Below, in pieces: positions 1 through 64,000 of a DNA stretch of 64,000 nt. A program made the translations under genes and the position numbers. Positions within the stretch are counted from its first letter, which is position 1. Each line of letters starts with the position of its first letter. Below the pieces are notes generated by a model. That model was not told the DNA's origin. It worked only from the letters and a program-made list of their open reading frames with translations, and did no database searches. Origin of the DNA: Caulochytrium protostelioides (lineage: Eukaryota; Chytridiomycota; Caulochytriomycetes; Caulochytriales; Caulochytriaceae); assembly GCA_003615045.1 (NCBI GenBank), contig ML014196.1, positions 1 to 64,000 on the forward strand, in the 5' to 3' direction.

Positions 1-101
1 GATGCATAGTCATCTTTCGCTCCAGACGCCGTCAAGGTTGGGCGAAAAACGGAACAAAAAGTAATGTAGCGTGAAACCCCCAAAACAACAAAACAAAAAT
101 C
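1..101. other. 5' flank of the tRNA gene, no gene seen
   Basis: AT-richer than the rest of the window, with A-rich runs just before the tRNA gene. No coding sequence is recognised. Confidence 0.5.
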
Positions 102-174
102 GGTCCCGTGGCCCAATGGATAAGGCATCTGACTACGAATCAGGGGATTGCAGGTTCGATCCCTGCCGGGATCG
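102..174 (+). tRNA. tRNA-Arg (anticodon ACG)
   Basis: A 73-nt cloverleaf can be folded by eye. The acceptor stem GGTCCCG pairs with CGGGATC at 167-173 with one G-U pair, and the discriminator base is G174. The anticodon stem TCTGA/TCAGG encloses loop CTACGAA, placing anticodon ACG at 135-137. The T arm GCAGGTTCGATCCCTGC contains the expected GGTTCGATCC. There is no intron and no encoded CCA, as is normal for a eukaryotic nuclear tRNA. Anticodon ACG (read as ICG) decodes CGU/CGC/CGA arginine codons, heavily used in this GC-rich genome. An internal A and B box provide the pol III promoter. Confidence 0.95.
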
Positions 175-334
175 AGATATCTCAGTTGGATACAGCTTTT
201 TCAGTCCTGTTAAGCAACGAACGGGTAGCTAACATGACCTGTCGCCTCGATGTTAACAAGCGTTGATGCTTTCTTTCATTAAATGAGGCGGGGGTGCATT
301 TCGGGGTGGTGAGCGCCCTGTCGCTGGAAAGCGG

Positions 335-2170
335 TTACATGTTCCATTGGCGCGCTCCGATGCGTTCTCTGCGCCACGAATCGACCACGGCGCTCTCCAT
401 TTCGCATCGAAACCGCTGCCGTGCGGCGTCGCGGTACCGCAGGCGTCGCCTGGCTCGCGTGGAGAGCCATGACGCAGCGTCCGGAACCGGCAGCGCGCGC
501 CGGAACCATTCGGCGTCGTTTGTCGCCGTAGCGGCTTCCACTGACGCCTCGTCCGGTGCGGTCTCCTCATTCACAGCGATGACGTTGCTAACACCGTTGA
601 GACGATGGCTGGCCACCGCGTGGTGGCCGTGGGGGGTGGTACCGGCGCGGGTGGCGGCCAGAGGATCGGCCGTGCAGTCGCGCAGGGCGCTGAGGGTTTG
701 CGCGTCGAGGCGGCCGGGCCGGCCGTCGTCGTCGTCCTGAACGCCGACGCCGTCGGCGCCGTTCCGTTCACTGTCGTTGTCGTTGTCGCCGCCACTGTCG
801 CTGCCGCTACCACAGCCATCCTCGTCACGCTGCGCCTCAGCGTGCGCCGACCCGCCCGTCGTTCCGTTCGGTGGGCCGCCGGAGGCCAGCCGCGCTTGGC
901 GCTGCTGGCGTCGCCGCCGCCGTTGCTGGCGCCGCTGCACCGCCCGGAACCGCGGGTCGCGGCGGATCGCATCGCAGCCCTCGAGCGCGAGCGATGCAAG
1001 CTGGGGCGCATTCTGAATGACACGGAGGACGGCGGAGAAGCCGAGGTGAGGCAGATCGGCGAGCCCCAGGTACTCGAGCGGAATGCTCCTGAGGTCGGAT
1101 GTGCTGGGAGGGGTTGCGAGGCATCCGTGACGATGGCCCCGGCTCAGGGCCAAGGCGGCGAGGGCGCGGTCGGTGAGGCGGGTGCAGCGGGCAAGTTCGA
1201 GGCGGCGAAGCCGCGGGCAGTGCACGGTGATGGCGCAGACCAATGCGTCGGTCAGGTGCGGATTGTCGGCGACGTCGAGATCGGCGAGGTTTGGACACGT
1301 CTGCAGGACCTGGCGCAGATGGGCTTCGGCGACGGGCGTGTTGCGGCAGGAGAGCGCGACGAGGGGGGACGCGACCTCGGCGGCATAGTGGGTGGAGAGC
1401 GGAGGCGCATCGCCGTGGTCCGGCGCGTCGTCGACAAGGCCCCGCGGGTCCGTGGGGTCGCGGCCGCCGAGCGTGGCGCAGTCGTTCATCGAAAGCCGGC
1501 GGAGCGCGCGGGAGCGGCCGACGAGGAGGGAGAGCAGACCGACGGGGAGCTGGGACCCGTCGAGGCCGATGGTGTGGAGGCGGGGGCACTGCTCGATCAG
1601 CGTCTCCCAGTGCTGCGCCGTGAGCGGGCACCGCGTGAGCCAGAGCTGTTCGAGCTCGGCGAGGCCCGCAAGTCGCCGGATGAGCAGGTTGCTCAGGTGG
1701 ACGCAGGCGTCGATGGCCACGTGACGCGTCCGACGGCACACGGCTAGGAGCCGGTCCAGGTCCCCGAGATAGACGTCCGCGGCGACCGCGGCCGGGAGGC
1801 GCAGCGTGCGCACCCAAGATGCAGCGACGGTGCCCCGCGGCGTCGGCGTCGGCGGCATCGGCGGCGACGTCAGCGGCGACGCCGTCGTCAGGGTGCGCAC
1901 GAGCCGGTGGAAGGCGCGCGGCGACCGCAGGACCGGCGCAGCGTACAGATGGGGTGTGACGGCGGCATACGCGCCGCGCGACAGGCCCACGAGCGCCGTC
2001 GCGGTATGCGCGGCGCCGGCGTACGTGACGAGGCCGCACCAGAACGCATCGCAGGCCGCGAGGCGTTCAAACGGCGTCGGCGTCGGCGTCGGCGTCGGCG
2101 ATGCCGCGAGTTTGGGTGGCAGAGCGGCGTCCCAGGCGCCGGTCGCCGTCGCGCCGTCCGTTGCGCCCAT
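335..2170 (-). CDS. F-box/LRR-type (AMN1/GRR1-like) leucine-rich-repeat protein
   Basis: A 611-residue protein counted from the first ATG, at 2168-2170; the open frame extends a little further only through a GTG. A short N-terminal region with a (TP)n run is followed by a helical F-box-like segment (roughly residues 30-70). Irregular leucine-rich repeats of the cysteine-containing type then run from about residue 100 to 400, with motifs such as LEQLWLTRCPLT, LRRLSMNDCATLGG, LADLDVADNPHLTDA and LRRLELARCTRLTDRAL. This repeat style is typical of AMN1/GRR1/FBXL proteins, the substrate receptors of SCF ubiquitin ligases. The C-terminal 200 residues are low-complexity (poly-Arg/Gln, Asp/Asn/Gly) and poorly conserved in character. 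The F-box itself is weak, so a plain LRR protein is the alternative. It ends at a TAA (335-337), 160 bp beyond the tRNA and in the opposite orientation. Confidence 0.75.
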   Translation of the reverse strand: MGATDGATATGAWDAALPPKLAASPTPTPTPTPFERLAACDAFWCGLVTYAGAAHTATALVGLSRGAYAAVTPHLYAAPVLRSPRAFHRLVRTLTTASPLTSPPMPPTPTPRGTVAASWVRTLRLPAAVAADVYLGDLDRLLAVCRRTRHVAIDACVHLSNLLIRRLAGLAELEQLWLTRCPLTAQHWETLIEQCPRLHTIGLDGSQLPVGLLSLLVGRSRALRRLSMNDCATLGGRDPTDPRGLVDDAPDHGDAPPLSTHYAAEVASPLVALSCRNTPVAEAHLRQVLQTCPNLADLDVADNPHLTDALVCAITVHCPRLRRLELARCTRLTDRALAALALSRGHRHGCLATPPSTSDLRSIPLEYLGLADLPHLGFSAVLRVIQNAPQLASLALEGCDAIRRDPRFRAVQRRQQRRRRRQQRQARLASGGPPNGTTGGSAHAEAQRDEDGCGSGSDSGGDNDNDSERNGADGVGVQDDDDGRPGRLDAQTLSALRDCTADPLAATRAGTTPHGHHAVASHRLNGVSNVIAVNEETAPDEASVEAATATNDAEWFRRALPVPDAASWLSTRARRRLRYRDAARQRFRCEMESAVVDSWRRERIGARQWNM

Positions 2171-2890
2171 CGCCGGTCGTTGGCCGGGGAGCACGCGGCC
2201 GCAGAGGCGGAAGGCGGGGTAATAGCGATGTCCGCAGTCTCCCCGGAATCAATCGGATGGAAGGGGTCCTCGGGCTGGCAGGCGCGGCGGGGCACCGGGG
2301 GCTGGGGCACGTGGCGGCGGGTGGCGGAGCACGTGGCGGGCACGTGGCAGAGACGGCAGAACACGTGGCGGCCAGAGGGGGAACCCGTGGCAGCGATAGG
2401 GGGCCCGTCGCCAAACGAGACCGACGGCTGCCAGAGCATTAGGACGATCCACGTGGCGAGGTCGTGCGGTGGCCGTCGGTGGTGGACAGGGCATCGCGGG
2501 ACATCACGATCTATACCGCCGCTGGAATGGGGGGCTCCCTCGCGACGCGTGGCGGCCGTGTGATGGCCATGTCCGCCCCGGTCGTGCAAGGCCATCGCTT
2601 CCTGCCCTGCCGCGCGAGACGCTCGTGAACGACGCCATCGCGCTTGCCCGACGGCTCGGTGGCGAGCATCTCGCGTTTTCTCTCGCTTCCGTCCGCCACC
2701 GCCGGCCCGAGAGAAAATGCAGATATTACAAAGAAACAGTTGACGGATACAGGGTCCACGCGCCTCCGCGGCGTCCGCATGCTCCGGCCCGAACTCGCCG
2801 GACGGTTGCGGGGTCCGAGGTCATGACAAAGGACCCCGGGCCTGGGCGGCGGCGTCAGCGAGGCCCGAGCGCGTCGACGAGGTGGCCGGG
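2171..2890. other. intergenic, no gene seen
   Basis: A 720-bp GC-rich stretch between the start of the LRR gene and the end of the diacylglycerol kinase, both on the minus strand. It should contain the LRR promoter and the kinase 3' UTR. Open frames here are arginine/glycine-rich frame shadows. No tRNA, repeat or conserved motif was noticed. Confidence 0.4.
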
Positions 2891-5800
2891 TCAGGAGGCT
2901 GGGGCGGCCGCGGCAGCCCGCGCCGAGGCGACGGCGTGGGCGACGGCGGCCTTGGCGGTATGGGGCGCGCAGCGGTGGCGCAGCATGGGCGCTTGGGTTG
3001 CGAAGCCGACGTCGACGACGCAGGGGCCCTTCTGGATCCAGGGCTCGCCGTCGATCTGCATCGCGGTGTCCTGGGCGAGGTAGATGCGCGTGCTGCGGCC
3101 CTGGCCGATCACGCGGGGCGGCACGAGCCCGACGATCGCGGCCGCCAGATGGATCGAGGACGCCAGGCCCAGCAGCTCCATCTGCGCGTCGTCCACGCGG
3201 TTCGGCGGGTAGCCCGCCTCCTCGGCCGCCTGGTAGATCTGCCCGCCGCCGCCGTACGACGGGATGTTGAGGCAGATCACGCCGCTGATCTCGGACGCGT
3301 CGAAGCGGACCACGGGCTGCGGCGGCGTGGCGTGGCTCGGCGTCTGGAAGTCCTGCCGGGCGCCGCCGCCGCGCGCCGAGGCTCGCGAGCCCTTAGGAGC
3401 GCCGGCGCCGGCGCGGCCAGCACTGGCGGCGTTGAGCGACGCCATCGACGAGGCCGCCGACGAGGACGCCGTGGAGGGCGCGGCGCGGCGCGGCGCCTCC
3501 ACCATCGGCGAGGCCGCGGGGGAGGGCGAGGGCGGCGCGTCGCGGGCGGCAGGGCGGGGCGCCCACGCCAGGTCCGGGTGGTCCGGGAGCAGCCGCAGCG
3601 GCGATGGGATGCCCGGGAACTCGCGGACGCACGTCCACTTGCCCTGCGGGCCGAGGACGAAGCGGGACCACGCGCGCGCGCCGAAGCGCTGCTTGCGCGC
3701 GGCGAGCTTCGCGACGCGGTCGTCCTCGGCCGCGCGCCGCAACACCTGGCGGCACTCGCTCGAGCCCGGGTATTCGACCATCGTGCCCGTGAGCGGCGCA
3801 TGGATGCCTGCGGGCGTCGGCGAGAGCGCGGTCGCTGCCCACGCGGGACTCACGCCCGTCTCGGACGCTTTCGACGTGTTGACGCGCAGCGCCGCGCCGC
3901 CCCGAGCGGCCGGCGCGATGCCGTTGGGCGCGGGCGCCGGGGCCGCGGAAACGGCGGCAGCAGCGGCCACCGATGGGGTATCAGAAGGCAGAGTGTCCGG
4001 AGTCAGGGTCTTGGCCGTGTGGGGTTTGGTGGGGTGAGTCTTGACGGCGGCAGCAGCGGCAGCGGCGGCCGGAGTGGCAACGGTGGTGGTGGTGGTCGTG
4101 GAACCGACGAGTCCCTGCTGGTCACGCATGGGCGCCGTCATTTCGACCAGACTCTGTTTTTCGCGGGGCGGCGGGGCCCCGCCGTAGCGAGACAGGATGC
4201 GGGGCATGAGTTTGACGGTCTCGGGCTTGGGCCGCCAGGCGTCGGCGAGGAACTGCTGGATGTTCATGGCCGTGGTGACGACGGTATACTTGCTGCCGAT
4301 GAGGAAGTACCAAATCTTGTTGAGGACGCGATAGCGGAACAGGGCGGGACGACTGTTGCGCGTCTCGTGGAAGTCTAAGGCGATGCTGGCGTCGATGCCA
4401 ATCGAGAGGTAGTTGTTCATCAGGTGCACCTGGGGCGTCGCGTTGGGATCCACGCGCAGCGGCGGCGACGTCGGGGCCGGCGACGACGACGACGCCTTTG
4501 TAGCATCCGCGACCTGCGGCACGAGCGGGGTAATCACGACGCGCCAGCGGTCGAGCATCTCGATGGGCGCGGTCTGGAAATCGTGGAGGATTGGACCGAT
4601 GGGGTCGCCCTCGTAGGCGCCGTTTGTCCATCCGAAGATGCGGGCGAGGTCGTTGCCCGTGCCCATGGGCACGATGCCGACGGGCGGGCGGCGCGCGGGA
4701 TTGGACTCAAGCCTCTCGAGGATGCCCATCATCCACCCGACGGTGCCGTCGCCGCCGCAGACCACGAGGCGGCATCGCGGGAACACGGGCGCATACATCG
4801 CCAGCATCTGCTCAGGGTCGTCCCGGGTCAGCACGATCACCTGCAGCGGGTGCAGAATTTTGAACAGGGCCCGCAGCATCGCGGGCGCGTCCTGGCCGCC
4901 CGACTTGGGGTTGATCGCGCACAGCATGATCTGCCACGACGGATGCGTGTTCAGGTGGTGCTGCAACAGCGGCAAGTTGAGGCGCGCCTCGCCGGGCGGG
5001 ATGCGGCACTGCTGCAGCGACGTGGCGACGACGCCGGGGCGCGACGCGCGGCTTGCGGCGATGGCGCGCTTCACAGTGGGCTTCTCGCTGGCGCCCCCGG
5101 CACGCGCGGACGGCGACAACGGCGACAGGGAGGATGCCGATGCCGTGGGGTCGGCCTCAGCATCCTTGGTGGCCTCCGTCACCGTCGCGCTGCCGCCGCT
5201 ACCACCGCCGTCGTGGTCGTGGTCGTCCTCGAGCCCATCGAGGACCGCGTCGTGCGCAGCCACCACGCGACGCCGGTCCTCGACGAGGTACGGCGGGAGC
5301 ACCATCTCCGGGTACGCCGAGAGGCGGCATGCCTGGACGTTGCCCTTGGTGAGCAGGCGGTCCCAGCAGGCTTCGTGGACCATGAGGCCACACCAGACGC
5401 ACGCGTAGTCGGCGAGACAGGGTTCGGCGCCGGCGCGCTCCTGGCAGTGGAAGCAGTGCGCCGACAGCGGCAGATTGCCGCGGACCCACTGGTGCTTGGC
5501 GCGCGGGGCGACGACAGGCGGCTCGAGCGTGTCGCCGGGACGGGCGCCGCCGTCGTGCGAGACGGTGGAGTGCCGCTCGGCGCTGGACGCCCGCGAGGCG
5601 CGCGAACTGGCGCGGCGGCCGAGGGGCAGAAGCGGGCTGCTGCACGCGTGGCCGACCAGCCGCGGGCGGGACCGCGAGCGGGACCGCGGCGGCGGCGACG
5701 ACGATGGCGACGTGGACAACGACGCGGACGGCGCCGGCACCGGCGGCGGGGCGGCGGCGGCAGGCAGCAAGGGTGATGCGAGATGCATCGGGGGTATCAG

Positions 5801-6460
5801 AGGGGGGCTCGGGGAGCGGACGCCGTCGCGGTCACGAGAGCGAGAGCGGTCACGGGAGCGGGAGCGGGAGCGGTGGCGGGCGCCGGGGCGACCGAGGCGC
5901 GGGGCGGACGCCGTCGGCGAGAGGGCGGGCGAGTCGCCGGCGACCGAGGCGCGAGCGCTGAGGGTCCGGCCGGTCGCGGCGGCATGGGCGTTGGCGGCGG
6001 CGGCGGCATGGCGGGCGGCGGCGATGGTGGCGGCAGGCACGGGCACGGTGAGGACCTTGCAGTCCTGGCGCTCCACGTGGGCGAGGTGGTTGTAGTGGCA
6101 GCACTTGCCGCACTTGAGGCAGATTAAGCCGTGGACGACCATGCGCTCACAGCGCGAGCAGTAGGACGGCCCCTGGTCCTGCCCAAGGAGCAGCATGTCG
6201 CCCTCGACCCAGAAGTGGGTATGCGCAGGCGTCGCCGGCGAGGCGGCGGTGCGCTTCGGATGCGGGTGGGGCGACCGCCGCGCTGTATAGAGGCGCGCGC
6301 GCGGCGAGACGAACGACATGACGACGACGACGACGACGACGATGAGCCCCGAGACGGCGAACAAGGCGCTGTAGTAGCCGCGATGCGGGCCCGAGTAGCG
6401 CGCAAAGAAGCGCGCCGTGGCCGCGAAGGCCCACGCGAAGGGGTCCGTCCACGCCATCAT
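2891..6460 (-). CDS. diacylglycerol kinase (membrane-anchored, two C1 domains)
   Basis: Phosphorylates diacylglycerol to phosphatidic acid, ending DAG signals and feeding phospholipid synthesis. The start is the first ATG (6458-6460), which gives 1189 residues. There is an N-terminal hydrophobic anchor around residues 25-50 (GLIVVVVVVVMSFV). Two Cys/His C1-type zinc modules follow, at about 80-135 (YCSRCERMVVHGLICLKCGKCCH) and 322-385 (HCFHCQERAGAE...CVWCGLMVHEACW). The catalytic domain starts at about 511 (INPKSGG) and has the nucleotide-binding GGDGTVGWMMG near 568 and PMGTGNDLARIFGW near 600. The accessory domain begins with NYLSIGIDASIALDFHETR near 682. It is split by a long low-complexity insertion and resumes with ICLNIPSYGGG near 1057. 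The anchor plus two C1 domains resemble the epsilon-type DGK. Serine/arginine and alanine-rich linkers make it about twice the usual length. No frameshift is seen. Confidence 0.93.
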   Translation of the reverse strand: MMAWTDPFAWAFAATARFFARYSGPHRGYYSALFAVSGLIVVVVVVVMSFVSPRARLYTARRSPHPHPKRTAASPATPAHTHFWVEGDMLLLGQDQGPSYCSRCERMVVHGLICLKCGKCCHYNHLAHVERQDCKVLTVPVPAATIAAARHAAAAANAHAAATGRTLSARASVAGDSPALSPTASAPRLGRPGARHRSRSRSRDRSRSRDRDGVRSPSPPLIPPMHLASPLLPAAAAPPPVPAPSASLSTSPSSSPPPRSRSRSRPRLVGHACSSPLLPLGRRASSRASRASSAERHSTVSHDGGARPGDTLEPPVVAPRAKHQWVRGNLPLSAHCFHCQERAGAEPCLADYACVWCGLMVHEACWDRLLTKGNVQACRLSAYPEMVLPPYLVEDRRRVVAAHDAVLDGLEDDHDHDGGGSGGSATVTEATKDAEADPTASASSLSPLSPSARAGGASEKPTVKRAIAASRASRPGVVATSLQQCRIPPGEARLNLPLLQHHLNTHPSWQIMLCAINPKSGGQDAPAMLRALFKILHPLQVIVLTRDDPEQMLAMYAPVFPRCRLVVCGGDGTVGWMMGILERLESNPARRPPVGIVPMGTGNDLARIFGWTNGAYEGDPIGPILHDFQTAPIEMLDRWRVVITPLVPQVADATKASSSSPAPTSPPLRVDPNATPQVHLMNNYLSIGIDASIALDFHETRNSRPALFRYRVLNKIWYFLIGSKYTVVTTAMNIQQFLADAWRPKPETVKLMPRILSRYGGAPPPREKQSLVEMTAPMRDQQGLVGSTTTTTTVATPAAAAAAAAVKTHPTKPHTAKTLTPDTLPSDTPSVAAAAAVSAAPAPAPNGIAPAARGGAALRVNTSKASETGVSPAWAATALSPTPAGIHAPLTGTMVEYPGSSECRQVLRRAAEDDRVAKLAARKQRFGARAWSRFVLGPQGKWTCVREFPGIPSPLRLLPDHPDLAWAPRPAARDAPPSPSPAASPMVEAPRRAAPSTASSSAASSMASLNAASAGRAGAGAPKGSRASARGGGARQDFQTPSHATPPQPVVRFDASEISGVICLNIPSYGGGGQIYQAAEEAGYPPNRVDDAQMELLGLASSIHLAAAIVGLVPPRVIGQGRSTRIYLAQDTAMQIDGEPWIQKGPCVVDVGFATQAPMLRHRCAPHTAKAAVAHAVASARAAAAAPAS

Positions 6461-9410
6461 CCTGCGTGGCACGTCACGGATGGAGCGCGAGGCGCGGGCC
6501 GAAGGGTGTAGATGTGGCGGCGACGGCCAGAGAAGGGTGGCAGCAGCGAGCGGGGCAACGGCGGCGACGGCGGCAGGGAGCAGGAGAGAGAGGCAGCCCG
6601 AGCAGCCCGAGCAGCCCGAGCAGCAGCAGCGGGTGATATCGAGGGATTCAGTGATGCATCGCGCGAACAGCGACGGGAGCACGCTCTGGCCAGCCGAAAT
6701 CGCGTCTGTCGGTCGGCATCGGATGCAGACCGGAGGCGCAGGCAGGGGCGGATGATACACGACGAGACGACGGGACTCGCGTCGCGGGCCTCACGGCGGG
6801 TGATATCGCTCCTTGCAGCCTCCCCTGCGATGACTCCGATGACTCGTGGTATCCCTGGATATCCTGGCTCTCGGCGCTGGACCCCCCGTGACGGCGGCGG
6901 CGGCGGCGGCGGCCGTGGCAGCCACGGCGACGACCACGGCGATGGCGCCGGCGCCGGCGCCCGCCAGGCCACCGTGGCCCCGCGCACGGTCGGCTCCATG
7001 GCGGTGGCCAGGGGCTGCGACATGCGCGCGCGGACGGCACGCCTCTGCTCTTGCGCGACGGCCCGGCTCCGCCCGCACCCCGTACCGCCGCACCCGTCGT
7101 TTCACGGGTCCGTCCGCGGCTGCTGCGGCGGTTGAGGCAGCAGCGGCAGCAGCGGCCGTGAGCGGAGCGGTCCACGACACTCCGGGCGGCGACACGAGGG
7201 GTCTTGCGGCGCCGGCGCCGGCGCCGGTGCCGTCGCCGCTGCTCTCGCTGACGCCGTCGAGTCACGCGCACGCGCGTTCAGGGGGTCGACGGCGCGCGGA
7301 CAGCGCGGGCAGCACGGACAGCGCGGTCCGTCTCGGAGGCCTCAGCGTCGTCGCTCTCACACCCCGCGCGGCGCGCAGCGCATCCGAGTCACGCATCAGT
7401 GCCCAGATGCGATGCGATGCGATGCGATGCGATGCGATGCGATGCGATGCATCCGCATCGGCGTGGTGACGCGCATCGTGGACTGCTCATCTGGGGGGTC
7501 CTGACCGTCTTTTCTTGGCAGACGGGACCCTACCAGCGCATGCCATGCGGACCGGGCGATGGACGCCCTGGAAGGGCGGGTGACCCTGGCTCACGTTGTC
7601 GTCATGACGATGAAAACGATCACCAGAGTGATAGCGATGCGGCCAGCAACGAGACCATCTCGATCGAGTAGTCTTTAAAGACTGAACCGACATTAAGCGT
7701 CAAGACCTACCGCTGTTCATCAACGTGCGTACGCGTATGGTCATCGAGATGCGGGCACGTCGGGACATTGAGTGGCTGGCGAGGACCCATCCGCCATCGG
7801 GAGCAGCGCTCCCCGACAGCCATCTCAGAGGGAGGCCAAGCGCGCTCACGCCGCCCTTCCCACGCTGGGGCGCGACAGCACGACGGCACGTCAGGCCAGC
7901 CGCGCCGCAAGGAGCACGGCATCCTGGCAGGCGACGGCCACGGGTATCACGGCCGCCGGCGAGAGCGACAAGCGACGTGGAAGGCCGCGCAATGCCGCCT
8001 CGACGACGCCGCATCGGTGACTCCCCCTCGCGCTCCCACAACCCCCGCCAGCCCATCACACGACGCCGGGGGGGCGGCGTCGCGAGGCCGTGGCGAACCC
8101 GGAGACCTGTCGACGGCGACGGCGACGGCATGTGCCGCTTTGCCCATGCAGCCGGCCACGGCCACGCCCATGCTCGCGCCCACGGCGGCGTGCCTGAGAG
8201 CTGGTGGGTGGGAGGCCTCCCCTTCGCGCCCTTCCGCAGGACCAAGCAGGACCAGACGCGGTATGGTGGGCGGTGACGGCGTCTGGCCCACGCGCCATTC
8301 GCCACGGGGTGCCGTCGGCCGCGGTGCCCATGCGGTGGGAACCCATCCCCTCCATCGTCGGAGCCGCCGGCAGCCGCTCGCCACTCGCCACACGTCCCAT
8401 GCCGACCGCGGGCGGCTAGCGGCGGCCGGGCGTCGGAGGGCGCCCATGCGACGGTTCCGGGGGACCGGTTCGTTCATCAGCTTTCGTTTCTTCCCAGGCC
8501 TTCAACGAAGTCGTCGTCATCGTCGTCGGGTACATGGCGGGAGAGGGGAGGCCGCGTCAGAGTCAGATGCCATCGTCGGGGATGGCATACCGCGCGGCTC
8601 GGACGACCCGACGATATAAGGTGACCGGCACCGCCGATGCGACCCTGCCGCGAAGCACGGCTGTGGCCACAGCGCCGCCGGCGATCGCCCAGAGCCGACG
8701 GCCATCAGTAAGGGAGATGGCAGGCAGGGCATGCACCTGGCCGCGACCCGAGGCCGCGCTCTTCCATGCCGAATCCAAACACCTTCCGCTGGCGACGTCT
8801 GTCAGCGCGCGAGAGCGACCGGAAGCACGGGCGAGAGCAGGAGCGAGATCTTGCAGCCCTTGTTCATCACCGAACGGGTACCCACATTCTTCAGTATCCG
8901 CCGTTCGTTTGATTGTTGATCTCTCGCATTTTCTGGTCGATTGTTATCGGAACAGCACCGTCTTGGTAAGTCGTACGGCACGCGCACTCGGGGGGCCTCC
9001 GCCAAGCAAGGATCGGCGGCCCGCCTCCGGGCCGGACCCCGCTGCCGCCGCCGGACAAGGAAAGGGACCCTAGTCGCGCGCGGCGGAGTTGGTTGCTTTG
9101 TTGTCCACCATGGTTCACGGCCCGCCTCACAGCCCCCCGACGGGGCTTGCGCCGGCCAAATGACGCGACTCACCGTCTCGACGGCCTTCTCATGAAACAC
9201 CCCTTGCGGCTGCTGCCTGCCGGACGGCGCCTGGTGCCGCCAACGCCGGCATGCTGATGGGGGCATGCCGATGACGGCCCTCGCTCCGTCGCATCAGCGC
9301 CAGCAGACCTCGCGCATCGGCCGTGCGGACCTGCTACGACCGCCAGATTGACCCCGCCAAGCCGTTCCGCGCGTCTCGACCAACCCATCCACCGATCTCG
9401 GCCGCGGCTC
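6461..9410. other. long divergent intergenic region, no gene supported
   Basis: About 2.95 kb between the divergently transcribed DAG kinase and the VFGD-motif protein. It must contain both promoters. Many frames are open because of GC content, but their products are Arg/Ala/Pro-rich, lack recognisable domains and overlap each other in several frames. The only discrete structure seen is the GATGC tandem repeat at 7406-7450. A short spliced or lineage-specific gene cannot be excluded. Confidence 0.4.
7406..7450. repeat. (GATGC)9 pentanucleotide microsatellite
   Basis: Nine perfect uninterrupted copies of the 5-mer GATGC lie between two other GATGC-like words (TGCCCA before, ATCCGCATCG after). 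It is in intergenic DNA upstream of the DAG kinase. Perfect arrays of this size are usually length-polymorphic. Confidence 0.95.
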
Positions 9411-11087
9411 ATGTCCATGCTGGCTGCCGACGCGCCGTGGGCCGCCGCGCCAGTCCCGTCGCCGCCGGTCCCGTCGCCGCCGGTCCTGGCGCCCGCTGAT
9501 CTCGCCGTGACCGCCTCCACCGACACCATGGCCGCCGCTGCTCCGGCGGCCGCCGCCGAGGCAGTCGCGGCGATCCCGGCCGCGATCCCCGTCTTGGCCA
9601 CGCCGCCCCCCGGCCGCCGCGACCTGCCCGCGTCCAAGCCCACCGACGTTTGCGGCGCCGACGCCGCGGCGCCGACGCGGCCGGCCGACGGCGCGATCTA
9701 CGGGACCCCGGACGCCTCGCCGCCGCGCGTCGCCGCCCCCGCGCCGGCCCGCGACGGCGCCGCCGGCATGACGTCCTGGGAGCCCTGCCGGCGCGGGAGC
9801 CCGAGCGCCAGCACCGCTGCCCGCGCGGCCACCGCGGGGCAGCGCGTCCCGGGCGTCGAGACGGACGACGTGCCGCGGGGCCGCCGGCGCGTCGCGCCGC
9901 CGCCGCCGCCCGCGTCCGAGGCGAGCGTCTCGAGCATTCTCTGCGCTCCCGCCGGCGCGGCGGCCGCGGCGCCCACGCCGCACCGCGTGCACACGGGCCG
10001 CCGCATCGATCCGGCGACGAGCCAGAACTACCAGTCGTCGGTCGCGCTGGCGCATCCGTCCCGTCCCGCGTCGCCCGCCGGCGCCACGGCCAGTGGCAGC
10101 GGCAGCAGCAGCAGCAGCAGCAGCAGCAGCCGGGCGGTCCCAGCCGGCGCGACCACCCAGGAAGCCCATGCGCGCGACTTGCCGCCCATCGACCGCGCCG
10201 CTGTGCCGTCCTCGTCGACGGCGGCTGGCGGACGGGGGACGCTGTCGTCCACCAAGAACCATTCCACGATCGTCTTTGGAGACAGCGACGGGAGCCCCGG
10301 CGACGGCGACGCGGGCGCGAGCCCGACGCCGGGCGCGCCGTCAGCCGGCAGACCTGCGGCGAGTCCTGTCACGCCGCGCGGCCGACGCCGTCGGATCCCG
10401 CCGGCGCCGGCGCCGTCGGACGCCGTGGCGCCGTCGGCGTTCTTGTCGTCGTCGTCGTCGGTGCGCCCCACACCTCGCAGCCGCAGCATGGCGCCGCCGG
10501 GGACCGCGCACCGGAACCAGACGTCGTTCGTGTTCGGGGACGACGGGCCGAGCGCGGCGGCGAGCGCGGCGGGCCGCGTCGGCCGGCCGAGCCGGCGGCT
10601 GGCGGGCGGGGCGCCGGCGCCGGCGCCGGACGCCGCCGGCCTGCTGTCGGTGCCAGCCACGCGGCCGCCGGTGCGGCGCGCGGGCAGCCACCACCGCAGC
10701 ACGCTGCACGCGACGGCGGCGGGCATGGCGCCGTCGGACGCGGCGCTGGCCCCGGGGCCCGCGGCGCGCGGACGGGCGCGGGCGCCGTCGCCGTCGCCGT
10801 CGCCGGGCGAGGCGATGCTGTCGCTGGCGGCGAGCACGGCCGCGTCCCGCGCGCGCAGCAAGCCGCCGCCGGCGTCGACGACGACCGGGCGCCGCATGTA
10901 TGCGGCGAGCGCACGGGACGCGGCGGCGGCGTGGGACTCGGTCGCGGCGGTGATGACGCGGCCGGCGGCGCGGGCGGCCGGGCCAACGAGCCGCAGCGCG
11001 CCGTCGACGCCGACGCCGGCGCCGCGCTTGGATCCGAGCGCGCTGCCGGCTGCCGGCCACGTGACCGGCAAGTACGGGATGCGCTAA
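9411..11087 (+). CDS. disordered protein with repeated VFGD motifs, unknown function
   Basis: A 558-residue protein counted from the first ATG; the open frame reaches upstream only through a TTG. It is rich in Ala, Pro, Ser and Arg and has no folded domain I recognise. Several short motifs stand out from the low-complexity background. They are SVSSILCAP, RRIDPATSQNYQSSVAL, KNHSTIVFGDSDGSP and RNQTSFVFGDDGP, and the last two are clear internal repeats about 80 residues apart. The layout (short aromatic/FG motif after an N-x-S/T, set in disordered sequence) recalls the repeats of Jupiter/HN1-type microtubule-associated proteins and some flagellar-associated proteins. That comparison is inference and weak. 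The protein ends with GHVTGKYGMR. An AGC repeat at 10103-10130 encodes poly-Ser. Codon use matches neighbouring genes. Confidence 0.6.
   Translation: MSMLAADAPWAAAPVPSPPVPSPPVLAPADLAVTASTDTMAAAAPAAAAEAVAAIPAAIPVLATPPPGRRDLPASKPTDVCGADAAAPTRPADGAIYGTPDASPPRVAAPAPARDGAAGMTSWEPCRRGSPSASTAARAATAGQRVPGVETDDVPRGRRRVAPPPPPASEASVSSILCAPAGAAAAAPTPHRVHTGRRIDPATSQNYQSSVALAHPSRPASPAGATASGSGSSSSSSSSSRAVPAGATTQEAHARDLPPIDRAAVPSSSTAAGGRGTLSSTKNHSTIVFGDSDGSPGDGDAGASPTPGAPSAGRPAASPVTPRGRRRRIPPAPAPSDAVAPSAFLSSSSSVRPTPRSRSMAPPGTAHRNQTSFVFGDDGPSAAASAAGRVGRPSRRLAGGAPAPAPDAAGLLSVPATRPPVRRAGSHHRSTLHATAAGMAPSDAALAPGPAARGRARAPSPSPSPGEAMLSLAASTAASRARSKPPPASTTTGRRMYAASARDAAAAWDSVAAVMTRPAARAAGPTSRSAPSTPTPAPRLDPSALPAAGHVTGKYGMR
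10103..10130 (+). repeat. CAG/AGC trinucleotide run encoding poly-serine
   Basis: About nine AGC triplets in the coding strand of the VFGD-motif protein, read as serine. A perfect triplet run, so likely variable in length between strains. Confidence 0.9.
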
Positions 11088-11670
11088 GCCGGCCTCCGCA
11101 GCGATGGCGACGACGATGGCGGCGGCACACGAGGCGGCGCTTCCTCCGCCGCTTCCTCGTTGCCGATCGGTCGATGGCGGCCGTGCCAGCGGAGTGGATG
11201 CCGATCTCCTCGCGTGGGACGGCCTCCGATGGCGCCGTGAGCGGCGCCCATGGCGACCGAGAGCCGCCTCCAAGCATCGCTGCTACTCATCGCCGCGGCC
11301 ACCGCCATAGTCATCGCCATAGTCATCGCCATAGTCATCGCCATAGTCATCGCCATGGTCGTCGCCATGCGGCGTCTAGCCACGTCGTCCTTTCGCCGAT
11401 GTCTGTATCTCCTAAGAGAAATCACGTCGAAATCACATCGCGTGCTCGCGCGTGCCACCGGCGCGGTATCCTCCGGCCGCCGCCTGCCGCGGCCGGCCGG
11501 CCGCCGCCGCCGAGGGTCCCCCCGGGCGGGTCCCCGCGTCATGGGCATGGGCACGCGCGAGCGATCGCCACCCCTTCCGCGGCGGCGGCGGCGGTCGCGG
11601 CGGCGGCGTCGGCATCGGCGTCGGTGGCGTGCTGACCCCTTTTGCTTGGCGCAACGGCGGCGCACGGCCC

Positions 11671-11711
<41 letters not shown>

Positions 11712-12954
11712 CATGCGCGCCGGCCTCGGTGCCACGCGGCGGCGGCGGCGGCGGCGCTCGTCATTTGCCGTCGCGGCCGTCGCGGCGGATGGCCGCGACG
11801 GATGGCCCTGGTCGGGTGCATGATCTGCCTGCGGCGGACCGCGGCTGCGGGTCGCTCGATGGCGCGCCCGCTGCAGCGCCCACCCTGACGCGCCGTATCC
11901 TCCGCGTGATCCTCCGGGTGGATGACCACGGGTCGTGCCGAGTCTCGCGGTCCCGCCGCCACTCCGAGTTCTTCCGGTTGCTCCTGCGGCTGCTGCCGAC
12001 GAGCCGACGCGGCGCGAGTGTTCCTGCAGCGGCGACGGTGCTAGCGGGCTGCTGCGGTTGTTGCGCACGCGACCCGAGGCGCCGTGGCTCTTGCCCCCGA
12101 CGATCCGCCCTGGCTCCCGCGATCCGCTCCCGCATGCCTCATTCTTTCTTTTCTTCTTTTTTTGCCGATGTCGCGAAACAGCATCGCGGCGGTCCCTCCC
12201 ACCCCTTCCTTCCCCCACCGCACGATTGCTGTCGCTGTCGCTATCAGCGACGTCGCTGTCGCTGTCGCTGCCGCCGCGGCGTTCTTTCGCTTGGGCCATA
12301 CTCGCCCTGGCTCCGCGTCGGGCAGCCTCTCGCTGGCCTGGGCGTCGGGCATCGCCGTGACGCCGTCCTTCGCGTCGTCGTGACGCCGTCCTTCGAGTCG
12401 CCGTCGCCGTCATCCGCCTCCGGGCCATCACCAGCATCGTCGTGGCCATCGCCGTCGCGTGCCGTCCGGCCGATCGCGTCAGCGGACCGCGTCCTTCCCC
12501 GACGGCGACAGACGGGGCCATCTGCGGTTCGCGCGCGCCGCGCCGTCGCCGTCGCCGTCCCCGCGGGCCGTCCGCCCTTTCTCCTCTGCTTCCCGGAACG
12601 CCGGATCGCGCCGGCCGCTCGCTCGCCCTCCACGTGCGCCGCTGCGCCGGCGGCACGGGCGGCTCGGGGCGGCCTCAGGACCGGTCGCGCCGCGTGGCGA
12701 TCTCACACGTCGCGGCTGCACAGCCACGCCAACGGGCTTTCGCGGCTCAACGGCCGAATCGGCATCAGCATCGGCATCGGTATCGACATCGGCATCGACA
12801 TCGACAGCCCGCACTCGTTTTCGGGTGGGCAGCGGGAGAGCGGGCGTCGGAGTCGGCGTCGGCGTCGGCGTCGGCGTCGGAGCCGGAGTCGGAGTCGGGG
12901 ATCCGCGATCCGAACGGCCGCGTCGTCAGCGAGCGCTGCAGGCGCAGGTTCTCC
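11088..12954. other. intergenic, low-complexity, no gene supported
   Basis: About 1.9 kb of simple-sequence-rich DNA between two plus-strand genes. It holds a 12-bp minisatellite (11306-11365), a long (GCG)n run near 11670-11711 and GGCGTC-type hexamer runs near 12845-12895. Open frames in both directions are Arg-rich or Ala-rich artefacts. A pyrimidine-rich stretch near 12140-12170 (TTTCTTTTCTTC...) is the only AT-rich spot. It should contain the promoter of the Sds3-like gene. Confidence 0.4.
11306..11365. repeat. 12-bp tandem repeat, five copies
   Basis: Four perfect copies of CATAGTCATCGC followed by one variant, CATGGTCGTCGC. Intergenic, downstream of the VFGD-motif protein. Confidence 0.9.
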
Positions 12955-15573
12955 ATGAGCGGCGCCACGCAGGGCCTCCCCGAACGGGTCGCCTCGTCGC
13001 CGCCGTCGCCGCCCTCATCGTCCTTGCCGGCAACGCTGCACGCGCCACCCGCGGGTCCTGACCCCGGACCCCCTGCCGGACCCCCTGCCGGACCCGATCC
13101 GGCGTCGGTAGCACCGACGGCGTCCACGGCTCGCGAGACCCTTGTCACGCCCCTCCTGCCCGCCGCCGCCACCGCCGCCACCGCCGCGCCAGACCCGGCC
13201 CACGTCAGGATCGCCGTCGCAGCCATCTCGTCGTCGTCGTCGTCATCATCGTCGTCGCCGTCGTCGCCTGCCGCTTGGCCGTCACCCGCCGCAGTTGCGG
13301 TTTCAGCGACTGCGGACTTGACCATGGCGATGGCCGTGGACCGGGCGATGACGGCGCCGCGGTCTCCCGCGGCCGTCAGCGCGGCGCCCGGGCCGCCGTC
13401 CGCGCCGTCCGCGCCGCCGCCGCCGCCCAATCTCTCGACCGTTTCGACCGCGCCCACGGAACACGATCATCCGAAACCGCCGCTGCCGGCTGCGCCGTCG
13501 CTCACCGCGGCGATCGATGTCACGACCCCATCCGCGCCAGCAACCACGGCCGCCACCCCCGCCGTCGCCGCCGCTGTTGCCGCGTCGCCCTCCGCGTCGT
13601 GGCCGCCATCGTCAGGCCCCATCCCCCTGGCCGACCCCGTTCGTACGGCCAGCCGCAAGTCGGCGGCGCCCCCGCCGCCGCCGTCGCCGCCAGCCAAGGG
13701 CCCGCGGAAAGCATACCCAAACCTGACGCTGCAGGCGCTTGCGGCGTCGCTGATGGACAAGTACCGCCAGACCGTGCCGCAGCTGCGGAATCGCGAGCGC
13801 CGGGCGCGCTCGCAGCGGCAGCCGTACGCGAAGCTGCTGGCGCACACGGCCGCCGAGCGCGCCTATGGCGGGCGGCGCGGCCCGTCGCCGGCGACGGCGC
13901 GGCTGCGCGATGCGCTCGGCGGCAGCGGGATCGACTCGGCCTCCGTGCACTCGGATAGCAACGCCGAGGACGGTGACGACGACAATCACTCTGAGGCCGG
14001 CGGCGGTCCTGCCGCGTCGGCGCACGGGTCGACCGCCGGCGGCGCTGCATATGGCCATGGCACGGCGAATCCGACCTCGCAGCAGATCCTGGAAGCGCAG
14101 TATGCCTCGCAGATCGATGCGCAGCTGAAGCAGCTGCCGGACGCGGTGTATGAGGTGCTGTATGCCAACGAGGACGCGCTGTCGCTGGCGAAAGCGGAGT
14201 TTTCGGCGCACCGCGCGGCGGTCGCGGCGCTGGTGGAGGACTACTATCAGCTGCGGGAGCTGCTGCTGGCGGAGGAGGAGCAAGCCATCCGCGGAGGTAC
14301 GCACCCGCAGCTGCGAGCCGACCTGGAGGCCGTCGCGCAGCGGAAGCGGCGCCAGCGCGCGCGCCTCGCCGACGAGCGCGACCTGCAGCTCGAGGTCGTG
14401 GCACACCAGCACGCCATGACCGAGCGCCTGACGACGCAGACGTGCATCAAGGCCCGCGAGCAGATCCGAACCGATCTGACCGCGCGCATCCAGATGCTTC
14501 TGATCCAGCTCGAGTATGAAAATGCACACTACTGGACCTTCGTCGACCACGCGCCCGCCTACCTCACCAGCGCGTTCCAGACGGCGCCCGAGACCGTGGA
14601 CCGCGACGTCCAGGCCCGGCTCCTGCAGGACCGGGCCGATCCCGACGGCATCGCCCACCACCGCGGCGCCGTGGCGCCGTGGATCGAAGCCAAGGCCAAG
14701 GAGCGCCAGCGCCACGGCTTCGAGCCGGTGCCGATCCCGACCTACCTTTTACCCCTCAGCGATGCTGATCAATGCGCCGACTTGGCGCTGGCGCGCATGT
14801 TGGCGCCGCCGCCGCCGCCGCCGCCGCCATCGATGCCGCCATCGATGTCATTGACGCCATCGATGCCGTCCATCTACGGCAATGGCGATGGCGATGGCGA
14901 AGATGACGGCGGCGGCAATGGCTTGCGGGCGCACCATGGGATGACTGTCTTCATGGACCCGGACACGCGAATGGCCGAGTCTGTCGACATGAGGGCCGGT
15001 GCCGATGCAAGCGCCCCCTTCGGCAGCCTGGCGCCGGCTGCCGCGTATGGACCACCGCCGCCCTACGCGGCGTCATCACTGGCGTTCGCTGCCAGGTCCG
15101 GCTACGGCCAGATCAACGGCCACGGCCCCGGCGTCTTCGCTGGCCCGCTGGGCGGCGTGCCGGTCGATCCGCCGTCTATGGACGGCCTTAGCGCCGCCCA
15201 AGCGGCCCACGCCGCCCCGCGCTACCCGACGCTTTCGCCGCATGCCGCGCCGCTCGGGTATCCGGACCCGGCGTCGATCGGCTATGCCGACCCTGCTTCC
15301 ATGGCGCCACCGCCGCCGCCGCCGCCGTTCCCGCCGATGCACGACGCGTCGCGGATGCCGTCGCCGGGCGAGTACCCCCTCCCGCAGCCCCTCTACGCCG
15401 AGCCGCCCAGCCACTCGGGGCTTCCGGGATACCGTGGCGTCCGCGGCCCTGGCGGGGGCCCCCTGCCCGACGCCTTCCACCCGCTGCCGCTTCCGTCGAC
15501 GCCGCGGGCGCCGTCCCCAGCCGAGGCGCGGCCGGCGCCGTCGACGCCGCCGCCGTCCACCGCTGCTGCGGCT

Positions 15574-15615
<42 letters not shown>

Positions 15616-15894
15616 GCCACGGCCGCGCCGGCTGCCCCTCACGGCGCCCTGGCGCCGCTTGGGCGCCATCCCTACGACGTGATGGACGGCCCTTACGCGC
15701 CACCAGGACCGCTCGAGCCGCCGCCGCCGCCGTCCGGCGGCGCCGACATGGGGGCCCCGATCGCGAGCGGGGGCGGGACGTCCCTGGCGACGGCGGCGCT
15801 GCCGATGCGTCAGCGCGGCACGACGGGTCGTGGCCGCGCACGGTCGCGAGCCAGTGCCAATGCCGCGTATGTGCAGCAGACGCCGGTCGGCTAG
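12955..15894 (+). CDS. Sds3/BRMS1-like subunit of a Sin3-Rpd3 histone deacetylase complex
   Basis: A 979-residue protein starting at the first ATG (MSGATQGLP). The open frame extends upstream only through a GTG and Arg-rich simple sequence. The first 250 residues are Pro/Ala/Ser-rich. A basic conserved patch (LTLQALAASLMDKYRQTVPQL) lies near 258. A long helical region at about 375-520 includes GGTHPQLRADLEAVAQRKRRQ. This segment aligns by eye with the Sds3 domain signature: G-T-H-P-x-x-L, then L-x-x-L/V, then Lys/Arg-rich helix, then regularly spaced E/L/Y heptads. Sds3-family proteins dimerise through this coiled coil and bring the deacetylase to Sin3. The C-terminal half is Pro/Ala-rich with poly-Ala at about 867-886, and is probably disordered. 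A generic coiled-coil protein is the alternative. Known Sds3 proteins are about 330 residues, so this one is enlarged by low-complexity sequence. Confidence 0.65.
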
Positions 15895-16796
15895 AGCCTG
15901 CGGCGCATCGAGCCTCCCCCTGCGACGCGGGCGGGGCTGCTCCCCCGATCGCTCCCTTCTCCGCTGATGAACGGTGCTGCTGAACGCGACAAATCATGCC
16001 ATCCAACGAGCGATGGGTGGAGCGATGGATTAAACGAATGATGTGCACCTGAATCCAGCAGTGTGACCTTTGACTTGGCCCTCTGGCGGGCCCTGCTCGT
16101 CCTGTGCCGCATGACGTGCCGATCCACGGGCAAATCACCCGCAGAAATCCTGCAGGGACGACAGCTGCGAAGCCCAGCCGCGTGGGCTCGAATGAGATCA
16201 AAGAATTGATCTCATGCGCGTAAGGTGCCAGGATGGGCCTTTTTATACGGGTTGGGCTTATATACGTCGGACCTATATATAAACGAATAATGGAATGGAT
16301 GGATGGATGAATGGATGGAGAGTGGGAGGGATCGCGGATCTCGAGAGAAGCTGTCGAAGCCGATGGGGCGGGACAGCGGAGGCTTATGCCACCGCTACAT
16401 CCTCGATGGGCCTCGAGCAAATCTGCATCAGCAGCTGGATGATTGGGTCGGGCCGAGCATGGCCGGCTGGGTGGTCCTTCGCGGACTCGTCGTCGCGAGG
16501 TCATAGGGATTCGGCGGAGGCGACCGCGCGGGGGTTCAGCACGCTGACCCGATGCGGCACGCCGTGCCCTGGCGGAGTTGAAAGGGGCTCCTGACGTCGC
16601 GGTCACTGCATACCTAGTATGCCAGTGATGGGGGCGCTGACTGCCCACGTGCGGTTGCTGTGCGCGCGACGTGCCGCACGATCGCGCCAATGTGCTTCGG
16701 GCTTCGTTCTCCATCAAGAGATGGGCACTGTCGTATCAGGTCATCAACCGCTTACCGCATGATACCGCTTTCGGTCGAATGTTTCAATGCGTCCCC
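15895..16796. other. intergenic between convergent genes, ATGG-rich patches
   Basis: About 900 bp between the stop of the Sds3-like gene and the end of secreted-protein gene A. It is noticeably more AT-rich than the flanks. It has two ATGG/TGGA-rich patches (around 16008-16035 and 16291-16322) and a TATATA-rich patch at 16259-16285. The segment 16290-16480 is distantly similar to 17760-17970 (shared GGATGGATGAA, AGAGAAGCTG and GCATCAGC-AGCTGGAT words). I see no coding sequence. Confidence 0.45.
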
Positions 16797-17210
16797 TTAC
16801 TCGCGGTTCGTTAAAAGCCTTTTGCGCTGTGGGTCACGCTCGGAGCGTTGCTGCGCGCGCTTTGATGCCTTTTCGGACATTTCGGCTACGCGACCTTCCA
16901 CCTTCATCGTCGATGTTCCCAAGAAAAACCGTGACTTAAATGATTCCTGCCGGTGGGACGATGAAGGGGTCGGCAATCTCCCAGCTTGCTGAGCAGTACG
17001 CTCCGGCGAGATCCCCGAATTGGGTTCAAGAGCCTTGAAGCCACCACTACCTCCGGGAAGAGCCTGATTTATATAGTTCTTGAATCGCTGAAATCCGTTC
17101 GGGTTCGTTTCAGTCAGATGCGGAAGAGGCGGTGCACCGGCGACACCGGGTGGTGTGAGGAGCACGAGCAGCGCGAAGGCGAGCGCGGGCAGCAGAAGCA
17201 GGAGCCGCAT
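16797..17210 (-). CDS. small secreted protein A of the shared-signal-peptide family
   Basis: A 137-residue protein. It starts with the textbook signal peptide MRLLLLLPALAFALLVLL, then TPPGVAG and a likely cleavage just before APPLPHLT. The mature part (about 112 residues) is basic, Ser/Arg/Lys-rich, lacks cysteine and matches no family I know. Copies B (21182) and C (23317) share the signal peptide and the first few mature residues, then differ completely. Over the hydrophobic core the nucleotide sequence is identical in all three. Over the Pro/Gly-rich stretch just after it, A and C differ at four bases, all third-codon-position and synonymous, which supports this frame. The mature region has clearly lower GC than neighbouring genes. 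A 145-bp upstream flank is also shared. Function unknown; a secreted effector-like role is only a suggestion. Confidence 0.6.
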   Translation of the reverse strand: MRLLLLLPALAFALLVLLTPPGVAGAPPLPHLTETNPNGFQRFKNYINQALPGGSGGFKALEPNSGISPERTAQQAGRLPTPSSSHRQESFKSRFFLGTSTMKVEGRVAEMSEKASKRAQQRSERDPQRKRLLTNRE

Positions 17211-17604
17211 GGTGGACGCGACGCAAGGATAACCAAGGGGGAAGAGGAAGGCCTAGTTGGGCGACGCGGGGACGTGGCGCGTCGACACGGATGAAGACGA
17301 ACACTGTTTCTAGCTACATTTTTGCCTTTTCAGCTATACCTCTGGCCGCGGGTCTGCCTTTGACTCCGGGTATGACGCTCACGACCAGGAAGTCGTGGAG
17401 ACATATAACCCCCGGCCGCGAGGACAATGAGGGCGAGGACAATGTCGGCCGCGAGGGCGAAGGCGGCAGAGAGACCCCAGCGGCGCCCTACAGCGTTGTA
17501 TAGACAGGCGTCGGGGCCGCTGGTGGAGTCGAAGCACCGCACGTGGCCGTCGCTGCGCCTATCTGGATCCAATGAGGGGTTCGCATGATGTGGCGCATGA
17601 CCGT
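17111..17604 (-). repeat. signal-peptide cassette, copy A
   Basis: A block almost identical to copy B over its whole length (about 493 bp) and to copy C over its first 248 bp (17111-17358). Reading the minus strand it carries, in order, the constant half of a membrane ORF, a spacer, and the start codon and signal peptide of secreted gene A. Similarity stops abruptly near 17604 on one side and within about 15 bp of 17111 on the other. No terminal inverted repeats or target-site duplications were seen. Confidence 0.9.
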
Positions 17605-17734
17605 TATGTACGCCGCAACGTCGGCACTGCCCTGTCCTTGCTCCGACCCCGTGGGCCCTTGCCGCCGCGGGTCGGCTATCGGGGGCGGATGCCCCGCTCA
17701 TTACCTTTTCCACCTGTGAAGCGCGACGAGACAT
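17330..17734 (-). CDS. possible small membrane protein A paired with secreted gene A
   Basis: A 134-residue ORF upstream of and on the same strand as secreted gene A, 119 bp apart. The N-terminal 45 residues are unique. From NGHAPHHANPSLDP onward it matches ORF B (21286-21702) up to the tail. The shared core has a hydrophobic helix (WGLSAAFALAADIVLALIVL) followed by AAGGYMSPRLPGRERHT. Of the few A/B nucleotide differences inside the core, two are synonymous in this frame and one near the tail changes Gln to Arg. A 1-bp indel then gives the two copies different C-terminal tails. It may be a real membrane protein, an upstream exon of the secreted gene, or simply open duplicated DNA. Confidence 0.35.
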   Translation of the reverse strand: MSRRASQVEKVMSGASAPDSRPAAARAHGVGARTGQCRRCGVHNGHAPHHANPSLDPDRRSDGHVRCFDSTSGPDACLYNAVGRRWGLSAAFALAADIVLALIVLAAGGYMSPRLPGRERHTRSQRQTRGQRYS

Positions 17735-18091
17735 GCCTCTAATCGAGAGATGGATTCGATGGGTGGACGAATGATTGGATGGAAGGATGGATGAAAGAAT
17801 ATAGGGAGGGCGGTATGGGTAGCGAGCTACAAGAGAAGCTGGCTGCTGACGAAGTCAATGAGGGAAGTGAAGGAAGCTCACACCCCCGCTGGATCCTGAC
17901 GAGCCTTACGTGGATCAGCAATAGCATCAGCTGGATTGTGACTGTCAGATTCGACACTGTCGGCGGGTTGGTTCTTCCCAAAGCGTCGAGGCGGACGGCA
18001 CAGCCGTGCCGCATCCAACCATCGAGATCGTCTTTGAGCGGACGCTGGGCCAGGAGGGACATCCAGGCGAATGATCGCCCCACATGACCGC
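17735..18091. other. intergenic, ATGG-rich 3' flank of the ABHD12-like gene
   Basis: About 360 bp containing a TGGA/ATGG-rich patch at 17747-17800 and the distant relative of the 16290-16480 segment. It is the 3' flank of the lipase gene. No coding sequence is supported. Confidence 0.4.
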
Positions 18092-20149
18092 TTAGACAGT
18101 GCTGTGGTCGTCGTCGCCGTCCTGGTCAGCGGCGGCGGCGTCCGGCATGCGGCGGCCTTGCAGATGCACTTCCCACCAGATGTCCATAATGTCGCGGAAA
18201 ACGTCGAAGGCGCCCACCGAGTTGTGGCCCGCGTGGGTGACACGGAGGAGCCAGAGGGACGCGTCGCGGACGGCGGCATCGACGACCACGCCGGTCTCGG
18301 CCGCCGGCTTGGCACGGGGCGCCGGGAGCCACAGCGTGCCTTCGCCCCCCGCGAGCCGCGTTTCCACAAAGGGGAGCACGTGCCGCGCACTGGCCGCGGC
18401 GTCCGCCTCGTCGGCGCTGAGATCGACGTCGCTGCGACGGTCGACGTCATCGTCCTCATCCTCACCCCCACCCCGGTGTTCGAGCGACCGCAACGCGTGT
18501 TGGGCACGAGCCCGCCGCCGCGCCGCCGTCCCGGCGGCCTCGACCATCGCAGGGGTTCCGGCCGCCGCGAGCCGCGAGCCGCCCGCTGCGCGTAGCTGGC
18601 GCAGCTGCCCACGCAGCGCGGCGCGGAACAGGGTTTCGCCGTGCAAACACGGGATCTCAATGTCGTCCATGCCGTGCGCGATGAGGAGCGGGCAGCCGAC
18701 ACCGCCGGCGACGTGGCGGTCGCCCTCCAGACGCTGGGCCGTGGGCCACTTCTCGCTGATGCACGTCATGGCGAGGGCGCGGAGGCGCTGGGCGACGCGG
18801 CGGCCACAGGCGCCGCCGTACCGCGCCAGCCACGCGATCGGCTTGAGCACCGGAACGAAGGGATACCCCAGCGCCGCCTCCGGCATCGAGGCGTAGCCCG
18901 CCAGCAGCACCAGGCCGCCGAGGCGCGGCCGCGCGGCCGCCGTCGCTGGGATGGGGCCATCGACCGGCTGCGGGAGAAAGCGCTCGGGGTGGTGGTGGAG
19001 CTGGTGGGCGACATAGGCAGCGACGCCGGTACCGAGGGAGTGGCCGACGAGCACGATGCGGTCCAGGGGCACGCGGCACTGGCACAGCGCGTAGCGCAGA
19101 ACGGCTTCGGCATCACGCTGGACGCCCGGCTCGGACGGCAGCACGGCCGGGGCGCCGTCGGTGCCGTCGGTGCCGGCGAGACGGGCCGCGGCGTCCGCCT
19201 CCCTGTCGGCCTCCGCGTCGGAGGCTTCATAGTCGGCGACGTGGTGGGGGTCGACGCGGCGGCTGTAGCGTCGCACCGAGTCGCCAAAGCCGCGGTAGTC
19301 CGCGACCAGCACGTGGCACGAGCCGGTCATCGCATCGCCGATGTCGCTGTGTGTGCCCACCGAGGCCATGCTGCGGAGGAAGGGGACGCGGGAAAAACTG
19401 CCGCGGTGGCCCGCGTTCCCATGAAAGTAGATGATCAGCGTCGGACGGGGCGGCGCCGAGTGAAGCGGTGTCAGCCCCGGCGGCCCCGGCGGCCCGCGTG
19501 CGGCGGACGCGAAGGCCCGCCGGATTAGGACGTGCACCGGTGTCAGCCGCTCTTGCCGGTCCGCATCGCCGCTTCCGGGGAGACTGTCGTCGTCGTCGTC
19601 GTCGCTGATATCATCCTCGCGGTCGGCACGGACGCCGGGCGGCTCGTCATGCCGCGGCCCGCGTGTTGGGCGCCGGTGTTGGCGGTCCTGCGCCTGATCC
19701 GGGTCCTGGTGACGGTGTTGACGATGGCTGTGGCCGTCTATCACATGCGCGTGGGCGTGGGCATGCAGCACGCGTTCTCGATTCTGGTGCCAGCGCGCGC
19801 GGCGCGGCAGCAGGTACCACGCACCGAGGAGGACGCCGTGGTCGTGCATGGCTCCGGTGGGCGCCTGGGTCGCTTCATAGGGGACATCCGAGGCGCGGAT
19901 CCAGAGATGACGGGCCGAGCCCGCTCGAAACCCCGAGCGAGCCGGGTGGCGCAGTAACTGGCGCACGGCGCTGCGACCCCATGGGTAGTAGAACCAATGC
20001 ATGTACACCAGATACGGTTGCGTCGCAGCGGGGAACCAGATAAGGATGGCCAGGCCCGCCGCCCAGAGCAGCGTCGCATACAGCACATAGCGCACGAGGG
20101 CATGAGCTGCCGCGACGGCGAGCTGCAGGAGTCCGGTGACGAGGGCCAT
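18092..20149 (-). CDS. ABHD12-like membrane-anchored alpha/beta-hydrolase (lysophospholipid/monoacylglycerol lipase)
   Basis: A 685-residue protein from the first ATG (20147-20149); the frame extends upstream only through a TTG. The N-terminus holds one or two hydrophobic helices (residues 3-40: LVTGLLQLAVAAAHALVRYV then LLWAAGLAILIWF), as in ABHD12. The hydrolase fold follows, with oxyanion-loop motif IIYFHGNAGHRG near 240, DYRGFGDS near 285, nucleophile elbow GHSLGTG with Ser near 369, acid in GMDDIEIP and final His in THAGHNSVGAFDV. ABHD12 hydrolyses lysophosphatidylserine and monoacylglycerols at the ER membrane. The family is usually about 400 residues; the surplus here is charged linkers (Asp/Arg-rich around 130-180). 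The gene sits between two signal-peptide cassettes but has ordinary codon use and looks like a host gene. Confidence 0.85.
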   Translation of the reverse strand: MALVTGLLQLAVAAAHALVRYVLYATLLWAAGLAILIWFPAATQPYLVYMHWFYYPWGRSAVRQLLRHPARSGFRAGSARHLWIRASDVPYEATQAPTGAMHDHGVLLGAWYLLPRRARWHQNRERVLHAHAHAHVIDGHSHRQHRHQDPDQAQDRQHRRPTRGPRHDEPPGVRADREDDISDDDDDDSLPGSGDADRQERLTPVHVLIRRAFASAARGPPGPPGLTPLHSAPPRPTLIIYFHGNAGHRGSFSRVPFLRSMASVGTHSDIGDAMTGSCHVLVADYRGFGDSVRRYSRRVDPHHVADYEASDAEADREADAAARLAGTDGTDGAPAVLPSEPGVQRDAEAVLRYALCQCRVPLDRIVLVGHSLGTGVAAYVAHQLHHHPERFLPQPVDGPIPATAAARPRLGGLVLLAGYASMPEAALGYPFVPVLKPIAWLARYGGACGRRVAQRLRALAMTCISEKWPTAQRLEGDRHVAGGVGCPLLIAHGMDDIEIPCLHGETLFRAALRGQLRQLRAAGGSRLAAAGTPAMVEAAGTAARRRARAQHALRSLEHRGGGEDEDDDVDRRSDVDLSADEADAAASARHVLPFVETRLAGGEGTLWLPAPRAKPAAETGVVVDAAVRDASLWLLRVTHAGHNSVGAFDVFRDIMDIWWEVHLQGRRMPDAAAADQDGDDDHSTV

Positions 20150-20891
20150 GTCGGCGACCAATGGCGGCGGCGCGCTGGGAGCCGGCGATCGCCGGAGCAA
20201 CAGTCAACCGCAAGGGGAGCCGCACCGGTACCAGGCCTCAAGTCCGGATGCGCTGGCGTCTCGACCAGCCAATGCGCACCAGCGACTACACGCTGGGCCG
20301 AGATGAGACGAGATGAGACGAGCGGCTGAACGTTGCTGGTCACGCGCGGGGGCATCGTCGTGAGGATAGGATCGGATCTGCGCGCCGAGGCCCCATGAGA
20401 CGGCGGCAGCCTTCGTATGCGGCTGCAGGGGCCAGGCGGACGCTGTCACCGGCAGCGCCACGGCGGGCCATCAGGGATGACTGGGGTTGAATGGGCGGTT
20501 GGTCTAGGCAACGGCATGGGCGATGGTCTAGGCGGCGGTATGGACGGGAGCCTGACCGCGGCAGCGCGCGTCGTGTGGCGCACGCCATGCGTGCCGCCAT
20601 GCGCGCCGCTCTGCACGCCGCTGCGCCATCGCCCTTACACCCTTTCTCCGACCTCGATCGATGGTCGCCGCCGGCCGCTCCCCGGGCCCCAACCCCCGCG
20701 CATCAGTGGCGTGACGGATGAGACTTACAACGCGCCGCATGATGGGATGAACACAGATGCTTGATTGTTTAACTAGATGAAGGAATAGAGAACCATAGAG
20801 CTGACGATTCAGAGAAACTCGTGGTGGACGACGTGGATGGGGGATGAGGCCACTCACGCCGCCGGCGCTGCGTAGGCGAGTTCATACGGTT
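20150..20891. other. intergenic upstream of the ABHD12-like gene, no gene seen
   Basis: About 740 bp containing the lipase promoter region and the 3' flank of secreted gene B. A direct AGATGAGACG duplication occurs at about 20299-20320. A moderately AT-rich patch lies at 20750-20820. No domain-bearing ORF is present. Confidence 0.4.
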
Positions 20892-21182
20892 TTAGGCGAC
20901 TTCGTGGCTAGGGGAATGAGTGCCGAGAGACCCCGAAGTCGTTGCGGCGCCGGGGTCCGTCGGGCCTGGCGCGGGTATCCTACGAGGTCTAGACGGATCG
21001 AGCGCGGAGCGTTCACCCCCCGATACTGAGCGCGGAGGTGTCGAAGAGAGTTCCGTGATCACGTGAGACTCCGCCGGCGGTCCAGTCACATGCGTAAGAG
21101 GCGGTGCACCAGCGACACTGGGTGGTGTGAGGAGCACGAGCAGCGCGAAGGCGAGCGCGGGCAGCAGAAGCAGGAGCCGCAT
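20892..21182 (-). CDS. small secreted protein B of the shared-signal-peptide family
   Basis: A 96-residue protein with the same signal peptide as A and C (MRLLLLLPALAFALLVLL) and then TPPSVAGAPPLTHVT, which carries three amino-acid changes relative to A. The mature part (about 70 residues) is Ser/Thr/Pro/Gly-rich with no cysteine and no resemblance to A or C. It is the shortest and most divergent of the three, and the spacer just upstream of its ATG also has several substitutions, so B may be decaying. Membrane ORF B lies 103 bp upstream on the same strand, the same arrangement as in copy A. Confidence 0.5.
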   Translation of the reverse strand: MRLLLLLPALAFALLVLLTPPSVAGAPPLTHVTGPPAESHVITELSSTPPRSVSGGERSALDPSRPRRIPAPGPTDPGAATTSGSLGTHSPSHEVA

Positions 21183-21575
21183 GGTGGTCGCGGCGCAGGA
21201 GTAACCAAGGGGGAAGAGGAAGGCCTAGTTGGGCGACGCGGGGACGTGGCGCGTCGACACGGATGAAGACGAACACTGTTTCTAGCTACATTTTTGCCTT
21301 TTCAGCTATACTCTGGCCGCGGGTCTGCCTTCGACTCCGGGTATGACGCTCACGACCAGGGAGTCGTGGAGACATATAACCCCCGGCCGCGAGGACAATG
21401 AGGGCGAGGACAATGTCGGCCGCGAGGGCGAAGGCGGCAGAGAGACCCCAGCGGCGCCCTACAGCGTTGTACAGACAGGCGTCGGGGCCGCTGGTGGAGT
21501 CGAAGCACCGCACGTGGCCGTCGCTGCGCCTATCTGGATCCAATGAGGGGTTCGCATGATGTGGCGCATGACCAT
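21083..21575 (-). repeat. signal-peptide cassette, copy B
   Basis: Matches copy A along about 493 bp with scattered substitutions and a 1-bp indel near 21310. Its end near 21575 corresponds to 17604 in copy A. It carries the constant half of membrane ORF B and the signal-peptide start of secreted gene B. Confidence 0.9.
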
Positions 21576-21702
21576 TGTTACTAGTGTCCGTCACGACGAC
21601 GTGGCTGGGCAACACAGGGTTGTCGGGCGCCGCCATGCGCGCCACGGCGCCACTGGCTGGCCCTCGCCAGGAGGGCCATCGATCATACCCTTCCCCACCC
21701 AT
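21286..21702 (-). CDS. possible small membrane protein B paired with secreted gene B
   Basis: A 138-residue ORF. The first 56 or so residues are unrelated to ORF A, then the constant core begins at NGHAPHHANPSLDP with the same hydrophobic helix. The tail (SRRQTRGQSIAEKAKM) differs from A because of a 1-bp indel. As with ORF A, whether this is translated is uncertain. The pairing with a downstream secreted ORF in two copies is the main reason to list it. Confidence 0.35.
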   Translation of the reverse strand: MGGEGYDRWPSWRGPASGAVARMAAPDNPVLPSHVVVTDTSNNGHAPHHANPSLDPDRRSDGHVRCFDSTSGPDACLYNAVGRRWGLSAAFALAADIVLALIVLAAGGYMSPRLPGRERHTRSRRQTRGQSIAEKAKM

Positions 21703-21766
21703 GTAGGTGCGAAGAGGTTTAAAGCGATTTAAAGATATTAAAGGAACAGCCCCTCTAATGGTGCCC

Positions 21767-22516
21767 TCAGGGGTACCCCACGGCGGCAGTGACGCATTCG
21801 ATTTTTTGCCGGCGGAGCTTGCCGACTACGGGCTGCAGAGGAGCTTGCCCGGGGTTGCGGCAAGGCGCCGCAGGTCTGACCAGCAAGGCCAGGCCGCGTC
21901 GGATGTTCAACGCGGCATTGAGATCGCGGATCGCAAACTTGCCGGGGGTTGCTTCACACCACGGCAAACCTCGGACCACGGTCCCCTCGCGCCGGCGTTG
22001 CCCGGGTTTCAGGACCACATTCGTCTTGGCATAGACCCGGGTCCTACGGACCGGGTTGGCCGGCGTCGGCGCGGTGGGGGCCCGCCCGGACGCAGGAGAT
22101 ATTGGCGCGGCCGTCGTGTGCCGGATATGCATCTTAGTCAGGATCTGATTCGTCTAGGCACGCACCTGAGTCGTCCGGAACTCGTCGACCAGGATGGTGC
22201 GAAAACGCTGTGCGCACGTCCGGTACGCCCGAGATGTCAGAACGGCGATCTCGCCCTTGCCGTCGGGGGCACACTTGGAGGCGCCATAGGCCACCACCAG
22301 AGGCTTCTCCTTGGCGGCACCGTCGGCGACGCGATTCATGAACTGGGCAACCGGGCGCTGCTTGCCACCGTAAAGCCGCAGGCGCTGGCGTGTCCAGCGC
22401 GGCTTCAGATGCTCGGTCTCCAACGACTCGTACGTGGCGAGCCACACCGGGCGGAGCGGCAGCTCATGGCACGGGTGAGGCGGCGGCAGAATCTTCGAAG
22501 CGCCGGTCGGTCGCCG
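21767..22516 (-). pseudogene. Fanzor (eukaryotic TnpB-like RNA-guided nuclease) remnant
   Basis: The minus-strand reading frame from 22516 to 21767 gives the C-terminal half of a Fanzor protein, interrupted by an in-frame TAG at 22154-22156. Recognisable landmarks are LRLYGGKQRPVAQFMNRVAD, VVAYGASKCAPDGKGEIAV, and VDEFRTTQ with the RuvC-II glutamate codon at 22181-22183. After the stop come VRGLPWCEA...GKFAIRDLNAALNIRR, with the RuvC-III aspartate codon at 21923-21925, and a C-terminal RPAAPCRNPGQAPL. The order and spacing match Fanzor/IS605-IS607 OrfB families. The cysteines of the zinc ribbon between the two motifs are partly lost, the N-terminal half with RuvC-I is absent, and a TGA at 22517-22519 closes the frame upstream. 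It is a dead, truncated element lying between cassettes B and C. Confidence 0.8.
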
Positions 22517-22807
22517 TCACAGCTCGACGCTCATGGAAAGGCTCTGATGCATCAATACCTTGCCATGCAGCATGCTGAGCTATGATCAACAGAGACGGCG
22601 GCCGCCATCATCGTCGAATGAGTGTGCAAGAGCCCACGCGCCACGGGGCAGATCGAATCCCTTCACCATCTCACGCCACCCAGCAGGAAAAGCGCTTTTA
22701 TCCAATCATATTAAGCGGTATACATCCGCTGCTGTCCATGGGCTGTGATCGGCCGAAGGCATGTCGCTCTGTTCTTGACGGTACATGTCGCGCATAGGCC
22801 CAGCCGA
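22517..22807. other. short intergenic region, no gene seen
   Basis: About 290 bp of mixed composition between the Fanzor remnant and the 3' end of secreted gene C. No Fanzor N-terminal motifs were found in any minus-strand frame here. Confidence 0.4.
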
Positions 22808-23317
22808 TCACTCAGAATGGATGGATTCCTCGTCCGTATCGAGCAGCCCCCGCGTGTCCTTATAGTTTGTAGCAAAATTTCCAGTGTCCCGAAGCGACGC
22901 GTCACGTTGTGCCGCAGACGAGGTCGAAGCAAGTTTTGACTCCATCGTTTTGAGATGCTCCATCTCCGCAGCCATCCTCTGAATTTTGTAATCGTTGCGA
23001 TTTGCCTTCGCTTTATCCATCTGTGGGTCAGGGTTTGGCTGGGTACTCACATCGGAGCCTTTATGGTTGCGCTCCACACTGGGGCGAGGCTTTCCGCGCG
23101 CGGAAGGAGGCCTACTCTTCTTCAAGACTGTCGCACCGTCTTCAACGGGCTGATACTTGCCCCTAAAAAAACTCATCAATTTGTTGTTCATTCGGACCAA
23201 CGTTTTCGGCTTCGTTCCAGTCAGATGCGGAAGAGGCGGTGCGCCGGCCACGCCGGGCGGTGTGAGGAGCACGAGCAGCGCGAAGGCGAGCGCGGGCAGC
23301 AGAAGCAGGAGCCGCAT
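22808..23317 (-). CDS. small secreted protein C of the shared-signal-peptide family
   Basis: A 169-residue protein with signal peptide MRLLLLLPALAFALLVLL followed by TPPGVAGAPPLPHLT, identical at the protein level to copy A despite four silent nucleotide changes. The mature region (about 140 residues) is hydrophilic and Lys/Arg/Ser/Asp-rich, with no cysteine. It contains a short helix-prone stretch (KIQRMAAEMEHLKTMESKLA) and an acidic end (DTDEESIHSE). It is unrelated to A and B after the first few residues. GC content of the mature region is visibly lower than in host genes. It lacks the paired membrane ORF because the shared block ends about 150 bp upstream of its ATG. Function unknown. Confidence 0.6.
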   Translation of the reverse strand: MRLLLLLPALAFALLVLLTPPGVAGAPPLPHLTGTKPKTLVRMNNKLMSFFRGKYQPVEDGATVLKKSRPPSARGKPRPSVERNHKGSDVSTQPNPDPQMDKAKANRNDYKIQRMAAEMEHLKTMESKLASTSSAAQRDASLRDTGNFATNYKDTRGLLDTDEESIHSE

Positions 23318-23466
23318 GGTGGACGCGACGCAAGGATAACCAAGGGGGAAGAGGAAGGCCTAGTTGGGCGACGCGGGGACGTGGCGAGTCGACACGGATG
23401 AAGACGAACACTGTTTCTAGCTACATTTTTTGCCTTTTCAGCTACACATCTGGCCGCGGGTCTGCT
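23218..23466 (-). repeat. signal-peptide cassette, copy C (short form)
   Basis: Shares about 248 bp with copies A and B: the signal-peptide codons plus about 145 bp of upstream flank. Similarity ends near 23466 (after CTGGCCGCGGGTCTGC), so the membrane-ORF core is missing. One extra T in the TTTTTT run (23426-23431) and one C/A change distinguish its flank from A. Confidence 0.9.
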
Positions 23467-23939
23467 TCCTGTGTTTATCCCGGAGGCACGGTGCCTTCCA
23501 TATGTCACCCTTGGCTCTCTTTTCCATTGTGGTTGCTCGTGCCGCTTGCCACATCGTCAGTCGGCCGCACGCATCGGCTCGCCTCCACGCTTTACGTTGT
23601 CTCAGGTAACGCGCTGAAACACCGCAGGCTCCGCCACACCCGTCCGCTGAGTGCAGCGCCGCGACCGGCGTTGCTTACGAGTGCGGAGTCATCGCCGTAG
23701 CACCCCTATCTTGCCTCAAGGCTGACGCTGGGCAGGAAGCGCCGCAGCTGCGTCGAGCCAGGGAAGGCCAGTCGCGTCCGGCTATAAGCTTGCTGATGCG
23801 GATGGCCTCCTTTTGGGGGACCCTTGGGGGCACCCGGGGTGCTCGCGTTCGTCTCACAGGAGAGCCTTAAACCATATAGAAATTCAGCGTCCGCGGGGTC
23901 CCCGATGCCGGGCGGATGTGGCGTCGCCAGGACGATGCG
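23467..23939. other. intergenic, no gene seen
   Basis: About 470 bp between cassette C and the 3' end of the PFKFB gene. Lower GC than average, with no repeat of the neighbouring cassettes and no supported ORF. It likely contains the PFKFB 3' UTR. Confidence 0.4.
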
Positions 23940-24181
23940 TCAGACCGGCTGGTCAAAGGTGATGCGGACGGGGCTGGACGGCATGCTTGGAGGCGCGCTG
24001 GCAGGCACGACGACTTCGACGACTTTCACGAGCACGGACGGCGGGGACGGCACGACGGGCCGCGACGGGGCGGGCACCCGCGGCAGCGGCGTCGCGGCCG
24101 CGGCCGGCGTCGGCGTGGGCGCAGCGAGGGAGGGCGAGGACGCTGCGGCGGCGGCAGCAGCGGTGACAGGGGTCGCCGGGA

Positions 24182-24227
<46 letters not shown>

Positions 24228-27080
24228 CGAGGTGGCTGGGGCCGGGGGCGGGACGGCGGTCGGGGTTCGCACGCCGCCGGCGCTGGTGGGCGAGGCGAGG
24301 TTGGGCGCCTTGCGGGCGCGATAGGTGTTTACAGCAGGGATATCGACCCGAAAACGAGTTTCGACGCAGCCGTAGGCCTTCGGCGTGATGCGCATGACCA
24401 TATGGAGCGGGATCGGGATGTACGGCAGCTCATCGTGCGAGAAGGACAGCAGATAGCCGTAGATGCACCGCAGGACGGCTTGGTGGCCGATAATCAGGAT
24501 GGCCTTATTGGGGTCGTGGCGGTGCCGTTCCAGCTCCATGATCACCGGCTCCAAGCGGCGCACCAGGTCGGCATAGCTCTCGCCGCCCGGGCCGTGGTAG
24601 CGGTAGTTATACTTGTCGTTGTCGCGCTCGGCAAACTCCGCCGGAAAGCGCTGCTCGATTTCGGCATAGGTCATGCCGTCGCACGCGCCGACCGACAGCT
24701 CGTCCAGCTCGCGCCAGGCAATCTTGGGGTACGGCAGCAGGCTCGCGGTCTGGCGGGTGCGCCGGAGCGTGGAGGTCCACACCGTGAGCGACTCGGGCTC
24801 GCGGACGGCGTCGGCGTCGGCGTCGGCGTCGGCATCGCCATCAGCGCCACGAGATCGTTCGCGATCGTCGTCAGCGTGGCCGTACGGCGTATAGGCCTGC
24901 GCCTGAGCGATGAGCTCGGGCAATGCGCGCATGTAGCGTTCACCGCGCGGGCTGAGCAGGCTGTCGCCGCCGATGCGCCCCTCGAGGTTGAGCTGGCTCT
25001 CGCCGTGGCGAGACAGATAGATGTTGGCGTGCCCAATGTTCAGGTTCATGAGCAGCGCGACGATGCGGCTCTGCAGGTAGCCACGGACGCGGTTCACAAT
25101 GACCTGTTCGTTGACGTTGATGAGCTTGACAAAGCTGATCTCGGCGTCCATCTCGTCGACAGACAGCGTCTCGTAGCCCTTCTCGTAGAAGCGAATGCGC
25201 GCCATGAAGTCCGCCACCGCGGCGTCCGCGTCCCAGCCGACGTAGTCGGGACTCGACAGCTTGACCTCCCGGATGTTCTGCATGATCACGTCCTCGCGGT
25301 CGCAGATGCTCTCGATAAACAGCACGTCGATGCCGTGCGCTTTGCACAGCGCCTGGATCGCGGCGCGGCGCGACATCGTCGAGTTCGTCGCGTCATACAT
25401 GGCCACGAACGTCGGCGCGCCCTTCGCGCTGCTGCTCGAGCCATGGCCCCAGTCGCGGGTTCGACGGCTGTCGGCGCGGCCGAGCCGGCTTGGGTCCTTC
25501 TTGGCGGGCGTCGACCCCCGACGCGGGGGCGGTTGCGCGTGAGCAGGCTGCGACGGCGTGGGGGGCGTGGCCGGCGGCAACGCCGCTACGTGGCCCGCGC
25601 CATGCATCGGCTGGATCAGGGTCGTTCCCTGGATGTGCCCCGGCGCCGTCGGAGGCCCGCGTGCCGTCGTGGCGGCGGTTGCTGTGGTCGCCGGCGCGGC
25701 CGCCGGCTTGGGATGCAGATGCGTGGCGCCGCTGCCGCTGCCGCCCGAGTAGGAAGTGATGTGCGGCGCCAGCTGCACCGGGCCCGTTCCCAGGTGCCGG
25801 TGGTGGTACAGCGCCTTGCGGTCGTCGTCATCATCATCGTCGTCGTCTTCGTCGTCTTCGTCGTCGTCGTCGCCCTCTTCCTCCAGCTGCTTCGCCAGCG
25901 CGGCGTCGTCCAGATGGGCGGCGCTGGCGCCTGCGCGCTCGCGGCGCCGACGCAGACGCTGGTTCTTGCGGAGCTTCTTGGCGGCGTTGTCGACGGCGGC
26001 GCGGACCTTGTCCCGGATCATCTGGAGATGCTGCGCGCGCGCGGCGGCCGTGTTGGGCGACGCCGCCGACGTCAGGCCCTCGACCGGGAAGGTGATTCCG
26101 GCCGTGCTCGCCACGCCTTCCTCCTCCGCAAGTGGAGCAGTGTCGGCGAGCTCGGCCGACAGCGACCGCGTCGGTACCGGTGCCGGTGCCGGCGTGGTGG
26201 TGGTGGTGGTGGTGGTGGTGGTGGTGGTTGCGGTCGTCGAGGCCGTCACCACTGGGGCGCCGGCGGCAGCGGCGGCACCGGCAGCGGCCGAGGCAGCAGC
26301 AGCAGCAGCAGCGGCGGCGGCGGCGGCGGCAGCCACGTGGGACTCGCTCGAAGCGCTAAAGTTGGCATCGGCCTGGGCGTGGGCCTGGAGGGCCTGCTCG
26401 CGCGCCATGCGCGTCTGCCGCTGGGCGCGGCGCGAGGGCCGTTTGTCGACGTGGTCGAACCACTCGATCATTTCCATCAGGCAGAGGCGCGCGATCTCGG
26501 TGCGAATCTGGGCCGAGTCCTCGTCGTCCGGGTCAAAGAAGGAGCTTGGCTGGTCGGCGCCGACGCAGAGGCGCCGCAGGTTGCCGACGTTGAAGACACG
26601 CGCGGTGTAGCCGAGCCACGCCAGGTAGCGGGCGACCTTGGCGGCGATGAAGGTCTTGCCGCGCGCGGGCAGGCCGCAGATCACGACGGCCAGCTTCGTG
26701 GCGGGCAGCGGCGAGTCGTCGTCGGCCTCGCTCCACAGCGAGCTGGTCGACCCGGACGCGGCCTTGGCGGGCTGCGGTGAGGCGGTGGGCATCGCGGTGG
26801 GCAATGCGACAGCGGGCGGCGGCATCGCGACAGCGGGCGGCGGCATGGTACGGGGACCATCGCCCGTGGCCGCCGGAGCAGCGGGTCCTGCGGGCATCTC
26901 GTGCCCGATCGCGTCGGCAGCGGCGGCAGCGGCGGCAGCGGCGTCAGGCAGGACCGACGACGGACCGGTGGCAGGGAGGAGGGCCGGGGCCGGGGAGGCC
27001 GAGGGCGACGGCACCGGCGGCGGCGACGACGACGCGGCGCTGGAGCTGCCCGATGCAGGCATCGCCGGGGGTGCCGACAT
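23940..27080 (-). CDS. bifunctional 6-phosphofructo-2-kinase/fructose-2,6-bisphosphatase
   Basis: Makes and degrades fructose 2,6-bisphosphate, the allosteric regulator of glycolysis. A 1046-residue protein from the first ATG (27078-27080); the frame extends upstream through a TTG only. The kinase domain begins near 125 with Walker A GLPARGKT near 133 and FNVGNLRRLCVG. After MEMIEWF near 205 it is interrupted by roughly 330 low-complexity residues (poly-Ala, a 12-residue Thr run, Asp/Glu-rich patches). It then resumes with FVAMYDATNSTMSRR, FIESICD and VKLSSPDYVG. The phosphatase domain has the phospho-His motif RHGES near 690, an RRTRQTA motif and GHQAVLRCIYGYLL near 861. Both active sites look intact. 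The insertion would have to loop out of the kinase fold or be an unrecognised intron. Alanine repeats also occur near the C-terminus. Confidence 0.93.
24183..24229. repeat. (GCG)n run encoding poly-alanine
   Basis: An uninterrupted GCG/CGC triplet run inside the C-terminal tail of the PFKFB gene, read as alanine on the minus strand. Confidence 0.9.
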
Positions 27081-27695
27081 CCGATCGCGGACCAACGGGC
27101 CGAGTACGGACGAGCAACCGATCGGGCACAAGCGCTACGAGCGAGCCGTCAGCTCGGGACAATTCAAGAGCCACCACGCGGTTTCCGGAGGCACGAATCG
27201 GGCAGGAGAGCGGCAGCGGTACGCGAGATGTCGCGTCAGCGTCACGTCGCGTCATCCGACGATCGGCGCACCGCAACACCACTGCAGCTCGCGGTAGGCC
27301 CTTCAGGGTTGCCGTCGGCCACACCCCGTATACCGTCGCCATCGCCACGACGGGAGGTGGCACCCCGTGGTATCGACGAAACTCTGCGTGATCCAGACGC
27401 CGGAGGCCTCGTACGCCGTCGCCGCAGAGGACACGCACCTCTGCGGTCGCCTCGCCAACCGCGTCGAGCCATCCCGTCCGATGCCAGCCGATGGCGTCCG
27501 ATGCCATGTCCGAGGGCCGGTCCTGCCAGCCCATGCCCATGCCGGCCTACATGCTCCGGAGGCACGTGCGCGCGATCGTCTGCGGGCGACTGGTCGGCGA
27601 GGCGACCGGCCGCCCGGGTCGACCCTCGCGGCGTCGACAGCGTCCGCGGCGTCGACCGTCAAAGCCCGCGGCGTCCCTCCCACCGTCGCTCCTTG

Positions 27696-27744
<49 letters not shown>

Positions 27745-27766
27745 GCACGCTGCGACCGCCACGATT

Positions 27767-27802
<36 letters not shown>

Positions 27803-28566
27803 ACGTGCCGCTTCTGCGCGAGGGCAGCCGTGACTGCAGGAGTGACTCCCAAAGCCGTGCGTGGCTTAGATGGCCGGTAAGCGGCGGTGGCTTAGATCGC
27901 GCGCGGGGTGGCGCAGCACGACGACGACGACGGCGGCGGCGGCGGCGGCGGCGTCAGCGCCGCCCGACATGGTGGCCGCTCCGACCGCGTCGTCACACGA
28001 ACACCCGTCGAAGGACCGCCGATCCCTCATGCAGGTCCATGCGCCGTCATGCACGATCGGGCACGGTCGACAGGGCGGCCCGTGGTCATACCCGTCATGG
28101 CGTCATCGCGTCGCGGTCGGTGCTCACGCGGTCCGTGGTCCGCCGTGTCTGACGGCGCGAGACCTGGACTGGGACGCCGCTCTGGCTTCTCGCAGCGCCT
28201 CACCCGACGCCGGCGCTCTCAGCAGGCCGTCCGTCACCCGCCGCCCTTCTATCGGCATCAGCGCCCTCGGCATCGCCGCTGACGCCGCCGTCGCCGCAAC
28301 CGCAACGACAGTGGTGCTCTTGACCGAGACCTTGGCGAACGAGCTCGCCCCGACCGCCTTTTCGCAGACGTCTCCTTGCTGACGGCTCGCCCAAGTCCCC
28401 CTGCATCCGAGCACTCTCCGCACACGCGTCTCCCGCTGGCACGTACGAGCGCTCATTGGCCGACGCGTGTCTGATCCGCCCGTCCCCCGTCGCTGGGCCC
28501 TCCGTAGCCACCGCAGGCCGTCGCCGATCAGCGAAGCGACCGCCGCCGTCGGAGCCCGTTCGCGCG
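27081..28566. other. divergent intergenic region, no gene seen
   Basis: About 1.5 kb between the divergent PFKFB and four-helix membrane-protein genes, so it contains both promoters. It holds a (CCG)n run around 27700-27742 and GTCGCC hexamer repeats around 27768-27803. Open frames are Arg-rich shadows with no recognisable domain. Confidence 0.4.
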
Positions 28567-30093
28567 ATGGCGGGATCATCGCCCCATGCGGCGGCCGACC
28601 CGGCCGCCGCGCCGCCGCCGCCGTCGTCGTCATCATCATCCAACCACCGCGACAATGCGACCGGCCGCCCGCCCCTTGCCGGTCCTAGCGCCGGCCACGC
28701 GCGCGAGTCTCGCTCACCGCCGCCACCGCCGGCGTCGGTGCCCATGACGACGCCGCCCCCCGCGTCCATGACGACGCCGCCCCCCGCGTCGTTCGGCAAA
28801 GCCGCGTCCGTCAGCGGCGCCGACACGGCGGCGCTCGCGTCGGCGCTCGGCACGCAGACCTCGCCGTCCCCGAGCTTCGGCGCGTACCAGCCCTCGCCGG
28901 CCGCCCTTCAGGACCTCAAGCAGAGCATCGCGATGCGGCGCAGCTCGCGGTCCAACCCGGCGGCCGCCGGCCACCCCGTCGCGCCGGGCCACCCCTCGCC
29001 GCTCAGCGTGGCGGGCACCCTCAGCGCCCCGCCGCCGCCGCCGTCCTCGACGTCCGGCGCCCACGGCGTCGCCACGATGGGCTCGCATCCGCTGCTGGAC
29101 GGCGGCATCGGCGGTGGGCCTATACGCGCGTCGGTATCCGCGACGTCGCTCGGCGCGGGCGCCGGCGGCGCGACGGGGCTTGCTGACGCAATGGCGCTCC
29201 GGCACGGGTCGGCGGCGGGCGCGAGCACGCATGCCAACCGCTCGAAACGCTCGCTGGGCCTTGGCAGCCGCACCGAGTCGATGCACACGGTGGTGAGCAA
29301 CACGAACTGGGCAGCCGAGGAGGCCGAGGCGCGCGTCGGCACGGGCGGTGACGGCGCGGCCAAGAAGAGCTACCTGAAGCAGTACGGGCTGGACGGCGCG
29401 CAGAACCTGCTGGTGTACACGCGAGCGGTGCCGGTGCCCTCGCGGTGGTCGGAGCTCCGCACGACGCGGTTCCAGGTGCGCCTGCTGCAGCTGGCGCTGA
29501 TGATCGGGCTCTTTGGCACGCTCGCGGGCGGCACGTTCGGCACGACGTACAGCTCGGCCCTGCTCGGCGTCAGCGGCGCCAACTTCATGTTCATGACCGC
29601 GATCGTCGGTATCGTCACGGTCCTCAGCGGGCTCTTTGTCTACCTGAACCCCGTGCTGCTCAAGGTCCCGCCGCATCGGCACCGCCGCTTCTCGCGGATC
29701 GAGCTCGCGCTGGACCTGGCGATCGCGGCCCTGTTCGCCGCCGCCGCCACCGCCATGCTGTCCCGCGGCGCCGCGCGCTGCCCGGAGTCCTGGTTCACTC
29801 GCGCCCAGGACGCCGTCTGCGCGCCGTGGCGCGCCTGCTGGATCCTCGGCTACGTGACGACCGTCGCGCTCGGCGTCACGATCGGCATGGCCGCCTACGA
29901 CCTGCTCGGTCACACGGCGCACGGCGCGAAGCGCGCGCGCCGCGTCGTCCCCGGGCGCGGGCGCGGCCGCCGCCACGGCGACTCCGACTACCTCGAAGGC
30001 CGCAAGCCGGGCGTCAACCGCGACATGGCGGCCTGGGCCCACGGCGCCTGGCGCTCCGCGCCGAGTGCCGGTGCCGCCGCCAAAGCATCCTAA
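28567..30093 (+). CDS. four-helix (MARVEL-like topology) membrane protein with disordered N-terminus
   Basis: A 508-residue protein from the first ATG; the frame extends upstream through a TTG only. Residues 1-235 are Pro/Ala/Ser-rich and probably cytosolic and disordered. A conserved-looking stretch (SYLKQYGLDGAQNLLVYTR, about 268-286) leads into four hydrophobic helices. These lie near 306-325 (LLQLALMIGLFGTLAGG), 337-361 (NFMFMTAIVGIVTVLSGLFV), 379-398 (LALDLAIAALFAAAATAML) and 425-448 (CWILGYVTTVALGVTIGMAA). The second loop contains two cysteines (ARCPESWF...DAVCAPW). Four helices with a Cys-containing loop between helices 3 and 4 fit MARVEL-type fungal plasma-membrane proteins, but I cannot confirm the family from motifs. 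The C-terminal tail is basic (KRARRVVPGRGRGRRHGD). Confidence 0.7.
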   Translation: MAGSSPHAAADPAAAPPPPSSSSSSNHRDNATGRPPLAGPSAGHARESRSPPPPPASVPMTTPPPASMTTPPPASFGKAASVSGADTAALASALGTQTSPSPSFGAYQPSPAALQDLKQSIAMRRSSRSNPAAAGHPVAPGHPSPLSVAGTLSAPPPPPSSTSGAHGVATMGSHPLLDGGIGGGPIRASVSATSLGAGAGGATGLADAMALRHGSAAGASTHANRSKRSLGLGSRTESMHTVVSNTNWAAEEAEARVGTGGDGAAKKSYLKQYGLDGAQNLLVYTRAVPVPSRWSELRTTRFQVRLLQLALMIGLFGTLAGGTFGTTYSSALLGVSGANFMFMTAIVGIVTVLSGLFVYLNPVLLKVPPHRHRRFSRIELALDLAIAALFAAAATAMLSRGAARCPESWFTRAQDAVCAPWRACWILGYVTTVALGVTIGMAAYDLLGHTAHGAKRARRVVPGRGRGRRHGDSDYLEGRKPGVNRDMAAWAHGAWRSAPSAGAAAKAS

Positions 30094-31590
30094 GGAGATC
30101 CGCGCCGTCTGGCGAAGGGCCGTTCTGCCGATGTCACGGGCCTCTCATCCCTCTTCTATGTCATTCCTCTTTCTGTACGTCTTCGAAGGAGCGTCGCCAA
30201 CGGGCCCGGAATGACGATTTCGACGAATGGCTTCCTCCCGAGCCGTGCCAGGTGGGGTGGAGCGGGGAGGGGAGGAGTGGAGCCGGGAAGGGCTGTCGCC
30301 GCCGTCTTGGCGGCGCTGGCGGACGTTTCCATCGGAACGTCGATGCACGCATGATTGCATGAGAGGCTCCGCTTGAGCGGATAATTAGGCGGGACGCCGC
30401 GCCGCGCCAAGGCCAACGCCATTTGGCCGTCGGCCCGCTGAAGCCGTGGTGGAGTCACAACGCATCATGAAGCATCCAAGCAAATCAGACATGGGGACGA
30501 CGCCTGTGAGCTGCGCATCTTCACCCTCGGTGCTCGCTGACTGCTCTCCCTCGGCTGATGCATGAAAAAATGGGTATGGGGCGAGCGAGGCCGTCCATCG
30601 CCGGCATGAAAGCGCGCTCAGCGTGGCGCTCCGCGCGCGGCGTCGGCGCGGGTGTGGCGTTCTGGTTGTGTTTCGTTCTTGCGCGCCTTGGCGTGGCAGC
30701 CGCCGGCCGCCCCAGGGTGTGGCGTCTGGGAACGAGGAATGGCCTCGACCTGTCGCGGCACGGCGGGCTGCGACGATCCACGATCAGCCGTATCGGCATC
30801 GGTATCGGCATCGGCCATCGGCCATCGGGTGAGAACCCCGCGACCCTGACTCCGACCAACGCCGTGAGCCGACCGGCGACGGCCGTCGCAGATCCCTTCG
30901 GGTTCCCGTCCAAGTCCAAGCCCTCGGCCGAGCCCGAGCGCCGTCGGATCACGCCGGCATAGCGTATGGGCCATTTTAATTGTTCATGAGCATCAGGCGT
31001 GAGCACAAGCGCGCGGATGGCGGCGGCCGTTCTCGAGCATCCGATGGCGTCCGTGGCCGCCCGTCTCAGCGGGCGGTCACGTCTCTCCGACGGTTCACAC
31101 ACCGTCGGCTACTTGGTCACGATCGCACCGGGGGACGCTGCCGAGGCTCAACGTGACCGTTCCAGGCAGCCATGTCGAGGCGACGGAGGACGCAAGCGGC
31201 CCCGGATGGATGGTGCGCACACCCAGCGATGTCTACAAAGACCACACGTCGTCTCTGCCTGTCGTCGATTCATGGATCCTCGCGCATCAGGCGGCCAGGA
31301 CGGATGGAAGCGCGGATTCATGCCAGCGATCGCCCTACCGACATTGTCTCATAAGAACGCTCTCGCTTGCCCGAACCGTCCTCTCGTCGCTTGGATCATC
31401 CAATCTCCTGCCTGTACCATACGCGGCGACCGCCATCCCCCATCCCGTCTTGGCTTGGCAATCATCGACACCTTCGTCAAGCTCACCAGCATCGAGGCCT
31501 CTTGTTTCACGCTCGTAGGATTCCTCCACCTCCCAGCCCAAGGGGCGTCTGAGCGCCGGATATCGCCGGACTCGTCGCAGCGGTCTCGCC
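30094..31590. other. intergenic, no gene seen
   Basis: About 1.5 kb between two plus-strand genes: the 3' flank of the membrane protein and the promoter region of the tyrosinase. GC content is moderate. Repetitive ATCGG/CATCGG words occur near 30790-30830. No ORF has a recognisable domain. Confidence 0.4.
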
Positions 31591-33909
31591 ATGGTCCGGC
31601 CACGCGCCTGGCTCGGCCTCGCGGCCGCCTGGTGGAGCCTCGAAACCGTCGTGGCGCAGTCGACGACGGCGGCCGCAGCATCCGCGGCGTCGCCCATCGC
31701 CGGCGTGCCGAGCGGCGGCCAGTGCGCGTCACCGGAGATGCGCCAGGAATGGCGGCAGGGCACGGAGGCCCAGCGGCAGGCATACCTGAGCGCCGTGAAG
31801 GTCCTCAAGAGCCGGACGGGCAGCAGCGGCAGCATCACGAACCCCGCAACGGCCAGCTGGGACGACTTTGTCAAGGTGCACTGGGACCACGTGGCCGAGG
31901 CGCACGGTGTGCCCGCGTTCCTCCCGTGGCACCGTGCGTACCTGCACATGTTTCACCAGGCTCTGAAGAGCGTGGACCCAACGGTACCGCTGTTCTACTG
32001 GGACTGGCGGCTGGACTCGCAGAACTTGGCCGGCAGTGATATCCTCGGCGCGAGCGCGTTCGGCGGCGGCGGCGCCGCGCCCGACTACTGTGTCACGACG
32101 GGCGCGTTTGCCGGGTGGCAAGTGGCCTTCCCGGCGAGCCCGACGCGGCCCAACACGAACGCTTGCCTCGCGCGGCAGTTCAACTTTGGCGCTGGGTATG
32201 ACCCGACGGCGATCGCTAACATGTACACGATCTCCGGGGACTTTGAGACGCTGCGCAGCAAGATCGAGGGTGGGCCCCACGGGACGATCCACAACGGCGT
32301 CGGCGGGCCCTGGGGCGACATGACGCAGATGTACTCGACGAACGACCCGCTGTTCTTTATGCACCACGGGATGATCGACAAGCTGTGGCACGACTGGCAA
32401 GTGCAGTGCGAGGACTTCCAGCGCTCGTACCAGGGCAAGAACCCCGACGGCTCGACCGCGGCGACGACGGACGTGCTCAAGCCGTACGGATGGACCGTCG
32501 GCCAGATGCTCCAGACGCGCGGCGGCACGCCGCTGTGCTACGGTTACACGCAGACGCAGGGCGACGTCACCTGGGCGCCGAGCTCCTGCCCGAGCGGGCG
32601 CACCGGCCTCCTCACCAACGGCACGAGCAGCACGTTCACGGGCGTCTCCGTCGGCACCATCGGCACGACGCCGACCCGCCTCGATCCCAGCAAGATGCCC
32701 GCCAACGCCACCGACCCCAGCTACTACTGGCTCGAGGACCTCTTCTCCACGATGCTCAACATGCCGTCGTACATGCGCGTCGACACGCCACAGCTCTCCT
32801 TCAAGTCCCTGCAGCGCCGCGGTCTCTCGTTCGCCATGCTCCAGCGCCGCGCCGCCCTCGCCATGCCGAACGCCCAGCCGGACGGCGCCGCCGACCCGGG
32901 TCTGGTGGACGATCCGCTGATCAGTCCCCCCACCGATGACGCCGACGGCTTCACCGATGCGTCCGTCGACAGGGCGGCCATGGAAGCGCACGCGGACGCC
33001 CCTGCTGATGCGAGCACGAGTGCGCCCGCCGACCCGGCGGCGACCACGACGCCATGCTCGTCGTCGCTGTCCGCGACGCCCGCGGCCGACGAGACGAGCG
33101 CCGCGGCGGCCGCCGAGACGGCCGTCATCACGTCGGTGCCCGGCTTCGACGCGTCCTCGGCGACGATGACGACGACGTCGTGCACCGACTCAGCCAGCTC
33201 GTCGGCGCTCGCGGCCCTGGAAACAACGCCGCTCTCCACGAGCTGCGCCGAAACGCCGACACCGACGCCGACGCCGACACCCACACCGATACCGACGCCG
33301 ACGCCGATCCCGACGTACCAGCCGGCACCGTGGGTGGTCGTGAAAGCACCGCCCGCGGACGATCTGGAGGACAAGACGCTGCTGCGCCACCCGAAGCTGG
33401 TGGATGAGACGTGGTTGCGCATGATGAATCTGGACCCGGCGTGCGTGCGCGCGGCCGAGTACGAGGCGTGGGAGGCCATCGACTCGTACAACAACGGCTT
33501 CTTCGGCAACTGGACGAGCCCCGCCATCCTCGAGCACTACGGCGACCACAACCCCGAGTGGGCCAGCTCCGTCCTCCCGGCCATCACGACGTCCTCCTGC
33601 ACCGAAACGCCGACGCCCCTCTCGTCGACGAGCTGCACCTCATCCGCCAGCTCGTCCGCGCTCGCCGCGATGGAAACGCCGACGCCGACGCCGACGCCGA
33701 CGCCATCATCCACGAGCTGCAGCGAGACGGCGACGACGCCCCTCTCGTCGACCAGCTGCACCGCCGAGGCCTCCTCGTTAGCCGCGGCGGCAGCCCCGCC
33801 GGATGCCACGCCGGGCGCGGGCACCCAGTCCACGCAGATCCAGCCGTCCGTGTCCTTCAGTGGCATGCCGTCCGCGGCGACCCTGCGCCGCCGGTTCCGC
33901 TGGTTCTAA
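31591..33909 (+). CDS. secreted tyrosinase (type-3 copper monophenol/diphenol oxidase)
   Basis: Oxidises phenols to o-quinones, usually for melanin or wall cross-linking. 772 residues. A signal-peptide-like start (MVRPRAWLGLAAAWWSLETVVAQ) indicates secretion. The CuA site is VHWDH near 96 and FLPWHRAYLHMF near 110. The CuB site is HGTIHN near 230 and NDPLFFMHHGMIDKLWHDW near 257-270. All six expected copper-binding histidine positions have a candidate. The catalytic core ends around 410. The remaining 360 residues are a Thr/Ser/Pro/Ala-rich tail with a TPTPTP run near 553-577. Two copies of a module, (S/T)SCT-SASSSALAA-ET, separate the core from a second acidic, Trp/Tyr-containing block near 595-670. 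The tail is probably O-glycosylated or, as in fungal tyrosinases, an autoinhibitory extension removed on activation. Confidence 0.92.
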   Translation: MVRPRAWLGLAAAWWSLETVVAQSTTAAAASAASPIAGVPSGGQCASPEMRQEWRQGTEAQRQAYLSAVKVLKSRTGSSGSITNPATASWDDFVKVHWDHVAEAHGVPAFLPWHRAYLHMFHQALKSVDPTVPLFYWDWRLDSQNLAGSDILGASAFGGGGAAPDYCVTTGAFAGWQVAFPASPTRPNTNACLARQFNFGAGYDPTAIANMYTISGDFETLRSKIEGGPHGTIHNGVGGPWGDMTQMYSTNDPLFFMHHGMIDKLWHDWQVQCEDFQRSYQGKNPDGSTAATTDVLKPYGWTVGQMLQTRGGTPLCYGYTQTQGDVTWAPSSCPSGRTGLLTNGTSSTFTGVSVGTIGTTPTRLDPSKMPANATDPSYYWLEDLFSTMLNMPSYMRVDTPQLSFKSLQRRGLSFAMLQRRAALAMPNAQPDGAADPGLVDDPLISPPTDDADGFTDASVDRAAMEAHADAPADASTSAPADPAATTTPCSSSLSATPAADETSAAAAAETAVITSVPGFDASSATMTTTSCTDSASSSALAALETTPLSTSCAETPTPTPTPTPTPIPTPTPIPTYQPAPWVVVKAPPADDLEDKTLLRHPKLVDETWLRMMNLDPACVRAAEYEAWEAIDSYNNGFFGNWTSPAILEHYGDHNPEWASSVLPAITTSSCTETPTPLSSTSCTSSASSSALAAMETPTPTPTPTPSSTSCSETATTPLSSTSCTAEASSLAAAAAPPDATPGAGTQSTQIQPSVSFSGMPSAATLRRRFRWF

Positions 33910-34474
33910 GACGACTTTCCCCGATTCTTTCCTTCAGGGACGCGATAGACATTGTGTTTCCGTATTGGTATATTCAACCTCTTTTCCTTGGATTGCGTGG
34001 TCGTGGACGTGGGTCGTGGGTCGTGGGTCCCCCCTTCGCCGATCGGCGTGGCGGAGTCCGCTGGGGAGACGACGGGGGCCTAGGTCCGGCTGGGGCGCAA
34101 AGCGCAAGCGTCGGTGCACGCCGAGTCAGGCCGAGCGAGACGGCTGCCAAGATCACTTGATGCGGTCGGAACCAGGCGATGCGCTTCGAATCGAAACTGT
34201 ACAAATGCACGCGTCGTCTCAAGCGAGGCCCGCCAATGGATACCTGCCACGCAGCCCTCGTCGGATGCATGGCAGATCGGGCCAGCACCGACCCCTTCGG
34301 CGCGAGCCAAGACCACGACCCCGATCACGACCACGGCCACGACCACGCCTGGATCACCTGGCCGTGCGACAAAAGACGGATCGCGCTTGTGACGCCTTTG
34401 ACGCTGCGCCGGTCGCCGGTCACCGTCCCACGTCGCACGCCGCCACCGGCAAGCACCGGCGTCCTCCGCCCGCC
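33910..34474. other. intergenic, no gene seen
   Basis: About 565 bp between the tyrosinase stop and the chosen ATG of the giant HEAT-type protein. The downstream gene's frame stays open through this stretch and even into the tyrosinase gene, but its composition there is unlike the protein, so I treat it as promoter/5' UTR. A CACGACC-type repeat occurs near 34315-34345. Confidence 0.4.
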
Positions 34475-37371
34475 ATGGCCGATGCCCGCCGCGGCAGCGG
34501 CGCCGGCGCCGGCGCCGGCGGGACCGACGCGCTCCGCCCCATCCGCACGGCCCGGTCATCGACATCTGCCGCCGCGGGGACGACGGCGACGACGGCCGAC
34601 GCCGGCCCGCCCTCGGCCCGCGTCGTCACGCAGTCCGCGATCCTCGCGCTCGACGGCGTCGGCGAGCCCGTCATCACGGCGGCCACGCGGCACCGCTTCG
34701 ACCGTTGGCTCGTGCGCGCCGCCGATCGCCACGACTTCGGACCGCGTCTGCCGCCGGCGCCGGGAACGCCGGCCGAGTTGGCGGCCCGCAAACCCGCCAA
34801 GAAGACGGCGACGCCCGCCGCCGCGGCGGCCGCCAAACCGCCGCTGGGCGCCCAGGCCGTCCAGCTCACGTTTGAACCGAACGGCGACGGCGCCGTCCTG
34901 GATCCGAGCGACGAGACCGCCGCCGCCGTCACTGGCGACGACGGCGACGACGACGACCTCGCCCCGGACGGGTCCGTGCGGCCGCTTCCGGGCGCCCCCG
35001 CGGCCGCATCGACGGCGTTGGCCGCCGAGGGCGCCGCGGCGCCGTTCGAAGAGGCCCATGCGGCGGCGCTGCGCCACGCCGTGATCCGGCAGGCCACCCA
35101 CCTCTTCGTGGACGGCCTCGCGTCGCCGTATGCGCGGCCGCGGCGCCACGCGGCGCGCGCCCTCCGATTGCTCGGTCAGTACCTCGGCGCGCTGACGCCG
35201 GACGCGCGGCCCCCGCGCCGCGACCACGTGGCGCAGCAGCTGGGCATCGCGCCCGTGCCGCCCGCCGCGCCGCTCTGGCAGGGCGCCGTGCCTACCGAGA
35301 ACGAGCTGGCGTACCTCGTGCTGTGCCTGCGCCCGTGGAGCGCGTCGCTGCTCGCCGGCCTCGAGCGGCTCCGGCCCGCCGACGCCGCCGTCCGCGCTCT
35401 GGGCATCCGCATCTACGCGCTTACGGTCCGCCAGCTCGCCGTCGGCACCGCCGCGGGCCCGGACGCCGCTGTAGGGCCGGACGCCATCACGCCGCTCGAC
35501 CCGGCCCTGCCGGCCAACCGAGCGGCCGACGGCACGGCCGCCGCGGCCTCCGAAGAGGCCCGCTACCGCGCGCTGAAGCCGCTGCTGTGGCGCGTGCTGT
35601 TTGCCGCCGAGCGCGCGTGGGCCGGCGCCGTCGCCGAGGCCGGCGCCCGCATTGAGCTGTGGCGCGCCGTCTCGGGACGCAGCGCCGCCAGCCCCCATGC
35701 CGCCGGCCTCACCTCGTCCGCGTATGCCGCCAGCAGCGCCCGCGACGGGCTCAACGGCGCCCACGATCTCATGTCGATGTCTGAATCGATGCCGTGGGGC
35801 GGCGGCGCGTCGAGTGCGAACGGCTTGCTCGCGTCGCTGACCCGTGAAGAGCGCGGCGACGGGCAGGCCGCGCGCGCGATGCCGACCACGGCCGCGGGTC
35901 CTGGCGGCAGCAACGGCGCGGGCGGCGGCAGCGGCGGCGGTGGCGGCGGCGGCGGCGGCAGTGGCGGCAGCGGTGGAATGGGCCGCGGCCGCACGGCCTT
36001 CAGCGCCGGCGACGGCGTGCCCCTGCTCGCCGTCGAGGACTGCGGCAGCGGCGACCGCACCGCGCTGCTGCATGCGTGGCGGCTGCTCATCGGCGTCGCG
36101 CGGCGCCGCGACGCCCAGCTGTGGCCGCGGCTCCTGCGCGCCCTGCTTCAGCTCGAGGGGATGGTCACGCAGTCAGACCGGCAGGCCCTCGAAACGACGC
36201 TCGCCGCGTTCCTCGCCGAAGCGATGGTGATGCAGAAGCAGTGGGCGGTGGTGTACGCAACGCCGATCCAGGCGCTGCGGCAAGCGACCGAGCCGCCGCC
36301 GCCGCCGCCGCCGCCGGGCACCAATCTGAAGCGGGAGCAGCGGCTCGCGGCGTCGGCGGCAGCGTCGGCGGCGGCCGCCGCCGCGGCACGCGACGCGACG
36401 GCGTTCGCGCTGCTCCGCCGCCCCATGTCGAGCTCGGGCACCCGCGCGCTCGGCGTCAAGCGCGGCGACGCGGCAACGCTCAGCCAGGCCGGGAGCACCT
36501 CCTTCCACGAGCTTGTCGCCCAACAGGTGCGCGACGCCGCGGCCGCGGGCACCGCCGCCCTCGCTGCGGTGCCCATCGACGACGAGGACGTTGCGGGGGG
36601 ACAAACCTCAGCGGGAGCGGCAGCGCCGGCCGCCGTTCTGGCGTTGTCGGCGGCGGTGCCGCTCGCGCCGCTCGAAGACTTGTACGCCGTGTTCGTCGAC
36701 GTGCTGTCCAATCCGTCGGAAGCCAGTATCGAGCTCGTGGCATGGTGCGTGGCCACGACGTCCGCACTGCTGGCCGCCGACCCGCTGAGCGCGCCGACGG
36801 TCGCCGCGTGGCACAGCCGGCTGGCCCTGCTCATGCGGTTTCACTACCGCGCCGAGATCGGGCTCATGCGCTACGGCAGCGCGCTCGTGCTCAGCACCCT
36901 GCTGGCCGACACGCCGCAGATCGCGTTGGTCGAGGCCGCGGCCGCGGCGTCCATCGACTCGGCGACCTCCGTGGCGGCGACGGCTACGCCGCCCACGCCG
37001 TCTGCGTCGTCGGCCAAGCCGGCGGCGGCGGCGCCGACAGGCGCGACGGACGCCGCTCAGCCGTCGGCGCCGAGTCCCGAGGAGGCGGCGCGCGCGCTGC
37101 TGCTGCCGGTGCTCTTTGAAGGCCTTCTGGACACGGACTACCTCACGCGGCGCATGTACCTCGAAATGGTGGTGACGCTGGCACAGCCCGTCTATGCGCA
37201 GACGGTGGCAGCGCTGGGCGCTGCAGCCGCGCGCACCCTGGCGGGCGCGACGACGCCCATCGCCGCGCGCATTACGGTCCATGACGTGGACGCGGACGTA
37301 TCGCGCGCAAGCCAGGGCAGTGGCCGCCAGGCGGACTCGGACGCCGGCAGCGTCGACGACGGGCGGAACGG

Positions 37372-37411
<40 letters not shown>

Positions 37412-40400
37412 GCGGGCGACGACGACAACGACGGGGCCGGAGCGTCCGATCCGAGCGGCCACGCGAGCCGAGAAGGCGCGCGGCCGTTGACGGTCGTGCA
37501 GGCGCTGCTGGTGATTGTGCAGAACATGCCGCACGTGCTGCACGCCGCGAGCCCGACGGCGCTCCTCATCGAGTCGCTGCTCATCTACCTGGACTACCTG
37601 CCGCCGACGCGGCAGCTCGGGCAGCTGCGAACCGCCGGCGTGCTCGCCCTGGCGCTACGGCCGGCGTCCTACTCGTCGGGCATCATGCCGCAGCTCACGC
37701 ATCTCGCGCACGCATGCCTGCTGGCCGAAGGGATACCACTCACCGCGCTCGGCCCGACGCCCGCAGTGACGGCGCCCACGCCCGCGCCTACCACTGCCAC
37801 ATCGCCACCGCCGCCGCCGGATCCCTTTGCGGAACCCGAGAGCGCATCGTCGCCGCTCGGCGGCCCCGCGGCGCCCAATGTCGCGATGACGGCGGCCTCA
37901 CCACCCAAACCACTCCGCAGCCCGCGCCAGCGTCGATTTATACTCAGCTTTATGCTGGAGCTGCTGGGGATCGTGGAGCGGTTGTCGCCGGTGTTTGCGT
38001 CGATTACGTCGCCCGTCGAGTCGGCGCAGATTTACGAGTGCATCTGGGCGCTTCTGCACTACGCGCGGCACATCCATCTGCTGGACCCGACGGATCTGAA
38101 GACGCTGCACAGCGGCGAGGATGCGTCGAGCCATACGGTGTTCGAAGGCATGGCCGACCGGCTGTTCCCGCGCGTCCTGCACCTCGTGACCGCACTGCCA
38201 CAGCGCCACCTGCCCAAATGGCGCCTCGAGCAGCTCGTGCGGCAGTTCAACACGCCGCTCGTCTTCCATCCACGCCCGGCTCTGCGCGCTGCCAACTACC
38301 GGTTCCTCGCGCATGAAACAATGACGGCCGCGTTTCGCCAGGCCTCGTTCGTCGAGCCCGTCATGGCGCTCCTCATGGTCTCGCTCGGCGACCAAGACCC
38401 GGGCGCGCTGCAGGCTGCGCTGCATGCGCTCAATCAATTCTCGTGGCACCGGCTGCACAAGCATCTAATGATGTCCGTTGGCGAGATCATGGAAGTCCAC
38501 GGCATCACCTTCAAGGACACCCACCTCGACGGCGGCGATGGCGGCAATAGCGGCGGCGGCGGCGACAACACCAACAGCAAATCGCGGTCAGACCGGCGGA
38601 GAGGCGCGCCGTCCGCCGGAACGATGCCGGCCAAGCCGCCGCTCAAACATCTGCTTAACGTGGACGAAAGCGCGCCGCTGTCGTTCGAGGCGCGGCTTGT
38701 GATGGCGTATGATCAGTGCTTGACGGACTGGTTCACGTCCTTCACGACGAGCGGCGACGGCGTGTCGCTGCTGGAGCACGTGCTCGACCCGAGCCTGACA
38801 GCCCTGCTCTGGAATCTGTTCCTCAACGGGCAGCCCGTCGGGACCATCGAGACGAACCTCGCGAACCCGGACCTGTGGGCCTATGGTATCTGCTACCACC
38901 ACAGCCCGGCCTGGGCCACCCTGCTGCTAGCCAAAGGCGGCGCCCAGCCGGGTGTCGCGTGGAACGCCAACACGATTCCGTCGCGAATGCTCGCACAGGC
39001 CGCCGTCTCCAGCGCGCCAGCCGCCGCTGCCGCCGGCGGCATCGAGACGACGGCCGATACGGCGACGGCGATGCTGCCGAGCGCCGGCGGCCAGCGTCTC
39101 GGCAAAGTCCAGGTCGCTCTCGGCGGCGCCCTCATGCTTATCCCGCTGCTGGGCATCGCCGATGCGTCGCAGCGCCGCATCGGTCTGTACGCCCTGATTC
39201 GCTCATTGGTGCAGTCCAGCTCGCGGATCCCTTCGAGCGCGGTCAGCGTGTTGCTGAACATGGTGTTTAACAAGCTTCTGCCGCACAAGCACGCAGCATA
39301 CCAAGCCTCGGCGCTGGAGATCCTCCAGATCCTGGTGACCCTGAAGATCCCCAACCTGGGCGCCGCGATGGCGCCGGACAGCCTGGAGGTCGCGCTGGAC
39401 TACATCAACAACATTCCCAACGACGGGCTAAAGCGCGCAGCCCTGCGGCTGCTACAGGCCTGCCTGCTTATCTATCCGGACCTCTGCGCAAGCGAGGTCT
39501 ACCACGGGCAGATCGTCGACGCCCTGCGGGCGCAGATCACCGACGGCGGATCGTCCGTGGTTCGCAGCGCGTCGCTCATTCTGCCTCTCGCGGTCCGCGT
39601 CCTCACCGGCCCCCGCGTCGGCGGCCTCTATACAGCGCTTCAGATGGAGCTCGACGGTCTGCAGAAGCAGCGGACCGTCCTGACGGTCGATGTTGCGCTG
39701 AATCCGAGTAGCAACGGCAGCGGCGGCTTCCATAGCGGCGGCGGTAACGGTGGTAGCGGCAGCGGCAATGGCAGCGGCGAAGGCGACCACGTGAACCATG
39801 TGCCAGCCGCGTCGACCTCCGCATCCAGCACGCACCCGAACGAGGCCGGCGGACTGCGCCACCTCACCGCGGGCGACCCCAATGTCCGTGACCTGACCTT
39901 GCCACAAGTGCTGCGGCTGACGAAAGTGCTGCTCTCGGCGATCGGGCAACTCAATGAGTCTGAGATCGCGCTGCCGGTGATCTTTAGCCTGCTGCCGTAT
40001 CTGGGAGAGTCGGATGCTCTGCTGCGGGAGGCGGCGGTCGCGGCCTTGATAACGCAGGCGCGGCTCCAGGAGGATCGCATGGCGCGGCTGATCAAGTGGC
40101 TGCTGCTGCCATACTGCGCGGACCCCAACCGGCGAATTCGGTCGCTCGTGTCGCTCCACGTGCGCCTCGGGTGCCCGACGCCCGTCGAGCTGATGGCGCT
40201 CAAGTTCGTGCCGGACCCGAGCCAGCCGCTGCGCGCGCCGCCAACGCCCGGCGTCGACGAGCACGAAGCCGAGGGCTGGCCGTACGTATGCGAGAAGCAC
40301 GCATGGCTCGCGGTCAGCAGCCGCGCGCTCGACGCGATGGACGTCGAGACGTACCGGATCCTCAACCCGGTGCTGGGTGAGGCCGCGTACTGGGTGCTGC

Positions 40401-43400
40401 ACTACGGGTACGACATGGAGGACGATGCGGCGGGCGTCGCCGACGCCAAGCTGCCTGCGTTCTGGCCTGCGATCGTCTCCGAAGACATGATGGCGCACGT
40501 GCTGCGGCTCGGCAAGCTGATCGACCTGACGACGGTCGACCCGGTCCACGTGCCGAACCTGTTCTATTTTCTCTTTAAGATGGCGGAACAGCCCGTCATC
40601 TGCCCCGCGGTCGTGATGGTCCTCGCCGAGGCGCTGATGATGCACAACCAGTCCGAGAGCGGGATGCCGTTCGCGACGTTCTTCAGCAACCTATCGCAGG
40701 ATGCCCATCCGGGCAACGCGCCGACCATCGAGGCGTCCGTGCTCGGCATCATGCACATGGTCAAGCAGGACGCCTCGCTCGGGTTCCTCTCCAGCATGGT
40801 GAACCGCATCATGGCGAGCGTACTCCTCACCGACGGCGACCTGATGGCCATGATCGCTCTCGCGCCGCTCATCACCGAACACCTCACGCAGCGCATCCCT
40901 GTCTACCTCGACAAGCTCACACGCCTCCTCGTGAGTCCGCGTCACAGCACCCAGAAGCGCGTCCTAGCGTTTATGCTCGTCGTCGCGTGGGTCAGCCATC
41001 ATCTTCAGACCGAGGGCAGCAGCGGGTTCGGAGCCGACGCCGAATCGGCGGCGGCGGCCCAGCGCGGCCAGCCTGCCGGCGACGGCGCCAGCAGTGACGC
41101 GAGCGGCGAGTTCCGGCTGCGCGACGCCGGTCCAGGCGACGCTCTGGATCCGGTGCGCGTGCACCGCGAAGCCCTGCGCGCGATCCAGTTCTGGGTCACG
41201 AGCCCCGCGAACCAGACCGGCGACACGTACAAGCTGCTCAAGCCGCTGCTGCAGTCCGACCAGCCCCTGATCGCGCCACTGCGCGCAGAAATCCTCGCGA
41301 GCATCAAGCGCGAGGTCAAATCGATCCATCTCGGTCGCCGGTTCGCAAGCCTCAAGCCGTTCGACATCCTCCTCAGCCTCGTGAGCCCCAACGAGATGGC
41401 CTTCCTGATCCTCACCTACCTGACCGACCCCCACTGCAAGATCCGCGAGGCGGCCGTGGCCATTATAGAGGCCAAGGTCCAGGCCGCGGAGACGCTCACA
41501 GCGCTCGAGCCACTCGTGAATGCGATGATGCATCTCCACGGCGAGAACGTAATCCAGCTCAAGGAACGGTACCGCCACGATCTCTTTTTCCAGGAGCAGA
41601 CCATCGTTCAACGCGGCGCCCTGCCCTCGCTCGCGATGCATCTGCCTCACTTCGTCGACCCCGTCGGAAGCCACGTGGACGGCAACGACGACCTCGCCGG
41701 GGTCGGCGGCCCCGCCGAAATCGTCGATGCCAATGCCGTTGGGCCCGATGGCCATCCGTTCGACATGACGGTCGACGAAGCGCTGGAAGGGACCGGCAGC
41801 ATCAAGTACGACGTGCTCAACCTGGGCTTCCTGCGGTCCGCGCGGGCCGAGCACTTGATCCAGCGGTACCGCCTCGCCTCGCTCGGGTCGTTGCTGCTGC
41901 GTGGCAAGGACGGTCGTATCGCGGCCGTCGTCGCGAGTTCGACCGCGCTCCGACGGCGTCTGATGAAGCTGGACGACGACGACGACGACGACGGCAACAA
42001 CCACGACAACGACGACCCTCGAAGAGCGGCTCGACAGAGTGGCGCGAGCAGCCGCGACGCCTTGTCGGACGCGGCGCGGCGACTGCTGCAGATGAACGAG
42101 GAAGCCGCGGCGCTGGGCATCCAGCCGCCGTTCATGTGGCTCTTGGCGGCGGTCGCCGTGTGGCCGCAGGAGGCCAGCGAGCAGGCGCACTCGCTGATCA
42201 CTTCGGTCGAACAAAGTGTCGCGAGTGCACAGGTCTCGCGCGAGGGCACGCGGCTGCAACTGACGCGGCTGCAGTCGCTGACGCCGCTCGTGGCCGCAGT
42301 CCTCTTTGTCGCGGCCCAGGCCCCGCGCTTGGTCGCCGCCGAGGCCGCCGCGCTGGTCCCGCTGCTCACGGGCGCGGCAGCCACGTTTCAGACGTACCCG
42401 ATGCGGCTGCGCGACATGACGGAGACGCTGTTCCAGCGTACGGCCGATCTGCGGCAGCGCCTGATCAGCCGGCAGGAGGTGCTCTGGGAGCGCGCCCTCG
42501 ACGCGACGATTCTCTCGGAAGAGGACCTGCTGGCACGGGTCACGGCCGAGCAGGAGCAGGCCGACGCGCTCGCGGAGATCTTCAAGCTCGGCAAGATGGA
42601 CCGCACGCTCCAGGTGGAGAAGGAGCAGACCGCGCTGCAGAACGTGATGGCCGAGCTGGAGGAGCGGCTCGAGCTGAACAACGCGCTCTCGCTGGCGGCG
42701 ACGTCGACGGTCGGCGTGCTCGAGTGCGCCGTTGCGCTCACGCTGCCCACGCAGAACCAGACCACGATCGCGCCCGAGACGACGCGGCTGTGGCCGTTCT
42801 ACGTCGATGTGCTGAAGGAACAGCTGCACCGCGGCGTGCGACACCTCGCGATCGATGCGTTCTGCCTCAACGTCGAGTACCACGCGCTCGTGATGGCCTC
42901 CGGCAACACGGTCGCCATCGGGATGGACGGCATGCCGCTCCCGAAGACGGCGGCATCGCCGTCTAAGCTCAGCACCAACGCCGTCCGGTACCCGCTGTTC
43001 TGCCAGGAGGTCCAGAACTTCCTCGACCCGCTGCTCGGCGCCCTCGAGATGCGCATGAAGGATCTGTACCGCCGCAAGACCGACTACATCGTGACGCTTG
43101 GCCGGCTGTTCGCGTACCTGCGGCCCGACGCGCAGACCCGCTTCGCGCGCATCCTCATGGTGCAGTGGCAGGACCTCGACAGCCACGTGCGCGCCGAGAG
43201 CCTCACGGTCATGTCGCAGCTGGTCCAGCGCTTCCCGAAAGCTGTGCGGCCCTGGCTCGTCGCGCCCGCGCTGCCGACCGCCGACCCCGTCGGGCCGCGG
43301 CCCCGCGGGAGTCTCTCGGCCGCCGCGGGTGCAGGCGCGCACGCGTCAGGATTGCTGCCTGAAACGGCGGCCGCGCCGCTCGACGTCATTGGCAGTCTGT

Positions 43401-43492
43401 CGCGGCTGCTCGCCGACGAGACCTATGACCAGCGCGAGGCCGTCCTCAGCTTGCTGCATTTTATCTACCAGATCCGCGAGCAAGCGCCGTAG
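34475..43492 (+). CDS. giant HEAT/armadillo-type helical-repeat protein, function unassigned
   Basis: 3005 residues in one uninterrupted frame, starting at the first ATG that is followed by typical protein sequence (MADARRGSGAGAG). After a disordered N-terminus it is mainly alpha-helical, with many amphipathic helix pairs of HEAT/ARM character, such as LLHAWRLLIGVARRRD, LLREAAVAALITQARLQEDR and ILTYLTDPHCKIREAAVAII. Low-complexity inserts (poly-Gly, poly-Ala from a CTG run, Asp-rich patches) break the solenoid. Conserved-looking blocks include SVLLNMVFNKLLPHKHAAYQ, VHVPNLFYFLFKMAEQPVIC and LARVTAEQEQADALAEIFKL. No catalytic motif is visible. Such proteins usually act as trafficking, adhesion, ciliary or nuclear scaffolds. 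I cannot match it to a named family. The first 90 bp of the chosen CDS are Gly/Ala-rich, so the exact start is uncertain. Confidence 0.85.
37373..37410 (+). repeat. (GCT)n run encoding poly-alanine in the HEAT-type protein
   Basis: About 12-13 GCT/CTG triplets in the coding strand, read as alanine. A perfect triplet run in a coding region. Confidence 0.95.
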
Positions 43493-43921
43493 GCTATCAG
43501 TCGAGTGCCGCTCCTCCGATGGAGTGGATCTGCCAAAGGTCTTTCTGGTTTTCCACTGTTTTGATCGATGCGATCATGTCAATGATGTTGTTTTTATATG
43601 TAATGAGAGCAAGAAGGCGGTTGCGAATCACAAGCGAGGCCATGTAGAGCTGTCATGCGAGGCCCCCTCCGCCTCGCGTTGAGGTCCGCAGGGTCTCGTC
43701 TCGTCCGTTCCAGAACGGGGCCACGACGATAGGTGGAGAGAGAAGAGAAGGGCGGACGAGCAGCGCCAAGCGCGATCGGTGCGGCCGCGCCGAACAACGG
43801 CCAGACAATGAGCATCGCATCAGGCGGAGCCGATGCCGCATGGCACCGGGCCCCCCATACGTGGCATCGACCGGAAGGGGTCGAGAGCCGGCGACGGCTG
43901 ATCCACCGGGTCCGTTAGCGC
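43493..43921. other. intergenic between convergent genes, no gene seen
   Basis: About 430 bp between two convergent stops. The first 150 bp are AT-richer (TTGTTTTTATATGTAATG near 43585-43602) and plausibly hold the 3' end of the HEAT-protein transcript. No ORF is supported. Confidence 0.4.
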
Positions 43922-44368
43922 TTAGTAGGTGACCTCGATGCCCATCGACTTAGCTTGGCCGAGGATGGACGACGCGACCTTGCGTAGCGGCTGGTGCTCA
44001 AACGCCGGGTCGGCCTGCTTGATTTTGGCGATCTCGTAGATGTGCTTGAGGCTGAGGGTCGCAACGACCTCGGAGCCCGGGTTCTTGGCGCCCTGTGTGA
44101 TGCCCGCGGCCTGCATCAGCAGATACGCGGCCTGCGGCGCGGTCACGCGGTAGTCGTACGACTTGTCAGGCTGCACGCGGATCTTGGTCGGCAGCGGCAC
44201 GCCGGGCAGGTAGTGGGCGGTGCGCGCGTTAAATGACTTGCAAAAGTCCATACTCTTGATGCCGCGCTGGCCGAGCGCCGGACCCACGGGCGGCGTCGGC
44301 GCGGCCTTGCCGGCCGGCACCAGCAGCCGAATCAGGTGCGTCGTCGTCGACGCGGCGGCCTTCGACAT
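43922..44368 (-). CDS. MRPL11: mitochondrial large-subunit ribosomal protein uL11m
   Basis: 148 residues, the normal length for uL11. After a very short N-terminus (MSKAAASTTTHLIRLLVPAG) come the family landmarks: AGKAAPTPPVGPALGQRGI, the hallmark proline-rich loop that follows the first strand; then MDFCKSFNART, PTKIRVQPDKSYDY, and the C-terminal rRNA-binding region GAKNPGSEVVATLSLKHIYEI and ASSILGQAKSMGIEV. The bacterial-type sequence of the loop, not the cytosolic Rpl12 type, points to the mitochondrial protein. It binds the GTPase-associated centre of large-subunit rRNA with the stalk proteins. The start ATG (44366-44368) is well placed. No long targeting presequence is visible, as in some fungal homologues. 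Confidence 0.93.
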   Translation of the reverse strand: MSKAAASTTTHLIRLLVPAGKAAPTPPVGPALGQRGIKSMDFCKSFNARTAHYLPGVPLPTKIRVQPDKSYDYRVTAPQAAYLLMQAAGITQGAKNPGSEVVATLSLKHIYEIAKIKQADPAFEHQPLRKVASSILGQAKSMGIEVTY

Positions 44369-45649
44369 CGTGGGCGATATCCCGACAGCGAGTCAATGAG
44401 GAGCAGCGGATGTCGAGCGTCGTCTTCGTCTTCGTCGTGGTAAAGGGCCGCGATGCGGGAGCGCGGGAGAGCCCTATTGTCTGTGCGAGAGTTTAGTGCA
44501 GGAGAAGTCGAGCCAGGCGCGAGCAGAGGAGATGGTATGAATGGCTGGGACGGCTATTCGCGAGCGTCATGCTACTATGATGTTGTACGAGCAGTGGACG
44601 CGAGTCCGTATCGTCATCATGTTCGCTATCGTTGATGACCTCCGATGAACTCCGACAGGGGCCGCGTCGTGCACCCGTCGGGTGGGGGGGGCGCTGGCCA
44701 TGCTGGGGCGCTGCCCCAACCTACCCCCGTGAATGTGGGTCGAGCGAACGAGCGAGCGCCACATCACGCGAAGGGACGCCCGTTCAGCTCACTGGTTCAT
44801 TGGTTCTTGGCCATCCTGCCAACCTAACAAATAACCGCATTCACACGTATGACCACCTACAACAGCAGACGCGCCGTCGATGCTCGTTTACTGGCACCCG
44901 CGGATGGACTCGCTGCAAAGGTGTGCCCTGCGAGGCCAGCGAACACCATGAAAAGGACCTGAAAGGCGCCGTCACTTCGATTGAAAAGCACGAGGATGTA
45001 TACCGCATCGTATGCCGCCATACGCTCGTTATCAAGCCATGCGGTACCGACCATGTCGGACAACGTGATAAGCAGCGGATCGGCGTTGGTGGTCCATGGG
45101 GCAGCCCAGCAGGTGGCAGAGGGGCCGCCAGAGGGGCCTGAGCCGCGAATTCTCGCGCCGCGGTCGTGAAGGCGAAGCCCGTGGGTGGCGGCGGCGGCAT
45201 TCAAAGCGGCGACGGCGCCTCCAGCCCACGCGCCTCCGTGCCCGCCGCGACTTGTGCAAGTGCCAAGGGGCAAAGAGCCAAGGCACACGGCAGGAACACA
45301 TGAGGCGCCACGGGGCGACGGGGTGGCCCTTCCGGGCCTCCTGGCGATGCCGCTTCGTTGAGAGGAGTGCGATACGAGCGGCGGGGGGCGGCGGCAGCGA
45401 GCCTGCTGTTGAATGATCCGACGTGACGCTCGTCGATGGCATACTCGGCATACATCCGCTTTACCGACGCTCGATGCTGCCTCTGCCGCTGCGACGGCCC
45501 TCTGCTTCTGCCGCCCGCATCTCGTGATCGCCCTCCGACGCGTCCACCGCCTCGTCCGCTTGTTTCTGCATATACCGCTGCTGCGCTCTGTCCCCGCGCC
45601 CTCTCCGACCAGCGCCGCTCCTCGCGCTTTCCGGCGCCGCCGCGACGCC
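44369..45649. other. divergent intergenic region, no gene seen
   Basis: About 1.3 kb between divergent uL11m and Vma9 genes, containing both promoters. An AT-richer stretch lies at 44560-45010. Several short open frames exist but none has a recognisable domain or a convincing composition. The region immediately upstream of Vma9 is pyrimidine-rich (CTCTGCCGCTGCGAC..., CCGCGCCCTCTCC). Confidence 0.4.
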
Positions 45650-45874
45650 ATGAACGACTTCATCCCGATCCTCGTGACGCTGCTCCTGTTCGGCGGCGGC
45701 GGGTACGGCGGCTGGTTCGCCATTAAGCCGGGGCCGGACCAGGTCGTCTGGCGCACCGCCCTCGTGCTCACCCTCGTGTGCACGTGGCTGATGTGGGCGA
45801 TCACCTTCGCGGCGCAGTCGCATCCCCTGATGGTGCCCGAGCGGCCCTTTGGCCCGACCCGCCACAGCAACTAG
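45650..45874 (+). CDS. VMA9: V-ATPase subunit e (Vma9-type, V0 sector)
   Basis: A 74-residue protein with two hydrophobic helices, residues 4-24 (FIPILVTLLLFGGGGYGGWF) and 33-54. The short link is KPGPDQVVWRTALVLTLVC, then LMWAITFAAQSHPLMVPERP. The pattern W-R-T/S-x-x-x-L-T-L...LMWAITF...Q-x-HPL-x-x-P is the defining signature of subunit e and matches fungal Vma9 in length (about 73). It is a V0 membrane subunit required for assembly of the proton pump on vacuole and Golgi membranes. The ORF is open further upstream without a better start, so the ATG at 45650 that gives the family length is used. Confidence 0.92.
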   Translation: MNDFIPILVTLLLFGGGGYGGWFAIKPGPDQVVWRTALVLTLVCTWLMWAITFAAQSHPLMVPERPFGPTRHSN

Positions 45875-46130
45875 ACGGCGTCCCTCTCGGATGGCCCACG
45901 GCAGTCACTCGGCAGCCGCCAGTCATCGGCGACCGGCCGACCAGCCTTCGGTGGCAGCAGTCACTCGTCCGCGGCAGCAGCGATGCTGACGACAGATGCG
46001 CGAGCCGGCAGCACGCGATGGCGGCGACCGCTATCGTGGATGTGGGTTCCGTGTTTGTCGTTTCTTTTTTTTTGATCGTCTGTAAATAGAATCGTTCTTT
46101 TCGCCAATCCCCCTGCGCAAGCGGCGCCCT
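45875..46130. other. short convergent intergenic region
   Basis: About 255 bp between the convergent Vma9 and Bud32 stops. A T-rich run (TTTCTTTTTTTTTGATCG, 46059-46076) and TGTAAATAGAATCG at 46081-46094 are likely transcript-end signals on one or both strands. Confidence 0.4.
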
Positions 46131-46985
46131 TCACCCGAAGGCGACGCGCTTGCGGCCGCGCAGCCGCACCGTCTCGAAGCGGCGGCGGATGTAGGGGCCC
46201 TGGCGCGCCTGGCCGACGTAGGTATCAAGCGCCCGCCAGAACACGCCGAGCGCTTCGGGGTGCGTGCTCGTGAACGTCCGGTAGAGGACGTTGAGGTCGA
46301 CGGCCTTGTCCTCGAGCAGATGCGACATCCACGATAGCCCAAAGTCGATGAGGACGACGCCGCCGTCGGGGCCGTCGGGGCCATCGGACGCCGTTGCCGC
46401 AGCGTCTTCCCGCGATGCGGCTGATGCCGCCGCCGCCGGCGGCGTCGCTGTCGGCGAGACGGTCGAATCCGTCGTCGGCGCCCAGAGATGCCCGTGGCGC
46501 AGCATCATATTGGAGGTGGTCAGATCGCCATGGATAACGTCCGCGTCGTGCATCAGCGCGAGCGCCATCCCGAGGGCGTCGGCGGCGCGGCGGAGGAGCG
46601 GCGAGAGCTGCGCGGCGGTCGTCTGCGCCTCGTCGCGCGCCGCGGCCGCTGCGGCCACGGCCTCCGACTCGCTGACCTCCATCGCGCTGACGTCCGCCGC
46701 CTCGGCCGCTGCCCCCGCCTCGGCCGCGTCCGCCTCGCTCTCACGCTCGTCGTCGTCGGCTGGCAGCGCGGCGCTCGCGTCCTGCGCCGCTGCCGCTTGG
46801 GACGGCCGCACAGCGGGCGCCGCGGGCGGCGGGCCCCACCGCCGCAGCCACGCGCCGAACGAGCAGCCCGGCACGTCTTCCATGTAGACGATGCGGTTCT
46901 CGATGTCGAGCAGATACACGGTCGGCGCGGTTGCGACCAGTCCGCACGGCAGCGGCGTCGGCGCCGCGGACCCGGGCGCCGCCAC

Positions 46986-47031
<46 letters not shown>

Positions 47032-47387
47032 GCGCTCATCCCGGGCGCCTTGAGCCGGACGGGATTGGGAGCCGGCACGAGCCCTGTCGCCTTGGCGGCG
47101 AGCGACGCGCGCTGGACGCGCTGCAGCGCGCGGGCCTCCTGGACCATGCGGCGGCGTGTGAGCCGCTCGTCGAGCGACGCGTGGCGGTAGGCTTTGGGCA
47201 GGCGCTCCTTGGCGATGACGGTCGCGGGCGGCGCGGGCGGCGCGGCGGCCGTGGGCGCCGGGAGCGGCAGCATGGGGGCGAAGGACGGACCGAAGGGCAG
47301 GCGGTAGACGCGGGCCTCGGCACCCTGCTTGATCAGCCGCGCTTCGGCGGGTGCCATGGCGGGAGGCGGCGCGGTCGTAGTCGGCAT
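46131..47387 (-). CDS. BUD32: Bud32/PRPK-type atypical kinase of the KEOPS (tRNA t6A) complex
   Basis: 418 residues from ATG 47385-47387. It has the compact piD261/Bud32 kinase plan. The N-lobe opens with LIKQGAEARVYRLPFG. The conserved basic segment is VIAKERLPKAYRHASLDERL with the ATP-binding Lys, followed by RRRMVQEARALQR. The catalytic loop is HDADVIHGDLTTSNMML, then LIDFGLSW (DFG motif) and KAVDLNVLYRTFTSTHPE. The basic C-terminal tail RRFETVRLRGRKRVAFG is a family hallmark. Bud32 acts with Kae1, Cgi121 and Pcc1 as an ATPase/kinase needed for threonylcarbamoyl-adenosine on ANN-decoding tRNAs. The family is normally about 230-260 residues. Here two Ala-rich insertions, one from a 14-unit GCT run, enlarge it. 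All catalytic residues are present. Confidence 0.92.
46987..47030. repeat. (GCT)14 run encoding low-complexity residues in BUD32
   Basis: About 14 perfect GCT/CTG triplets on the plus strand, read on the minus strand as (GCA)n poly-alanine in the Bud32 N-lobe insertion. Confidence 0.95.
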
Positions 47388-48178
47388 CGCGGCTCGGATC
47401 AGGTCAACGGCACCGGTGCCGCTGCACTCAAGGGAAAGGAGACGACGGCCGGCCGTCGATCGCTCTTGTATTCCTCGACCTTCATCTACACATGTCCGTA
47501 TGCTTCCATGCTCCTAGGCGCGTCGGCGCGTCGGCGCGCGCCCACAAGACGTCGATGCCAAGACGGGGCTCGGAAGACCATGTTGAAGACGGGATCGCTC
47601 GCCAGGCTGGCATGGCAGCGAAACGCCGGAAGCCGGTCGCGCACGCGCGGACCACGTGCGCGACGGCCGCTACGAACCACCGCGCCGGTCGCGGGGCGCT
47701 TGGGCGGGGCGGGGTTTGGCGGAGGTGCTGAGAGCGGTGGGGGGCCTGGCGGCCGCTACCCTCGCAGCGCCACCCGCTATCCTCCCAGCCCATCGTCATT
47801 GCGCAACCGCAAAACCGACCTCTCCCGTATCACAGGCTTGCGACTCATCCGAACCACTATCGACGCATCGGCGAGCTGCAATACGCCACCGTCGGAGCGC
47901 GGCCCGATAGCTCTCGACCATACACGTCGTGCGGATGCGCTGACGACGCTGAGGACCGCATCGACAAAAACTCCGCCATCGATGCTCCGAGCCCTTGCTT
48001 GCCGATCCCGCATCCACCGAAACCCCCTGGGTACCTACGACCTACTCCACGCACCGCACCAGCGCAGCGAGACTTTCCTACTCTTTTGCCACACTTGCTT
48101 GCCTGCTCGCCTCCCCTCGTGGCAGCCACCCGCGCTTTCTGCGGTATTTCCTGAGCGCCGCGCGCGTGGGCGATCACA
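47388..48178. other. divergent intergenic region, no gene seen
   Basis: About 790 bp between the divergent BUD32 and RPC17-like genes, containing both promoters. A direct CGTCGGCG duplication is at 47520-47536. Otherwise I see no features, and open frames are shadows. Confidence 0.4.
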
Positions 48179-48691
48179 ATGAAGCACGTGGTGAACCCGC
48201 ACGCGGCGCTGCTGTGCAACTACGAAGTGTTCCAGCTCGTACGGCCCGACAGTCCCGCGCACGGCGCGACAGGCGGCGATGCCGCGGCCGTGCCATCGGC
48301 GACGCGGCGCGAGCCGGCCGCCGACTTCGAGGATCTGCGCAGCGTGCAGTACCACCTGTACCACTACTTCATGGCGGGCCAGCCGTGCGCCGTCCAGACG
48401 GCGGAGCAGGTCGCCGCGTTCATGCGGGAGAGCGCCGCGTGGGCCATCACGAAGGCCGAGCGGCTGCAGCTGCTGAACGCGCGGCCCAAGAACATGGTCG
48501 AGCTGCACACGATGATTGAGGAGTGCGAGGAGCGGTTCACGGACGAGCAGCGCGAGACGATGCTCCGCGTGATCCTCACCACTCTCGCCGAGCCGGTGAC
48601 GCCCCAGCCGGCCGATGCAGCCGCGCCGCAGGACGCCGCGGCCGCCAAGGCTCATGCCGCCGCGGCCGCCACCGCGGCGACGCTTCCCTAG
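48179..48691 (+). CDS. RPC17: RNA polymerase III subunit C17/Rpc9 (CRCP homologue, Rpb4-like)
   Basis: 170 residues. N-terminal MKHVVNPHAALLCNYEVFQLV is the typical start of the Rpc17/CRCP family (a buried NxxAxLLxxxEVxxLL helix). It is followed by DLRSVQYHLYHYFMAGQPCA and a helical HRDC-like domain. Helix motifs ITKAERLQLLNARPKNMVEL and EECEERFTDEQRETMLRVIL match the family. The protein pairs with Rpc25 to form the stalk of RNA polymerase III, used for tRNA and 5S transcription. An Ala/Glu-rich tail of about 40 residues is additional. The start ATG (48179) leaves the N-terminal motif whole. Confidence 0.88.
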   Translation: MKHVVNPHAALLCNYEVFQLVRPDSPAHGATGGDAAAVPSATRREPAADFEDLRSVQYHLYHYFMAGQPCAVQTAEQVAAFMRESAAWAITKAERLQLLNARPKNMVELHTMIEECEERFTDEQRETMLRVILTTLAEPVTPQPADAAAPQDAAAAKAHAAAAATAATLP

Positions 48692-49477
48692 CCGACGACC
48701 GCCGCGAGTCAGAGCCGGCCAGACCTTGACCCGATCCCCTATTTATACTTATCCAACCATGTTTTTAGTGCGATGACGACGCGATGACGACGATGGCTGA
48801 CCGCCGGGAGGGGTCTGCCGATACGGGGTGTTGTACTGGTGACCAGGTGGAGCGCGAGCAGGCTGGCCGGCGACCAGCACCGCCAGCGCCATCCCGGCGA
48901 AGGCGAAGCAAGAGGGAAAGGGGGTTCTGGATGCAAGTCGTCGAGGACCATCACAACAAACAAACCAAAAAGTCGAAAGCACCCAACCCCCCAAAGGCTG
49001 AGCACGCCGCACCGTTCGGGGGGCGGGCCGACGGCGCGCCAGGCCGACCGACGGGAACGCTTGTGCTGCTACCATGACTCATCAGCACGCATCCGGGCAA
49101 GAGACCCCGTGAAAACTGGGATCCCTGGGGCTGATACGGCCGTGAGCGATACTGCGTGGGCGGCGAGCGCCCGCGCTAATACGGATGCTCAAGATGGTGG
49201 GGACCCGAGCTGAGCGGCACCTGCACCACGCCCCGAAAGCTTATATGCACCCGCACGCCGGCCCGAAAGCTTATTACGCTTCCCCCCTGCGCTTCCCGTC
49301 TGCGCCCCTGGGCCCTGCTGTTTCTGCGAGCGAGGACGCTGCTGTTACGGGTGGAGACGCCCCCGACGTCCCCCGACGGCCGCCGGCTGTTCCCATCCAC
49401 GTGGGGCTACATGGATCGCGGCGCCGCCTCGACGACGGCGCCGGTCTCTGTTCCGTGAGCGGCCCCTTCCTCCCGTC
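48692..49477. other. intergenic, no gene seen
   Basis: About 790 bp between two plus-strand genes. Starts with an AT-rich end-of-transcript-like patch (CCCTATTTATACTTATCC, 48736-48753). A short direct repeat, CCCGAAAGCTTAT, occurs at 49234-49246 and 49262-49274. No ORF is supported. Confidence 0.4.
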
Positions 49478-52400
49478 ATGGCAGCGCCGGAGGCGACCGC
49501 GCGGGTCGTCCTGCCGCTGATCGAGGCGCCGCCGTCCCATCCGGCGCCCAAGTCCGCCGCTGCCGCTGCCGCCACGGCCGCTACGGCTGCTGCGACCGAG
49601 ACGGCGGCGGCCGCAGCAACGCCCTCGTCATCACCCTCGTCATCGCCATCGCCATCGCCATCGCCATCGTCAGCGACAGCGACAGCGACAGCGACAGCCG
49701 CCGACGCCGCGGCGTCCACGGCCTCGCCGGCGCCTTCCGATGCGCTCTCCAGACCGGCGTCGCCCGCGGCGCGGACCGCGCCCTTCAGCGGGCCGGCCGG
49801 CGGCGTGCCCGCGGTCGCGCCGGCCGCCGAACCGGCGGGTCTCGCCTCGCATATCGCGGCCGCCGCGACGGCCGCCGGCCCGCCATGGCCCCAGCCGGGC
49901 CCCACGCCGCCGGTCGTCCACGCCGACCGCGGGCCGTCTAAGTGGATCGACGCCGCCGCCGCGCCGCCCTTCAAGGCCAAGCCACGGCCGAAGCCCGTGC
50001 GCGCGACGCCGGCAGTCGCGTCGCCGCGACTGCCGGAAGCGGCGTCCCACGAAAGCCTCGAGACACTCAGTCCTGAGGCGGACGCCGCCGCTAGTGCGGA
50101 TCCGGGCCAGCCCAAGCCGCCGCGGCGCCGCAAGATGAAGCCGGCGTCGGCCCTCGCGATTTCCCCGCCGCCGGCAGTGGCGACCGCGGCAACTGCGACG
50201 GCCTCGCCGCGGCTGCCGCCCGCGTTCCCGGAGGGTCTCGGCGTCGGCCTCACCCTCAGCGCAAGCGGCACCGGCACCGGCGGCCCCTTGTCCGATGACC
50301 CGTTCTTGCCTGATTTCGATCGCGGCTCCGTCGTGCTGCCCGCGCATCCGTCGCCCATGCTCGAGGCGAGTCCGACCGCGTTGACGGCGCCGCCCTTCCC
50401 GCTCGGCGCGGCCGCGGGCATGGCGCTTCCGCCGACGGTCCACACCGCGCCATCGCCGCACGCGACGGCGCGTGGCATCGGTGCCGGCGGTAACGCCTCC
50501 CGACTCTCAGGAAGACTGAGTCCCATCGATCTCGCGGGTGGTCCGCATCGCATCGGAGACGCCGCCTCGTCGCCGGTCTCCACATCGACCTCCGCATCGG
50601 CGTCGACCGCACGGCCCGGCGCCTTTGCCGGCGTCCCCGAGGCCATCGCCGCGGCCAACCGGAGCGAGCCGCGCGCCGCGCGCGCCCGTCTCGCCATCGC
50701 CACCTCTTTCGCCGCCACGAGCGCCGCCATGGCACCCACGAGCACCGATCCCATGCTCAGCCCGCAGCATCCCGACGGCCTCGACCCGCACCGCGACGCG
50801 ATCGCCGCCGCGGCGATCGGCGGCGCCGGGACGCACGCGGTCCCCCATGCCGCGGCGGCGCTGCAGACGCCGCCCACGGCTATGGCACTGGACGCAAGTC
50901 TGCCACCTGCCACGCCGGCATTCGCGCTCGCGCTCAACCCCACCTCCTCGCCACTCTCGGCGGGTGCGGACGCCGCCGCTGTTGCTGCCGTGGCCGCCGC
51001 CGCCGCCACCGCGCCGTCGTCCCTGATGGACTTTACCCACATGATGCCCAACTACGGCGGCGTCTCCCGCCCAGCGATGCTGAGTGTCGGCCCGCACGCT
51101 GTCCACGCCCTCGCGTCCGCCACGCTGGGTCATCAGCAGCTCCACGACTATATGGCCGCGCAGCAGCAGCCCCCCAACGCGGCGGCAGCGGGCGGGTACC
51201 ATCCGGGCCGCCCGCCGATGGCGCACGGCGCGGCGTCGGCCTCGGTGGCCATGCCCATGCACCCGTCCTCCAGCGAGTTCTGGGCCGGGTCGCCGGGCGG
51301 GATCGGCGGGTACGTCGCCGGCCACGCCGGCCTGTCGCCGCAGCTCGCGCCGGTGCCCCCACTTATCCCATCGGCAGCCGGCTTGCTCGGCCCGTCGGCG
51401 CCCGGCGGTCCGCCGTCCCCGAGCCTGCTCAGCCCGCATCTGCTGCACCCTCCCCACCACCACGGGCATCCCCACCACGGGCTGTCGCTCCCAATGCCGC
51501 TGTCCATCTCGATCCCGCCGGCGCCGGCGCCAGGGACGGTGCCCGGCTCGATGGTCGCCGCAGGGGCATTCGAGCGCGGCCACGTCCTGTCGGCGCCCGC
51601 CTCGTGTCGCTCCCCCCTCATGGCGCCGGTGTCCGCCATGTCGCCCACGGCCCAGCAGCAGCAGCAGCAGCACGCCATGCTGGTGCTGCCCGCCCATCAC
51701 CCGATGCACCTCCAGCACCACTCGGGCTCGCTGCCACCCGCCGCGACGTCGCACCCCGCCGCGCCCTCGGCGTCGCACGCCGCGGCAATGCACCACCACT
51801 ACCCGGCCTTCGGTCCGCCGCCGTTGATCCCGCTGGCCGCGACGCAGGCCGCGGCAGCGCAGCGTGCGCCGTCGCCGCCGCCGACGGTGCCGCCGCCGCG
51901 CCCGTCGCTGTCGCAGCTCGCGCGCCTCGACGCGCCGTTCAAGAAGCGGCGGTACGTGCCGCAGCCGCGGTCGCTGAACGACGTGCTGTGCTGCCGCGCG
52001 GTGCGCCCGCACCCGGGTGCCGGCGGCGACGCGGCGCCCTCGCCCGCAGCGTCCTCGACGCCGCAGCCCGTCTGGACCTCCGCCGCCGCGTCGGCCGCCA
52101 TGGCGGGGACCTGGTCCCACCCGACCGTCCAGTTCATCCGGTGGGACGTGCTGATTCCCGAGGTGGGCGAGCGCCACACGCTGCCGCGCGCCCAGCTCGT
52201 GCCCCAGGCCGCCTCGTCGACAGCGTCCTCGGCGTCCTCGTCCTCGTCCTCGGCCCCGACGACCGGCACCACGCCCTTCACCCCGGCGACGGCGACGAAG
52301 GCAGCGACCGCTGCGTCCGAGCCCGAGCCTCGGGAGGCGGCGGTCCCGTCGGCGGCCGCGGCGTCGCCGTCGCCGCCGCCGCCGTTGGGCGAGCCGGACG

Positions 52401-55400
52401 CGCGGCCGTGGCCGGACCCGCAGCTCGCGGCGTGCCTCGCAGAGATCGCGCCGCCGGGCGTTCCGAACCTCCACGTCCACGTGCGCCTCAACCTCGCCAC
52501 GTACAGCCCGTTCGCGGTCCAGAACGAGCTCGTGTTCCAGTCGCGGCTCCCGCGGCTGCTCGCCAACTGCTTGACCGTGTACCAGGCTGGCCGCCGCGTG
52601 TATGCAACGCGCCAGATCGTTGTTCCGACGCCGCACCGCGTCCCGCGCCCCGGCGGCCACCCGCGCCACGCCCCGGCAGCGGCGGAACCCGCGCCGGCGG
52701 CGGCCCCGGCGGGACGCGGCTCCGGGATGCGGGGCCGGCCGCGCAAACGTCCGCGCGTCGGCGTGGGCCGCCCGCCCGCGTCTCGCGACGGCAGCCACGA
52801 GGAGACGGCGGGCCCTGCCGCCGCCGCTGCCGCCGCTGCTGCTGCTGCCGACGACGACGAGGACTCGGTTCTCTCGCCGCCCATGGCGCCGCTGCCGGCG
52901 TATGGCAGCGGCCGTCCGGAGCCGCCGCCGCCGGAGTTGGCGGACCCCGGCGACGAAGACGCGTTTACCCGCGTGTGGACCTACTCGTGCCCGTTTCTCG
53001 AGGGCTACCTCGACGCCCTGCTCGCGTGCACGACGGCCGCGCGGGAGACCCTCTCGGCGATGGTCGTCGTGCAGACGCTGGAGGACCTCGACGCGAGCGA
53101 TGTCGACCACCTGCCGCCCGTGCATGTCGGCGTGTACACGATCGATGCGGAGGGCGGGCCGGCGCATCCGGCGGCGCGCGCGCCGCCGGGGATGGTGCTG
53201 CAGACGGACACGCCGCGTGCCGGGCCGCTGCGGCTCGGGAGCATCCGTGCGCAGCCGCTGAGCGCCATCCCGCGATGGGGCCCTGCGCGCCTCGTCGCGT
53301 GGCAATGGCAGCCGGTGATGCCGACGCCGTTCCTCATCGGCGCGCAGCCCTTCCTCAGCCCCACGGGCCACGGCCACGGCGGCCGCCGGCGGTTCCCGCT
53401 GCCGTCGCTGCCGCAGTCGCTGCGCGGCCACGCCCACCTCCTGCCCTTCAGCCCGGCCCAGGTGCCCAGCTACCTGTTCACGTGCGGCTTCACGACCGAG
53501 CTGCTCGCCAAGGCGCAGATGTACGGCTACCAAAGCCGCCGCTGCGGCCGCCACGCGTCATCAGCGCCCTCGACGCCGTCGGCCGCCTCGCCGTCGCGCT
53601 CGTGGGCGCCGACGCCCGCGCCGCCGGCGGGCGAGGACGGCCCTGATCGCGGCAGCCAGGACGTCGTCGCCGCGACCCCCGCGTTGGATGCCGTCGCACC
53701 AGAGGGCACACAACCGCTGGATGCGCCCACACCTCTGCACGCCGCACGCGGCGTCAACGTTCAACCGGAGGCGGACGCCGAGGCGGATGCCAAGGCGGAC
53801 AGGGACGCGGATGCGGCGTCACCGTCGGGCCCCATCGCCGTGCCCGCCGTCGCCGCCGCCGCGGAACCCGCCGCCGCCGTCGGTGCCCCGGCGCCGCTGA
53901 CGGACGCCGGCCCCGGGACGCCGGCCGCAGGACCCTCGGCGGTGCCGACGCCGCCGCGAAGCGTGACGCCGGCGACGGCGAGCGCCGCGCCCTGCGACGC
54001 CGCGTCGCCCATGCCGGCGTCGCCCACGTCGCCGACGCGGTCCCCGCGCTCGTTCGGCGGCATGGAGGCCCTCCAGCGCGACGTCACCATCACGCTGCCG
54101 CGCCCCGCGCATCTGCAGGTCGTCCGCCTCGTCGCGCGCGCCGGCGAGACGCCCGTCTCCATCGCGGACGGCCGCTGGATCTTCCCTGAGCTCGTCAAGA
54201 CGGGGTCGGCGACGGCGTCCACGGCGACGGCGTCCGCGGCGCCCCAGACGGCCTCGTCGAAGGAAGCCCCGCGGTCGGCGCCCGCCCCAGCGGTCCCAGC
54301 AGCTCCAGCGGCCCCAGCAGCCGCGAACGCCGTGCCCGTTGCGGCGTGTTCCGAGCCCGCGGCCATGCCACCCGCGGAGGAGCGCGCCGCTATGGACACA
54401 CGCGGGTCGTCGCCGACGCCGACGCCGTTGGAACCCGCGGTTGGCGACGTGGCCATGGCCGACGCCGCCGCTGACGCCGTCGCGAACGCCGCTGCGCAGA
54501 CGGTCGTCACGCCGCCCATGAGCCTGGCCGCGGTCGAGGCCATTCAGCACCCCGTGCTATCGGCCGCGCCGTCGGTGACGGTGGCCATGACGCCGGGTGG
54601 CCCGCTGACGGCGGACCCCGCAGCCGGGCCGTGCCCGGCCGCGGCGACGACCGCTTCCCCGCGTGCGGTGGACGCCCTGTCGCCACTCGCCGCCGTCGGC
54701 ACTGCCGAGCCGTCGGCGATGGCTAGCGTCCTGCCCGAGATCGCGCCCGCGACCGCAGTCACGCTGCCGCCGACGCCGCGTCTGATCAGCCCGCCCATCG
54801 TGTCGGACGCGCCGAACCCCGCGTCCGCCGTCACTGACGCCGCCGCCACGGACGCCGCCGCGATCCCGGCAACTTCCCCGCCCCGCGAGGCGATGGCCGT
54901 TGACGGATCGCCGGCCGTGCCGGCGCCGGCGTCAACGGTCCCGATCGCGACGACGCCTGCGCCCGCGACTACGACGACCGCGGACACGACCACCACCACC
55001 ACCACCGCGGCGGAGACGCCGGCGTCACTGAAGGCATCGCCGTCGGCCGCGCCGGTCGCCGATCCGGCCTCGGTGGCGCGCGGACTCGCCCAGCGTTTGC
55101 GGGAGCTCTCGGCGGTGCCGACGGTGGCCGCATCGGCCGCCCCCGCGACGTCCTCGTCGGCCTTGTCAGCGGCGGGCCCCGCGCCGCCGCGCGCTTCGGG
55201 CCGCGGCGGCCTGCAGGAGACGACGTACCAGTATACCTTCTCGTTCACGCCGGCGCTGGACACGCCGTGGCCGTCGGACTGCGCCACGTGCGATCTGCCG
55301 CGGCTGATGGGCCCCTGGCTCGATGTCATTGACGTCGTTGTGGAAGTCGGTCCGGACGACGTGAAGCGGCCCGTCCTCTGCATTCTGATGCATGTCGAGA

Positions 55401-55438
55401 TCTCGCCGCAGCCTTACTTTACGTGCCTGCCGCTCTAG
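49478..55438 (+). CDS. large disordered protein with conserved C-terminal blocks (TEAD YAP-binding-fold-like?), probable nuclear factor
   Basis: 1986 residues from ATG 49478. The first 800 residues are Ala/Pro/Ser/His-rich, with Gln and His runs. Conserved-looking folded blocks then appear, separated by disorder. They are FKKRRYVPQPRSLNDVLCCR (near 824), WSHPTVQFIRWDVLIPEVGE (near 880), and NLHVHVRLNLATYSPF (near 996) followed by VFQSRLPRLLANCLTVYQAG and RRVYATRQI. Further on are WTYSCPFLEGYLDALLACTT (near 1167), SYLFTCGFTTELLAKAQMYG (near 1330) and a C-terminal YQYTFSFTPALDTPWPSDCA to ...PVLCILMHVEISPQ. The order and pattern of the middle blocks and the end recall the YAP-binding domain of TEAD factors, but no TEA DNA-binding domain is visible. 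An AT-hook-like RGRPRKRPRVG near 1088 hints at nuclear location. Function unproven. Confidence 0.6.
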   Translation: MAAPEATARVVLPLIEAPPSHPAPKSAAAAAATAATAAATETAAAAATPSSSPSSSPSPSPSPSSATATATATAADAAASTASPAPSDALSRPASPAARTAPFSGPAGGVPAVAPAAEPAGLASHIAAAATAAGPPWPQPGPTPPVVHADRGPSKWIDAAAAPPFKAKPRPKPVRATPAVASPRLPEAASHESLETLSPEADAAASADPGQPKPPRRRKMKPASALAISPPPAVATAATATASPRLPPAFPEGLGVGLTLSASGTGTGGPLSDDPFLPDFDRGSVVLPAHPSPMLEASPTALTAPPFPLGAAAGMALPPTVHTAPSPHATARGIGAGGNASRLSGRLSPIDLAGGPHRIGDAASSPVSTSTSASASTARPGAFAGVPEAIAAANRSEPRAARARLAIATSFAATSAAMAPTSTDPMLSPQHPDGLDPHRDAIAAAAIGGAGTHAVPHAAAALQTPPTAMALDASLPPATPAFALALNPTSSPLSAGADAAAVAAVAAAAATAPSSLMDFTHMMPNYGGVSRPAMLSVGPHAVHALASATLGHQQLHDYMAAQQQPPNAAAAGGYHPGRPPMAHGAASASVAMPMHPSSSEFWAGSPGGIGGYVAGHAGLSPQLAPVPPLIPSAAGLLGPSAPGGPPSPSLLSPHLLHPPHHHGHPHHGLSLPMPLSISIPPAPAPGTVPGSMVAAGAFERGHVLSAPASCRSPLMAPVSAMSPTAQQQQQQHAMLVLPAHHPMHLQHHSGSLPPAATSHPAAPSASHAAAMHHHYPAFGPPPLIPLAATQAAAAQRAPSPPPTVPPPRPSLSQLARLDAPFKKRRYVPQPRSLNDVLCCRAVRPHPGAGGDAAPSPAASSTPQPVWTSAAASAAMAGTWSHPTVQFIRWDVLIPEVGERHTLPRAQLVPQAASSTASSASSSSSSAPTTGTTPFTPATATKAATAASEPEPREAAVPSAAAASPSPPPPLGEPDARPWPDPQLAACLAEIAPPGVPNLHVHVRLNLATYSPFAVQNELVFQSRLPRLLANCLTVYQAGRRVYATRQIVVPTPHRVPRPGGHPRHAPAAAEPAPAAAPAGRGSGMRGRPRKRPRVGVGRPPASRDGSHEETAGPAAAAAAAAAAADDDEDSVLSPPMAPLPAYGSGRPEPPPPELADPGDEDAFTRVWTYSCPFLEGYLDALLACTTAARETLSAMVVVQTLEDLDASDVDHLPPVHVGVYTIDAEGGPAHPAARAPPGMVLQTDTPRAGPLRLGSIRAQPLSAIPRWGPARLVAWQWQPVMPTPFLIGAQPFLSPTGHGHGGRRRFPLPSLPQSLRGHAHLLPFSPAQVPSYLFTCGFTTELLAKAQMYGYQSRRCGRHASSAPSTPSAASPSRSWAPTPAPPAGEDGPDRGSQDVVAATPALDAVAPEGTQPLDAPTPLHAARGVNVQPEADAEADAKADRDADAASPSGPIAVPAVAAAAEPAAAVGAPAPLTDAGPGTPAAGPSAVPTPPRSVTPATASAAPCDAASPMPASPTSPTRSPRSFGGMEALQRDVTITLPRPAHLQVVRLVARAGETPVSIADGRWIFPELVKTGSATASTATASAAPQTASSKEAPRSAPAPAVPAAPAAPAAANAVPVAACSEPAAMPPAEERAAMDTRGSSPTPTPLEPAVGDVAMADAAADAVANAAAQTVVTPPMSLAAVEAIQHPVLSAAPSVTVAMTPGGPLTADPAAGPCPAAATTASPRAVDALSPLAAVGTAEPSAMASVLPEIAPATAVTLPPTPRLISPPIVSDAPNPASAVTDAAATDAAAIPATSPPREAMAVDGSPAVPAPASTVPIATTPAPATTTTADTTTTTTTAAETPASLKASPSAAPVADPASVARGLAQRLRELSAVPTVAASAAPATSSSALSAAGPAPPRASGRGGLQETTYQYTFSFTPALDTPWPSDCATCDLPRLMGPWLDVIDVVVEVGPDDVKRPVLCILMHVEISPQPYFTCLPL

Positions 55439-55761
55439 CACTCTGATTCTGATGTCGCACAGGCTTCACGTGTATCGACCCTGATTTCAATAGAGTCGGC
55501 TTCGATAGACGGTGCGAGGATTCATGGTCATGATCATGATCTCCGGATCTCCGGATCAAGCATCGTCCGTCACGAAGGACGGAAGGGAGCATTCATGGTC
55601 GGAGTTGCAAACCCCCGAAGGGGTGCTAAGCCTCATCGGTTGGAACGGCTGGGCCCTGTAGAGCGGCTGAAGAGCGGGCTGTCCGGGCAAGGGTCGTTCC
55701 ATCACCCGTCACGATCGCATCCACAGTGCTGCCTAGACGATCGCCAGCCGCGGCCACGTGG
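55439..55761. other. short intergenic region, no gene seen
   Basis: About 320 bp between two plus-strand genes. It contains a TTTCAATAGAGTC element at 55484-55496 and tandem ATCTCCGG-type words near 55540-55556. No coding sequence. Confidence 0.4.
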
Positions 55762-56263
55762 ATGGACGCTCCCGAGGCTGGCGGCGGTCTCCACCGCACA
55801 CGCGTCCCGACACCGCCGCCACGCACACCCTTCGGCCGCATCGGGAGCGATCACGGGATGGCCTCTGGCATACCTGGCGCGGGCGCCGCCGCCGCCGCCG
55901 CCGCCGCGCCGGTGCCGCCCGTGGCCGCATCGATCCGCGCGCTCGTCCACGCGTACCTCGCGACGCGCCGCGTCTACCCGCCCGAGGCCTTTGCAGCCGT
56001 CAGCTTCGCGGGGCTGCCGACGCCGCGTGCCCGCGTCCCGGCGCTCGCGGCGTACATCGATGCGTGCCTCGCGCCGTTGCTCGACGCCGCCGACCGCGAC
56101 CGCTCGCCGTATGCGGCCGCCCTGCGGCACGTCGCGGCGTCGCCGTCGCCGCCGGCGGGCGCCGCGCCTTCGATCGCGCAGCCGTTGCGCGGCTGGGCCG
56201 CCGTCCACGTGCTTCTCTTCGACACGGCGCGGCAGCGGCAAGCGCCCGGGGACGGCGCCGCCC

Positions 56264-56299
<36 letters not shown>

Positions 56300-57072
56300 A
56301 CGATGACGACGATCCGGCGAGCTGGCCGCAGACGCAGACGCAGGCGCGCACGCTGACGCCGCCGCCGCCGCCGCCCGCCGCGCGCGACCCCGGGACGGCG
56401 TCCCATTGGCCGTATCCGATCCGCGAGCAGCTGACGATCCGGATCGTCCATGCGCTAGCGGACGCCGCGGCGGGCGGGCGCCACGAGGACGACGCTGCGG
56501 CGGCGACGGCCGCCGCCGCCGCCGCCGCCCGCGGCTGGCGCGCCGTGCTGCTGCCGCTCCTGGCGCTGCCGACGCGCCACGACAGCGCTGATCGTGACGA
56601 CGGCGACGGCGAAGCCGACGGCGAGGCCGCGGCCGAGGCCGAGGCCGACAGCGACGCGTGGGCGCCCGGCGCCGCGTGGCGCATCGTGCTCGAGACGGCG
56701 CAGGACGTCGCGCCCGCGACGCAGAGGCACGTGGCGCAGGGCATGCAGGCCGCGACGGTGCACGCGACGGATCCGGCGCGGGCCTGGCTCGCGACGCGGA
56801 CGGCCGCCCGGCCCGGCGCTCAGCCGCGGCCGCGCGCGGATCGCTTCGCCGACGACGCCGACGCCGACGACGACGACGACGCCATGGATGGCGACGCATC
56901 GCTCGACAACGCCGACGACGACGGCGTGGGCGCCATGGTCGGCTTCCCGGACGCCGTCGTCGTGCCGGTCGGCCAAGGCCGCATCGGGCGCGATGGGACG
57001 CGGCTGCGCCTGCATGTGCTGGCCCGTGCAACGTCGCGGCACGGCACGGCCCCGCTGACGCCGCAAGCGTAG
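55762..57072 (+). CDS. REV7/MAD2L2-like HORMA-domain protein
   Basis: 436 residues from the first ATG (55762); a second ATG at 55858 (MASGIPG) lies closer to the conserved region and may be the true start. The N-terminal part reads SIRALVHAYLATRRVYPPEA followed by F, and then VPALAAYIDACLAPLLDAADR, WAAVHVLLFDT and, near the end, DGTRLRLHVLARAT. This order matches REV7: helix with V/I-L-Y-x-R-x-V-Y-P-x-x-x-F; L-x-x-Y-I-x-x-x-L-x-x-x-x-P-L-L; the VVV-L-D strand; and the C-terminal safety-belt strand MQLYVE. REV7 bridges REV3 and REV1 in translesion DNA polymerase zeta and acts in other HORMA assemblies. Long Asp/Ala-rich insertions replace parts of the middle. Homology rests on motif pattern only. 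Confidence 0.55.
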
Positions 57073-57596
57073 CATGGATCGCGGAGGCCTCGTCAGGACA
57101 AGAAGCGGCAATAAAATAAGATAAGGAAGAGGAAAGAGAAAAGTGAAAAGAAGAGCCAAGAAGGGAAACCAGCGCACCGCGCGGTGACGAGTATAATTCG
57201 AAGAAGGGAGGCGCGGTCAGCGTCGATCGCACCCCGCTTCTAGGGATGGCCTTGGCGGCCGTCGCCCGATGGGAACTCGAACGCATCGACAACGGATGCG
57301 TCAGGAAGACAGCTCGAAAGCTCAGAAAACAGCGGCAGGAACCGCTGGCCAATCGCCATGCCCGGGAGGGAGCGGGTGAGGGCCACAAGAGCGTGTTGCC
57401 CATCTCACCGTCCGTCGGGCCTCTGGATGCTGCGACTCTCTTCGCAGGGTCGGCCCCATCGCGCGCGGCACCGAAGCCGAGCTGTTCCGCGATGGCGTTT
57501 CGTTCTATGGCCTGGCATGGCATGGCACGGGGGCGTCGCATCGCGGCGCTGCGTCGTCATGATCGTGGTCGTGTCGCCAGAGACCGAGTCGGGCAT
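57073..57596. other. convergent intergenic region, no gene seen
   Basis: About 520 bp between the convergent REV7-like and GAR1 stops. Contains an AATAAA signal (57110-57115) and an A/G-rich purine tract at 57108-57165. No ORF is supported. Confidence 0.45.
57110..57115 (+). promoter_or_regulatory. AATAAA polyadenylation signal after the REV7-like gene
   Basis: Canonical AATAAA 38 bp after the stop codon, followed by a purine-rich tract, in a genome where such AT-rich words are rare. Confidence 0.6.
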
Positions 57597-58340
57597 CTAG
57601 TAGCCGCCACGGCCGCCACGGCCGCCGCCGAAGCCGCCACGGCCGCGGGGCGCGCCGCCGCGAGCGCCGAAGCCGCCGCCACGGCCGCCGAAGCTGCCGC
57701 CGCGGCCGCCGCCGAAGCTGCCGCCGCGGCCGCCGAAGCCGCCGCCACGCGCGCCGCCGCGCGCGCCGCCGCGGGCGAAGCTGCCGCCGCGCGCGCCATA
57801 GCCGCCGCGCGCGCCCATGCCCTGCATGCCGAGCTTCTTGGCGGGCTTGACCTTGGGCCCGGTGTTCTGCGGCAGGAAGCGCTGCAGCGGGAGCAGCTTG
57901 TCGCCGCCGATGCAGACGACGTCGCCGGCGTTGAAGGCCTTGGCCTGGACGCCGTCGGCGAGCTTGACGGTGAAGAAGAGGCGGTGCAGCGGGCCGAGGA
58001 TCTCGTCCACCTTGCCGATAAGGGCCTTGGCGGGCGTGTAGATGGGCGCGTTGAAGTAGGGCACGCGCTGCGCGGCGTCGTTGCTCTCGCAGACGAGCTG
58101 GCCCTCGGTCGTGAACTGGAACGTCGCGATGGGCACGACGGTGTCGGGCGGGCCCATGGGCGCGGCCGGACGGCCGCCGAAGCCGCCGCCGCGGCCACCG
58201 CCACGGCCGCCGCGGGCGCCGCCGAAGGACGAGCCGCCACGGGCGCCGCCGAAGCCGCCGCGGCCGCCGGCCGGGGGCCCGCGGGAAGCCGCGACCGCCG
58301 GCGCGGCGGTCACGCCGCCAGGACGAGGAATGTAAACCAT
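57597..58340 (-). CDS. GAR1: H/ACA snoRNP subunit GAR1
   Basis: 247 residues from ATG 58338-58340 (MVYIPRPGG). N- and C-terminal glycine-arginine-rich (GAR) domains (RGGRGGG, RGGARGG repeats) flank a conserved core at about 75-160. The core includes TTEGQLVCESNDAAQRVPYF, NAPIYTPAKALIGKVDEILG, FFTVKLADGVQAKAFNAGD and DKLLPLQRFLPQ. Gar1 is a core protein of H/ACA RNPs that guide rRNA pseudouridylation, and it sits next to the Cbf5/dyskerin pseudouridine synthase. It works in the nucleolus. The open frame runs further upstream but the sequence there is non-GAR simple sequence. Length fits the family (about 200-230). Confidence 0.95.
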   Translation of the reverse strand: MVYIPRPGGVTAAPAVAASRGPPAGGRGGFGGARGGSSFGGARGGRGGGRGGGFGGRPAAPMGPPDTVVPIATFQFTTEGQLVCESNDAAQRVPYFNAPIYTPAKALIGKVDEILGPLHRLFFTVKLADGVQAKAFNAGDVVCIGGDKLLPLQRFLPQNTGPKVKPAKKLGMQGMGARGGYGARGGSFARGGARGGARGGGFGGRGGSFGGGRGGSFGGRGGGFGARGGAPRGRGGFGGGRGGRGGY

Positions 58341-59048
58341 GGCGCTCTCAGGGAGATGGGTGGCGAAAGGGGGGAGGGGAAGGGAGACGCCGCAGGGCCG
58401 CAGGCGTTGAGTATGGAAAGACGGACGGCGACAGAGGGGCGGCGTAGGGGCGGACCACGTCGAAGGGGGTCTCGTGGTCATACCACGGCTCGAGCGTCGA
58501 CCCCTCGGCCCCTTCAGGTGCCGTGAGCCCTCGTGGGTGCTCTCGCCCGCTGGCGTGGGCTCGCGCGATGCCTCGGCCAAGAAAGCATACGGGGGTCGCT
58601 TGATGCCGGTGGCCGAGGTCGCTGCGCCCCGGAGCCGCGGGCCGCGCACCGCAGCGCACCGCAGCGCACGCGCTCGAGCGCGCCGCACGACCTGACCTGG
58701 AGCGGCGGCCGACGGGTCCGCCGTCCACGCCACGGCGCCCGCGGCCGACGGCCGCCGCCGGTCGCCGCCGGCGCACTCCGCCGCGTCAGCGGACTTTTCG
58801 GCACCGCCGAGCGGCGATGGGCCGCGGGCCGGCGTCCGCCCGTGTGGCGGCCGTGCCCGGGTGGCGCAGCCACGCCTCCCGTCCAGGCGCGGCCGGGATC
58901 CCGGGATCGGTCCACGGAGCGGCCGCGCGGCCGTCCGGCATCAGACGGCGACGGCGACGGCGCCCCCGAGCCGCGACCGGGATCCGGCAGCGTCCAGCCG
59001 CCGCGCCGGTCCAACAGCACCTCCACGGCGCCGGAGGGAGACTTTGGG

Positions 59049-59260
59049 CTCGATAGGCTCGATGAGCTCGATAAGCTGAATCAGCTCGATGGGATGGATC
59101 AGGTCGATGGGATGGATCAGGTCGATGGGCTGAATCAGCTCGATAGGCTCGACAAGCTCAATGGGCTCGATAAGCTCGATGGGCTGAATCAGCTCGATAA
59201 GCTGGATGAGCTCAATGGGCTCGATAAGCTCGATAAGCTCGATAAGCTCAATAGGCCCGA
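59049..59260. repeat. 9-bp minisatellite (CTCGATAAG-type), about 23 units
   Basis: Degenerate tandem array of 9-bp units such as CTCGATAAG, CTGAATCAG, CTCGATGGG and ATGGATCAG. The period is exact, with no frame change across about 210 bp, so both strands stay open (Leu-Asp-x on plus, Ile-Glu-Leu-type on minus). Confidence 0.9.
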
Positions 59261-60028
59261 TGCGCTCGCCGCCTGGAGGCCGTCGCCCAGGGTTATGGAC
59301 GCGGCCAGTCACACCCGCGCAGGGTCCTGGCGGAACACGATGTCCGTGCCCGGGAGTCCACCCCACGGGGCCGCGTGTGGAAATGAGATGACCCCCGTCG
59401 GAAGGGTGCTTGGTGACACCGCTGCCCGCGGCGGCGCCTCGCCGATCCTCGTCGGCCCCGTCGGCGGTCGGGGACCTTCATACTGCCATCACACCTCCCA
59501 TGGGAGCGAGAGCCATGCGCATAAGAGAGATCCGCGCGGCCCCGCTGCCACGATGACCTGGCATGACATAACATGGCATGCCATGACATGGCATGACATG
59601 ACATGCCATGCCATGACGCTTATGGCACGCCCCTGAGATACCCGCCAGGAGCACCACTCCGCTGGCGCCTCCGTCATCACGTCAGAACGATCGATCGTCG
59701 GGACCACGAATGACGTCGCCTGCCCCCTCAAGTGGGCGTCACGGCCCTCCCCCAGGACCCGAGGCGCTCCACACGGCGGACGGCCGGAACGTGCCCGCGG
59801 CCGGAAACGCCGACCGCGATACCAAAGACGACCCGCGGATCGCTCTCGCGAGCCCTGGCGACCCTCGTGGCTGCAGTCAGACGCCGAGGCACAGGATCAT
59901 CGATTCGCCACCACGGGGCTGATCCCGTACAGCGGCGAGTCGCGTGGATACGGCACGGATCCTTGTGGCTCTGTCGAGGATCATTGATTGAACCGCGGGT
60001 GTCTCTCTCGATCCATCGGTCTCCTATA

Positions 60029-60140
60029 CTATCTGTCTCTTCACCTATCTGTCTCTTAACCTATCTGTCTCTTAACCTCTCTGTCTCTTAACCTATCTGT
60101 CTCTTAACCGATCTGTCTCTTAACCTATCTGTCTCTCAAT
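60029..60140. repeat. 16-bp tandem repeat (CTATCTGTCTCTTAAC), seven units
   Basis: Seven consecutive 16-bp units with one or two substitutions each (for example CTCTCTGTCTCTTAAC, CGATCTGTCTCTTAAC). The last unit blends into the next array by ending in CTCAAT. Confidence 0.92.
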
Positions 60141-60212
60141 CACGCTCTGCCTCTCCATCACGCTCTGTCTCTCAATCACGCTCTGTCTCTCAATCACGCT
60201 CGGTCTCTCAAT
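60141..60212. repeat. 18-bp tandem repeat (CACGCTCTGTCTCTCAAT), four units
   Basis: Four 18-bp units directly following and sharing the CTGTCTCT core with the 16-bp array. Pyrimidine-rich on the plus strand. They lie 140 bp upstream of the small Cys-rich protein gene. Confidence 0.92.
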
Positions 60213-60353
60213 CGCCATCTCGAATTCTCTCAATCTCCCGAGACGCCTCGTGGTCTCCCTCGTTCTCTGATTCACGCTGGCTATCGGCCCGTCACCCATC
60301 GCTGTGCCTGCGAGTGGTCGAGTTCGCGGACCGCCGGTGACGAAACGCGCGCC

Positions 60354-60587
60354 ATGGATCTGTGGATTCCGTGGATCTTCTGCATCCAGTGCGGCAGCCA
60401 GGTCCGCAACCCGTGCCACGTGGCGTGCGTGGGGCCGACGCTCGGCGCGCTCAGCTGTCTCGTCGGCGCGCTCGTCTGCTGGCCCACGGGCGCCTGTGTC
60501 TACTGCTGCAATCACCAACGCGGCCGCGACATGATGGGCCGCCCGGTCGAGATGAATAGCGAAGTCACCAACGCCATTCCCTTCTAG
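60354..60587 (+). CDS. tiny cysteine-rich membrane protein, function unknown
   Basis: 77 residues from ATG 60354. Nine cysteines occur in the first 52 residues (C10, C13, C21, C25, C35, C42, C48, C51, C52). They lie in a hydrophobic stretch (GPTLGALSCLVGALVCWPTG then ACVYCC) long enough for one or two membrane passes. A hydrophilic tail follows (NHQRGRDMMGRPVEMNSEVT). CxxC and adjacent Cys pairs near the membrane could be palmitoylation or metal sites. The composition is quite unlike the Arg/Ala/Pro shadow ORFs, and a well-placed ATG and stop support a real gene. I do not recognise the family. Confidence 0.6.
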   Translation: MDLWIPWIFCIQCGSQVRNPCHVACVGPTLGALSCLVGALVCWPTGACVYCCNHQRGRDMMGRPVEMNSEVTNAIPF

Positions 60588-60682
60588 CCCTGACGGCGGT
60601 GATCCGTCGGACGGCCTCCTCCTTGGGGTCACCGATCATCGCCTTTCGTATCAACGAATATCATAGTTCCAGGCACACATGC

Positions 60683-62410
60683 TTAAGTGGAAGCAGCAGC
60701 AGCAGGCGGCGCGGGGACGTCAAAGAAGGTCCCGACGAGCGCGGCGATGGGCGAGCCGGTCGTGCGCGGCAGACCGGTCGTGCCGCCCGGGTGCGAGCAC
60801 TCGGCGCTGCCGGCAATGTCCATGTGGACATACGCGAGCGGCTGCGCGCTGTCGAGGCCGTGGCGGTCGAGGCCACTCGCGACGGCGAGGAAGGCCGCCG
60901 GGTACTGGTGTCCGCGGGGCGTCAGCGTCGACGGCTGCGTGTTGGCCTGCAGCACGTCGGCGGTGCGGTCGGCGGGCGCCGCGATGAGCGCGTAGTCCTC
61001 GCGGCGCAGCGAGGAGCGCTCGGCCGGGTCGCCCCAGACGTGTGCCGCGGCGTCCAGACGCGCCGCCGTGCCGTCCTCGCGCGCGACGCCGTTGGGCACC
61101 AGGCCCATGTACGGGCCGTACGCGCGGATGACGTGGCCCGTGAGCGTCGCGACCGTGAATAGCTTGGCGGGCGCCGCGGTGGCCGGCAGCGCGAGCGCCT
61201 CCTGCTTGGCGTGGTGCAGCGCGTCGGCCATGATCATGCGGCCCTCGGCGTCCGTGCACCCGACGAGCACGCGGACGCCCGCGCGGCTGACGAGCACCTC
61301 GTCGTCGACGTAGCCGTTGGCGCCACACGAGTTGCGCACGAAGCAGCAGTGCGCCACAATGTTGACGCGCGTCGGGCGCAGCAGCGCCGTCGTCAGCATG
61401 AGACCCGCGACGGCCGCCGCGCCGAGCTTATCGCGGCTCATGCCGCGCATCGCGCCGCCCGTCTTGACGTCCAAGCCCCCCGTGTCGTAGGTCACGCCCT
61501 TCCCGACGAGGAACAGGTTCTCCTTGACCGCGCTCGGGTCCGGGCTCGCGTAGCGCATCGTGACGACCACCGGCGCGTGCCGAGGGACGCTGTCGGACGC
61601 GCGTGTCACGGCCGTCAGCAGCGGGTACTCCTGCTCGAGCGTCGCTTGGTCGGTGAGCGCCTCGTAGCTGACGGGGCAGTCGGCGACCTGCGCGAGCGCC
61701 TCACGGATGTGCGTGGCGCAGCGCTGCGGGCTCATGCGCTCCGGGTCGCTGCCGCCGACATCGCGCGCTAGCGCGCGGCCACGCTCGACGGCGTCCACAA
61801 AGCGGAGCGTCGACGCGAACGCCGCCTCCGGTGCGCCGGACGGCATGGCGACGCCGATCTCCTTGAACGGCTGGCAGAGGTCTGCCTTCTGCTGCGCCGT
61901 GAGCCACTCGCGCGCCTGCAGCGGCGTGTACGCCTCCTGCAGCATGCCGAGCAGCGCGACCTCGACGTAGCGGACGTAGTCGCGCTCCAAGCGGGCCTTC
62001 GCGGCGGCGTTCATGCGCGCCGTGGCGCCGCTCGTCGGCGGCAGCGGCGACTCGACAAAGACGATCGGGCGGCGCATGCCGGCGGCGCGGCCGCGAGCCA
62101 GCGCGCGGCCCGCCGCGTCGGCGTAGCACCGCACGTCGTCCGTGTCCCCGCGGAGACTCGGCATGGCGCCGAGCACGACGCGCTCGCCGGGCGCGTTCGC
62201 GACGTGCATGAGGCTGACGGCGGGCGCGGTGCCGGCGGCGGCATCGAGGTGCAGGTACTCGGCGATCGGCGCGGCCAGGGGCGCGAGCGCGGCGCCGACG
62301 ACGCGCGGCAGGTGCGGCGAGAGGATGATGAGGCCGTCGTAGGGCGAGTTGCGTGTCAGCACGCCGGACGCGAGCGACGCCTCGGCAATCGCCTTCAGCT
62401 GGGGGAACAT
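60683..62410 (-). CDS. M17 leucyl aminopeptidase (NPEPL1-like)
   Basis: 575 residues from ATG 62408-62410. A zinc/manganese-dependent cytosolic aminopeptidase removing N-terminal residues. The N-terminal domain (about 1-250) is the usual macro-like fold. The catalytic domain has VGKGVTYDTGGLDVKTGGAM near 300, providing the metal-binding Lys and Asp, followed by RGMSRDKLGAAAV with another Asp. Near 383 is CTDAEGR, the family NTDAEGR signature with Asn changed to Cys, which holds the metal-binding Asp and Glu and the bicarbonate/substrate-binding Arg. TVATLTGHVIRAYGP and a terminal MDIAGSAECSHPGGTTGLPR complete the fold. Length and details (for example the CCFVRNSCGANGYVDDEVLV stretch) fit the NPEPL1 subgroup. 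An Ala-rich tail follows. Confidence 0.9.
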   Translation of the reverse strand: MFPQLKAIAEASLASGVLTRNSPYDGLIILSPHLPRVVGAALAPLAAPIAEYLHLDAAAGTAPAVSLMHVANAPGERVVLGAMPSLRGDTDDVRCYADAAGRALARGRAAGMRRPIVFVESPLPPTSGATARMNAAAKARLERDYVRYVEVALLGMLQEAYTPLQAREWLTAQQKADLCQPFKEIGVAMPSGAPEAAFASTLRFVDAVERGRALARDVGGSDPERMSPQRCATHIREALAQVADCPVSYEALTDQATLEQEYPLLTAVTRASDSVPRHAPVVVTMRYASPDPSAVKENLFLVGKGVTYDTGGLDVKTGGAMRGMSRDKLGAAAVAGLMLTTALLRPTRVNIVAHCCFVRNSCGANGYVDDEVLVSRAGVRVLVGCTDAEGRMIMADALHHAKQEALALPATAAPAKLFTVATLTGHVIRAYGPYMGLVPNGVAREDGTAARLDAAAHVWGDPAERSSLRREDYALIAAPADRTADVLQANTQPSTLTPRGHQYPAAFLAVASGLDRHGLDSAQPLAYVHMDIAGSAECSHPGGTTGLPRTTGSPIAALVGTFFDVPAPPAAAAST

Positions 62411-63057
62411 GGCGGCGATGACCCAGAGAGCGCGGCAGCGGGGATCGTCGGCAGAGCGTCGCGTCCGAGGGGATCAGCGGCAACGAGGGTCCGAAAACGA
62501 TCGCTCAAAGTGAGAGAGAGGGACGGGGCACAAGGAAGGTGTCACGGCAGGGAGGAGCGACGGTCAGCGAGTGACGAAGAGCACGCCGAAACCACCAGAC
62601 GCAACGATCGCAACGCATCCAACGACGCGCCCAAAGCGTCGCCCAAACCAGACGCGAACTCAACCGCAGAGATCATCCCGGGCGTGAGCGGGATACGGAC
62701 CTTCACGTGGTCTCGTGAAAGCTTCTTAGGCAGCCCCTGAGCCGCAGCGGCGGCCCCCCTTCTTCCCACACTGACAGGGGGATGCGCGCCGGTGCTCAGA
62801 GGACCAGAAGACCAGAAAACAACACGGGGCGCAGCGCCATCTGCAGCACCGCTCAGCGTGCAGAGGCCTCACGTGAAGGCGCTCAGCGTGAAGGCGCTCG
62901 GTGGACCCTGACCGGGACGGAGCCACGCAAGTCGGCGCGCATCAACGAAAACGAATGGCTTAATAGAAAATACACGATGGCAGAAAGATCGAACCGCGCG
63001 TCGGCGGTGGAAACAAAACAGAATGCAGAATGCACGAAGGTGGGTCCGAGGGGGCAT
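62411..63057. other. intergenic, no gene seen
   Basis: About 650 bp between LAP and HSP60 genes on the same strand: the LAP promoter plus the HSP60 3' end. A short direct repeat (GGCGCTCAGCGTGAAGGCGCTC) sits at 62878-62899. An AT-richer patch (AATGGCTTAATAGAAAATAC) lies at 62952-62971. No ORF is supported. Confidence 0.4.
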
Positions 63058-64000
63058 TTACATGCCCATGCCCATGCCGCCCATACCGCCCATGCCGCCC
63101 ATGCCACCCATGGGCGACGCGGGCTCCTTCTGGGGCGCGTCGACAATCATGCACTCGGACGTGGTCAACAAGGACGCGACACCCGACGCGTCCGTGAGCG
63201 CGGTGCGCACGACCTTCAGCGGGTCGATGATGCCGGCGGCGATCATGTCGCAGTACTCGTCGGTCGCGGCGTTGAAGCCGTAGTTGAACTGCTCGGCGGT
63301 GAACTTGGTCGGCTCGAAGCGCTCGAGGATGCGGCCGACGACGACGGCGCCCTCGCCGCCCGCGTTGTTGACGATCGTCTTGCACGGCGCCAGCACGGCC
63401 TTGCGGATGATGTCGATGCCCAGGTTCTGGTCGAAGTTGGCGGCCTTGATGCCGTCGAGGGTCGCCGACGCCTTCAGCAGGGCGGTACCGCCGCCGGGGA
63501 TGATGCCGTCTTCGACCGCGGCGCGCGTGGCGTTCAGCGCATCCACAAAGCGGTCCTTCTTCTCGCCGACCTCAACCTCGCTCGAGCCGCCGACCTTGAT
63601 CACGGCCACGCCGGAGGTGATCTTGGCGAGGCGCTCCTGGAGCTTCTCCTTCTCGTACTCGGAGGTCGTGACGGAGATGAGCTGGCGGAGCTGCTCGGCG
63701 CGCTGGGACACGGCGTCCTTGGCGCCGGCGCCCTTGAGGAAGATGGTGTCGTCCTTCGTGATCGTGACCTGGTTCGCCGTGCCGAGGTCGGCGGCGGTAA
63801 GCTTCTCGAGCTTCAGGTCGATCTCCTCGCTGAACACCGTGGCGTTCGTGAGGATGGCCATGTCCTGGAGAATGGCCTTGCGGTTGTCGCCGAAGCCAGG
63901 GGCCTTGACGGCGCAGACCTGGAGCTGGCCGCGGAGCTTGTTGAGGATGCACGCCGCGAGCGCCTCGCCGTCAATGTCCTCGGCGACGATGAGCAGCGGG
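63058..64000 (-). CDS. HSP60: mitochondrial chaperonin HSP60 (partial, C-terminal half)
   Basis: The open frame enters from beyond the window edge and ends at TAA 63058-63060. About 313 residues are visible, beginning at [14 protein letters not shown] in the apical domain. Then come [34 protein letters not shown]-type intermediate-domain sequence ([20 protein letters not shown]), and [20 protein letters not shown]. The ATPase region contains [20 protein letters not shown] and the C-terminal equatorial domain. The repeated GGMGGMGG tail ending in MGMGM is the hallmark of mitochondrial HSP60. It folds imported matrix proteins with HSP10. The N-terminal half and presequence lie outside the window. 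Confidence 0.97.

What the first reader, a model, noticed from the sequence alone, without database searches (positions are those of the whole stretch)
16797..23317. Three small secreted proteins share one signal peptide but have unrelated mature regions
Seen directly: ORFs at 17210-16797, 21182-20892 and 23317-22808 (all minus) begin with the same MRLLLLLPALAFALLVLL signal peptide and the following Pro/Gly stretch, then diverge completely. Between A and C, four nucleotide differences in the TPPGVAGAPP region are all synonymous third-position changes, while the hydrophobic-core codons are identical in all three copies. Conserved leader plus variable payload is the layout of diversifying secreted families (venom-peptide-like or effector-like organisation). 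I know of no described fungal family with this leader.
Basis: partly seen in the sequence, partly recalled or inferred. Interest (0 to 1): 0.85.

Follow-up and report, generated by a model that had tools for sequence, protein, structure and literature searches.

The report
Three local copies of secretion leader
In a mycoparasitic chytrid fungus, a short stretch of DNA carrying a presumed gene start and a secretion signal is present in three nearby copies, each in front of a different tail; it looks like a small, local chimeric-gene event, not a large diversifying toxin-like family.

Summary
ORFs A (17210-16797), B (21182-20892) and C (23317-22808) share codons 1 to about 35, then lose similarity. 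But the shared unit is a DNA block, not a protein leader: 495 bp at 97% (A/B) and 261 bp at 96% (A/C), mostly upstream of the ATG, where it differs no more than in the leader. No significant similarity lies downstream. The held 20.9-Mb genome showed only these three copies, by DNA, by leader protein and by a 29-mer with 3 mismatches. A large protein search returned only A and C. The genome is Caulochytrium protostelioides, a mycoparasitic chytrid.

The tails have no cysteine, no Pfam family, and third-position GC below 43 of 43 tiles from six Pfam-supported genes. The frames of A and especially C are open longer than composition predicts; B's is not.

Best reading: local copying of a start cassette (presumed promoter, 5' UTR, signal peptide) in front of unrelated sequence, giving two possible young orphan secreted proteins and one doubtful copy. 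Homogenised old paralogues or a passive duplication remain possible. A side observation, hundreds of candidate TnpB/Fanzor-like fragments in the genome, may matter more.

The parts
16797..17210 (-). ORF A, 137 aa: signal-peptide-like leader + basic (pI 10.9), cysteine-free orphan tail
   Evidence: in the protein database as P0001
20892..21182 (-). ORF B, 96 aa: same leader + Pro/Ser/Thr/Gly-rich tail; openness after the break is chance-like, doubtful gene
   Evidence: (2028 of 5000 simulations open)
22808..23317 (-). ORF C, 169 aa: same leader + basic (pI 9.7), cysteine-free orphan tail
   Evidence: (35 of 5000); P0002, found in 2 contigs
17098..17605 (-). copy A of the duplicated start cassette: upstream sequence, CCACCATG start context, leader, to about codon 38 (17111-17605 shared with B, 17098-17357 with C)
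21078..21576 (-). copy B of the start cassette (21083-21576 shared with A, 97%; 21078-21328 with C, 93%)
23205..23465 (-). copy C of the start cassette (shorter at its 5' side; 96% to A)
18092..20200 (-). alpha/beta-hydrolase gene lying between A and B; not part of the duplication
   Evidence: Pfam Abhydrolase_1, E 3.5e-07, over its cut-off
21767..22447 (-). degenerate TnpB/Fanzor-like fragment between B and C (assignment by eye); not part of the duplication
   Evidence: relatives

Best explanation
A 0.26-0.5 kb block holding the start of a gene (presumed promoter, 5' UTR, start codon and signal peptide up to about codon 35) was copied locally, in the same orientation, in front of different sequence, giving chimeric ORFs. 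Each copy carries what is needed to begin a transcript and send its product into the secretory pathway; what follows is whatever reading frame lay downstream. A and C probably encode young, lineage-specific, small, basic, cysteine-free secreted proteins; B is probably a non-functional or chance fusion. Shown: the block, its limits, three copies found, no significant 3' similarity. Inferred: promoter activity, secretion, translation of the tails, direction of copying, and any role against the fungal host.
For: Block identity spans upstream and coding sequence alike. Copies are in the same orientation but separated by different DNA (a hydrolase gene, a TnpB/Fanzor-like fragment) that is not repeated with them, so this is not a plain tandem repeat of a whole gene. 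No significant DNA similarity 3' of the break (best E 2.1 for A/B, 0.12 for A/C, 0.04 for B/C). The tails of A and C find only themselves in the genome by protein and DNA, apart from one chance match of A at E 1.4. Frames of A and C are open longer than a dinucleotide model predicts: 287 of 5000 and 35 of 5000. GC3 of the tails, 0.57 (A), 0.60 (C) and 0.62 (B), is nearer to the local intergenic GC (mean 0.625 over 13 tiles) than to six Pfam-supported genes (43 tiles, lowest 0.75), as expected if the tails only recently became coding.
Against: The 3' break is at nearly the same codon in all three although the 5' ends differ, which random fusion does not predict. Total GC of the A and C tails (0.54, 0.52) is under all 13 local intergenic tiles (lowest 0.56), so they are not simply typical neighbouring non-coding DNA. 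The leaders themselves also have low GC3 (0.70, 0.67, 0.79; 0, 0 and 3 of 43 tiles as low), and by GC3 minus GC2 the C tail is not exceptional (6 of 43 tiles as low; A 2, B 0), so the GC3 argument is weak. Anchored comparisons just after the break give weak A/C and A/B similarity (A/C protein, first 45 residues, 28 of 2000 shuffles; full tail 217 of 2000; DNA over 100 nt p about 0.02-0.03 against real local sequence), but none for B/C. A and C tails resemble each other in charge and GRAVY (-1.11 both) and low GC, hinting at common descent. In a frame test the tails of A and C do not score best in their own frame (A's is the worst of its three forward frames), while two control gene pieces do, so translation is unproven.
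Confidence: 0.5

Rival explanations
1. A, B and C are old tandem paralogues of one secreted-protein gene. Gene conversion keeps the 5' part (upstream region and signal peptide) alike while the mature parts diverge under host-driven selection, i.e. the first reader's family in a small form.
For: Same break codon in all three; A/C tails share composition and a weak anchored similarity; differences are patchy: 5 of 13 A/B substitutions lie in -19..-6 (scan p 0.0099) and 4 of 7 A/C substitutions in codons 20-25 (p 0.026) (window sizes chosen after looking), as conversion tracts or unseen donor copies would leave.
Against: No significant downstream similarity; B/C tails show nothing; only three copies found; leader has amino-acid changes in B; different genes lie between the copies.
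Confidence: 0.2
2. A passive local segmental duplication that happens to include a gene start; the tails are not translated or do nothing, and only one copy (or none) is a gene.
For: B's openness is chance-like (2028 of 5000); tails have GC3 below 43 of 43 tiles of Pfam-supported genes; own-frame score not best for A and C; no homologue outside A and C in the protein searches; open frames are common here on both strands (55 ORFs of 80 aa or more overlap 14000-26000, starts ATG, GTG or TTG).
Against: C's 132-codon frame is open in only 35 of 5000 simulations and A's 99 codons in 287 of 5000, both in frame with the leader; all four A/C leader changes are synonymous (P 0.014); A and C are listed in the protein database, C in two contigs.
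Confidence: 0.27

Closest known systems
Chimeric genes made by partial (5') gene duplication (general class; recalled)
   Same: A copied 5' part with upstream sequence and start codon lies before different downstream sequence; no significant 3' similarity.
   Different: Here the copied part ends soon after a signal-peptide-like leader, so every product would enter the secretory pathway; three same-oriented copies lie within 6.5 kb.
Crinkler (CRN) effectors of oomycetes, with CRN-like proteins in the chytrid Batrachochytrium (PMC4695088, passages seen; PMC5907361, passages)
   Same: Constant N-terminus, different C-termini, diversification described as gene duplication and chimeric recombination.
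   Different: CRNs carry LFLAK and DWL parts after the signal peptide and form highly expanded families; here there is no LFLAK by eye and only three copies were found.
Conotoxin-type precursors (recalled; search listing only)
   Same: Conserved signal peptide, divergent mature part.
   Different: No cysteine in the mature parts of A, B or C; no conserved 3' part; three copies.
Orphan small secreted proteins (SSPs) of fungi and oomycetes (PMC5907361, passages: under 300 aa, no functional annotation)
   Same: A and C are under 300 aa, have a signal-peptide-like leader, have no homologue in the searches made and no annotation.
   Different: They share a nearly DNA-identical start cassette.

Membership tests
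Orphan small secreted proteins (SSP) | under 300 aa, no functional annotation | tested here: met
   137, 96, 169 aa; no Pfam family over its cut-off (only QWRF for A, 13.6 against 25 bits)
Orphan small secreted proteins (SSP) | N-terminal signal peptide | tested here: inconclusive
   Only a crude hydropathy rule of my own: of 824 ATG codons in the window that open 60 aa or more (nested starts counted), 4 pass, three of them A, B, C; no SignalP available
Orphan small secreted proteins (SSP) | expressed and secreted | not testable with these tools
   no RNA or proteome data
Diversifying leader/payload family (venom-like) | many paralogous copies | tested here: not met
   3 copies found in 20.9 Mb; counts are lower bounds and the assembly may be incomplete
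Diversifying leader/payload family (venom-like) | cysteine framework in the mature part | tested here: not met
   0 cysteines in residues 26 to end of A, B and C
Diversifying leader/payload family (venom-like) | leader under stronger constraint than neighbouring DNA | tested here: not met
   A/C 4/99 in the leader against 3/147 upstream; A/B 4/99 against 5/147; hints the other way: 4 of 4 A/C changes synonymous, P 0.014, and no change in codons 1-19, P 0.015
Diversifying leader/payload family (venom-like) | mature parts homologous to each other | tested here: inconclusive
   local alignments not above shuffles; anchored A/C weakly so; B/C none
CRN effectors | LFLAK motif after the signal peptide | tested here: not met
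   absent from the three translations by inspection; motif as named in PMC4695088

The most novel reading that the evidence does not exclude
The block is a portable secretion starter: a self-sufficient promoter, 5' UTR and signal-peptide cassette that, when copied in front of non-coding DNA, turns it at once into secreted orphan proteins in a mycoparasite, so that A, B and C are stages of new effector genes born from non-coding sequence.
Probability: 0.15. Interest if true: 0.65.

Novelty: new member of a known kind. Interest (0 to 1): 0.33.

Why it matters
If A and C are translated, the cluster is a compact example of how orphan secreted proteins could arise in an early-diverging mycoparasite: the start cassette is copied and the tail is new. 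If they are not, it warns that a shared signal peptide with 'variable payload' can be produced by a plain local DNA duplication in a GC-rich genome where long open frames are common. Either way the three copies found argue against a large venom-like family in this assembly.

Tried and rejected
Rejected: a large family (no fourth copy by DNA, leader protein or 29-mer with up to 3 mismatches). Rejected: cysteine-rich toxin-like peptides (no cysteine in the mature parts). Rejected: a dispersed transposon carrying the leader (no copies found outside the 6.5 kb; A's and C's tails and C's flanks found no other place; only a stretch well downstream of A, about 16072-16288, has short relatives on C203, C72 and C49). 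Considered and left open: residual homology of the tails. Considered: the TnpB/Fanzor-like fragment between B and C as agent of the duplication; nothing links them beyond neighbourhood. No structure prediction ran. Literature: search listings; passages only of PMC6784888, PMC10432273, PMC5907361, PMC4695088, PMC6690862; no paper was read whole.

Full report
Observation. Up to codon 33, the four differences of A against C are all synonymous; of the four of A against B three change an amino acid. Given the leader's codons, 34% of random changes would be synonymous; 4 of 4 has P = 0.014, and over the three copies 5 of 8 has P = 0.096. Codons 1-19 are free of any change in the three copies (P = 0.015 if the 16 substitutions seen in -147..+99 fell at random, but the longest change-free run as such has P = 0.13). 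So there is at most a hint of constraint on the hydrophobic core.

What is shared is DNA. Self-comparison of the region gives A/B 495 bp at 97.2%, A/C 261 bp at 96.2%, B/C 253 bp at 92.9%. Most of it lies upstream of the ATG. Per site the upstream part is as alike as the leader (A/C 3 of 147 against 4 of 99; A/B 5 of 147 or 9 of 395 against 4 of 99). All three copies keep a CCACCATG start context. Similarity ends at about codon 35-38 in each pair, and a lenient comparison of the 3' parts finds nothing significant (best E 0.04 for B/C, 0.12 for A/C, 2.1 for A/B). The DNA between the copies (an alpha/beta-hydrolase gene, and a TnpB/Fanzor-like fragment) is not repeated with them.

How many copies. 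The held genome (20,945,662 bases, 337 contigs; the window is the first 64 kb of contig C86, 76,980 bases) showed three copies: 3 of 3 matches lie in this cluster for the 543-bp block, for the leader as protein and for a 29-mer allowing 3 mismatches (reversed control 0). Queries with whole A and whole C found the three leaders, and for A one more match at E 1.4. The tool warns that counts are lower bounds, and the assembly may lack sequence. The tails of A and C found no other place by DNA. In a database of about 5.8 billion proteins, of which only those sharing short words were scored (175 candidates), A finds itself (P0001) and C (P0002, held in two contigs); the tail of C finds only C among 16 candidates. 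B was not among the hits although its length was admissible, so it may not have been called as a gene by the sources.

Organism. A protein named 'hypothetical protein CXG81DRAFT_23488 [Caulochytrium protostelioides]' (P0011) lies in this genome at 100% over residues 141-554 and 99% over 1-142. The genome also has 19 hydrophobin matches over the Pfam cut-off (the single-cell paper reports 14 in its proteome, PMC6784888, passages) and the flagellar-transport family IFT46 (E 1.4e-65). It is therefore C. protostelioides, a chytrid listed in PMC6690862 as an obligate parasite of deuteromycetous fungi (passage).

Are the tails coding? For: with a dinucleotide model the frame after the break stays open in 287 of 5000 simulations for A (99 codons), 2028 of 5000 for B (61) and 35 of 5000 for C (132), and A and C are in the protein database. 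Against: six Pfam-supported genes of this window (two of them, LRR and MARVEL, below Pfam's cut-off) give 43 tiles of 300 nt with GC3 of 0.75 or more (median 0.89); the tails have 0.57 (A), 0.62 (B), 0.60 (C), and 0 of 43 tiles are as low. Three things weaken this: the leaders themselves have GC3 of 0.70, 0.67 and 0.79 (0, 0 and 3 of 43 tiles as low); by GC3 minus GC2 the tails of A, B and C are matched or undercut by 2, 0 and 6 of 43 tiles; and the whole island is GC-poorer. Local intergenic GC is 0.625 (13 tiles, lowest 0.56), while the A and C tails have total GC of 0.54 and 0.52, below all 13, so they are not simply typical neighbouring non-coding DNA. In a composition-corrected amino-acid score, pieces of the hydrolase and PFKFB genes scored best in their own frame, B's tail was best of its forward frames by a small margin, A's tail was worst of its three forward frames and C's was second (own frames are f2 for A, f0 for B, f1 for C). 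So C is a probable gene, A a possible one, B doubtful; if translated, the tails are young or unusual. They are basic in A and C (pI 10.9 and 9.7), hydrophilic and without cysteine, with basic clusters that could be read as nuclear signals (by eye only).

Are the tails related? Plain local alignments are not above shuffles. Anchored at the break, A/C protein gave 16 of 300 shuffles; over the first 45 residues 28 of 2000 with BLOSUM62, 52 with BLOSUM45, 121 with PAM250; over the full tail 217, 178 and 305 of 2000. Anchored DNA over 100 nt gave 7 of 2000 shuffles for A/C and 13 of 2000 for A/B, but against real local sequence of like GC only p 0.016-0.025 (A/C) and 0.019-0.029 (A/B), 0.02-0.10 at 60 and 150 nt, and 0.32-0.68 for B/C. 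Several lengths and matrices were tried, so this is inconclusive. Changes are patchy (5 of 13 A/B substitutions in -19..-6, p 0.0099; 4 of 7 A/C substitutions in codons 20-25, p 0.026; window sizes chosen after looking), which could mean conversion or lost donor copies.

Mechanism. The economical reading is copying of a start cassette into nearby sites in front of different sequence. Each copy brings the presumed promoter, 5' UTR and signal peptide, so any open frame behind it becomes a secreted product. The common 3' break point is the main thing this does not explain; an exon boundary, a recombination point, or old paralogy with 5' homogenisation would. I put the cassette reading at 0.5, passive duplication at 0.27 and homogenised paralogues at 0.2.

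Novelty. Chimeric genes by 5' duplication (recalled), orphan small secreted proteins and N-terminally constant effectors such as CRNs (passages of PMC4695088 and PMC5907361) are known kinds; this is a small new case. In the text searches no listed title or abstract start describes this leader or a promoter-plus-signal-peptide cassette of this sort (one search listed 12 of 23 papers); the library lacks most subscription journals.

Noticed in passing
window 21767-22447 (-), and places across G000: Degenerate TnpB/Fanzor-like fragment (DPGRTNI-, VDEFRTT- and RDLNAALNI-type motifs in several relatives printed; assignment by eye, motifs recalled). A 97-aa piece has 448 first-look candidates in this 21-Mb genome, 150 scored, 151 matches; listed rows other than the piece itself show 45-76% identity, many with stops inside. 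P0011 gives 503 candidates, 78 scored, 78 matches at E 1e-20 or better, its own two pieces included. Pfam support is weak: PF07282 at E 0.092 in one of four genome relatives, and of five database homologues one just over its cut-off, 26.6 against 26.3 bits; no PDB match. Of 104 database hits, the best are 617-629 aa, 53-55% identical over half the query, on contigs of 2.3-4.0 kb; one hit is from Chlamydomonas eustigma. No paper in the library holds both 'Fanzor' and 'Caulochytrium'. Such an expansion in a small chytrid genome would deserve its own study.
   Followed up: partly
17330-17608 and 21286-21576 (-): The part of the block shared only by A and B contains an open frame with a strong hydrophobic stretch (WGLSAAFALAADIVLALIVLAAGGYM); the frames run 134 and 138 aa but differ at the N-terminal side; no Pfam family, no other copy found except a weak match on C113 (E 0.056).
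   Followed up: partly
about 16072-16288: Downstream of A, short stretches with 73-89% relatives on contigs C203, C72 and C49: perhaps a dispersed repeat remnant.
   Followed up: no
15751-18000 and 20501-23750: The ORFs lie in islands of lower GC (about 0.54-0.66 in 500-nt tiles) beside the hydrolase gene (0.68-0.76) and the DNA left of 16000 (0.76-0.81); the right flank is 0.64-0.74.
   Followed up: no
59988-60163: Array with a 16-base period (TCTCTTAACCTATCTG-like units; eight overlapping 64-nt copies spaced by 16).
   Followed up: no
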